Shown here: piece by piece, positions 1 through 30,445 of the stretch
Position numbering within the stretch: position 1 is the first letter of the stretch
How the letters are laid out: the number at the start of each line of letters is the position of its first letter
IMG/VR virus record: IMGVR_UViG_3300017917_000940
Location: 1 to 30,445 of that record
Strand: one strand, 5' to 3'
Origin: a virus
DNA: 30,445 nt
Program-made: the position numbers and the translations under genes
The notes under the pieces: model-generated
Database searches by the model: none
Told to the model about the DNA's origin: nothing
Seen by the model: the letters and a program-made list of their open reading frames with translations, nothing else

Positions 1-1
1 A

Positions 2-541
2 AAAACAAATAATAAAAATCTTTTAGATCTTTGTTGTGGAAGAGGCGGTGGTCTTGATTATTATAAAAATAATTATAACCTACAGTCTTTGTCTGGAATC
101 GATATAAATGAAAAATCAATTAATTTTTGTAAAAATAAATATTCAGGAATTAATTTTTATACAATGGATATTAATGAAATATCGTTTGAACCAAATAGTT
201 TTGATATAATTACTGAAATTGATTCATTTTTTCATATTGTTGATTTAACAAAGTTTTTTATAAATATTAAAAACATTTTAAAAGCTGATGGAGTTTTTAC
301 ATTTGCTGATGAAACTTTTAATAGTGATTCTGAACATATTTTATATCAAACATTTTCACACATTATAAAAAATGATATAACAGATAATATTATTGCTTCA
401 TGTGAAAATATAATAAATGATATTGATAACTTATCTTTTTCAGATAAAGAAAAAGAATATTTAAAATATACATGTCAAGATAATATTAAATGTTATAAAA
501 TTGACAAATCAAAGTTTTTTCACTATACTTGTTATGTTTAG
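2..541 (+). CDS. Class I SAM-dependent methyltransferase, 5'-truncated by the window edge
   Basis: The open frame runs in from the left edge, so the true start lies outside; the first ATG in frame (89) falls after the cofactor motif and is not the start. Before it the frame encodes the SAM-binding motif I LLDLCCGRGGG, followed by GIDIN (acidic end of strand 2), the FYTMDIN segment and a FDIITEID strand, the usual order of a Rossmann methyltransferase. Substrate unknown; a small molecule or sugar is as likely as a macromolecule. It heads a tightly packed plus-strand run; the next gene starts 10 bases after the stop. Confidence 0.8.
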   Translation, partial: KTNNKNLLDLCCGRGGGLDYYKNNYNLQSLSGIDINEKSINFCKNKYSGINFYTMDINEISFEPNSFDIITEIDSFFHIVDLTKFFINIKNILKADGVFTFADETFNSDSEHILYQTFSHIIKNDITDNIIASCENIINDIDNLSFSDKEKEYLKYTCQDNIKCYKIDKSKFFHYTCYV

Positions 542-551
542 GAGATAATAT

Positions 552-785
552 ATGTATACAGATGTTATGAAACGTGCATTTCATTCTATTGTTGCACCTA
601 AAAATTTCAGGGTAGATATTATTGATAATGAACATTTTATTACTGTTAGAGCAAATGAACAAATGTTTATTAGGCTTCATGATGATGAAAAAAGAGAAGC
701 TGTTGAATATATGGTTAAGGTAAAAAAAGCTCTTGAAGATAATGGAGCAATCGTAATGTTAGTTAGAGAGGCAATTAAAAAATGA
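552..785 (+). CDS. Small hypothetical phage protein
   Basis: Encodes 77 residues, preceded by GGAG seven bases before ATG. Mixed alpha/beta composition with a charged helix near residues 46-62 and a basic end; no family recognised. Its stop overlaps the next ATG as ATGA, implying translational coupling. Confidence 0.7.
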   Translation: MYTDVMKRAFHSIVAPKNFRVDIIDNEHFITVRANEQMFIRLHDDEKREAVEYMVKVKKALEDNGAIVMLVREAIKK

Positions 786-901
786 TTAAATATATTATTT
801 GTAAAATTAAAAAACATGTTATTATTGATGCTGGATCTTGTCCATATACTGGAAAATCATATAATGCTTGTGTCCGATGCGGAAAGATGTTAGTAAAATG
901 A
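782..901 (+). CDS. 39-residue cysteine-containing protein
   Basis: Overlaps the previous stop (ATGA) and its own stop overlaps the next ATG. Three cysteines (20, 30, 33) with a CVRCGK motif suggest half of a zinc-binding knuckle. Very basic N-terminal third. Position in a chain of coupled genes supports it being real; function unknown. Confidence 0.55.
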   Translation: MIKYIICKIKKHVIIDAGSCPYTGKSYNACVRCGKMLVK

Positions 902-1047
902 AAAATAAAATATTAAAATTTACAATATTTTTTATACCAACAATAATTCTTTTTGGATATTACGTAAAAAGAAATTTGACAAACCTTTTTAATTCTGATA
1001 TATTTGAAGTTGACTTCAGCGATGAAGAAGATAAAGAGGAACTATAG
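898..1047 (+). CDS. Single-pass small membrane protein
   Basis: 49 residues: a short basic N-terminus, one hydrophobic segment (about residues 6-22) and an acidic tail ending DEEDKEEL. Starts inside the previous stop (ATGA) and ends where the next GTG begins (TAGTG), so it is coupled on both sides. Could be a lysis accessory or a membrane anchor; nothing in the sequence decides between them. Confidence 0.6.
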   Translation: MKNKILKFTIFFIPTIILFGYYVKRNLTNLFNSDIFEVDFSDEEDKEEL

Positions 1048-1553
1048 TGCAAACTTTTTTACCATCATCAGTTGTTTCAGAATGTGCCGAAATACTTGAT
1101 TCTAAAAGGCTAAACAAACAAATTCTTGAGGCATATCAAATACTTAAGGTTTTATCTGGAGCATCACCATCTGGGGCTTGGCGTAACCATCCAGCAGCAC
1201 TAATGTGGCAAGGACATGAACATGCACTATTTAGCTATGCAAATGTTATGGCTACAGAGGCATCATTGCGTGGTATAAAAGTAGACAAAAATTTATTCAA
1301 TTTAAATGAATTAAAAAATCAATATAGCAAAAAATGGGGCAAAGGTTTGCCACGATGGACACAAGATAATCACATTATGATGCGTATAACTACAACTCAT
1401 AAAGCTAATCTATTTAAAAAAGATCCACTTTACTATATAAGGTTTCAATATGCCGTGGATAGTCCACACAATTCTCCATGCTGTCCAAATAGGAAAGAGC
1501 CATGCAAATATTATTGGCCAACACATGAAGAAAGAAAATTAGCTCATGTATAA
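1047..1553 (+). CDS. Pyrimidine-dimer DNA glycosylase-type protein (MSMEG_6728-like)
   Basis: 168 residues starting at a GTG coupled to the upstream stop. The start MQTFLP, the LDSKRLNKQ block (17-25) followed by EAYQIL, and WRNHPAALMW (45-54) are the hallmarks of the MSMEG_6728/Pyr_excise-type family, related by annotation to DNA repair glycosylases acting on UV photoproducts. A cysteine-rich end (CCPNRKEPC) is present. A UV-repair role would suit a phage of sunlit water, but activity of this subfamily is inferred only. The last bases overlap the next gene by 8. Confidence 0.75.
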   Translation: MQTFLPSSVVSECAEILDSKRLNKQILEAYQILKVLSGASPSGAWRNHPAALMWQGHEHALFSYANVMATEASLRGIKVDKNLFNLNELKNQYSKKWGKGLPRWTQDNHIMMRITTTHKANLFKKDPLYYIRFQYAVDSPHNSPCCPNRKEPCKYYWPTHEERKLAHV

Positions 1554-1917
1554 AGATATTGTTGTTTATTCATTGTCAATATTATCTTTAATACTATTTG
1601 TATTATATTTAAAAAATAAAAAAACGATAAAAAAACTTAATAAAAGTTTATATTTATTACAAAGCGATGAACAAAAAATTCATAATGAAAATTTTAATAA
1701 ATTCTTATCAGATTCAAGAGATTGGGCATTTTCATATATAGAGGATGTTCAAAATGGATTAAAAAAGTTTATTGATAATGTTGGTCCAGAAGTAGAGTAT
1801 TATGAGAAGTATGGTATTGTGATTGAAGGAATGATGCCAACACACGATAAAGCATTAACAATAATATCAAAAGAATTTAAAGATCTTAAAACTCTTTTGC
1901 CAGAAGAAAAGGAATAA
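1546..1917 (+). CDS. Membrane-anchored protein with cytoplasmic helical domain
   Basis: 123 residues. A hydrophobic segment at about 7-22 is followed by a lysine-rich stretch (KNKKTIKKLNK), predicting an N-out anchor with an inside basic flank, then a charged helical domain. It overlaps the upstream gene by 8 bases and sits just before an XapX protein and a holin candidate, so a membrane or lysis role is plausible. No family recognised. Confidence 0.65.
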   Translation: MYKDIVVYSLSILSLILFVLYLKNKKTIKKLNKSLYLLQSDEQKIHNENFNKFLSDSRDWAFSYIEDVQNGLKKFIDNVGPEVEYYEKYGIVIEGMMPTHDKALTIISKEFKDLKTLLPEEKE

Positions 1918-1918
1918 A

Positions 1919-2077
1919 ATGAAAGATATTATCTTATCAACATTAACAGGTTTTGGATGTGGTGTAGTATTTGCTGCATTCAAATTGCCAGTTCCAGCAC
2001 CACCAGTATTTGCTGGGGTAGCAGGCATTATAGGCCTATGGGCTGGCTATGATATACTAGTAAGAGTTCTATCCTAG
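1919..2077 (+). CDS. XapX-domain small membrane protein
   Basis: 52 residues. The glycine-rich first helix (GFGCGVVFAAFKLPVPAPP) and second hydrophobic segment (VFAGVAGIIGLWAGY) match the XapX family, short two-helix membrane proteins of unknown function with the conserved LPVPAPP hinge. It sits one base after the previous stop and 9 bases before a holin candidate, so it may be part of a lysis or membrane-disturbing unit. Confidence 0.75.
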   Translation: MKDIILSTLTGFGCGVVFAAFKLPVPAPPVFAGVAGIIGLWAGYDILVRVLS

Positions 2078-2086
2078 GAGGAAACA

Positions 2087-2353
2087 ATGGACAAGAAGAC
2101 AAAGGCAATGCTAGCATCATACGGACGATCTGTCCTTGGTGCAGTTATCGCACTATATATGGCTGGTATTACTGATCCAAAGGATTTGTGGGCTGCACTA
2201 GTTGCTGCCCTTGCGCCAGTGGCTATGAGAGCACTAAATCCAAAGGACAAGGCTTTTGGTGTAATCCCAAGCGTAAGTGCCGTAGAAGAAGCTCTAAGCG
2301 CCGTTAAAGCACCTGTAAAGAAGGCTGCTAAGAAGGCTACTAAGAAAAAGTAA
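2087..2353 (+). CDS. Holin candidate with lysine-rich tail
   Basis: 88 residues behind the strong ribosome-binding site AGGAGG. Two hydrophobic stretches (about 12-26 and 34-48) with a short DPKD turn are followed by an extremely basic C-terminus (KKAAKKATKKK). This layout matches small holins of actinophages, which oligomerise in the inner membrane to release or activate the endolysin. The gene is last in its run and is followed by a terminator. The endolysin candidate lies 27 kb away in this window; holin status is inferred from topology. Confidence 0.6.
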   Translation: MDKKTKAMLASYGRSVLGAVIALYMAGITDPKDLWAALVAALAPVAMRALNPKDKAFGVIPSVSAVEEALSAVKAPVKKAAKKATKKK

Positions 2354-2370
2354 TTTCTTAGATAAAAGAA

Positions 2371-2399
2371 ACGGGTCTATATAAATAGGCCCGTTTTTT
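2371..2399 (+). terminator. Rho-independent terminator
   Basis: A 10-bp stem (ACGGGTCTAT with ATAGGCCCGT, one G-T pair) and 4-base loop are followed at once by a run of T. It ends the plus-strand run that finishes with the holin candidate. Confidence 0.85.
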
Positions 2400-2411
2400 A
2401 TTTTTATATAT

Positions 2412-2440
2412 TTGACTTTGGTTACAGGTTAGTGTATACT
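2412..2440 (+). promoter_or_regulatory. Sigma-70-type promoter for a leaderless GTG gene
   Basis: TTGACT (2412-2417), exactly 17 bases, TATACT (2435-2440). The -10 is followed by 6 bases and then GTG at 2447, so transcription should start on the start codon. Confidence 0.75.
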
Positions 2441-2446
2441 TTATAT

Positions 2447-3169
2447 GTGGGAAAAATAATTAAGTTTAAAGCATTAAATAAAGAACAATATGATCTGCAA
2501 CTAAAACCAGTTTCAGCTTCATCTTTAATTCCTCAGTGGTGGAAAAATGAAACACCATATCATGTTGATCACATGAATCCAACTGGCGGAAAATTTAGAA
2601 TGTTAGATGGTATTGCCTCAAATGCAACTTTTAAGAAATGCACACCAATGTTAGATGGTTTAACTTCTGGATATATAATTAGTCTTTGGGCTGATGTATT
2701 TGTAGAATGGATTAATGGGGCTCCACAAGTATCATGGAGAACACATAATCCAGTATTTGCTCAACATGGACCATCTTCAGATAGAGTTCCACCACCTCCA
2801 GGATATTCTAATTTTGTATTTAAATATCATAATACGTGGATACCAATAACCCCAAAAGGATATTCTGTTTTAGTTACATCGCCATTTGGATATCAAGATG
2901 CTCCATTTAGATGCATTCCTGCTGTAATAGATTCAGATGTTTCAAAGCTAGATGTTGTTCCACCAATGTGGCTAAAAGATGGCTTTGAAGGCGTTTTAGA
3001 AAAGGGAACACCGTTAATACAAGTAATTCCTTTTAAAAGAGAAGATTGGTTATCAGAAACAGAGTATTTTGATGATAATGAATGGCACAAAAGTATGGAA
3101 AGAAATTTTAATTCAACGTTAATAAATCACTATATTAAAAATGTTTGGTCTAAAAAAACATATAAGTAA
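2447..3169 (+). CDS. Conserved phage protein, 'GYII...QVIPFKR' family, copy 1
   Basis: About 240 residues. Conserved signature: a tryptophan-rich IPQWWKNETP, KKCTPMLDGLTSGYII, ITPKGYSVLV, a PAVIDSD segment, and FEGVLEKGTPLIQVIPFKREDW. The same blocks occur in two tandem genes at 27.9-29.3 kb. I recognise the pattern from hypothetical proteins of large marine phages but know no function. An in-frame GTG exists at 2432, but it lies inside the promoter, so 2447 is chosen. The stop abuts the stop of the converging minus gene with no spacer. Confidence 0.8.
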   Translation: MGKIIKFKALNKEQYDLQLKPVSASSLIPQWWKNETPYHVDHMNPTGGKFRMLDGIASNATFKKCTPMLDGLTSGYIISLWADVFVEWINGAPQVSWRTHNPVFAQHGPSSDRVPPPPGYSNFVFKYHNTWIPITPKGYSVLVTSPFGYQDAPFRCIPAVIDSDVSKLDVVPPMWLKDGFEGVLEKGTPLIQVIPFKREDWLSETEYFDDNEWHKSMERNFNSTLINHYIKNVWSKKTYK

Positions 3170-3523
3170 TTAATTAAGATAGTTTATTGCTCTAGTTAAT
3201 CTATCTACATTATCCTCAAATACTCCAAGGCCCCTATTGCAATTGTGGCAAATATATCCTCTAAAACTATCTGTTATATGATCATGATCTACTACCCAGA
3301 TGCTTGCATTTCCACCAGTACCCTTTAACTCTTCTTCATTTTTTAAACAAATTGGACAGGTATATTCGGATCCAGGATATTCGTGTTGATCTCGTAATTC
3401 TTTTCTTCGTTTAGCTAATTTGCTAGCACATTGTCTACATTCAGGACGCAAATATTTGCCACCACTAGATGGAGAAAAATTAGCATTAGGAAGCAACTGT
3501 TTACACTTACTACATGTTTTCAT
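3170..3523 (-). CDS. Recombination endonuclease VII homologue
   Basis: 117 residues. CPICL (56-59), DHDH (79-82) and CHNCNRGLG (92-95) form the zinc-held His-Me finger nuclease fold of phage endonuclease VII, which cleaves Holliday junctions and branched DNA during packaging and recombination. An extra zinc knuckle at the N-terminus (C4, C7, C29, C32) is common in actinophage versions. The start codon lies one base from the 3' end of tRNA-Glu, so the two probably share a transcript. Confidence 0.9.
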   Translation of the reverse strand: MKTCSKCKQLLPNANFSPSSGGKYLRPECRQCASKLAKRRKELRDQHEYPGSEYTCPICLKNEEELKGTGGNASIWVVDHDHITDSFRGYICHNCNRGLGVFEDNVDRLTRAINYLN

Positions 3524-3524
3524 G

Positions 3525-3597
3525 TAGCACCAACGGGATTCGAACCCGTGTTTCTGCCGTGAAAGGGCAGCGTCCTAGGCCTCTGGACGATGATGCC
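3525..3597 (-). tRNA. tRNA-Glu (anticodon TTC)
   Basis: Complete cloverleaf: acceptor stem GGCATCA with TGGTGCT, D arm GTCC/GGAC, anticodon stem CTGCC/GGCAG around loop CTTTCAC, T arm ACGGG TTCGAAT CCCGT, discriminator A. No CCA is encoded. It sits between two minus-strand coding genes, probably in one transcript. It reads GAA (and GAG by wobble), a frequent codon in this AT-rich genome. Confidence 0.95.
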
Positions 3598-3600
3598 GTA

Positions 3601-3792
3601 TTATTCTTGTATAATTTTATATTTTTCTTTTGCTAAATCTTTTAAAATTTTATTCGTAATCTTTTCATAATCAATTTCAATTATACTATTAACTGAATCA
3701 ATTCTATGTACTTGAATTCCATCATTAGCAGATTCTTGTAAAGAGTTATAAATGATTTGTTTTACTTTATTTTTTGATAGTTTGTTATTCAT
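3601..3792 (-). CDS. Small hypothetical protein
   Basis: 63 residues, lysine- and isoleucine-rich, probably helical at both ends. It overlaps the upstream gene by 8 bases and ends three bases before tRNA-Glu. No family recognised. Confidence 0.65.
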   Translation of the reverse strand: MNNKLSKNKVKQIIYNSLQESANDGIQVHRIDSVNSIIEIDYEKITNKILKDLAKEKYKIIQE

Positions 3793-4063
3793 TTACACTT
3801 GGCCTTGTTCCAGGTTTTGGTTTTTCTTTTGGACTTTTATATTTTTCATCGTCCATTAAAATATTTAATAATTCTCTAATTGCTTCACAATTTTCATGTT
3901 TCCACCAAAACTCACACACACCATCTTTTACTGCCCAACAAGATTCGTAATACTCTTGAACTATATTAACAACCCTATCAAACTCCTGCTTAGCTGCCTT
4001 TTTACAACCGTTACAAGGACATACCCAATTACCACGTTGTGGAGTTTGGTTTGGATCTGCCAC
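3785..4063 (-). CDS. Hypothetical protein with CPCNGC motif
   Basis: 92 residues from a GTG that overlaps the previous stop (GTAGTGG). CPCNGC (15-20) plus Cys42, Cys50 and a WWKHENC block could bind zinc; the C-terminus is proline/lysine-rich and probably disordered. Part of a coupled chain of small minus genes. Confidence 0.7.
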   Translation of the reverse strand: MADPNQTPQRGNWVCPCNGCKKAAKQEFDRVVNIVQEYYESCWAVKDGVCEFWWKHENCEAIRELLNILMDDEKYKSPKEKPKPGTRPSVNE

Positions 4064-4206
4064 TACAAACCTCTAGCAACTTTAGCAGCAAGCATTTGCA
4101 TACCCACTGCATTTGTAATGCTAGTTTCAATATTAATTTCTTCAATTTCCTTGGCTATTTGTTCACGTAGTTCTTGAAGATGAATCTCTAATGTTTTTTC
4201 TGTCAC
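4063..4206 (-). CDS. 47-residue helical protein
   Basis: GTG start inside the preceding stop (GTGA). The heptad-like, glutamate-rich stretch ELREQIAKEIEEI suggests an amphipathic helix or coiled coil. Its last base is shared with the next GTG. Function unknown. Confidence 0.6.
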   Translation of the reverse strand: MTEKTLEIHLQELREQIAKEIEEINIETSITNAVGMQMLAAKVARGL

Positions 4207-4307
4207 TTATGTTCCTTCTTATGTCTATTTAATGTATCATGGCCAAAAATTCCCCAGCGTAATTCTATTTCTTTGTTACAAATATCACATATCACTAATC
4301 TGCTCAT
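4203..4307 (-). CDS. 34-residue C2H2-like zinc finger
   Basis: The sequence ICDICNKE ... HDTLNRHKKEHK places CxxC (7, 10) and histidines (23, 29, 33) as in a single C2H2 finger. It overlaps both neighbours, starting inside the 3' end of the 74-residue gene and ending in a GTGA overlap. Could bind DNA or RNA as a tiny regulator; this is inferred from the motif only. Confidence 0.6.
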   Translation of the reverse strand: MSRLVICDICNKEIELRWGIFGHDTLNRHKKEHK

Positions 4308-4509
4308 TTTTACCTCTCGCTATATCTGCCGATACTTCAAAAGCTTTTTTAATCTTTCTTCCTTTTGCTTTGCCTAGTTGAGCCCATACTTCATATGTAT
4401 ATTCAATATCAAGAGCAATCTGCTCTCTAATCTCTTTTACTGTGGCAACAATAAGATTCATTACATATGTTTTTTGTTCATCTGTAAGATCTTCTGTCCA
4501 TTTATCCAT
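4285..4509 (-). CDS. Hypothetical helical protein
   Basis: 74 residues, largely predicted helix; the LTDEQKTYV segment and KAKGRKIKKA basic patch are the notable features. It overlaps the upstream gene by 8 and the downstream zinc finger gene by 23 bases. No family recognised. Confidence 0.7.
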   Translation of the reverse strand: MDKWTEDLTDEQKTYVMNLIVATVKEIREQIALDIEYTYEVWAQLGKAKGRKIKKAFEVSADIARGKNEQISDM

Positions 4510-4699
4510 TTTTAAATATTTCTTCTATTTGAGTATTTAATTCATCAATGTTATTTTCTATGGTTTTATTAGATCCCCAAGAAATACTCATTTCCCAACA
4601 CAAAAAATTAAATACAAAATTTGCAGGGTACTCATCAGACTTAGGAGCAAAGATAATTCCAATACCCCAATAGTGACTCTTACCAAACCCAAACGTCAT
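4502..4699 (-). CDS. Hypothetical aromatic-rich protein
   Basis: 65 residues, with a beta-rich aromatic first half (FGFGKSHYWGIGIIF; NFVFNFLCWEMSISWG) and a helical acidic end. It overlaps the deacetylase upstream as ATGA-type coupling. Function unknown. Confidence 0.65.
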   Translation of the reverse strand: MTFGFGKSHYWGIGIIFAPKSDEYPANFVFNFLCWEMSISWGSNKTIENNIDELNTQIEEIFKNG

Positions 4700-5325
4700 T
4701 GCTTTCTCCCATCTACTATTCTAATTATATCAAATTGCTCTGAAAAGTCAATATTCAATATTTTACCTTCCCAACTTTGATTAAATATTCTAATAGATTC
4801 ATCAGACATATATGGCTTATCTGATTGAGTTTTATGCTTTTTTATTGCATTAAATTTTGTTTGATATTCTTTTGAAATATCTATAATAATCTTAGGAGTA
4901 AAATCATATGTGCTAGGCGAACGGTATGTAAATATGCTTACTGGCAACCTTCTAAGGGCTGTTAATGTTATATCATGAAGAAGTTTATGCTCTTGCATGG
5001 TGTCTTTTGAAGAATGAACCAATACAAGGTCTATATTCTTTTTTATAACCATATCTCTAATAGTATCTGATATAGATCTATAATCATTATATGTTATATC
5101 ATTTATATTTCTAAATTTTACCTCAGATCCAGGAATTAATGAAAATGATTCAATAGTTTCCTTCATTCTTTCTTCTTTCCTATTATTAAAATCAAAAGAA
5201 TCTGGAGATGCAATGAAAGCATGTATGTTGGCTCCATCGTTTCGTTGTTTTAATAAAAATCCAAAACAAGAAAATTCTAAATCATCTGGATGAGCCCCAA
5301 TTGCTAATATAGATTTAAAATTCAT
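4696..5325 (-). CDS. PIG-L/LmbE-family deacetylase
   Basis: 209 residues. GAHPDDLE (10-17) is the zinc-binding and catalytic signature of the family; the partner histidine is in HSSKDTMQEH (104-113). Family members remove acetyl groups from N-acetylglucosamine-type sugars. In a phage it may tailor a glycan on the virion or the host surface, together with the 2OG oxygenase three bases upstream and the glycosyltransferase at 21.9 kb; that link is inference. No clear ribosome-binding site, so it is probably translated by reinitiation after the oxygenase. Confidence 0.85.
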   Translation of the reverse strand: MNFKSILAIGAHPDDLEFSCFGFLLKQRNDGANIHAFIASPDSFDFNNRKEERMKETIESFSLIPGSEVKFRNINDITYNDYRSISDTIRDMVIKKNIDLVLVHSSKDTMQEHKLLHDITLTALRRLPVSIFTYRSPSTYDFTPKIIIDISKEYQTKFNAIKKHKTQSDKPYMSDESIRIFNQSWEGKILNIDFSEQFDIIRIVDGRKQ

Positions 5326-5328
5326 TTT

Positions 5329-5811
5329 TTACTTTAAAAGACTAATTGTAAAAAAGTATCTTGTGCCCTTTGTTACTTTGCTGACTCCATGAGGCCACCA
5401 AGATGGAAAACAAATCATATCTGCTTTTTGAGGTTTTATTCTATTTTCTAAACCATCTGGAGCTGTGAAAGTTAGTTCTCCACCATCATAATTATCATTT
5501 AAGTACATTAGAATACCTACTTCTTCTTCTGGCTCTGAATCTATATGAGTATCCATTCCAACTTCCTCGTTATATTTTGCTAAAAGATATCCGTTATATT
5601 TAACAAATTTATTTTGTAATATTTCTAAAGATTTCTGATAGTACTTATCAACAAAATTTTGAAAAATTGGATCATCTAAATCCTGTACCACAACACTTCC
5701 GCCATGTCTTACTTTTACTTTATCGGTATTGCAAAAATATTCTAATCTTTCAATAATTGCTTTGCAATCATCTTCATCCAAAAAATTATTATATATTTTT
5801 ATATCATTCAT
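5329..5811 (-). CDS. 2-oxoglutarate/Fe(II) oxygenase, prolyl-4-hydroxylase type
   Basis: 160 residues, a full-length small P4H-type domain. Iron ligands are His89 and Asp91 (THID) and His141 (WWPHGV); Arg151 follows ten residues later to bind 2-oxoglutarate. The GGELTF strand is typical. Such phage enzymes hydroxylate proteins or other substrates; the collagen-like fibre at 24.4 kb is a possible proline-bearing substrate (inference). The ATG is 6 bases after a TATAAT, so the mRNA should be leaderless. Confidence 0.88.
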   Translation of the reverse strand: MNDIKIYNNFLDEDDCKAIIERLEYFCNTDKVKVRHGGSVVVQDLDDPIFQNFVDKYYQKSLEILQNKFVKYNGYLLAKYNEEVGMDTHIDSEPEEEVGILMYLNDNYDGGELTFTAPDGLENRIKPQKADMICFPSWWPHGVSKVTKGTRYFFTISLLK

Positions 5812-5817
5812 ATATTC

Positions 5818-5823
5818 ATTATA
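5818..5823 (-). promoter_or_regulatory. Extended -10 promoter, leaderless
   Basis: On the minus strand TGC-TATAAT, then 6 bases, then the ATG of the oxygenase gene. The -35 position reads GTGTCT, a poor match, so the TGN extension probably compensates. Confidence 0.65.
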
Positions 5824-5860
5824 GCAGAAAGGGGCAGTTTAGACACTTACCCAGGTGTGC

Positions 5861-5913
5861 GCTTCCAGAAAGGTTGAAGCGACTTAATCTCCCCCAGAAA
5901 GGAAGGGGGGAGA
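5861..5913. other. Twin hairpins with Shine-Dalgarno / anti-Shine-Dalgarno loops
   Basis: In the gene-free stretch 5824-5972 two hairpins lie in a row: stem GCTTC/GAAGC (5861-5865/5876-5880), and an 8-bp stem TCTCCCCC/GGGGGAGA (5888-5895/5906-5913). Both 10-base loops contain AGAAAGG on the plus strand, which is CCTTTCT on the minus strand. A third CAGAAAGG is at 5825-5832. They may be 3' structures of the minus gene ending at 5973 or an RNA that pairs with ribosome-binding sites. Confidence 0.45.
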
Positions 5914-5972
5914 AGAAGAGTTACGACCACTTCCACAAGATAGGGAACAATCGTTCATGCCTTCATATCTAA

Positions 5973-6182
5973 TTATAACTCAGGAGCTGGCGGTATGTCA
6001 AGTGGATGATCTAAAGGAGTAGGAGCAGTAAGCAAACACTTACATTCCAAACACTCTGCATCGTCTAAAAAATATTGGCCAATCTCATATGTCTCTAAAT
6101 CAAATTTGACAGATATACGCAAAAATGCAGATCCGCAGCAAGGGCATACTGGAGTAGGAATTCCCCTTAAATTCATTTTCAT
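5973..6182 (-). CDS. Small zinc-ribbon protein
   Basis: 69 residues. CPCC (13-16) and CLEC (44-47) make a classic four-cysteine ribbon; the end is proline-rich. AAAGGAG five bases upstream supports the first ATG rather than the second (MKMN). Follows a leaderless 39-residue gene by 45 bases. Function unknown. Confidence 0.7.
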   Translation of the reverse strand: MKMNLRGIPTPVCPCCGSAFLRISVKFDLETYEIGQYFLDDAECLECKCLLTAPTPLDHPLDIPPAPEL

Positions 6183-6227
6183 AATACTCCTTTAAAGTTC
6201 GGCGGAAAATAGAATATACAAACCATC

Positions 6228-6347
6228 CTATGACTCTAACGAGTCACTATCGGTAGGCATTTCCCATATTAGCCTACCCTCTATCCATTTAGATTGATAG
6301 CCTAAAGCTTTCCAATCCATTTGCATAATTCTAGGCTCTTTTGGCAT
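6228..6347 (-). CDS. 39-residue leaderless protein
   Basis: Starts MPKEPRIMQMDWKALGY and continues with QSKWIEGRLIWEMP; tryptophan-rich and protein-like. Its ATG lies exactly 6 bases after TATACT of a strong promoter, and there is no ribosome-binding site. It is first in the minus run that continues to the zinc-ribbon gene. No family recognised. Confidence 0.6.
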   Translation of the reverse strand: MPKEPRIMQMDWKALGYQSKWIEGRLIWEMPTDSDSLES

Positions 6348-6353
6348 TTATTC

Positions 6354-6382
6354 AGTATATCAAATTTGGCGGGGTATGTAAA
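6354..6382 (-). promoter_or_regulatory. Promoter for the leaderless 39-residue gene
   Basis: Minus strand TTTACA (6377-6382), 17 bases, TATACT (6354-6359) preceded by TGA. Six bases separate the -10 from ATG. Confidence 0.7.
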
Positions 6383-6587
6383 GATATCCCCATTACCACT
6401 ATATAAAACATCCCTATATGGAATACATGGTTTTTAGGATATGCCAGATATGCCTGATATATTGTTTGAAATATGCCAGATAGCCTGATATCAAACCAGA
6501 GCCAAACATGCCTATAAAAGGCTTATATGGCCAGAGAAAGGGTGTTTTAGATGTACCGTTTGGAAAAATAAATGTTACTGATAGTAT

Positions 6588-6743
6588 TTAAATATGCCCT
6601 AGAGTGGAGTAAAGTGGAGGATAGTGGGGGATAGAGCACTTTTTATAGCGGGCTCGTAATGTCAAACCCCAAACCTCCATATCTATAAAACCTTCAAACC
6701 CCCTATACCACATATCCCCATATATGTCAAACATGCCAAACAT
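6588..6743 (-). CDS. Doubtful 51-residue open frame downstream of a consensus promoter
   Basis: Frame beginning MFGMFDIYGDMWYRG, 4 bases after TATAAT; a second ATG comes 9 bases later. The C-terminal half is read from a repetitive ACTCC-rich stretch, which looks non-coding. Reported only because a perfect promoter points into it; the transcript may instead be non-coding. Confidence 0.2.
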   Translation of the reverse strand: MFGMFDIYGDMWYRGFEGFIDMEVWGLTLRARYKKCSIPHYPPLYSTLGHI

Positions 6744-6747
6744 GGGC

Positions 6748-6776
6748 ATTATATCCAAATAATTGTTGTTTGTCAA
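6748..6776 (-). promoter_or_regulatory. Perfect consensus promoter inside the gene-poor region
   Basis: Minus strand TTGACA (6771-6776), 17 bases, TATAAT (6748-6753). Predicted start near 6741, reading leftward. No clear gene follows for almost 400 bases. Confidence 0.65.
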
Positions 6777-6807
6777 ATCCTTTTATGCCCAAATTGGCAG
6801 ATAAAAA

Positions 6808-6890
6808 TGTTTGAAAATGTTTGAAAATATAGGGGAAATTTCCCAAAACAATATATAAATGTTTGAAAAAATATATCAAATGTTTGAAAA
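6808..6890 (+). repeat. Phased TGTTTGAAAA iterons around a palindrome
   Basis: Four exact copies begin at 6808, 6818, 6860 and 6881; the steps of 10, 42 and 21 bases are multiples of a helical turn. Between copies 2 and 3 lies the perfect palindrome GGGAAATTTCCC (6833-6844). Further GTTTGAA variants occur at about 6462, 7098, 7111, 7126 and 7151. This resembles protein-binding iterons of an origin or partition site. Confidence 0.5.
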
Positions 6891-7226
6891 CTTCCAGGAA
6901 TTATTTAGCTCTATCGTAATGTTTTATATAGGGATGTTTGTTAAGGATCTTCTATATACCCTGGGATTTTTTGGCCCGTTTCGTAATGTCTAATTATCCT
7001 GGCAGACAGCCCGCTGCGGGGGTATCAAAAATGGCAGGGTATAAAAGAGATATCGTAATACCCCTATAAGCTATAACACTATATACCTGGATATAAGGTT
7101 TGAAGATATGTGGTTTGAAATAAAATTGTTTGAAGGTTTGGGGAAAAAAATTGTTTGATCGTAATCCCATTTTGGGAAAAATAATGTTTGTACGTAATGT
7201 CTGGTTTGTTATGATATTTCCGGGGG

Positions 7227-7247
7227 CGCAGCTTTTATTTATCTGCG
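7227..7247 (-). terminator. Hairpin overlapping a stop codon
   Basis: Minus strand CGCAG / CTGCG around a loop containing the TAA of the gene ending at 7235 and the sequence ATAAAAG. Same design as the hairpins at 17706 and 14921; followed by GCCCCCGGAAA rather than a T run, so termination is uncertain. Confidence 0.4.
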
Positions 7248-7501
7248 TCTGTAAACATTTCGTTTAGAGTTTGATAACCATTATCTACATCAAGACCAAT
7301 AGCAGCCATTAACAAATCAAAAGTTTCATTTATGAAAAGTTCCCCTGATGGATTAACTGTTACAAGTTCTGTATTTATTAGATAAGCCATTGGCAAACCT
7401 AAATCATTGTAGTCTACAAAATCTGCTAAATTATCATCATCTCTGTAATTCATCCAGAGTTCTGACAAGATAGCACATTTATTGGAAAAGTCCGTCGCCA
7501 T
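7235..7501 (-). CDS. Hypothetical acidic phage protein
   Basis: 88 residues, strongly acidic, with a NYRDDDNLADFVDYNDLGLPMAYLI-type centre; proteins of this look are common in the early regions of actinophages but have no known function. Overlaps its upstream neighbour by 23 bases, last in its operon. Confidence 0.75.
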   Translation of the reverse strand: MATDFSNKCAILSELWMNYRDDDNLADFVDYNDLGLPMAYLINTELVTVNPSGELFINETFDLLMAAIGLDVDNGYQTLNEMFTDADK

Positions 7502-7715
7502 AGTATTTACCCATTTCTCTATATTCTGCTACTTCTTTATTATACTGTGCCGCTTCTAATACTTCAAGTGCCCGCACATAAACAGTATGAGGATTAGACA
7601 GCGCAAGGTATTTTCCCACAGCCTCCAAGTCAAGAGAGAAGTCTGATAGGATAGTTCCAATGCGCTTGGCAACTTTTTCCTCAGTGCTTGTATGTAATCT
7701 AATTGCTCTCATCAT
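7479..7715 (-). CDS. Hypothetical helical protein
   Basis: 78 residues (MMRAIRLHTSTEEKVAKRI...), mostly predicted helix. The -10 TACAAT ends 8 bases before the first ATG, so the leader is only 1-2 bases; the GAAAGG just upstream lies before the expected transcription start and cannot act as a ribosome-binding site unless initiation occurs further up. Start at the second Met (7712) is possible. Confidence 0.65.
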   Translation of the reverse strand: MMRAIRLHTSTEEKVAKRIGTILSDFSLDLEAVGKYLALSNPHTVYVRALEVLEAAQYNKEVAEYREMGKYYGDGLFQ

Positions 7716-7723
7716 AGCCTTTC

Positions 7724-7752
7724 ATTGTATCAAAAATTGTGGGGGAGCGCAA
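7724..7752 (-). promoter_or_regulatory. Promoter with near-leaderless output
   Basis: Minus strand TTGCGC (7747-7752), 17 bases, TGA-TACAAT (7724-7729). Confidence 0.5.
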
Positions 7753-7837
7753 GTAACTAAGAAAACCCTGCGCTCCTCCCTTATACCGTGGGGGACCCCA
7801 CCCCAGGTATGGCCCAGTCACCAGTTGGGCTGCTCAA

Positions 7838-8185
7838 TCAAACCTTCAGTACTCCATGATAACTAATAAAATCATCAATCGAGTGTGTTCCCGTATCATC
7901 CTCAATAGTATTATCAGTCATATCGATAACTATTGGATGGTCCATAAATCCTAGGTCATGAGGGTTACATGCATAAATGCCATAGTGTAGTTCATTTAGT
8001 AGGTCATCTTTGAGAAGATAACTAATTGCCATTCTAGTGTAGTATGGTGTGTCTCCCTTACGTGGAGCTGCATGGTTCAGTGCTGCAGCAAGGTCTTGAC
8101 ACATTGAGTCTTCACCCCAATGGCTATATAGGGCAACAGCCAAATCCTCTGACTGTTTAAAAACAAATGTACATCGAGCTCCCAT
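7838..8185 (-). CDS. Conserved actinophage-type hypothetical protein
   Basis: 115 residues. ARCTFVFKQSEDLAVALYSHWG at the N-terminus and GIYACNPHDLGFMDHPIVIDM are recognisable from proteins widely present in actinophage early regions; function unknown. AGAAAGGA six bases before ATG. Followed by a GCCCA/TGGGC hairpin (7811-7829). Confidence 0.75.
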   Translation of the reverse strand: MGARCTFVFKQSEDLAVALYSHWGEDSMCQDLAAALNHAAPRKGDTPYYTRMAISYLLKDDLLNELHYGIYACNPHDLGFMDHPIVIDMTDNTIEDDTGTHSIDDFISYHGVLKV

Positions 8186-8214
8186 GTTATTTCCTTTCTG
8201 TTTGGTTTGCTAGT

Positions 8215-8243
8215 AGGATATCAAATTCTAGAGGTAATGTCAA
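8215..8243 (-). promoter_or_regulatory. Promoter of the 115-residue gene
   Basis: Minus strand TTGACA (8238-8243), 17 bases, TGA-TATCCT (8215-8220); predicted start near 8208, giving a leader that includes AGAAAGGA. Confidence 0.6.
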
Positions 8244-8247
8244 TTGC

Positions 8248-8622
8248 TCATACATTTACGTCTTCCTCCTGATCTAACCACCCGTCTTGGTCCAGGCCAA
8301 CAAGAAAGCCATTCTCTCTCATCCAATCAGTAATAGTCTCTTCTAAGATCTCTCCACCCATATCCATATCGATACCAAGTTTCTCAATATCTTCAAAGAA
8401 CTTATCAAAGATCTGCTTTAGAGTTATACCCTCTGGAATTGCTTCTTCTTGCCATTCCGCAGGGGTACCAGAATAATTCTCATACCAATCTTTAATAATA
8501 TCAAAACACCATACCCACCCTAGTGTAGGGAAGACTGATAGATTATCTAGTTGTTTGTTGATAATTAATAATTGTTCAAAAACATCATCTCTACGTGTTT
8601 GTTCTTGTAGATCCAAACTCAT
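8248..8622 (-). CDS. Hypothetical acidic protein
   Basis: 124 residues, rich in Glu, Asp and Trp (GWVWCFDIIKDWYENY; acidic end DQEEDVNV). Last gene of a five-gene coupled operon that begins at 10068; starts inside the preceding stop behind AGAAAGG. An acidic small protein could be a DNA mimic, but nothing specific supports that. Confidence 0.7.
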   Translation of the reverse strand: MSLDLQEQTRRDDVFEQLLIINKQLDNLSVFPTLGWVWCFDIIKDWYENYSGTPAEWQEEAIPEGITLKQIFDKFFEDIEKLGIDMDMGGEILEETITDWMRENGFLVGLDQDGWLDQEEDVNV

Positions 8623-8894
8623 TTGTTGTCCCTTTCTTTTTCAGCAAATGATAGGTCATATGTTAGTTTATATAGATGAGAATATGCGTCACACATACCC
8701 TCCCAATATTTACGCTCCATGGATTCCATTGCGTCTCCATAGTCGTTCTCTTCCTCAATACGCTTGGCCTCTAGATACTCTTGCTCAGCCTCATGCATTA
8801 ATGTTTTAAGTTCACCGTGCATGATATCTAGAGATGAGATACGCATTTCAACCATACGTTGAAGACGCTCTTCCATTGGCTGTATATCTTGCAT
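8619..8894 (-). CDS. Hypothetical coiled-coil protein
   Basis: 91 residues with a long charged helix (LKTLMHEAEQEYLEAKRIEEE). Coupled to both neighbours: its first base is the last base of the preceding gene, and its stop overlaps the next start. Function unknown. Confidence 0.7.
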   Translation of the reverse strand: MQDIQPMEERLQRMVEMRISSLDIMHGELKTLMHEAEQEYLEAKRIEEENDYGDAMESMERKYWEGMCDAYSHLYKLTYDLSFAEKERDNK

Positions 8895-9100
8895 TATAGG
8901 GCCTCCACTTGTTGTGCTACATCCATTATATGACGAATGCCTGCTATTTGTCCACTTACATAGTTGAACTCAAAATCTAGTTCACGGTAGTCTTTAGAAT
9001 TCATATCCAATTCCTCCATTTGCATTTCTAGTTTTTCTAGGTCTTGCATTAGGCTAATCAGATGTATATTAATATACTCAAGCAAGATAGTGTTCATCAT
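8894..9100 (-). CDS. Hypothetical coiled-coil protein
   Basis: 68 residues with the heptad-like LISLMQDLEKLEMQMEELDM and a second helix. Overlaps the preceding gene by 23 bases. It and the next gene are both small acidic helical proteins and may interact (inference). Confidence 0.65.
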   Translation of the reverse strand: MMNTILLEYINIHLISLMQDLEKLEMQMEELDMNSKDYRELDFEFNYVSGQIAGIRHIMDVAQQVEAL

Positions 9101-9296
9101 CTTCCTTTAGGTCGTAGTGTTTATTAAAACTATCTCTGATGACTTGGCTCTCTGACATTTCTGCAAATCTATAATCTGCAAAGAACTGTCCCTCGTCAAG
9201 ATTAGAATTCATCCAATCCTCAAACAACTGTTCTCCAATTGCTTGTATTTCTGCGTCAATCAACATCTGATTAACATCTTCTAAGAAACTATGCAT
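9078..9296 (-). CDS. Hypothetical acidic helical protein
   Basis: 72 residues, net acidic (EDWMNSNLDEGQFFADYRF; end KEDDEHYLA). Starts inside the 3' end of the Api92-like gene (8-base overlap). Function unknown. Confidence 0.65.
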   Translation of the reverse strand: MHSFLEDVNQMLIDAEIQAIGEQLFEDWMNSNLDEGQFFADYRFAEMSESQVIRDSFNKHYDLKEDDEHYLA

Positions 9297-10068
9297 TTAT
9301 TTCATCCCTTCTGTATGCTGGTAGATATTCATCAGTCAAGAATACCTTATGTACCTCGCAGTCCGCAACTATCTCTAAGTCTGCTTCGCCTAGCCAGTGA
9401 CATTTCTCACATATCTCGCCACAGTCATTATCGCAGTATTCTAAGCAGTTATATTCATCACAATCTCTGCAACGATTTTCATATTCAAACTCAGCAGTAT
9501 TTTCTCCATTGACAAATTCGAGTTCTCCACCCCAACCTGTCTCCTCTTCGTATTCTAATGTAAGAACACAATTAGGAACTAACTTAGATAACTTCTCAAC
9601 AACGGTTCCAGCAGGAGCCCAAGCAGTCTGATATTTATATACTAGCCATTGGTCCTCACCTTCTGACCTATGCTCAATGAGTTCTGTGTCAGGATATTCA
9701 TCACCGTCACGAACAGCAACATCCCATTTGGTTCCCCAATTAGATGTATTCCAGTTATACCAATCCTTTTGAGTTTTGGCATGGGCAACCTCTTGTGCAA
9801 ACCATGTTGGGTCGTCTGTAGAGATTCCTAGTCGAGCAGGTTGTTTGACATATTCTTCCATGGTAATACCGTCCTCTAATGGAGAGTGGATATTCCAGAA
9901 TGCAAAAACAGGGGCAGAGTAAGTAGTCTCTGATATTTCCATTTCCTGTGTCTTAGGATTCCAACTGTCATGTAAAACAGTGAATGGCTTGTTGAGCCTA
10001 TCCTTAATATAATCTATTTGGTCTTTTGGACCTTGTATTGTTAATGAGTTAAAGCACCAATTTGGCAT
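9289..10068 (-). CDS. Api92-like protein with ferredoxin-fold domain and Cys-rich tail
   Basis: 259 residues. The N-terminus MPNWCFNSLTIQG is the signature of the Api92/YubB (DUF1281) family, whose ferredoxin-like domain has no firm function. The C-terminus adds about eight cysteines (CRDCDEYNCLEYCDNDCGEICEKC in two blocks), probably zinc-binding. The in-frame ATG at 10122 is rejected because 10068 has AGAAAGGA at the right distance and a promoter lies between. First gene of a five-gene operon. Confidence 0.8.
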   Translation of the reverse strand: MPNWCFNSLTIQGPKDQIDYIKDRLNKPFTVLHDSWNPKTQEMEISETTYSAPVFAFWNIHSPLEDGITMEEYVKQPARLGISTDDPTWFAQEVAHAKTQKDWYNWNTSNWGTKWDVAVRDGDEYPDTELIEHRSEGEDQWLVYKYQTAWAPAGTVVEKLSKLVPNCVLTLEYEEETGWGGELEFVNGENTAEFEYENRCRDCDEYNCLEYCDNDCGEICEKCHWLGEADLEIVADCEVHKVFLTDEYLPAYRRDEINA

Positions 10069-10093
10069 GGGGTTCCTTTCTGTGGATAGTATT

Positions 10094-10122
10094 ATTCTAG
10101 CAAATTCGGGTAAATAAATCAA
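10094..10122 (-). promoter_or_regulatory. Promoter of the Api92-like operon
   Basis: Minus strand TTGATT (10117-10122), 17 bases, TGC-TAGAAT (10094-10099); predicted start about 10087. Confidence 0.7.
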
Positions 10123-10138
10123 GCCCTCTTAATAGGTT

Positions 10139-10154
10139 TGTGACGTAAATCACA
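10139..10154. promoter_or_regulatory. GlxR/Crp-like operator (centre about -59.5)
   Basis: TGTGACGTAAATCACA matches TGTGANNTANNTCACA at every fixed base. It overlaps the stop codon of the upstream gene and is centred about 60 bases before the predicted start of the Api92-like operon. Confidence 0.75.
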
Positions 10155-10329
10155 GCTTTCCCTCTATATTGCTAGATCCACAGACCATACACTTGCAATC
10201 TGCCACATCAAAGTATTCTTTGTATACCACATCCTGGAGGGTACCATCAGAATCATATTCAGCTTCATTATAACTATTCTCAGTATATGAGAATTTGAAG
10301 GTATTATTACAATCTAAACAATTAGGCAT
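10150..10329 (-). CDS. Small zinc-ribbon protein
   Basis: 59 residues: CLDC near the N-terminus (4-7) and CKCMVC (45-50) near the C-terminus, a zinc ribbon with an acidic insert. An in-frame ATG at 10410 lies inside the preceding gene; 10329 overlaps that gene's stop by only 8 bases and gives the family-like start MPNCLDC. Function unknown. Confidence 0.65.
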   Translation of the reverse strand: MPNCLDCNNTFKFSYTENSYNEAEYDSDGTLQDVVYKEYFDVADCKCMVCGSSNIEGKL

Positions 10330-10501
10330 TATCAAAATACCCTTCAGCCCATAGGCCTTGTAAGAAATCCACTGTTTGAAGTAATCCATCAACAAGTGGT
10401 TGTTTGTCAATAAGATCTGATGGATGTCTTAAATAAAATAATTTAGCGTCATGAACTGAATTAATCATGTTGTCTAAATCTTGAGCAGTATAACCTAACA
10501 T
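10322..10501 (-). CDS. 59-residue helical protein
   Basis: Begins MLGYTAQDLDNMINSVHDAK; two or three amphipathic helices, ending LQGLWAEGYFDNA. CAGAAAGGG lies five bases before ATG and a promoter sits upstream. Overlaps the zinc-ribbon gene. Function unknown. Confidence 0.7.
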   Translation of the reverse strand: MLGYTAQDLDNMINSVHDAKLFYLRHPSDLIDKQPLVDGLLQTVDFLQGLWAEGYFDNA

Positions 10502-10522
10502 ATTTCCCTTTCTGTTAATAAA

Positions 10523-10551
10523 ATTTTACCAGGGATCGGGGAAAAAATCAA
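10523..10551 (-). promoter_or_regulatory. Promoter of the 10.5 kb operon
   Basis: Minus strand TTGATT (10546-10551), 17 bases, TGG-TAAAAT (10523-10528). No GlxR-like dyad at -64 here; only a half site TAATCAC at about 10558. Confidence 0.65.
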
Positions 10552-10611
10552 GTCTAACGTAATCACTAAAAATGAAAAATACTATTGTTTAACATTTCCG
10601 GCCCGCATTTG

Positions 10612-10685
10612 CGATCTGTATGGGACTTGAACCCACGACCTCTACCGTGACAGGGTAGCGCTCTAACCAACTGAGCTAACAGACC
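10612..10685 (-). tRNA. tRNA-Asp (anticodon GTC)
   Basis: Cloverleaf with acceptor GGTCTGT/ACAGATC, D arm GCTC/GAGC with AGTTGGTTA loop, anticodon stem CTACC/GGTAG around CTGTCAC, T arm GTGGG TTCAAGT CCCAT and discriminator G, as expected for Asp. No encoded CCA. Lies downstream of the DUF932 gene in the same orientation and likely same transcript. Confidence 0.95.
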
Positions 10686-10692
10686 AATAAGG

Positions 10693-10715
10693 TGAGCAGT
10701 TTTAAATCTTACTCA
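10693..10715 (-). terminator. 3' hairpin family member (TGAG type), before tRNA-Asp
   Basis: TGAGCA / TTACTCA stem with one mismatch around GTTTTAAATC (plus-strand view), 12 bases after the stop at 10727. It separates the DUF932 coding region from tRNA-Asp and may be a processing signal rather than a terminator. Confidence 0.4.
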
Positions 10716-10726
10716 GGATTTTTTTA

Positions 10727-11743
10727 TTATGCTAGTTGCATAACATTTTGTACAACTTTTAGCAGACGATTTTTCTCTGCGTTAATTGTAGCATCAAAGC
10801 CAGATGCAGCAGCAAGAAGTGATTCGTTATTATCACCACGAGCAGAACGATGCCAATCTAAACGCTCTGTAAGTGCATTAAACGCACCCCAAGCGGTATT
10901 AGCAATCATGCCATTGAATTCGCCAGTGTAAATATCGTTAATTAAATCAACTTTATTTTCCCACTTTTTGATTGAACCCTTAGCATCTTTATCAGGCTTT
11001 GGATAAGCAGCAAGAATAATATCGTTAAATTGCTGTGCTGTGACTGTTTGCTCAATCATAGCCTTAGCCATTTTATCGAATTCATCCATGTACGCATTAG
11101 CAAGACCAAGAGTCTCACGAGCAATTTGTACTTTACCATTAGCGGTTTGAGTATGGCGAATCTTGAAAGATTGCTTGATACCATTTTTCTTTTTCTTGCC
11201 ACCTAGTGCAAGATTAAGAGTGTTAGCGCATACAACACGCACTGGCGTGATACTTGCTTGAATAGCGATTGAGCCATCATGTGATGTGTTGATAAGTAAA
11301 TAAGTTTTTACCTTATCTGCAACACCGCTAGGGTCAAGAACTGTTTCACGCTCTAATGCAAGAGAGCCAAATACAACACGACCCCCACGAATAGAACCAG
11401 CAGTCTCCCAACGACCTCCGCCGTCTAGGATGTTATCACCGAATGAGAATAAATCTTCATTCTGTAAAACATGATAACGCTCACCAACAACACCCAAAAT
11501 ATCTGTTTGAGAGTTATTAGTAGGATTAGTACGCACAACATACTGATAAGATTTATCTGATGTAAGCGTGTTTGGAATTTCAACATCTACCAATCTAACA
11601 TTCCAATTATTTAGATTAGCAGCAGCAAGCATTTCTGCTGTATTTTTTTCTTCTGTGAAAACTGTGCCTAGACCATGCCAAGCAGGTTCACGGAAAGATG
11701 CAAAAGAAGCGACACCATTTTGTGTCTCTAATTCATGAGCCAT
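10727..11743 (-). CDS. DUF932 / phage-plasmid-like protein (TIGR03299 type)
   Basis: 338 residues, the usual length. The start MAHELETQNGVASFASFREP, with AWHGLGTV next, and the mid-protein GRVVFGSLAL and TPVRVVCANTL blocks identify the family, common in actinophages and mobile elements; biochemical role unknown. AGAAAGGA lies upstream. The codon usage and GC are higher than in the right-hand arm. Followed by a 3' hairpin and tRNA-Asp. Confidence 0.88.
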   Translation of the reverse strand: MAHELETQNGVASFASFREPAWHGLGTVFTEEKNTAEMLAAANLNNWNVRLVDVEIPNTLTSDKSYQYVVRTNPTNNSQTDILGVVGERYHVLQNEDLFSFGDNILDGGGRWETAGSIRGGRVVFGSLALERETVLDPSGVADKVKTYLLINTSHDGSIAIQASITPVRVVCANTLNLALGGKKKKNGIKQSFKIRHTQTANGKVQIARETLGLANAYMDEFDKMAKAMIEQTVTAQQFNDIILAAYPKPDKDAKGSIKKWENKVDLINDIYTGEFNGMIANTAWGAFNALTERLDWHRSARGDNNESLLAAASGFDATINAEKNRLLKVVQNVMQLA

Positions 11744-11769
11744 TTTTTATCCTTTCTAGTGATTTAACA

Positions 11770-11798
11770 ATCTTAGCAGACAAGACTGACAAAGTCAA
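11770..11798 (-). promoter_or_regulatory. Promoter of the DUF932 gene
   Basis: Minus strand TTGACT (11793-11798), 17 bases, TGC-TAAGAT (11770-11775); predicted start about 11763. Confidence 0.7.
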
Positions 11799-11821
11799 AT
11801 AAGGTTGTTAGAAATTGGGAG

Positions 11822-11834
11822 AAATCGGACATTT
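11822..11834 (-). promoter_or_regulatory. ATGTCCG box, centre about -65
   Basis: AAATGTCCGATTT in the direction of transcription. The same 13-mer occurs at 14889 and, in the opposite genomic but same transcriptional orientation, at 18310. Confidence 0.45.
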
Positions 11835-11850
11835 TTCTTAACGTACTTAA

Positions 11851-11866
11851 TGTGATCAATATCACA
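11851..11866. promoter_or_regulatory. GlxR/Crp-like operator (centre about -95)
   Basis: TGTGATCAATATCACA, with both five-base half sites intact. It lies about 95 bases upstream of the predicted DUF932 start, farther than the other sites. Confidence 0.65.
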
Positions 11867-11886
11867 GCGGGCCCGGAAATTTTAGA

Positions 11887-11909
11887 GGGCCAGTTTTAAA
11901 TCATGGCCC
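11887..11909 (-). terminator. 3' hairpin family member (GGGCCA type)
   Basis: GGGCCA / TGGCCC, loop GTTTTAAATCA on the plus strand. The loop is the same as in the GAGCA members although the stem bases differ, i.e. compensatory change. It follows the stop at 11941. Confidence 0.5.
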
Positions 11910-11940
11910 AGGATTTTTGGATAGATACCCCTATCTCAAA

Positions 11941-12423
11941 CTAGTTTTCATTTGCGTCTTCAATTTGAAAATCATTAATGACAACATTGCCATTGTATGA
12001 ATCGACACTGATTGAATCAGTTAAGAAATCTTCTAGATTGAAATCTTCAATTTCATCTAATGTAACATCAACTGAACCGTTAACAGTAATGGTTGCAGAG
12101 AATTCAACTGTTTTAGTTGGATGAAGGTCAAAGTGCTGACATAGTTCCAGCAGTACATCTTCTTTTGAATATTCTGAATCGGACCATTCAATTATTTTAT
12201 CTTCAAGAGAGTTAATTGTACTGTGCAGATTATTTAGTGCTTTTTTATTTACACGTCCATTGTGTAGGTCCCATTCAATTTCTGTAACCTTGGATGTTAA
12301 ATATGTTGGCTCTTCAGGAGCAGCATATGTGCCAGCAATGGCTTTATACGTGACAAGAAGATTTGGGTTATATGGCACTGTAACTTTATCAATTGTTACG
12401 GCGTCTTGTAGTTCGCTTCCCAT
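11941..12423 (-). CDS. Hypothetical protein
   Basis: 160 residues. A helical middle (LHSTINSLEDKIIEWSDSEYS) and a beta-rich, acidic C-terminus (TVEFSATITVNGSVDVTLDEI). The ATG shares a base with the preceding stop, so it is coupled to the 87-residue gene. Probably an actinophage early-region family of unknown function. Confidence 0.75.
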   Translation of the reverse strand: MGSELQDAVTIDKVTVPYNPNLLVTYKAIAGTYAAPEEPTYLTSKVTEIEWDLHNGRVNKKALNNLHSTINSLEDKIIEWSDSEYSKEDVLLELCQHFDLHPTKTVEFSATITVNGSVDVTLDEIEDFNLEDFLTDSISVDSYNGNVVINDFQIEDANEN

Positions 12424-12686
12424 TAGTTCATTTCCTTTCCTAGTTCATCGAATTCTCTGATAGTAGTTATCATCTCATCTAATTGAGATTCTGTCAATAA
12501 GACATGTGTAACAAGAGTAGTAGTCATTGCTGATAGTGCTGCTGAATATTGAAATAAAGCCCTAGCAAATTCCTCTGATGACATTTCGTCTTTGTGATGA
12601 TAAATAGCAGAAGCCATATCCATTATCATTTCATCATGGACTGCTTCTTGTGTTGCGTTTTGTAGTTCTAGCATTGTGCTAATCAT
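12423..12686 (-). CDS. Hypothetical helical protein
   Basis: 87 residues, nearly all helix, with methionine-rich N-terminus and AMTTTLVTHVLLTESQLDEM. AGAAAGGA lies upstream of the first ATG. First gene of a two-gene operon controlled by a promoter and a GlxR-like site. Confidence 0.75.
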   Translation of the reverse strand: MISTMLELQNATQEAVHDEMIMDMASAIYHHKDEMSSEEFARALFQYSAALSAMTTTLVTHVLLTESQLDEMITTIREFDELGKEMN

Positions 12687-12712
12687 TTGGGGTATCCTTT
12701 CTTTCTATACCA

Positions 12713-12741
12713 AGTTTATCAAAAATATGGGAAAAATACAA
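12713..12741 (-). promoter_or_regulatory. Promoter of the 12.7 kb operon
   Basis: Minus strand TTGTAT (12736-12741), 17 bases, TGA-TAAACT (12713-12718); predicted start about 12706. Confidence 0.6.
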
Positions 12742-12761
12742 GTCGTACTTAAAGGGGGCCT

Positions 12762-12777
12762 TGTGATCTTCCTCACA
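12762..12777. promoter_or_regulatory. GlxR/Crp-like operator (centre about -63.5)
   Basis: TGTGATCTTCCTCACA: perfect half sites, less typical spacer. Confidence 0.65.
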
Positions 12778-12804
12778 TTTTCCGGCCCGCAGCTTTTGAG
12801 AGTG

Positions 12805-12825
12805 GAGCAGTTTTATATCTTGCTC
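12805..12825 (-). terminator. 3' hairpin family member (GAGCA type)
   Basis: GAGCA / TGCTC around GTTTTATATCT, 13 bases after the stop at 12838. Confidence 0.45.
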
Positions 12826-12837
12826 AGGATAATTTTG

Positions 12838-13005
12838 TTAGTAAGTTTTTACCATAGCAAATCTTGTTTGGTTATTTGCTAAGCGCAACATTACTTTAGT
12901 TACATTACGAGTTTGTGGAACAAACTTTTCAATTCGCCCTGTAACACCTGTCTTGCTTGTTGTGAATAAATCACCGATTTGGTAAGTGTATCCGCCGAGA
13001 GTCAT
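12838..13005 (-). CDS. Small beta-barrel-like (KOW/SH3-type) protein, copy 1
   Basis: 55 residues: YQIGDLFTTSKTGVTGRIEKF, then a basic beta strand VTKVMLRLANN. It aligns with the 54-residue protein at 13.6 kb (YKVGDTYTS...VTGVIKEIVP) over its whole length. The xVGDxYxS...VxGxI pattern suggests a five-strand barrel. AGAAAGGA seven bases before ATG. Probably transcribed from the promoter of the 140-residue gene upstream. Function unknown. Confidence 0.7.
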   Translation of the reverse strand: MTLGGYTYQIGDLFTTSKTGVTGRIEKFVPQTRNVTKVMLRLANNQTRFAMVKTY

Positions 13006-13032
13006 TTATTTTTCCTTTCTTAGTTGGTGTGT

Positions 13033-13055
13033 TGAGCAGTTTTATTTCATGCTCA
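13033..13055 (-). terminator. 3' hairpin family member (TGAGCA type)
   Basis: TGAGCA / TGCTCA around GTTTTATTTCA, 11 bases after the stop at 13066 and just before the ribosome-binding site of the next gene. Since no other promoter is seen for the next gene, this hairpin probably does not stop all transcription. Confidence 0.45.
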
Positions 13056-13065
13056 GGAAAGTAAT

Positions 13066-13488
13066 TTACAAGTATCTTGCGATAGCGTTGTAAGTAGAAG
13101 TAGAAACTACTTCCTCATCTGTCATCTTGAGAATACGAATTGCGTTAGAGATTTCCTCTTTCATCTCGTTGTATGTGTGTTGATGAAGTGTATCAAACTC
13201 ACGCACAGGTTCAGCAGGGAAATCTGCTTCATTACAGGTCAAGTCAAAATCTACATTGAGAGTTTTGTTCCATGAACGATAATTAGTGCGGAAGTTTTCT
13301 GCCTTTGAGATGTTAGCAACAGCAAACTTACCAACTTCTTTACGCCACTTTTCCATAGCCTTTTGGTATTTTGCTTCGTTCTCATCTTGCTTCTTGTAGT
13401 TAGCCTCTAGTTCTGCTAACTTAGTTTCTAATGCCTTGATAACTTTTGGTGTGGCTATCTTGACATTTATTGCTTTCCCTCTACTCAT
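13066..13488 (-). CDS. Hypothetical coiled-coil protein
   Basis: 140 residues. A basic start (MSRGKAINVKIATPKV) leads into a long charged helix (residues about 14-56), then a domain with FDLTCNEADFPAEP and a helical end. AGAAAGGA upstream. Function unknown. Confidence 0.75.
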   Translation of the reverse strand: MSRGKAINVKIATPKVIKALETKLAELEANYKKQDENEAKYQKAMEKWRKEVGKFAVANISKAENFRTNYRSWNKTLNVDFDLTCNEADFPAEPVREFDTLHQHTYNEMKEEISNAIRILKMTDEEVVSTSTYNAIARYL

Positions 13489-13517
13489 TTGTTTCCTTTC
13501 TGTTGGGGTATTTATCT

Positions 13518-13546
13518 ATCCTAGCATTTCTAAGATAAAAAATCAA
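13518..13546 (-). promoter_or_regulatory. Promoter of the 140-residue gene
   Basis: Minus strand TTGATT (13541-13546), 17 bases, TGC-TAGGAT (13518-13523). Confidence 0.65.
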
Positions 13547-13548
13547 GT

Positions 13549-13574
13549 TGAGCAGTTTAGCCTTGACTTGCTCA
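13549..13574 (-). terminator. 3' hairpin family member, abutting the next promoter
   Basis: TGAGCA / TGCTCA with a 14-base loop, 23 bases after the stop at 13598 and only 2 bases upstream of the next -35. Confidence 0.4.
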
Positions 13575-13597
13575 GGTCAGGTTAGCGTTTGCTAAGA

Positions 13598-13762
13598 TTA
13601 CTTGTTTTTCCAAGTTGTCCAGCGTGTTTCGCCATTTACATCAAGTTTGACACGAACTGTGTTCTTGTTGGTTGGCACGATTTCCTTGATAACACCTGTC
13701 ACCTTTGACTTTTGTGAGGTGTAGGTATCGCCTACCTTGTAAGTTGCTGTTGATACTGTCAT
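13598..13762 (-). CDS. Small beta-barrel-like (KOW/SH3-type) protein, copy 2
   Basis: 54 residues, MTVSTATYKVGDTYTSQKSK onward, paralogous to the 55-residue protein at 12.84 kb and more distantly like the 76-residue protein at 16.9 kb. Ends RWTTWKNK. GAAAGGA upstream and its own promoter and operator. A nucleic-acid or protein binding role is possible for such barrels but not shown. Confidence 0.7.
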   Translation of the reverse strand: MTVSTATYKVGDTYTSQKSKVTGVIKEIVPTNKNTVRVKLDVNGETRWTTWKNK

Positions 13763-13800
13763 TTCATTTCCTTTCGGTTGGTTGTTTATTACTTGTATTT

Positions 13801-13829
13801 ATTATTTCATTTTTGTATTTATTTGTCAA
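13801..13829 (-). promoter_or_regulatory. Promoter of KOW-like copy 2
   Basis: Minus strand TTGACA (13824-13829), 17 bases, TGA-AATAAT (13801-13806). The same -10 context, ATGAAATAATAAA, occurs at the 17.2 kb promoter. Confidence 0.6.
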
Positions 13830-13843
13830 GTCTTATTTACCAA

Positions 13844-13864
13844 AAATCTCACTATTTGAGATTT
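13844..13864. promoter_or_regulatory. Perfect inverted repeat upstream of the promoter
   Basis: AAATCTCA and TGAGATTT separated by five bases; centred near -60, touching the GlxR-like site on its outer side. Possibly a second operator. Confidence 0.4.
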
Positions 13865-13879
13865 GTGAGGTAAATCACT
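13864..13879. promoter_or_regulatory. GlxR/Crp-like operator (centre about -77.5)
   Basis: TGTGAGGTAAATCACT, one mismatch at the last base of the consensus. Confidence 0.65.
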
Positions 13880-13937
13880 CATGCCCCATGCCCTTGACGG
13901 CAAGGATGATGATAAATAAGATAATTACCCATTCCAT
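13875..13937 (-). CDS. Putative 20-residue membrane peptide
   Basis: MEWVIILFIIILAVKGMGHE: one hydrophobic helix with a short polar end. A purine-rich AGGGGGGAA lies just upstream of ATG and the frame sits 9 bases after the GP88-like gene. Similar-sized single-helix peptides occur elsewhere in the window (16290, 18934). Short enough to be chance. Confidence 0.4.
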   Translation of the reverse strand: MEWVIILFIIILAVKGMGHE

Positions 13938-13946
13938 TGTTCCCCC

Positions 13947-14663
13947 CTATTTCTTTTTAGCAGAGAAGACTATGTCTGCCTTATTATAGACACATAGAGA
14001 ACATTTTACACAAGCCGAGCCTTCCTTGTCAATTAGAGGAATAGCCTTTTTGTTTTCAGGGCATTTAGCACCTACCCTGCCTATCATTGCTTTTAGATCT
14101 GCCTGCCCTATTGCGAAGGTATCTGCGAGATAAGCCAATCTAATACCCTTAGCAGATAATTCTAACGCTACATCCTTATTCTCACTATCAGTACTAAAAT
14201 AAAGAGATAGGTTTTCGATATCTTTAAGCATATTTGCTGCAGAGGCTACACGAGTATATACCCAGAATTGAATATCAGGATTATTAAGAATTACGTGTTT
14301 CCATGCGAATGCGTACTCATCACTAAAGAAGTCTCCGTCCCAGTGAATACGAAATAGTTTTTCTGCCTTACGCTTATCACAATCTTTTTTAAACTCATCT
14401 ATCATTTCTTGCAGAAGGTTTTCCATAGTGTCATGGTCTGCGTCTTTAAGTAATTCCCAGTTATGGAGAAGAGTTTCCCTTACTCCCTTGTATACTTTTT
14501 CGAGCTTGCCCGCATAACACACCTTAGAACATATGGAAGTTTCTCCAGGACATGAGTAAGACTTACCACTAGGTAATCCGAAGGTATTTGCGATGGTTGC
14601 TGTTTTTCCGTTTGGTGAGACTGCATTTGCTACTTTCCTATCATTGCTACGTTTTAATTTCAT
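13947..14663 (-). CDS. GP88-like phage protein with cysteine clusters
   Basis: 238 residues. Cys38, Cys45 and Cys49 in SCPGETSICSKVCYAGK and a C-terminal cluster (CPENK...CVKCSLC) resemble the mycobacteriophage gene-product-88 family, in which spaced cysteines suggest metal or iron-sulfur binding; function not established. HWDGDFFSDEYAFAW is a further family-like block. Ribosome-binding site AGAAAGG; the promoter lies inside the end of the upstream small gene. Confidence 0.75.
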   Translation of the reverse strand: MKLKRSNDRKVANAVSPNGKTATIANTFGLPSGKSYSCPGETSICSKVCYAGKLEKVYKGVRETLLHNWELLKDADHDTMENLLQEMIDEFKKDCDKRKAEKLFRIHWDGDFFSDEYAFAWKHVILNNPDIQFWVYTRVASAANMLKDIENLSLYFSTDSENKDVALELSAKGIRLAYLADTFAIGQADLKAMIGRVGAKCPENKKAIPLIDKEGSACVKCSLCVYNKADIVFSAKKK

Positions 14664-14683
14664 TGGGGCCCTTTCTGATTTTA

Positions 14684-14712
14684 ATTATAACATTTTTACT
14701 TTATTTTGTCAA
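14684..14712 (-). promoter_or_regulatory. Perfect consensus promoter of the GP88-like gene
   Basis: Minus strand TTGACA (14707-14712), 17 bases, TGT-TATAAT (14684-14689). The -35 lies within the coding end of the preceding leaderless gene. Confidence 0.75.
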
Positions 14713-14827
14713 TATTTTTGTGTTTCACTTTTCGTGAGTATAGTTTTTTATTCCTTAATGGGCGAGCTGCATTAGATCTGCGTAATTCTTGAATACGCCT
14801 AATCTGCTCACTAGTTTTTTTAAACAT
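14696..14827 (-). CDS. 43-residue highly basic leaderless protein
   Basis: Starts MFKKTSEQIRRIQELRRSNA and stays basic to the end (RKVKHKNIDKIK); about a third of residues are Arg or Lys. Predicted helix; it could bind nucleic acid, e.g. as a small regulator (inference). ATG is exactly 6 bases after TAAGAT and there is no ribosome-binding site. Confidence 0.6.
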   Translation of the reverse strand: MFKKTSEQIRRIQELRRSNAARPLRNKKLYSRKVKHKNIDKIK

Positions 14828-14833
14828 AGAATA

Positions 14834-14862
14834 ATCTTATCATAAATAATCTAAAAATACAA
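14834..14862 (-). promoter_or_regulatory. Promoter for the basic leaderless gene
   Basis: Minus strand TTGTAT (14857-14862), 17 bases, TGA-TAAGAT (14834-14839). Confidence 0.65.
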
Positions 14863-14888
14863 ATTGGGAGGTTTTTAACAAAGTACGT

Positions 14889-14901
14889 AAATCGGACATT
14901 T
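14889..14901 (-). promoter_or_regulatory. ATGTCCG box, centre about -68
   Basis: AAATGTCCGATTT in transcription direction, identical to the box at 11822. No GlxR-like dyad accompanies it here. Confidence 0.45.
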
Positions 14902-14928
14902 CGGGCGCCCCGGAATTTTTTGCAGCTT

Positions 14929-15153
14929 TTATTGCATTACAAATAATTTAAAAGTTGCATAGTCATCAAAATCAAGAATGTCTTTTTCACCAAACTCATT
15001 TTCAAAAGTTATAGCGTATCCATCCCTTAGCGGAGAAATTTCTAACACAGTAACAATCTCTCCACTAATCTCAACTAAATCATTTTCCATTAGTTGATCC
15101 ACGGATAAAACATCTACTTGAACATATTCCATGTCAATTATTGTAGCACTCAT
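14929..15153 (-). CDS. Hypothetical beta-rich protein
   Basis: 74 residues; VEISGEIVTVLEISPLRDGY and the following AITFENEFGE suggest a small barrel that might bind other molecules. Starts inside the preceding stop (ATGA). Last of a five-gene minus run; a weak TGCA hairpin (14921-14936) overlaps its end. Confidence 0.7.
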   Translation of the reverse strand: MSATIIDMEYVQVDVLSVDQLMENDLVEISGEIVTVLEISPLRDGYAITFENEFGEKDILDFDDYATFKLFVMQ

Positions 15154-15359
15154 TTAATTGACACCGCACCATTACGATAAAAAGTTTTAGTATACATTTT
15201 ACCTGTTAGGTCTGAAAGATTATAGGTTGCGTATTCTTTAGCATCTCCACAATCAACGCATTTAGTCCAAGCATCTACGGCTTCAAGCATATCTGAAACT
15301 CGCAGGGTATGGACTAACTCTCCGTCATACGAAGTAGTTATGGCATAAGTGTATTCCAT
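15150..15359 (-). CDS. Hypothetical protein
   Basis: 69 residues; MEYTYAITTSYDGELVHTL followed by a helix with CVDCGD and a beta-hairpin TKTFYRNGAVSIK. Coupled to the next gene through ATGA. Function unknown. Confidence 0.7.
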   Translation of the reverse strand: MEYTYAITTSYDGELVHTLRVSDMLEAVDAWTKCVDCGDAKEYATYNLSDLTGKMYTKTFYRNGAVSIK

Positions 15360-15361
15360 TA

Positions 15362-15661
15362 TTAGTATTCCTCTCGTTCAATAATCCAAGCATCTAGGTG
15401 ATGAGCCTCAATAATAGCAGAGGCAGGGGCAGTATTCAAGCCACGCCACGATACGCCTTCAGGCAATTCAATATCAGCGTTCCATAGTCCTAAATCATTT
15501 ACAGCGTCAATAGCCTCAATACAAGGCTTCACCATAGAATTAGGCACAGGTGGATAGTGATTAGCAGATAAGTGGATACCTATCTGAGTTTCAATATCTA
15601 AGTGGATACCTAAATCCTCTAGTGTTCCGTCTGCCATTTCAGTAGCCATATTGCTTCCCAT
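15362..15661 (-). CDS. Hypothetical protein
   Basis: 99 residues; begins in a TAATG overlap with the preceding stop. An internal ATG (MATEM, 15649) is an alternative start with a GGAAG before it. LSANHYPPVPNSMVKPCIEA is the most recognisable piece of a widespread actinophage hypothetical family. Confidence 0.7.
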   Translation of the reverse strand: MGSNMATEMADGTLEDLGIHLDIETQIGIHLSANHYPPVPNSMVKPCIEAIDAVNDLGLWNADIELPEGVSWRGLNTAPASAIIEAHHLDAWIIEREEY

Positions 15662-15873
15662 TATCGTGCTTCTCCGCTCACTAGTAGTTCAGGTTCATTT
15701 AGCAAACCATTATCCCAAATTACATCTCCGTCTTCATCGAAGATTAGTTCATAGTCATTACAATCGCAAGACTCATAGTCATAGTCCTCACCATTAGCCC
15801 AAGCATTGTATCCTTGACCACCGCATAAATCGCAATTTCTAATTTTCTCCATTGCGTATTCTAATTTATTCAT
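15661..15873 (-). CDS. DnaJ-type zinc-knuckle protein
   Basis: 70 residues. CDLCGGQGY and CDCND resemble one half of a DnaJ CxxCxGxG cluster; the rest is acidic. The ATG at 15879 is too close to AGAAAGGA, whereas 15873 is at the usual 7-base spacing, so the latter is chosen. A similar motif occurs in the small plus gene at 19054. Function unknown. Confidence 0.7.
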   Translation of the reverse strand: MNKLEYAMEKIRNCDLCGGQGYNAWANGEDYDYESCDCNDYELIFDEDGDVIWDNGLLNEPELLVSGEAR

Positions 15874-15898
15874 TTTCATTTCCTTTCTTTATACCCTG

Positions 15899-15927
15899 AG
15901 CCTATCATAGGCAGGTGACAAAATCAA
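15899..15927 (-). promoter_or_regulatory. Promoter of the 15.9 kb operon
   Basis: Minus strand TTGATT (15922-15927), 17 bases, TGA-TAGGCT (15899-15904). An ACACGCCGT box (15932-15940) lies at about -44; the -35 lies within the last codons of the upstream gene. Confidence 0.65.
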
Positions 15928-16100
15928 ACCAACACGCCGTTAGGGTTGCCATAGACCTGATACCAAGCCTCACGACACGCCACTATTGACGAACACTCAT
16001 CGCAGCAGATTACACCCTCAGTATTTAGCGGGGCATCATAGATATCAACAAACTTTCCACCTTTACCACAAGCGGAGCGAAGTAATACAAAATCACTCAT
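15924..16100 (-). CDS. Small cysteine-rich protein
   Basis: 58 residues, with CCDEC and a later cysteine. An in-frame start at 16115 is rejected since GAAAGGA lies between it and 16100. ACGKGGKFVDIYDAPLNTEG is the recognisable part; possible zinc binding. First gene after a GlxR-controlled promoter. Confidence 0.7.
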   Translation of the reverse strand: MSDFVLLRSACGKGGKFVDIYDAPLNTEGVICCDECSSIVACREAWYQVYGNPNGVLV

Positions 16101-16125
16101 TAGTTTTCCTTTCATTTATGCTTCT

Positions 16126-16154
16126 AGCCTATCATTTATGACTGACAAAATCAA
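16126..16154 (-). promoter_or_regulatory. Promoter of the 58-residue gene
   Basis: Minus strand TTGATT (16149-16154), 17 bases, TGA-TAGGCT (16126-16131); start about 16119. Confidence 0.65.
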
Positions 16155-16174
16155 ATCAAAAAGGCTCTCAGTTT

Positions 16175-16190
16175 TGTGAGAAAAATCACA
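16175..16190. promoter_or_regulatory. GlxR/Crp-like operator (centre about -63.5)
   Basis: TGTGAGAAAAATCACA, both half sites intact. Confidence 0.7.
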
Positions 16191-16256
16191 AGCCACGTAA
16201 TTCATAACGTAATTGACAAATGATCTCAGACGTGCCGGAATTTTAGTTGAAAGTTA

Positions 16257-16277
16257 AAGCAGTTTTAAATCATGCTC
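16257..16277 (-). terminator. 3' hairpin family member (AGCA type)
   Basis: AGCA / TGCT around GTTTTAAATCA, followed by CAGGAT, 13 bases after the stop at 16290. Confidence 0.4.
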
Positions 16278-16289
16278 AGGATTTGAAAA

Positions 16290-16397
16290 CTAAAATCCGT
16301 TTTCTTTTATATCTTTAACTGTTAAGTAAATTAAATAACTTACGGAACAAAATAAAAATAGTTGAACAATAGTTGTAACAATTCTAGTTGTTGTCAC
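16290..16397 (-). CDS. 35-residue membrane peptide
   Basis: GTG start behind GAGGAGG. A hydrophobic segment, IVQLFLFCSVSYLIYLTV, between a polar start and a basic end. Overlaps the preceding gene by 14 bases. Likely a single-pass phage membrane peptide; function unknown. Confidence 0.5.
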   Translation of the reverse strand: MTTTRIVTTIVQLFLFCSVSYLIYLTVKDIKENGF

Positions 16398-16563
16398 TGT
16401 AGCAAGCCTCCTCAAATCTGTTTTCATCAAATCTTGGATTATCAGAAGCAAACCATTCACTAAATTCAAATACTAAATCTCCGAATTCATGTGGGTCAAG
16501 TTTAGTAACAAATTTATTTAAAATCTTAGCAGTTTCTACATAGTCTTTTCTTGTCATTGGCAT
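16384..16563 (-). CDS. 59-residue hypothetical protein
   Basis: MTRKDYVETAKILNKFV (from the second Met) ... FASDNPRFDENRFEEAC is a pattern I know from many actinophage early genes of unknown function. Its first ATG lies at 16563, inside the previous stop; the second ATG (16557) would give MTRKDY. Coupled to both neighbours. Confidence 0.75.
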   Translation of the reverse strand: MPMTRKDYVETAKILNKFVTKLDPHEFGDLVFEFSEWFASDNPRFDENRFEEACYSDNN

Positions 16564-16817
16564 TAGTTAGCACCTAACAAGATAAACGAATGAGTAGCAC
16601 CTTCATTAACTCTTTCTAATTCAGCAAGTAGTTCAGCAGTAGATAGAAGTGAAACATCTCCGATTAGTTCTGTGACTGCTTGAATATTCATCTGAGTAAA
16701 TACATCAGCAGGCATTTTCTTTATCATGCCAAGGAATGGAGAATTGTCTAAAATTCTTGAAATAAAATTTACTCCGTTAGAAGTAAATGGGTAATCTGTA
16801 TAAGTTTCGTTAGTCAT
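16563..16817 (-). CDS. Hypothetical protein
   Basis: 84 residues, predominantly helical (QAVTELIGDVSLLSTAELLAEL), with a hydrophobic C-terminus. Shares overlapping start/stop bases with both neighbours. Confidence 0.7.
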   Translation of the reverse strand: MTNETYTDYPFTSNGVNFISRILDNSPFLGMIKKMPADVFTQMNIQAVTELIGDVSLLSTAELLAELERVNEGATHSFILLGAN

Positions 16818-16918
16818 TAGTTGCTTTCCTTTTCTGTTGTTGTTAGTTTTGTTATTGCTTCAAGTGTTGAAGCCTTGCGAGTTTCCTCAATGTGTTTTCT
16901 AAATTCATCTAGGTTCAT
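16817..16918 (-). CDS. 33-residue charged peptide
   Basis: Begins MNLDEFRKHIEETRKAS; a single amphipathic helix. It starts 2 bases after the preceding stop and overlaps the next start, filling a gap in an otherwise gapless operon. Confidence 0.55.
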   Translation of the reverse strand: MNLDEFRKHIEETRKASTLEAITKLTTTEKESN

Positions 16919-16920
16919 TA

Positions 16921-17151
16921 TTAGCCAACCTTTACTGCGATAGTGCGATAAACGGAATTACCATACCAACTAGACTTGCCACTTGTTGAGTGATAAGTAG
17001 GGCGAACACGAACGAGATAACTTTCTGTATTATCTCCATACCATACGGCACGAGTATCTTTCTCGGCGTCAATGATTTCACCAACGAGAGAATTGGAACG
17101 ATAAGTTTTGCCTACGAGTAGGCTTTCGATTGAATAGATATTTGCTGACAT
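16921..17151 (-). CDS. Beta-rich small protein, possible distant KOW-like member
   Basis: 76 residues; LLVGKTYRSNSLVGEIIDAEKD and YLVRVRPTY ... YRTIAVKVG read as a series of beta strands like the 54- and 55-residue proteins. AGAAAGGTG upstream. First in a five-gene operon. Confidence 0.65.
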   Translation of the reverse strand: MSANIYSIESLLVGKTYRSNSLVGEIIDAEKDTRAVWYGDNTESYLVRVRPTYHSTSGKSSWYGNSVYRTIAVKVG

Positions 17152-17185
17152 AAGTTGTCACCTTTCTTTAGTTTCTAATAGTTTT

Positions 17186-17214
17186 ATTATTTCATTTTTT
17201 TGTCTAAAAGTCAA
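17186..17214 (-). promoter_or_regulatory. Promoter of the 17.15 kb operon
   Basis: Minus strand TTGACT (17209-17214), 17 bases, TGA-AATAAT (17186-17191); start about 17179. Confidence 0.6.
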
Positions 17215-17235
17215 ATTAGACACACGCTTGGGGAG

Positions 17236-17251
17236 TGTGATTTACCTCACA
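17236..17251. promoter_or_regulatory. GlxR/Crp-like operator (centre -64.5)
   Basis: TGTGATTTACCTCACA matches the GlxR consensus at every fixed base. It overlaps the last codon of the upstream 40-residue gene. Confidence 0.75.
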
Positions 17252-17369
17252 AGGCTCCCTCTTGGAATAACCCTAACTCTAAGGTTAAGAGTTCATCAGG
17301 GGTGGCTTCTGATAAATCAACCCACCCTGCGCCCTGTTCATCAAGGCGAAAGATTTCAATATATCCCAT
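17247..17369 (-). CDS. 40-residue hypothetical protein
   Basis: Begins MGYIEIFRLDEQGAGWVDLS, then a leucine-rich acidic helix. AGAAAGGA lies 7 bases before ATG. Its stop codon is part of a GlxR-like operator. Confidence 0.6.
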   Translation of the reverse strand: MGYIEIFRLDEQGAGWVDLSEATPDELLTLELGLFQEGAL

Positions 17370-17384
17370 TTAGTTTTCCTTTCT

Positions 17385-17564
17385 TTAGTATCCGATAATT
17401 TCTAATCCGTAGTATTCTACGGCATCAACGACGTTCATCACGCCTTTATATTCTTTACACTTTCGGCAGATACTATCCCACCTATCAAATCTACTTGAAC
17501 AAAATACGCAGATATTGTCTTGGGTTGCGATACCCATTTCCTCTAGTTTTTCTAGTGTAGTCAT
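17385..17564 (-). CDS. Small zinc-finger protein
   Basis: 59 residues: CVFC and CRKC spaced 12 residues apart form a four-cysteine finger, followed by an acidic helix and YYGLEIIGY. GTG at 17573 is rejected because AGAAAGGTGG overlaps it; ATG at 17564 has normal spacing. Confidence 0.7.
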   Translation of the reverse strand: MTTLEKLEEMGIATQDNICVFCSSRFDRWDSICRKCKEYKGVMNVVDAVEYYGLEIIGY

Positions 17565-17597
17565 TTTGACCACCTTTCTTTATTTTCTTACTCTGTA

Positions 17598-17626
17598 AGT
17601 CTAGCACACTAAGTTCAAAAAATCAA
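17598..17626 (-). promoter_or_regulatory. Promoter of the zinc-finger gene
   Basis: Minus strand TTGATT (17621-17626), 17 bases, TGC-TAGACT (17598-17603). An ACACGCCGT box (17631-17639) sits at -44. Confidence 0.65.
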
Positions 17627-17647
17627 ATCGACACGCCGTTCAAACTT

Positions 17648-17663
17648 TGTGAGGTTAATCACA
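17648..17663. promoter_or_regulatory. GlxR/Crp-like operator (centre -64.5)
   Basis: TGTGAGGTTAATCACA, both half sites intact. Confidence 0.75.
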
Positions 17664-17705
17664 TGATCCGTAAGCACGACACGCCCGACCTCGGGGGCCG
17701 GAAAA

Positions 17706-17732
17706 TTTTGCAGCTTTTTATTTACTGCAAAA
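17706..17732 (-). terminator. Terminator of the 18.1 kb minus operon
   Basis: Minus strand TTTTGCAG / CTGCAAAA, 8 bp, loop TAAATAAAAAG, followed by TTTT. It begins 7 bases after the stop at 17739. Confidence 0.65.
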
Positions 17733-17738
17733 CTTTTT

Positions 17739-17882
17739 TTATTTAGAAAAAACTGATTTCATTATTTCTAATTGTTCAATTGTTAAAAGTGCAGATGCAC
17801 TTCCAAACATCATTGGATAATTATTATTTGTTAATTCACTAATTTCTTTTAACAAATTATTTTTTATTTCAAACTCAGTCAT
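17739..17882 (-). CDS. 47-residue hypothetical protein
   Basis: Begins MTEFEIKNNLLKEISELTNN; two short helices around NYPMMFGSAS. Its ATG overlaps the preceding stop. Last of a three-gene minus operon. Confidence 0.55.
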   Translation of the reverse strand: MTEFEIKNNLLKEISELTNNNYPMMFGSASALLTIEQLEIMKSVFSK

Positions 17883-17992
17883 TATTTGTATTCTCCTTTC
17901 GAGATAAGTTCATCTAGCTTTTTTACTAGTGGGTCTATCTGCTCATCAGCAAGATAGTTATTTAATTCTAATTGTTTAACGAAATCTATCAT
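17882..17992 (-). CDS. 36-residue hypothetical protein
   Basis: Begins MIDFVKQLELNNYLADEQID and ends in a charged helix, KKLDELISKGEYK. Starts in an ATGA overlap and overlaps the next start, so it belongs to a coupled trio. Confidence 0.5.
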   Translation of the reverse strand: MIDFVKQLELNNYLADEQIDPLVKKLDELISKGEYK

Positions 17993-18168
17993 TTAGACAC
18001 AAACCAATCTGTCCACATAGGTAGACGCTCAGGGTCTCCATCAAAGTAGAAACGCTCAATGTTACTTTCGCAAACTTCGCAGAAAGTATACTGACTATCT
18101 CCAACTTCTGAGATAGCAATTTTATTAGGAACGTGTGACTTACACACTGTGATTATTGTTGAATTCAT
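17989..18168 (-). CDS. 59-residue zinc-knuckle protein
   Basis: Contains FCEVCES and an earlier VCKSH, i.e. Cys9, His12, Cys30 and Cys33 as possible zinc ligands; ends RLPMWTDWFVSK, a well-defined tryptophan-rich tail. AGAAAGGAATTCAA before ATG. First minus gene at the divergent control region. Confidence 0.7.
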   Translation of the reverse strand: MNSTIITVCKSHVPNKIAISEVGDSQYTFCEVCESNIERFYFDGDPERLPMWTDWFVSK

Positions 18169-18219
18169 TTGAATTCCTTTCTAGTTCAGAAACCTTTTCT
18201 GACTTTCTTTATACTTGAA

Positions 18220-18225
18220 AGTATA
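18220..18225 (-). promoter_or_regulatory. Extended -10 promoter with operator dyad
   Basis: Minus strand TGT-TATACT, no clear -35. The -10 forms half of the dyad TATACTT-TC-AAGTATA (18211-18226 region), suggesting repressor binding. A second inverted repeat TCAGAAA/TTTCTGA follows in the leader. Confidence 0.55.
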
Positions 18226-18254
18226 ACACCTACCACTGACATTTTTGGGTAGAC

Positions 18255-18267
18255 AAAACGGACATAA
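18255..18267 (-). promoter_or_regulatory. ATGTCCG box variant
   Basis: TTATGTCCGTTTT in the minus direction, about 48 bases before the predicted minus-strand start. Confidence 0.35.
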
Positions 18268-18281
18268 CGTACATAAGCCAC

Positions 18282-18297
18282 TGTGAGTTACACCACA
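18282..18297. promoter_or_regulatory. GlxR/Crp-like operator, weaker (centre about -76.5 for the minus operon)
   Basis: TGTGAGTTACACCACA, one change in the right half site. Confidence 0.55.
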
Positions 18298-18309
18298 TTT
18301 TCCGGGCCG

Positions 18310-18322
18310 AAATGTCCGATTT
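18310..18322 (+). promoter_or_regulatory. ATGTCCG box, centre about -92 for the plus operon
   Basis: AAATGTCCGATTT on the plus strand, identical to the boxes of two minus promoters and in the same orientation relative to its promoter. Confidence 0.4.
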
Positions 18323-18335
18323 GCACTAATTGCGG

Positions 18336-18351
18336 TGTGGTCTAAATCACA
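18336..18351. promoter_or_regulatory. GlxR/Crp-like operator (centre -64.5 for plus promoter 1)
   Basis: TGTGGTCTAAATCACA, one change in the left half site. Confidence 0.6.
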
Positions 18352-18372
18352 TGCGACACGCCGTGTTTGCTC

Positions 18373-18401
18373 TTGACTTTTTGACTTTTATGTGTTAGGA
18401 T
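18373..18401 (+). promoter_or_regulatory. Plus promoter 1 of the divergent region
   Basis: TTGACT (18373-18378), 17 bases, TGT-TAGGAT (18396-18401); start about 18408. The palindromic box ACACGCCGTGT (18356-18366) lies at about -47. Confidence 0.65.
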
Positions 18402-18437
18402 ACTCCTATAAAAATTAAATAAAGACATTAAGACTAG

Positions 18438-18487
18438 TGAGCCTAGCAAATAAGTGTGATGAAAGTCACAATGAGCCTAGCGAATAA
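18438..18487 (+). repeat. Direct repeats flanking a GlxR-like site
   Basis: TGAGCCTAGCAAATAA (18438-18453) and TGAGCCTAGCGAATAA (18472-18487), each one base from the operator between them. Read on the minus strand each contains TGC-TAGGCT, an extended -10. Confidence 0.55.
18455..18470. promoter_or_regulatory. GlxR/Crp-like operator (centre -64.5 for plus promoter 2)
   Basis: TGTGATGAAAGTCACA, perfect dyad. Confidence 0.65.
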
Positions 18488-18514
18488 ATAGCCAAAAATG
18501 TCAGACCCCCCTGC

Positions 18515-18520
18515 TAGACT
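18515..18520 (+). promoter_or_regulatory. Plus promoter 2, probably activator-dependent
   Basis: TGC-TAGACT with no recognisable -35 (CCAAAA at the right place). The -10 is inside an imperfect dyad CTGCTAG-A-CTAGCGG. Start about 18527, 25 bases before ATG with AGAAAGGA between. Confidence 0.5.
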
Positions 18521-18551
18521 AGCGGGTATAGAAATAAGAAAGGAAGTTAAA

Positions 18552-18767
18552 ATGACTTCACTAAATAACATAGTAGTAGAACCTACTCACGAAATGGCTA
18601 GTAGCAATACTAAGTCTAACTACATCTTTCGCCTTGCTAATGGAAACTACATTAGTCGCAAGGCATACCTAGAAATGCTAACAACATCTCAAGGCGTTAT
18701 CTCTCATCGTTATCTATCACCTAACGAAAGTCGTTGGGTTATGACCTCTAAGAAAGTAGGAAACTAA
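18552..18767 (+). CDS. Hypothetical protein
   Basis: 71 residues. The in-frame ATG at 18498 lies upstream of plus promoter 2 and of AGAAAGGA, so 18552 is chosen. SNYIFRLANGNYISRKAYLE resembles a small DNA- or RNA-associated beta unit but no family is recognised. First of a chain of five or six tiny plus genes. Confidence 0.75.
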   Translation: MTSLNNIVVEPTHEMASSNTKSNYIFRLANGNYISRKAYLEMLTTSQGVISHRYLSPNESRWVMTSKKVGN

Positions 18768-18769
18768 CT

Positions 18770-18937
18770 ATGAAAATAGAATACTCAATTTGGCAGGGTA
18801 GTAGATTGCTATCAGTAAATAACAAGGCTACTAGTCTAAAGGAAGTAGATAAGGTTATCGCAGAACTAAACGATAGCACTGTGGCTTCTAAAGTTAAGTT
18901 CGTTGCTAACATCATGAAAGTAGAGGTGGGTCAATGA
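18770..18937 (+). CDS. 55-residue hypothetical protein
   Basis: Begins MKIEYSIWQGSRLLSVNNKA; one beta strand pair then a helix (LKEVDKVIAELN). Starts 2 bases after the preceding stop behind AGAAAGTAGG, and its stop overlaps the next ATG. Function unknown. Confidence 0.65.
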   Translation: MKIEYSIWQGSRLLSVNNKATSLKEVDKVIAELNDSTVASKVKFVANIMKVEVGQ

Positions 18938-19053
18938 TAAATCCATTCACAGAGTTGATTGATTGGGTAGAAGATTACCCAGAATTAGGAATGATTTGCG
19001 CTATTGCTACACCTGTATTATGCGCTATCGCAGTTATAGTTTGGGGGAATTAA
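18934..19053 (+). CDS. 39-residue membrane peptide
   Basis: Acidic N-terminus (ELIDWVEDYPE) then a hydrophobic helix MICAIATPVLCAIAVIVW. ATGA overlap with the preceding gene and immediate junction with the next. Likely a single-pass membrane peptide. Confidence 0.55.
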   Translation: MINPFTELIDWVEDYPELGMICAIATPVLCAIAVIVWGN

Positions 19054-19164
19054 ATGATTAACTCAGTTAAGATTATAGATTGCTCATCATGCTATGGACA
19101 AGGGTTAATTTTTATTGGTGATGAAAATAATTACCATGTAGAACCTTGCGAGTGTGTCGCTTGA
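19054..19164 (+). CDS. 36-residue DnaJ-like zinc-knuckle peptide
   Basis: CSSCYGQG and a C-terminal CEC give four cysteines in the DnaJ-type arrangement, comparable to the protein at 15.7 kb. Starts directly after the previous stop. Confidence 0.55.
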   Translation: MINSVKIIDCSSCYGQGLIFIGDENNYHVEPCECVA

Positions 19165-19286
19165 CTTACTCACATGAACAACAACTACGCAAAGCGTGGA
19201 TAAATAAATACGGAAGCCCTGCGGGGTATCACAAAGCAACATTAGAACAGAAAGAACAGGTGCTAAATGAAACTAACAATTACTAG
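19161..19286 (+). CDS. 41-residue basic protein, TTG start
   Basis: TTG overlaps the previous stop (TTGA). Begins MTYSHEQQLRKAWINKYGSP and is protein-like throughout, helical and basic. The only other start nearby gives an 8-residue frame. Overlaps the next gene by 20 bases, as seen elsewhere in this genome. Confidence 0.45.
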   Translation: MTYSHEQQLRKAWINKYGSPAGYHKATLEQKEQVLNETNNY

Positions 19287-19449
19287 CATGAACGGCAAAG
19301 AGTTCCACATGAACTTGCCTACTAAAGAAAATGTCTATTACTTTATGGACATGTATAAAAAAACACTAAAGAAAAATCAACGAGTAAAAATTACTTGTGA
19401 TGTGTTATCTATTGACGGATACCTACAAGGCACAGCGCCTCTCAGATAA
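19267..19449 (+). CDS. 60-residue hypothetical protein
   Basis: Begins MKLTITSMNGKEFHMNLPTK; beta strands flank a basic helix (FMDMYKKTLKKNQRV). Last gene before a terminator. Confidence 0.65.
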   Translation: MKLTITSMNGKEFHMNLPTKENVYYFMDMYKKTLKKNQRVKITCDVLSIDGYLQGTAPLR

Positions 19450-19460
19450 AAAGCTGTAGG

Positions 19461-19501
19461 GCACACGAGATCTTCCCCTCTTGTGTGCTCACTATCTTTT
19501 T
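19461..19501 (+). terminator. Terminator of the small plus operon
   Basis: GCACACGAGA / TCTTGTGTGC, 10 bp with one G-T, 8-base pyrimidine loop, then TCACTATC and six T. Confidence 0.7.
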
Positions 19502-19589
19502 TGTATTTATTTTTTCAAATCATGCATCATACATCTTAGAAAAATATTCAGATTTTGTCAAAATGAAAAATTTTTCAGATTTTTCAGGG

Positions 19590-19595
19590 TATAAT
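19590..19595 (+). promoter_or_regulatory. -10 element, leaderless
   Basis: TATAAT, 7 bases, ATG. The -35 position has no clear match. Confidence 0.5.
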
Positions 19596-19602
19596 AGAAA
19601 AC

Positions 19603-19872
19603 ATGAAAAAGCTCACTGGGGAAGATACATCACAAAACGTTATACATAACGTATATCCTGATGGTTTGGAAGTTCCTGATAATATGATGGATCCAAATGT
19701 TGGCGGTAAAATAAATAAATGTCGACATATCTTTGAAAACATAGGATCAGACATATGTCCTGATTGTGGAAAAAATACCCATGAGGTAAATTGGGGTAAG
19801 CAAACAATGCTTAATCAAAAATGGAAAAAAGATAACCCTAATGCTACATATGGAGGATGGTGGAGTATATGA
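19603..19872 (+). CDS. Zinc-ribbon protein upstream of speD
   Basis: 89 residues. A CRH...CPDCG segment (about 39-56) forms a probable Cys/His zinc site; ends GGWWSI. Leaderless start. Its stop overlaps the ATG of the decarboxylase gene (ATGA), so the two are coupled. Function unknown. Confidence 0.7.
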   Translation: MKKLTGEDTSQNVIHNVYPDGLEVPDNMMDPNVGGKINKCRHIFENIGSDICPDCGKNTHEVNWGKQTMLNQKWKKDNPNATYGGWWSI

Positions 19873-20282
19873 TTTTACATAAACACATGTTAGTAAATGC
19901 AAAAATAAAGAACCCGATAAGCACAGAGCATGACGCAATAGAATTTCTTGAAAATCTTGTCAAAAGAATTGATATGAAGATTATTAAAGGACCATTTGCG
20001 TCATATGTGGATAAGTCGGGGAATAAAGGATTAACCGCTATAGTTATGATAGAAACAAGTCATATAGCATTTCATATTTGGGATGAACCAGATCCTGGTA
20101 TTTTACAATTTGATCTATATACATGCGGTAGTCTAAATAAATACGATGTTTTAGATGCTCTTAGAGAAAGATTTGATATTCAGTCAATGGACTGGGTATT
20201 GTATGATCGAGAAAATGGATTTGTTATAGAAGATTCTTCTGACTTTGATTTCTGGGCTACACAAGAATTCTTTGAAGAATAA
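19869..20282 (+). CDS. speD: S-adenosylmethionine decarboxylase (SpeD-type)
   Basis: 137 residues, the size of class 1b enzymes. ETSHIAFHIW contains the Ser64-His65 pair where the proenzyme self-cleaves to make the pyruvoyl cofactor, His69 matches the processing histidine and Cys86 (YTCG) the catalytic proton donor. The product, decarboxylated SAM, supplies aminopropyl groups for spermidine. The residue before Ser is Thr, where Glu is usual. No spermidine synthase is seen nearby, so a host enzyme would have to use the product. ATG 19869 is chosen for its ATGA overlap; 19857 touches its own GGAGG. Confidence 0.85.
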   Translation: MILHKHMLVNAKIKNPISTEHDAIEFLENLVKRIDMKIIKGPFASYVDKSGNKGLTAIVMIETSHIAFHIWDEPDPGILQFDLYTCGSLNKYDVLDALRERFDIQSMDWVLYDRENGFVIEDSSDFDFWATQEFFEE

Positions 20283-20480
20283 TTACCATTTACCTATAGG
20301 ACATTTAGCATTAGCCAGAGTAGTCTTTAATTTCATAAAGCATCCACACTTCTTGCATTGATTTGTCTTTGCTCTATAAAAATCACATGCTTTGCAGATT
20401 TCAAGGCGGTATGCAGAGATTTCCTCTGAGCTTTTAGGCTTATTAGGATTAATCAAATCCCAAGGCTTAACATCATCCAT
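20283..20480 (-). CDS. DUF6171-like cysteine-rich protein
   Basis: 65 residues. CKAC ... CKKCGCFMKLKTTLANAKCP and the end IGKW are the features of a small phage/actinobacterial zinc protein family, I believe DUF6171. Its stop abuts the speD stop from the opposite strand. Function unknown. Confidence 0.75.
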   Translation of the reverse strand: MDDVKPWDLINPNKPKSSEEISAYRLEICKACDFYRAKTNQCKKCGCFMKLKTTLANAKCPIGKW

Positions 20481-20481
20481 A

Positions 20482-20685
20482 TTAGCCTATGCTATATGCT
20501 TCAAAAACCATATTTGCAAGGTTTTCAGCATCTATTGCTATCTTCTTCCTGGATAGAACTATATTAGCTTGTCTTTCTTCTTCATCTAGTTCTGTTTCAT
20601 CTAGGCTTTTTATAAATTCCCCCGAAAAATATTTTTTCAGATTTTCGATAAGGCCTTCTTTTGTTATTGTTAATTTATCTTCCAT
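20482..20685 (-). CDS. 67-residue leaderless protein
   Basis: Begins MEDKLTITKEGLIENLKKYF; helical, acidic centre (DETELDEEERQ). A longer frame reaches an ATG at 20706 but that lies upstream of the predicted transcription start: TATACT is exactly 6 bases before ATG 20685. Same operon as the DUF6171-like gene one base downstream. Confidence 0.7.
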   Translation of the reverse strand: MEDKLTITKEGLIENLKKYFSGEFIKSLDETELDEEERQANIVLSRKKIAIDAENLANMVFEAYSIG

Positions 20686-20691
20686 ATCTAT

Positions 20692-20697
20692 AGTATA
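20692..20697 (-). promoter_or_regulatory. Extended -10, leaderless
   Basis: Minus strand TGC-TATACT followed by 6 bases and ATG. Confidence 0.55.
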
Positions 20698-20801
20698 GCA
20701 AACCATATAAAGACATGTGTGTATGTGTCATACATTTATTGTCTATAAGGGGTTTGATAACTCTATTTTCGGCTTTACTTTATACCGTGTTATTTTGGTG
20801 A

Positions 20802-20807
20802 TATAAT
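20802..20807 (+). promoter_or_regulatory. Extended -10, leaderless
   Basis: TGA-TATAAT followed by 6 bases and the ATG at 20814. Confidence 0.55.
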
Positions 20808-20813
20808 ACCAAT

Positions 20814-21101
20814 ATGACTCAACATGTACTACACACTCTAAGCAATGTTACAGTAACTCGCTTGACCCCGAATGGAACACATTCTGGAATGGACTTTACA
20901 ATTCAAAATGTGAATGATACGGGGTATATATATATCGGCGGAACTGAAACGCTTTCTTCTACAAATTATGGCTTTAGAATTATGCCTAATCATTCGATTT
21001 CATTTGAACTACCACCAAAGGATGCGTTGTTTGCAATTGCATCTGCGAACGGAATGCAAGCTGCCGTAATTAAAATGAATTTGGAAAGTTTGGATAAATA
21101 G
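20814..21101 (+). CDS. Putative small virion protein
   Basis: 95 residues, all-beta character (NVTVTRLTPNGTHSGMDFTI; IYIGGTETLSSTNYGFRI). The glycine/threonine-rich beta pattern and position at the start of the fibre region suggest a tail-associated structural protein. Leaderless ATG; its stop overlaps the next GTG. Confidence 0.65.
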   Translation: MTQHVLHTLSNVTVTRLTPNGTHSGMDFTIQNVNDTGYIYIGGTETLSSTNYGFRIMPNHSISFELPPKDALFAIASANGMQAAVIKMNLESLDK

Positions 21102-21547
21102 TGGCACGGTTTACACATCCTGCCTTTGGTGATATCGGCGGACTTACAACCACAATTCATACATATTCACCAGTTTGGTCTGGAACTGGTTTACAATTTA
21201 CTGGAACTCCAACGACTGGATCATATATTAAAATTGGAAATTTAATTCAAGTTCAAATTAATGTAGTATTTACAAATGTTACAAATTTTGGAACTGGACA
21301 ATATTCATTAACTATTCCATTTGCATCTAAATATCACACAGATGTTTATGGTGGATCTGTTCATGATATAACAAATCAAGGTATTGATCATTACAGTATT
21401 AAAGGACATTTAACTCCAAGTAGTACAACCATGACAATTTGGGATATGGCAAGTGCTGCACAAGATGAACCAATGACACATAATCAACCATTTAATTTAG
21501 CACAAGCAGATAGATTTCATATGTCATTTTCATATATCTGTGAATAA
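21101..21547 (+). CDS. Putative tail-fibre-type beta protein
   Basis: 148 residues from GTG (TAGTG overlap). VWSGTGLQFTGTPTTGSYIKIG is reminiscent of the trimeric beta domains in phage fibres and of C1q-like heads: GSYIKIGNLIQVQINVVFT then GTGQYSLTIPF. Likely virion-associated or receptor binding; identity inferred from composition. Confidence 0.6.
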   Translation: MARFTHPAFGDIGGLTTTIHTYSPVWSGTGLQFTGTPTTGSYIKIGNLIQVQINVVFTNVTNFGTGQYSLTIPFASKYHTDVYGGSVHDITNQGIDHYSIKGHLTPSSTTMTIWDMASAAQDEPMTHNQPFNLAQADRFHMSFSYICE

Positions 21548-21564
21548 AATATCTCAAATAGTGA

Positions 21565-21570
21565 TATAAT
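21565..21570 (+). promoter_or_regulatory. Extended -10 with very short leader
   Basis: TGA-TATAAT, 10 bases, ATG; predicted leader of 3-4 bases. Confidence 0.5.
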
Positions 21571-21580
21571 TTATTTCATT

Positions 21581-21847
21581 ATGACACCTCAAGACTGGGC
21601 AACTTTAACTCTTGAAATCTTATCTATACTCGGAATTGTTGGTGTAGGAGCAAGGTGGGTTGTGAAAAAATACGTAGAGCAAATATTATCTGAACTTAAA
21701 CCAAATTCTGGATCAAGTTTAAAAGACCAAGTTACACGCCTTGAATTGCGGGCAAACGAAGCAGATCAAATGCGTCGTGATATGGATAAAAAACTTGACA
21801 AAATGTATTCAATATTAATTGATTATATTTCTAAATCCAATAAATAA
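21581..21847 (+). CDS. Transmembrane plus coiled-coil protein, holin-like
   Basis: 88 residues: one hydrophobic helix (about 10-28) then a charged coiled coil (DQVTRLELRANEADQMRRDM). This layout is shared with DUF2746-type membrane proteins of actinophages, sometimes called holins. If so, the genome has two holin candidates (see 2087). Confidence 0.6.
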   Translation: MTPQDWATLTLEILSILGIVGVGARWVVKKYVEQILSELKPNSGSSLKDQVTRLELRANEADQMRRDMDKKLDKMYSILIDYISKSNK

Positions 21848-21856
21848 TTTTTATAG

Positions 21857-21862
21857 TATAAT
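21857..21862 (+). promoter_or_regulatory. -10 element, leaderless
   Basis: TATAAT, 6 bases, ATG at 21869. Confidence 0.5.
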
Positions 21863-21868
21863 GTAAAT

Positions 21869-22870
21869 ATGTCTGTCTATGTAGCAATTGCCTGTCTTGG
21901 TATAGACGAAGAACTTTCCAAAACAATAAAATCATGTATAAGTCAAGCTGAAAATCCAGATGATATTATAGTAGGAGTATCCATGATTGGAGAGTTTGAA
22001 TTTTACAATAATATTAAAAATATATTTATAAATAATAAAAATGTAAAAATAATATTTAATGAGTATGATGGAAATATTGGTATAGGAAAAGGTAGAAAAT
22101 TAGCCCTTAGTCAATATAACAACGAAGACTATGTAATGCAAATAGACGCACATTCTAGAATGGCTAACCTTTGGGACAGATATCTTATAGATAAATTTAA
22201 TGCAGCAAAAACTATGGTTAATAATAAAAAAATTATTTTAACTGGAACCCCTGCCAGATATTATTATGATAGAAATGAGGATGGAACTTTTACAGAAAAA
22301 TTTTTTGAGCAATATTTAGGTGTAAATATGTGGAGAGAAAAAGAATACTATAAAATGCAAATTATACCAACATGGGGACATACCGACCCACTTTTTATAT
22401 CTCCAGATGTTAAAAATCTTATAAAAACAACTGGATTTGCTCCTGCAGCAAAGGTATGTGCAGCCTTTATTTTTAGTGATAAATTATTTACAATAAATAC
22501 TTTTTTAGAAGAAGACAATGTTTTTTGGGAAGAAGAAATATTTCAATCAATTGAATTTTTAGATAATGGATTTACTCTTTTATTCCCTGGGCCTCATCCA
22601 GTAATAAATCATTTATATACTGGAGATATAGAGTATCCGCCACTTGGAGATAGAGATAACATATATACAGTATATCCAAAAATTGGAAAAGACATTAACG
22701 TTTTAGATAATAAAATAAAAGAAAATTATTTAAAGTATATGAATGATCCAAAAAATAGGAAAAAAATTAGATTCTTTGAAAAATATAATAAATTTTCATT
22801 TAAGCAAGTAATACATAATTTACAAACTCATCCACTTAGCTATGCTAATATAAATAAAAATCCTTTATAG
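21869..22870 (+). CDS. Glycosyltransferase, GlcNAc-transferase-like (GT-A fold)
   Basis: 333 residues. VYVAIACLGIDEELSKTIKS at the start, GNIGIGKGRKLAL, and QIDAHSRMANLWD (metal-binding DxH-type motif) resemble the Skp1-type GlcNAc transferase family (PF11397 pattern, QIDSHxRFxxxWD). An EEDNVFWEEEIFQS block follows. It would transfer a nucleotide-activated sugar to a virion protein, a host glycan or DNA base; which is unknown. Very AT-rich. Leaderless start. Confidence 0.8.
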   Translation: MSVYVAIACLGIDEELSKTIKSCISQAENPDDIIVGVSMIGEFEFYNNIKNIFINNKNVKIIFNEYDGNIGIGKGRKLALSQYNNEDYVMQIDAHSRMANLWDRYLIDKFNAAKTMVNNKKIILTGTPARYYYDRNEDGTFTEKFFEQYLGVNMWREKEYYKMQIIPTWGHTDPLFISPDVKNLIKTTGFAPAAKVCAAFIFSDKLFTINTFLEEDNVFWEEEIFQSIEFLDNGFTLLFPGPHPVINHLYTGDIEYPPLGDRDNIYTVYPKIGKDINVLDNKIKENYLKYMNDPKNRKKIRFFEKYNKFSFKQVIHNLQTHPLSYANINKNPL

Positions 22871-23062
22871 TATATATAATATATATTAAATATTTAATTT
22901 ATTAAGATATTCTTTTCTTTAATATATATTTAAGTATACACATCTTTCCTGGCTTTTTCAACTTTATACCGCTTTTCTTTTATAACTCTTTTATAACTTT
23001 TAATAAATACTGTCTGGTTTAATACTTTTTATACCTTTTGTCTGTTTTATATAAATAAATGT
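22871..23062. other. AT-rich intergenic stretch
   Basis: About 190 bases, very AT-rich (TATATAAT and ATATATT tracts) with no frame and no convincing hairpin with T run. Includes repeated CTTTTATA motifs. Nothing further can be supported. Confidence 0.5.
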
Positions 23063-23068
23063 TATAAT
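23063..23068 (+). promoter_or_regulatory. Extended -10 for a hairpin RNA
   Basis: TGT-TATAAT; 6 bases later the hairpin at 23075 begins. Best -35 is TTGTCT with a 19-base spacer. Confidence 0.4.
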
Positions 23069-23074
23069 TTACTT

Positions 23075-23130
23075 GCTGACACTCTAGGTTTGCTCTCTAC
23101 CCCACCCCACTGCTACCTAGGGTGTTCAGC
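23075..23130 (+). ncRNA. Long hairpin, possible small RNA
   Basis: GCTGACACTCTAGGT (23075-23089) pairs with ACCTAGGGTGTTCAGC (23115-23130): about 15 bp with one bulge and one G-T, leaving a 25-base C-rich loop. It is the most GC-rich element in an AT-rich gap and starts where a promoter would place the first base. No T run follows, so it is not a normal terminator. Confidence 0.4.
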
Positions 23131-23140
23131 CTATTTATGA

Positions 23141-23146
23141 TATACT
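23141..23146 (+). promoter_or_regulatory. Extended -10, leaderless
   Basis: TGA-TATACT, 6 bases, ATG at 23153. It starts 10 bases after the hairpin ends. Confidence 0.5.
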
Positions 23147-23152
23147 CATTAA

Positions 23153-23929
23153 ATGCATGATAATAAAAAAGATCCAATAGTTATATATTATGGATTTCAT
23201 AGCACTCTTAGAAATCAGTATGAAGCAACTCTATTAAATTTATCTCCAAAGTCATTAATGCAATATATATTAAAACAAAGATCTATTATAAATAATACAC
23301 TTCATCGTGAACCAAGAAGTGATATATCCTCGCCTGGGTACCATGTATGTCCTGCTCTCCATGATTTGGCAGATAATATTTATATAGTAAATTCTCCATT
23401 TGATATAGATATTAAATTTCATGATAATAACTTTATAGATAGATCATATGGAAATGCTGGTTATTGTTTAAGTGATAGATTTGGATCCTTTTCTGATTCA
23501 ATGTCTGCTGACTTTGTTTATGAGCTTTTAATGTTTTCTGAAGAAGAATTAGAAATTTCAATTACACCACCATATATGCATAATACATTATTATCTAATT
23601 ATGGTTTTACTTCAGCAGCTAAGTTGAATATAGGAAAATGGTTTAGGCCAATACCAATAATTTTTCATTCTTGGCCAGGAGTAAAAGAATTAAAGGTTAA
23701 AAAAGATGAGCCTTTTATCTATATCAATATAGAAAATAATGAAAATAGAAAAATAATATTTAAAGAGTTTATAGAAACAGAAGAATTAAAGAAAATAGTT
23801 CATAATATAGCAACTCATAAAGATTTAATACAGGGATTTCAGCCATTAAAAGCTTTATATGAGATTTTTAGTAAAAGCAGTATGAAAAATAGGATTTTAA
23901 AAGAAATAAAAGCAAATTTAGTATCTTAA
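23153..23929 (+). CDS. Hypothetical phage protein, possibly a distant member of the 'GYII...QVIPFKR' family
   Basis: 258 residues. CPALHDLADNIYIVNSPFDIDI parallels the KKCxPxLDxxxxGYIIPxxxDxxV block, and LKVKKDEPFIYINIENN followed by RKIIFKEF parallels GTPxIQVIPFKRExW. The order and spacing agree with the three clear members but identity is low, so kinship is a hypothesis. Function unknown. Confidence 0.65.
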   Translation: MHDNKKDPIVIYYGFHSTLRNQYEATLLNLSPKSLMQYILKQRSIINNTLHREPRSDISSPGYHVCPALHDLADNIYIVNSPFDIDIKFHDNNFIDRSYGNAGYCLSDRFGSFSDSMSADFVYELLMFSEEELEISITPPYMHNTLLSNYGFTSAAKLNIGKWFRPIPIIFHSWPGVKELKVKKDEPFIYINIENNENRKIIFKEFIETEELKKIVHNIATHKDLIQGFQPLKALYEIFSKSSMKNRILKEIKANLVS

Positions 23930-23939
23930 TTTATTATGA

Positions 23940-23945
23940 TATAAT
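23940..23945 (+). promoter_or_regulatory. Extended -10 with very short leader
   Basis: TGA-TATAAT, 9 bases, ATG at 23955. Confidence 0.45.
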
Positions 23946-23954
23946 GTTTTTATT

Positions 23955-24344
23955 ATGTGTGCCCCTCAAACTGAAAAATATGGTGCTACCCCAGCAAATA
24001 TTCAATGGACTGTGGTTCGTGGAGACACATCAAGTATAAATGTAGATTTTTATGATGATGATGAGGTAACTGTTTGGGATACAGATGGCTGGGAGTATAT
24101 GGCTACTGTTTATGATGCAAGTGGAGATTTTCTAGATGAATTGACAGTAGAATCAACATCTACTGGTGTTAAAATCACTGCTCCAAGTTCTATTACAGAG
24201 CTATGGGGATCTGGATATAAAACTGTTGTTGCAGAACTACCATTTGATTTACAGGTAACAATCACTGATGAACAAATTACTTGGACTCCAGTTATAGGAA
24301 CGGTATGTGTTCTAGCTGATACATCTCCTTCAGGAAGCTTATAA
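23955..24344 (+). CDS. Putative virion beta-sandwich protein
   Basis: 129 residues. IQWTVVRGDTSSINVDFYDD, WEYMATVYDASGD and a GVKITAPSSITELWGSG segment have the look of baseplate/tail accessory domains that begin with a 'RGDT' strand. Acidic. Coupled to the next small gene (TAATG). Confidence 0.6.
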   Translation: MCAPQTEKYGATPANIQWTVVRGDTSSINVDFYDDDEVTVWDTDGWEYMATVYDASGDFLDELTVESTSTGVKITAPSSITELWGSGYKTVVAELPFDLQVTITDEQITWTPVIGTVCVLADTSPSGSL

Positions 24345-24433
24345 TGCCCGTTGTAAAAGTTTCTGTAAAACAGCCAAATCTTCCACCAATAGTTAAGATT
24401 GGCAAAAAGGTATTTAAAGTAAATAGTAAATAA
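24344..24433 (+). CDS. 29-residue basic peptide
   Basis: Begins MPVVKVSVKQPNLPPIVKIG; Lys/Val/Pro-rich and without acidic residues. TAATG overlap with the upstream gene; its end supplies the ribosome-binding site for the collagen-like gene. Such PPIVKIG peptides sit beside baseplate-like genes in other phages. Confidence 0.55.
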   Translation: MPVVKVSVKQPNLPPIVKIGKKVFKVNSK

Positions 24434-24441
24434 GGAGTCCA

Positions 24442-25140
24442 ATGGCCAAGTCAATGGATTTTCCAGGGAGTAGTAAAAAGAAATACTCATCTATAACATC
24501 ATCATCTATTAATGAAATACCAGAGCCAATTCTTATTCCAGTAGTTGGACCACAAGGACCTAAAGGTGATCCTGGAAAAGATGGCTTGCAAGGTCCTCAA
24601 GGAATACCTGGTCCAATTGGTCCAAAAGGTGATAAAGGAAAAGATGGCAAGGATTATGAATCTGCTTCTGGTCAAATACCTGGATGGGCTTATTATTATT
24701 CAAAAAATAAAAATATTATAGATTTAGGTCCAACTAAAGGAGATGATGGTTGGGTATATATTGGTTTTAAAAAAGATACAGTTTTAAAAAATGAAACATA
24801 TTTACCAAAGGGATCATCTAGTTTGTGGAATAGCGATGGAAATAAAATAAATTTTAGAGCATTAGAAACAGGCGCAATAGTTAATGTTAGATATGATATT
24901 GGTATTGAAACCTACAGTAATAATACAGAGTTTTGGTTTAGGACCTTATATCCTCAATCTCTTAAATATACCCTATCATATTTAGGATCATTAAAATATC
25001 AGTATGAATATGATTTGTCGGTACTACAAACAATTTTTATAGAAGATAGATTTATATTAACTGATGGTGGAGTTCCACAGGTTAGAGCAGATAATACATC
25101 ATCTATATACTTAAAAGGAGTATATATCTCTGTTTTATAA
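24442..25140 (+). CDS. Collagen-like tail fibre protein
   Basis: 232 residues. Residues 36-71 are 12 unbroken Gly-X-Y triplets (GPQGPKGDPGKDG...), which should form a trimeric triple helix, between a serine-rich N-terminus and a beta-rich C-terminal domain ending YLKGVYISVL. Typical of phage fibres and spikes. Y-position residues are mainly Lys, Asp, Gln and Pro; prolines could be substrates of the P4H-type enzyme at 5.3 kb. Ribosome-binding site AAGGAG. Confidence 0.85.
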   Translation: MAKSMDFPGSSKKKYSSITSSSINEIPEPILIPVVGPQGPKGDPGKDGLQGPQGIPGPIGPKGDKGKDGKDYESASGQIPGWAYYYSKNKNIIDLGPTKGDDGWVYIGFKKDTVLKNETYLPKGSSSLWNSDGNKINFRALETGAIVNVRYDIGIETYSNNTEFWFRTLYPQSLKYTLSYLGSLKYQYEYDLSVLQTIFIEDRFILTDGGVPQVRADNTSSIYLKGVYISVL

Positions 25141-25152
25141 CTAATATTATGT

Positions 25153-25158
25153 TATAAT
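25153..25158 (+). promoter_or_regulatory. -10 of duplicated cassette, copy 1
   Basis: TGT-TATAAT in the context ATATTATGTTATAATT, followed by a leader with GAGGAGG. The same context precedes copy 2. Confidence 0.55.
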
Positions 25159-25180
25159 TTACCAGAGGAGGTAGTAAATA

Positions 25181-25489
25181 ATGGCTACAGTCACAAGTAA
25201 GACCCTTTTTCGTGGTGCAGCAACTACTAATACAGCAACAACTCTTTATACTGTTCCTTCTGCTACTACAGCAGTTGTTACAAATATTGCAGTAACTAAT
25301 ACAGGATCTTCAGATTATACTTTTACACTGTCTTTAAACAATGTTGCTTTACACACAACTACAGCAGTTCTTGCTAATTCAACTGCATATATTGATTGCA
25401 AACAGGTTTTAGATGCTACAAACACTATCAAGGGTGGAGCTTCTAATACCGCAGTTAACTTTCATATAAGTGGAGTGGAGATAGCGTAA
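25181..25489 (+). CDS. Small beta virion protein, cassette copy 1 gene A
   Basis: 102 residues, alanine/threonine-rich with Ig-like beta pattern (AVVTNIAVTNTGSSDYTFTL). About five residues differ from the copy at 26466, yet many codons differ synonymously, so the protein has been kept under selection. Ends by overlapping the next ATG. Confidence 0.75.
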   Translation: MATVTSKTLFRGAATTNTATTLYTVPSATTAVVTNIAVTNTGSSDYTFTLSLNNVALHTTTAVLANSTAYIDCKQVLDATNTIKGGASNTAVNFHISGVEIA

Positions 25490-26106
25490 TGGGTATTTCA
25501 ACATTTCCAAATATAGTAAGTCCAATCAAATCAATTCAAAGAGGTACAGCGTCTGCTGCAGGAAATATTACAATATCTGCTGTTAATTTATCAAAAACAA
25601 TGGTTAATTCATTTAGCACAAGCTCAGATGGCACTGTAGCAGCTTCTGGAACAATAGCATCATTTACTGGAACTGCAGCATCATCAACTATTTATGTAGA
25701 TGGTTACTCTGGATCAGGTGTTGGATTTTCTGCTATAGCTCCAAATCCAATAGTAACTGGTAATTATAATGCTCCAAATATTGCATCATATAACGTATCA
25801 AATGCATCATATAACTCTCCAACTCAATATTTTACAAGATATGCAGCTCCATATAATGCTCCAACATTATATTATAATACACCATATGCATCATCATACA
25901 ATGTTCCAACTCCAGTATATGCAAACAATTTGCCAGCGTCTTCTGGAAATATGACACAAAATTCACAAGCATTAAATTTATCATCAACAAATATTTCTGG
26001 TGGATCAAATAATTTAGTTTCGGCTAACTATGGAGTTTACTTATCAAATTCAACTACATTGGTTGCAACTGGACCTTGCAGATATGAAGTTGTTGAATAT
26101 TATTAG
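25489..26106 (+). CDS. Repeat-bearing fibre-like protein, cassette copy 1 gene B
   Basis: 205 residues. Conserved first part (MGISTFPNIVSPIKSIQRG) and conserved end (NMTQNSQ...ISGGS...ATGPCRYEV, then EYY), between which lies a YNxPN/YNAPT repeat zone (about residues 88-147). The ATGPCRYEV-type end is common in phage fibre proteins. Probably virion surface or adhesion; variable centre suggests host-range change. Confidence 0.75.
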   Translation: MGISTFPNIVSPIKSIQRGTASAAGNITISAVNLSKTMVNSFSTSSDGTVAASGTIASFTGTAASSTIYVDGYSGSGVGFSAIAPNPIVTGNYNAPNIASYNVSNASYNSPTQYFTRYAAPYNAPTLYYNTPYASSYNVPTPVYANNLPASSGNMTQNSQALNLSSTNISGGSNNLVSANYGVYLSNSTTLVATGPCRYEVVEYY

Positions 26107-26114
26107 GATGAATA

Positions 26115-26423
26115 ATGTATAACTATATACAATTAAAAGATGGAGTAGCATTTTCATATATAACTACTCCATCCGAAATACAAGAATCTGTTAATATTAT
26201 TAAGGTAGATGTTAATTCAGAACATTTAATTGGAATGAAATATGAAAATGGTAATTTTATAGAGGCTCCAATAACTAAATATGCTATTTTAGATAATGAT
26301 ATAGTTGTATCTATTAAAGAAACTGTTTTTTCATCAGATATAAAAGATAACAAAATCATAAATAATAATGATGTACAGGTTTTATGGAGATGGGATGGAT
26401 CTCAGTTCATACCGCCAGCATAA
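26115..26423 (+). CDS. Cassette copy 1 gene C
   Basis: 102 residues. MYNYIQLKDGVAFSYITTPS and a final VLWRWDGSQFIPPA; the tail chaperone- or attachment-like pattern 'QLKDGVxFAxI' occurs again in copy 2. Ten bases after gene B. Function unknown, perhaps assembly of its partner fibre. Confidence 0.7.
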   Translation: MYNYIQLKDGVAFSYITTPSEIQESVNIIKVDVNSEHLIGMKYENGNFIEAPITKYAILDNDIVVSIKETVFSSDIKDNKIINNNDVQVLWRWDGSQFIPPA

Positions 26424-26436
26424 TACAATATTATGT

Positions 26437-26442
26437 TATAAT
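26437..26442 (+). promoter_or_regulatory. -10 of duplicated cassette, copy 2
   Basis: TGT-TATAAT within ATATTATGTTATAATT, then AGGAGG and ATG as in copy 1. The promoter was duplicated with the genes. Confidence 0.55.
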
Positions 26443-26465
26443 TCAATACTAGGAGGTAGTAAATA

Positions 26466-26774
26466 ATGGCTACAGTAACCAGCAAGACCCTTTTTCGTGG
26501 AGCAGCCACAACAAATACTGCTACAACTCTATATACAGTTCCATCAGCAACTAGTGCTGTAGTTACAAATATTGCTGTAACTAATACAGGATCTTCAGAT
26601 TATACTTTTACCTTGTCATTAAATAACGTTTCGTTACATACTACCACCACAGTGTTAGCAAACTCTACAGCATATATTGACTGTAAGCAAGTATTGTCTG
26701 CTACAGAAACTATTAAAGGTGGAGCTTCAAATACCGCAGTTAATTTCCACATTAGCGGAGTGGAGATAGCGTAA
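26466..26774 (+). CDS. Small beta virion protein, cassette copy 2 gene A
   Basis: 102 residues, near-identical to copy 1 (changes such as SATTAV to SATSAV, NNVALHTTTAV to NNVSLHTTTTV, LDATNT to LSATET). Same overlap with gene B. Confidence 0.75.
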   Translation: MATVTSKTLFRGAATTNTATTLYTVPSATSAVVTNIAVTNTGSSDYTFTLSLNNVSLHTTTTVLANSTAYIDCKQVLSATETIKGGASNTAVNFHISGVEIA

Positions 26775-27460
26775 TGGGTATTTCAACATTTCCAAGCTTT
26801 GTTAGTCCAGTTAAATCAATTCAACGGGGTATTGCAGCAGCAGCAGGAGATATAACAATATCATCTGTAAATACATTAAAAACAATAACCAATTCTTTTC
26901 CAACAGCAGCGGATGGAACCGTAGCAGCGACTGGCACAGTAAATGCTGCAACAGGAACCGCTGGTCAATCTAATATTTATGTAACTGGATACTCTGGTTC
27001 TGGTGTAGGATTTTCAATAGAAGCTCCAACTCCAGTTTTTACAGGAAATTATAATACTCCAAATATTGCAAATTATAATATTCCAAATATTACATCTTAT
27101 AATTCTCCTAATGCAAATATTAGCGGATATAATGCTCCTAACTATTTAAGCCAGACAAGATATATAGTATATTATAATGCTCCTAGTGCTATCATAAGTG
27201 GATATAATGCACCTACTGGAGCAACATATAATTCAACTGCTGTAGCTGCATACAATGCAGCATTTCCAGTATATGCTAATACTCTGGCATCCTCTTCTGG
27301 CAATATGACACAAAATAGTCAATCCATTAACTTAAATGCAACAAATATCAGTGGAGGATCAACTAATCTTTTTGCAGGAGCATATGGAATATATCTTAAA
27401 AATTCTACAACAATCACAGCTACTGGCCCATGTCGGTATGAAGTGATAGAATACTATTAA
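26774..27460 (+). CDS. Repeat-bearing fibre-like protein, cassette copy 2 gene B
   Basis: 228 residues, 23 more than copy 1. The ends match copy 1, but the middle has a longer repeat zone with SGYNAPN/SGYNAPT units not found in copy 1. Expansion and turnover of the repeats is the main difference. Confidence 0.75.
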   Translation: MGISTFPSFVSPVKSIQRGIAAAAGDITISSVNTLKTITNSFPTAADGTVAATGTVNAATGTAGQSNIYVTGYSGSGVGFSIEAPTPVFTGNYNTPNIANYNIPNITSYNSPNANISGYNAPNYLSQTRYIVYYNAPSAIISGYNAPTGATYNSTAVAAYNAAFPVYANTLASSSGNMTQNSQSINLNATNISGGSTNLFAGAYGIYLKNSTTITATGPCRYEVIEYY

Positions 27461-27472
27461 AAGGAGAAAAAA

Positions 27473-27802
27473 ATGAAGCATTATGTTCAGTTAAAAGATG
27501 GAGTCGGATTTGCAACAATAAGTTCAGATAAAGCAATCGAAATATCTGAGTCTATAATTGAAGTTCAAGATAATCCAGAACAATTTTTAAATAAAAAATA
27601 TAATGGATCAACATTTTTAGATGGTGAATTTATTAGATATGCTATAGTTGATTCAGATAATACAATTATTGATATTCGTAAAACATATTTTTTGTCTGAT
27701 ATTGAAAAAAATAATGGTGTTGAAATTAACAATGACAATGTTAAAATTCTATGGAAGTGGAATGGAAAGCATGGATCAGAAAAAGAATTTACTGCTCAAT
27801 AG
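27473..27802 (+). CDS. Cassette copy 2 gene C
   Basis: 109 residues, MKHYVQLKDGVGFATISSDK ... VKILWKWNGKHGSEKEFTAQ. Much more diverged from copy 1 than gene A, roughly as diverged as gene B's centre. Ribosome-binding site AAGGAG. Confidence 0.7.
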   Translation: MKHYVQLKDGVGFATISSDKAIEISESIIEVQDNPEQFLNKKYNGSTFLDGEFIRYAIVDSDNTIIDIRKTYFLSDIEKNNGVEINNDNVKILWKWNGKHGSEKEFTAQ

Positions 27803-27803
27803 T

Positions 27804-27832
27804 TTGATTTAATAAACTATTTATAGTACAAT
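27804..27832 (+). promoter_or_regulatory. Promoter of paralogue pair
   Basis: TTGATT (27804-27809), 17 bases, TACAAT (27827-27832), then a leader with GGTGGGGG. Confidence 0.55.
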
Positions 27833-27854
27833 ATATTGGTGGGGGAAATAAAAA

Positions 27855-28556
27855 ATGGATAAGTCTATAGTTTTTACAAAAATGAAAGACGTTGCTGATA
27901 TATATTATCCAAAACCAGCTTCATCAATAATTCCAGAATGGTATAAAAAAACTAAACCATATAATAATGAAAGTGGAAAAAAAGAATTAGATGCTAACTA
28001 TAGTGTTCCTGCAACCATTAAAAAATGTATTCCAGTTTTAGATTCATTAAGTACTGGGTATATTATTCCTACATACTGTGATCTTTGGATTAAAAAAAAT
28101 GAACATGGAGATATTGTCTATATAACATCACATGAACTCAATATAGAATTTCATCCAGTAATGCAGGCACCATATCATCCAAAAATGAATCAACATCCAT
28201 ATCCTAAATGGATTAATCCTTGGGGTATTAAAACTCCAAAAGGATATTCTTGTTTGTTTATTCCACCAGTACACGGCGGAAATAAATTTTTTACCATAGC
28301 TGAAGGTGTTGTAGATACTGATACATATAGTGCTCCAGTTAATTTCCCCTTTGTTTTGAATGATACAAACTTTGAGGGTTTAATTCCAGCTGGTACTCCA
28401 ATGGTTCAAGTGATTCCATTTAAAAGAGATTCATGGACTATGCAAATAGGCTCTGAGCTAGATACTAAAAAAAATAATGACGTAATAAATAAATTACAAA
28501 GTGTATTTTTTGACAGATATAAAAATCTATTTTGGAATAAGAAAAGGTATAAATAA
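27855..28556 (+). CDS. 'GYII...QVIPFKR' family protein, copy 2
   Basis: 233 residues. Blocks IIPEWYKKTKP, IKKCIPVLDSLSTGYIIP, IKTPKGYSCLF, GVVDTD and FEGLIPAGTPMVQVIPFKRDSW align in order with the gene at 2447. Both copies end in a KxRYK/KKTYK-type basic tail. Function unknown. Confidence 0.8.
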   Translation: MDKSIVFTKMKDVADIYYPKPASSIIPEWYKKTKPYNNESGKKELDANYSVPATIKKCIPVLDSLSTGYIIPTYCDLWIKKNEHGDIVYITSHELNIEFHPVMQAPYHPKMNQHPYPKWINPWGIKTPKGYSCLFIPPVHGGNKFFTIAEGVVDTDTYSAPVNFPFVLNDTNFEGLIPAGTPMVQVIPFKRDSWTMQIGSELDTKKNNDVINKLQSVFFDRYKNLFWNKKRYK

Positions 28557-28557
28557 A

Positions 28558-29268
28558 ATGTTTAATTATAAAAAAATAAAGAAAAATATTTTAAAACATG
28601 CTCCACTTAATGATAATTTTCCAAATGTTATTCCTGCTAAACGTGTAACGCCAGATTGGTATAAAGATGCAACTAAGTTGTCTGATGGAAATAAAGAAAT
28701 AAAAAACTTACCAGCAAAACTTGGTTTTAAATATTGTTCTCCATTTGGTGATAGTTTATTATCTGGATATGTGATACCTTTAGCAGTAGATATAGCTGTT
28801 GAGCAGACTGAGGGTGGACCATCAATATCTTGGTCAGATAGTGATAATAAATATTTAGACTTAAGGCCAACAGAATCAAATCCAACCTTGCCAACACCAA
28901 ATGGGTATGCACCATTACATTTTACTTGGCTAACTCAGCATATGATTAAGATTCCAAAAGGATATAGCGCATTAATAACACATCCACTTAACCGCTTTGA
29001 TTTACCATTTATTACTTTGAGTGGAATAATTGATGGAGAGTTTGTATTACATAATGGAAATATTCCAGTTTATTTTAACACTAAATTTGAGGGTATTATT
29101 AAATCTGGTACACCAATTATTCAAGTTATTCCATTTAAACGAGAATCGTGGTCAAGCGAGATAGATAAAGAAATACTTATGGATGGTTTTAATAATGGTA
29201 AAAAAAGTAAAATGTCTGCATTTGGATGGTATAAGCAGTCTCACTGGCATAAAAAAAATTATGAATAA
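28558..29268 (+). CDS. 'GYII...QVIPFKR' family protein, copy 3
   Basis: 236 residues. VTPDWYKDATK, KYCSPFGDSLLSGYVIPL, IKIPKGYSALI, SGIIDGEF and FEGIIKSGTPIIQVIPFKRESW. The start at 28501 is rejected as it lies inside copy 2; ATG 28558 follows copy 2's stop by one base. Adjacent copies suggest tandem duplication, with copy 1 moved or retained across the genome. Confidence 0.8.
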   Translation: MFNYKKIKKNILKHAPLNDNFPNVIPAKRVTPDWYKDATKLSDGNKEIKNLPAKLGFKYCSPFGDSLLSGYVIPLAVDIAVEQTEGGPSISWSDSDNKYLDLRPTESNPTLPTPNGYAPLHFTWLTQHMIKIPKGYSALITHPLNRFDLPFITLSGIIDGEFVLHNGNIPVYFNTKFEGIIKSGTPIIQVIPFKRESWSSEIDKEILMDGFNNGKKSKMSAFGWYKQSHWHKKNYE

Positions 29269-29270
29269 AA

Positions 29271-29771
29271 ATGAAAAACATATTTAAAAATGCTAAACCC
29301 TGGAAAGATAATGATATATACTTCACAGGTTTGCCAAGACCATTTTTAGATATTTTTAAATTAAATTCAAATAAAATGAAAAAGTGGAAATTAGCAAAAA
29401 AAATACCAGTTCCTTGGCAATCTAAGCCAATGATAAATGAAAAAGATCCTGTTTTTAATGTTATTTATGAAAATGAAGACAGAGTAATTCCAGAAAATCT
29501 TTGTGGTTATTGTGGTATAAAAATATTAGATGATGATTTTGTTATAAGATGGACTGATAAATCTATGGTACTTGTAGATGGAAAGATTCAGGAACCAAGA
29601 GTTTCATCTGACACTATGCCTATGCATTTAGAATGTATGAAGCAGTCAAGAATATTTTGTCCATATATGCAAAAAACTAAAGATAGTGAATTTGAGTATG
29701 GGGATTTTTATACACTTAAAAATAATGGTTTAAAAGATATAGAAGATATAAAAAATACCCCCACAAATTAA
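29271..29771 (+). CDS. Hypothetical zinc-finger protein
   Basis: 166 residues. CGYCGIK (about 79-82) and HLECMKQSRIFCPY give Cys/His ligands for a zinc site in the second half; the first half is basic. Starts two bases after copy 3 and may work with it. The stop codon is in the loop of a terminator hairpin. Confidence 0.7.
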   Translation: MKNIFKNAKPWKDNDIYFTGLPRPFLDIFKLNSNKMKKWKLAKKIPVPWQSKPMINEKDPVFNVIYENEDRVIPENLCGYCGIKILDDDFVIRWTDKSMVLVDGKIQEPRVSSDTMPMHLECMKQSRIFCPYMQKTKDSEFEYGDFYTLKNNGLKDIEDIKNTPTN

Positions 29772-29784
29772 TGTGAGGGTATTT
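29753..29784. terminator. Bidirectional terminator
   Basis: AAATACCC-C-CACA pairs with TGTG-A-GGGTATTT (12 bp, one mismatch) around AATTAA. It separates the converging plus zinc-finger gene and minus endolysin gene; A tracts on one side and T-rich sequence on the other serve both directions. Confidence 0.7.
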
Positions 29785-29794
29785 CTTATTTATT

Positions 29795-30352
29795 TTATAC
29801 AGATGTTGATGATGGAAATTTTTTCAACCATCTCTGTACCGCAGGTGTTTTAGCATATTTCCATGCTTTCCAGTTTGTTCCACCTTGCGTCATTTTGTAG
29901 ACTATACGAGCATTAATAACTGGATTTAAAAGCTCTGCATTATAGTCAATATTGAACCTGTCTCTACGGTCAGGACCAAGATCCCCAATCATGTTAATTT
30001 GGAAAAGACCAAACGAATGATCACCAGTCTTAATGTTTCCATTAAATCTTATTGGCTGACCATTTGATTCTGCCTTTGCCACAGCCCATGCGGTTTTAAG
30101 TCCCTTACCCTTAAAACCGACAGCCTTTAAAAGATCTACAAGTTGCAAATCTGTTAAAGACGCTGCATTTTCGTACTTAGCAATAAATTTATCCTTAGAA
30201 ACCAAAAAAGCCGCTTTGTTAGCGGCAGCTTTTGTAACGCTTGTTTCTTTATATAAATTATTAGTTCGATCAGCAGCATTTGCTGCATTACTGAACGGCG
30301 CAATCAACCCAACTAATGCGATTATGCCAATCCACGGATTCTTGTTTCTCAT
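29795..30352 (-). CDS. Secreted lytic transglycosylase-type endolysin
   Basis: 185 residues. A Sec signal peptide (basic start, hydrophobic 8-20, cleavage near SNAANAA) precedes a domain with AWAVAKAESNG (catalytic Glu95) and HSFGLFQINM (113-121), the motif pair of SLT/goose-type lysozyme folds that cut peptidoglycan. With its own signal it can reach the wall without a holin; alternatively it could be a secreted host-like resuscitation or virion factor. AGGAGG upstream. Confidence 0.85.
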   Translation of the reverse strand: MRNKNPWIGIIALVGLIAPFSNAANAADRTNNLYKETSVTKAAANKAAFLVSKDKFIAKYENAASLTDLQLVDLLKAVGFKGKGLKTAWAVAKAESNGQPIRFNGNIKTGDHSFGLFQINMIGDLGPDRRDRFNIDYNAELLNPVINARIVYKMTQGGTNWKAWKYAKTPAVQRWLKKFPSSTSV

Positions 30353-30376
30353 TGTATTTACCTCCTAGAAACAAAA

Positions 30377-30392
30377 ACTACCTTTCGGTAGT
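30377..30392 (-). promoter_or_regulatory. 5' leader hairpin with GAAA loop
   Basis: Minus strand ACTACC-GAAA-GGTAGT, perfect 6-bp stem, near the expected first base of the endolysin mRNA and followed by five T. May stabilise the mRNA or attenuate transcription. Confidence 0.5.
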
Positions 30393-30398
30393 ATATTA

Positions 30399-30427
30399 AT
30401 TATAACACTAATTTATTTTTTTGTCAA
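30399..30427 (-). promoter_or_regulatory. Perfect consensus promoter of the endolysin gene
   Basis: Minus strand TTGACA (30422-30427), 17 bases, TGT-TATAAT (30399-30404). Confidence 0.8.
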
Positions 30428-30445
30428 TAATTATTCACTTTTATT

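Follow-up and report, generated by a model that had tools for sequence, protein, structure and literature searches.

The closest known mechanism to the arrangement described here is the adapter and conserved N-terminal peptide of the K1-5 and KP32 phages, as in K1-5 gp37 with gp46/gp47 and in the KP32, KP34, and G7C types (PMC6872550). As in those systems, there is here a constant candidate docking protein (A) accompanied by different presumptive host-binding proteins (B) that have only a short N-terminal peptide in common, and several tips may be available to one virus. The peptide is 7, 11, or 29 residues long in those systems and about 8 residues here. However, K1-5-type proteins dock on a T4 gp10-like domain and no such domain was found for A among the Pfam, PHROG, and Foldseek matches listed, which places A outside that system as defined. 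The locus also differs in that the putative socket and plug are encoded by adjacent, usually overlapping genes, in that there are two socket types and two tag types, and in that B is a small protein in which no enzyme domain was identified.

Three other systems are comparable in part. Glycine-rich adhesins and brush domains include the T-even gp38 type, the glycine-rich domain of Pam3 gp24 (PMC9608196), and the mycobacteriophage brush domains (cited in PMC13243795). Many alternative partners of A and of its paralogue A' are likewise glycine-rich and at the same gene position, but the two B proteins studied here (B1 and B2) contain 8-9% Gly, are built on a beta scaffold that bears a YNxP-rich insert, and do not qualify as members of this class. 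The Pam3 tail fibre gp24 is associated with the chaperone gp25 (PMC9608196), and here too a fibre-type gene is followed by a small gene, C, specific to that fibre type; unlike the tail fibre assembly proteins, C has no Pfam tail-fibre-assembly match, and its role is suggested by co-occurrence. The branched tailspike complexes of the Ackermannviridae (PMC11414711) resemble the cassette in having several receptor-binding genes per genome, conserved N-terminal attachment parts, and gain and loss by recombination. Their tailspikes are much larger and enzymatic, however, and the likeness implies no sequence kinship.

The DNA analysed, referred to as the window, is a viral record, linear and 30,445 bases long. 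Within it a promoter-A-B-C cassette is present twice, back to back, at 25150-26423 and 26434-27802, each copy having the order TATAAT box, Shine-Dalgarno sequence, A, B, C. The features of the region are as follows:

24442..25140, + strand: collagen-like tail-fibre-type protein, upstream neighbour of the cassettes
25150-25158, + strand: cassette 1 promoter-like TGTTATAAT, with ribosome-binding site AGGAGG at 25166-25171, read in the sequence
25181..25489, + strand: A1, 102 aa, proposed tail socket/adaptor; PHROG 1276; eight-stranded beta-sandwich
25489..26106, + strand: B1, 205 aa, sandwich-type exchangeable partner
25489..25512, + strand: B1 N-terminal tag MGISTFPN, proposed docking peptide (tag rule)
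25741..25938, + strand: B1 variable YNxP-rich insert, about residues 85-150
26115..26423, + strand: C1, 102 aa, proposed dedicated folding/accessory partner of sandwich-type B
26434-26442, + strand: cassette 2 promoter-like TGTTATAAT, with ribosome-binding site AGGAGG at 26451-26456
26466..26774, + strand: A2, 102 aa, 95% identical to A1
26774..27460, + strand: B2, 228 aa
26774..26797, + strand: B2 N-terminal tag MGISTFPS (tag rule)
27026..27298, + strand: B2 variable YNxP-rich insert, about residues 85-175, with 24-nt repeat units
27473..27802, + strand: C2, 109 aa

The ORFs match exactly the doubled promoter-A-B-C unit described in the initial annotation, with all six genes intact, and the duplication is confirmed by DNA repeat families with a spacing of 1285 that start at 25166 and 26451. 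The TGTTATAAT sequence sits 31-32 nt 5' of the ATG of both A genes, and AGGAGG is also upstream of both. A TATAAT-like box approximately 30 nt 5' of A and the Shine-Dalgarno sequence AGGAGGTAGTAA are kept in relatives (for example L003, L062, L064, L083-L091, L100, L104, L132, and L141). Since a plain sigma-70 scan of the cassette region gave hits that were not above those of shuffles, the promoter call depends on conservation in relatives; the promoter put forward in the initial annotation stands on that conservation.

Several other genes in the window were noted. PHROG 7084, a family of unknown function, is present three times (2432-3169, 27855-28556, and 28558-29268), two of the copies following directly 3' of the cassettes and the third lying 25 kb from them. 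The copy at 27855 has relatives in haloarchaeal tailed viruses (about 31-34% identity in the listed matches) and in cyanophages. A PIG-L deacetylase-like gene (4699-5325), a 2OG-Fe(II) oxygenase-like gene (5329-5811), and a GlcNAc-type glycosyltransferase gene (21872-22867) are possible surface- or DNA-modifying enzymes.

The two copies of the cassette have diverged unequally. A1 and A2 are identical in 97 of 102 residues and in 82% of bases, with silent differences in 46 codons and five changes of residue, in line with the earlier description of proteins about 95% identical encoded by DNA with many silent changes. By the NG86 method dN is 0.039 and dS 1.19, giving a dN/dS near 0.03, and A is under purifying selection between the copies. 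B had been described as keeping its ends and differing in its centre, at 205 versus 228 aa, and this holds: the first 90 residues of B1 and B2 are 69% identical (dS 0.85) and the last 75 are 65% identical (dS 1.1). C had been called diverged, and C1 and C2 are indeed only 39% identical (dS 0.97). Nei-Gojobori dS values for A, B, and C are 1.19, 0.93, and 0.97, and this similarity, at around 1, points to a single old duplication in which the three proteins were constrained unequally, and not to a recent event. A recent duplication of A, or gene conversion, was considered and dropped because dS is alike in the three genes. B1 and B2 group as sisters (93/90) in a tree built with their relatives. 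C1 and C2 are ungrouped in theirs, yet a clade of the two is not rejected (AU p 0.415), and separate origins of C1 and C2 were therefore also dropped.

A1 and A2 match PHROG 1276 (E 1.2e-5 and 7.2e-6), as do 68 of the 69 aligned A and A' members. This family had no assigned function, and its profile has 325 positions, of which A matches only the first third, as a stand-alone protein. Some A members match the tail-fibre PHROGs 693 and 11338. The AlphaFold2 model of A, from an alignment made without three database rows, is an eight-stranded beta-sandwich with a mean pLDDT of 97. The fold recurs in many Caudoviricetes proteins, including a virion protein (S-SCSM1), a virion structural protein (S-TIM5), and a tail fiber-like protein (S-CAM1), where the labels are database names. 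The virion proteome of S-SCSM1 by mass spectrometry has been reported (PMC9602691), in a list that may or may not include the A-fold match. Similarity of the fold to PDB entries is weak and generic, and includes the capsid proteins 4dmi and 1wce. A sequence search of solved structures gave no credible match for A, B, or C, and in Pfam each of the three is without an identifying family.

A search of viral contigs with A reported 295 relatives, of which 80 were kept; direct searches with B and C added further contigs, and the comparison overall covers about 150 related loci. A occurs in freshwater viral contigs and Streptomyces phages, and A', a paralogue of the 109-aa type that separates from A once on the A tree, occurs in the tail-gene region of cultured Planktophila and Pontimonas phages. 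B and C were searched for in annotated phages and none was found. A single-protein scan of bacterial and archaeal genomes gave pattern matches with no confirmed relative of A, the complete cassette matched nothing in a nucleotide search of phages, and the exact B-start pattern had no match in viral contigs, so there is among them no near-identical second virus in which turnover of the repeats could be seen.

The claim that A is constant and B changeable is borne out across the relatives. A is 60-80% identical in many of them, while the adjoining gene, which in nearly all loci begins on the A stop or no more than a few bases from it, is swapped for unrelated bodies. With the first 12 residues set aside, the bodies beside A form 57 clusters without detected mutual similarity, a figure in which low-complexity masking splits some glycine-rich families. 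They include the sandwich type of the window, glycine-rich and collagen-like proteins, and others. For example, A in L003 is 80% identical, yet its B is glycine-rich, and L160 has the same flank with a B of another type.

Despite this exchange, the otherwise unrelated partners of A share a short N-terminal peptide. Their first eight residues carry the tag M[GA]xxx[FYIV]P, which is not found after A', the partners of which tend to start MA[VI]SxL instead. With duplicates removed, the Pro7 tag is present in 71 of 85 A partners, those of the Streptomyces phages included, and in 0 of 17 A' partners (p 3e-11); per body cluster it is present in 30 of 39 for A and 0 of 21 for A' (p 4e-9). Its background in other ORFs is 4.8%. 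The exceptions are the 14 of 85 A partners without the tag, including the sandwich-type B of L101, which has a non-Pro7 tag. As there is a single split between A and A' on the A tree, the large Fisher values overstate independence, and the tag was checked on trees of homologous bodies that change partner. Six body families are found with both A and A', with around 12 partner changes on the body trees by parsimony. Among the supported independent contrasts, pooled by the author, the tag goes with the partner in approximately 6-7, goes against it in 0, and shows no difference in 1-2; only these contrasts on the body trees, few as they are, count as independent. There are 21 loci with separate A and A' cassettes, each with its own B. 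Seven loci have related bodies in both of their cassettes (L039, L059, L072, L074, L077, L081, and L082), and in six of these the tags differ as expected, the exception being L082. From these sequence comparisons we infer that A may be a tail socket, the tag its plug, and B the changeable tip.

In the model of B1, residues 11-43 and 181-205 are mostly above pLDDT 90 and the centre is weak, with low confidence, so that the repeat zone is an insertion between the halves of a small beta domain. The B model had no match in the PDB by Foldseek. The ends are common to members of the B family, being of the KSIQRG type at the N-terminus and the C-x-[WY]-[EQ]-V type at the C-terminus. The centres are rich in YNxP: B1 has 5 occurrences and B2 has 6, where shuffles matched for composition gave 0.30 and 0.20, and the observed count was reached in 0 of 20,000 shuffles. 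TRF identified 24-nt units in B2 at 27046-27112 and 27202-27259. Among the close relatives aligned, no B has the YNxPN form, and elsewhere the pattern is found in four contigs, with 0 homologous to B. In L154 (199-5980, minus strand) there are long proteins of period-8 YN/GN repeats on a scaffold unrelated to B, some of which end in poly-proline and poly-glycine.

The initial annotation would have been contradicted by a lack of variation among relatives; B varies among them in both copy number (1, 2, or 4) and centre length. A census of 47 complete modules, made by contig with duplicate loci removed by hand, identified 13 A-B-C, 10 A-A-B-C or A...A'-B-C, 4 A-B-B-C, and 19 A-B-B-B-B-C arrangements. 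The A-B-C-A-B-C arrangement is present in the window only; the relatives vary the number of B copies instead. In L108-L127 (for example L123, 5290-7501), four divergent compact B genes are between one A and one C, and these arrays look as if four different tips used one socket gene. The proposed diversifying repeat zone is real as divergence between the copies and among relatives; ongoing diversification would be a further supposition. B1 and B2 may plausibly be alternative receptor-binding fibres, and nothing was found in favour of the suggestion that they are decoys.

All 32 sandwich-type B, and 1 of 83 other B, have a gene of the C family downstream. The lone case is L048, which has a sandwich-type B further downstream. 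This almost exclusive association makes C specific to that body type, and C is perhaps its dedicated folding partner, a guess drawn from the likeness to Pam3 gp25 (PMC9608196). A Pfam search over 32 C members gave no match to a tail-fibre-assembly or known chaperone family; the similarity of C to PHROG 14370 is marginal, and its match to a PHROG named tail fiber protein is at chance level (E 0.43).

In annotated relatives, A and A' are associated with tail genes. Three Streptomyces phages, Saftant, Joe, and Diane, have the A homologue behind the tape measure gene and a pair of minor tail genes. The gene after A overlaps it and is annotated as a minor tail protein in two of the three, Saftant and Diane. 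The partners in Saftant, Joe, and Diane start MGFNVIPAP, MGFNVVPAP, or MGFSVIPEP, with collagen repeats beyond this start in Saftant and Joe. A' of the Pontimonas phage phiPsal1, annotated as a putative virion structural protein, is after the tape measure and a putative tail fibre. The Planktophila phages E7 and F5 encode a 559-aa tail-fibre protein (PHROG 38058), after which come A' and two glycine-rich proteins; three further proteins were seen in E7, where Gly_rich_2 is also found. The two glycine-rich B-type genes after A' (L157/L158, 9001-11057) look alike in both phages. Even so, a hypervariable 5-kb metagenomic island, possibly for host recognition, has been described for E7 and F5; it takes in a portion of the tail fibre along with two collagen-like and three DUF2541 proteins (PMC10202952). 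Judging from gene order and number, this island probably corresponds to the A' stretch. The DUF2541 identity of the E7 proteins was dropped, there being no Pfam match.

The neighbour of the cassettes in the window is a collagen-like fibre-type gene, and relatives share it, with three further genes between it and A. These three (about 117, 187, and 155 aa, at 5912-7315 in L083) are absent from the window at 25140-25181. In many relatives the gene directly 5' of A ends -MGA or -MGAx. Overall, a predicted tail or fibre role for the cassette is supported by synteny, family, and fold. In other relatives of the window, the place of A-B-C between the same flanking genes holds PASTA-domain proteins (L166, 11216-12058; L167, 8496-9353; L169, 12266-14281), with a match of 2.5e-12 in L169 and weaker matches in L166 and L167. 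PASTA domains bind peptidoglycan, and a putative cell-wall-binding module at this place fits a host-surface locus.

The reading we prefer, at a probability of roughly 0.6, is that the cassette is a modular tail-tip unit of socket A, plug-bearing exchangeable B, and partner C. A would be a small beta-sandwich that sits on the tail and serves as a socket; B would fit into it by the N-terminal plug and would carry an exchangeable body. The body here may be a compact beta scaffold, the halves of which flank the long variable YNxP insert, and the insert would be displayed outwards, most likely touching the host surface. C would be a small partner devoted to the sandwich-type body, probably for its folding. 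The whole unit, with its promoter, was duplicated long ago in this lineage. As A and the plugs have stayed constant and the inserts and C have diverged, one virus could mount two different tips on identical sockets.

Were the module instead a decoration of the capsid, A would be a beta-sandwich that binds the capsid and B would be a head fibre, serving surface adhesion or particle stability. A is a generic beta-sandwich with capsid proteins among its weak PDB matches, and annotations as virion structural protein do not name the tail, but the placement of A in Streptomyces phages, with the tape measure gene and two minor tail genes ahead of it (and a minor tail gene following in Saftant and Diane), that of A' behind a tape measure and putative tail fibre in phiPsal1 and behind the 559-aa tail-fibre protein in E7 and F5, and the matches of some A members to tail-fibre PHROGs make this unlikely. 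We regard as similarly improbable that the second cassette is a matter of dosage or a passive relic, both copies doing the same job while B and C drift under weak constraint. The nearly identical A copies, the same promoter and Shine-Dalgarno layout, and the conserved ends of B would agree with it; six intact ORFs at a dS near 1, however, speak of long maintenance, and relatives that multiply B alone with divergent copies (ABBC in 4 contigs, ABBBBC in 19), as well as the 21 loci with separate A and A' cassettes, fit diversity better.

Diversity might also be generated actively in the centre of B by a targeted mechanism, either a diversity-generating retroelement or programmed repeat recombination. 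Although the insert differs strongly in length and sequence between copies and relatives, and its 24-nt units could recombine, no reverse transcriptase was recognised among the longer window ORFs examined, which have other assignments, and no template repeat was noticed. The record is a fragment, and a reverse transcriptase may lie beyond it; we hold this mechanism to be very unlikely. Less probable still is that B and C merely travel with A and have no place in the virion, acting for instance as secreted decoys or superinfection factors. The lack of an identifying family for C would allow it, but the B start overlaps or abuts the A stop in nearly all loci and bears an A-specific N-terminal tag, and the syntenic partners are annotated as minor tail proteins in Saftant and Diane, with collagen repeats in Saftant.

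More broadly, and tentatively, at somewhat under even odds, A and A' with their matching tags may form a plug-and-socket code, not described before, that is used by tailed phages infecting freshwater and soil bacteria. Sockets of at least two specificities would accept any body with the right eight-residue plug, so that tips could be swapped or stacked, and the virus of the window would hold two tips on the same socket type. If the socket and plug reading is true, it gives a role to PHROG 1276, a phage family so far without one. The host-contacting gene of uncultured phages could then be found by a simple rule, as the gene overlapping A, even where it resembles nothing known, and tip exchange would be testable with two small proteins. 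Because phages of Planktophila, Pontimonas, and Streptomyces with A or A' are in culture, the idea can be put to the test.
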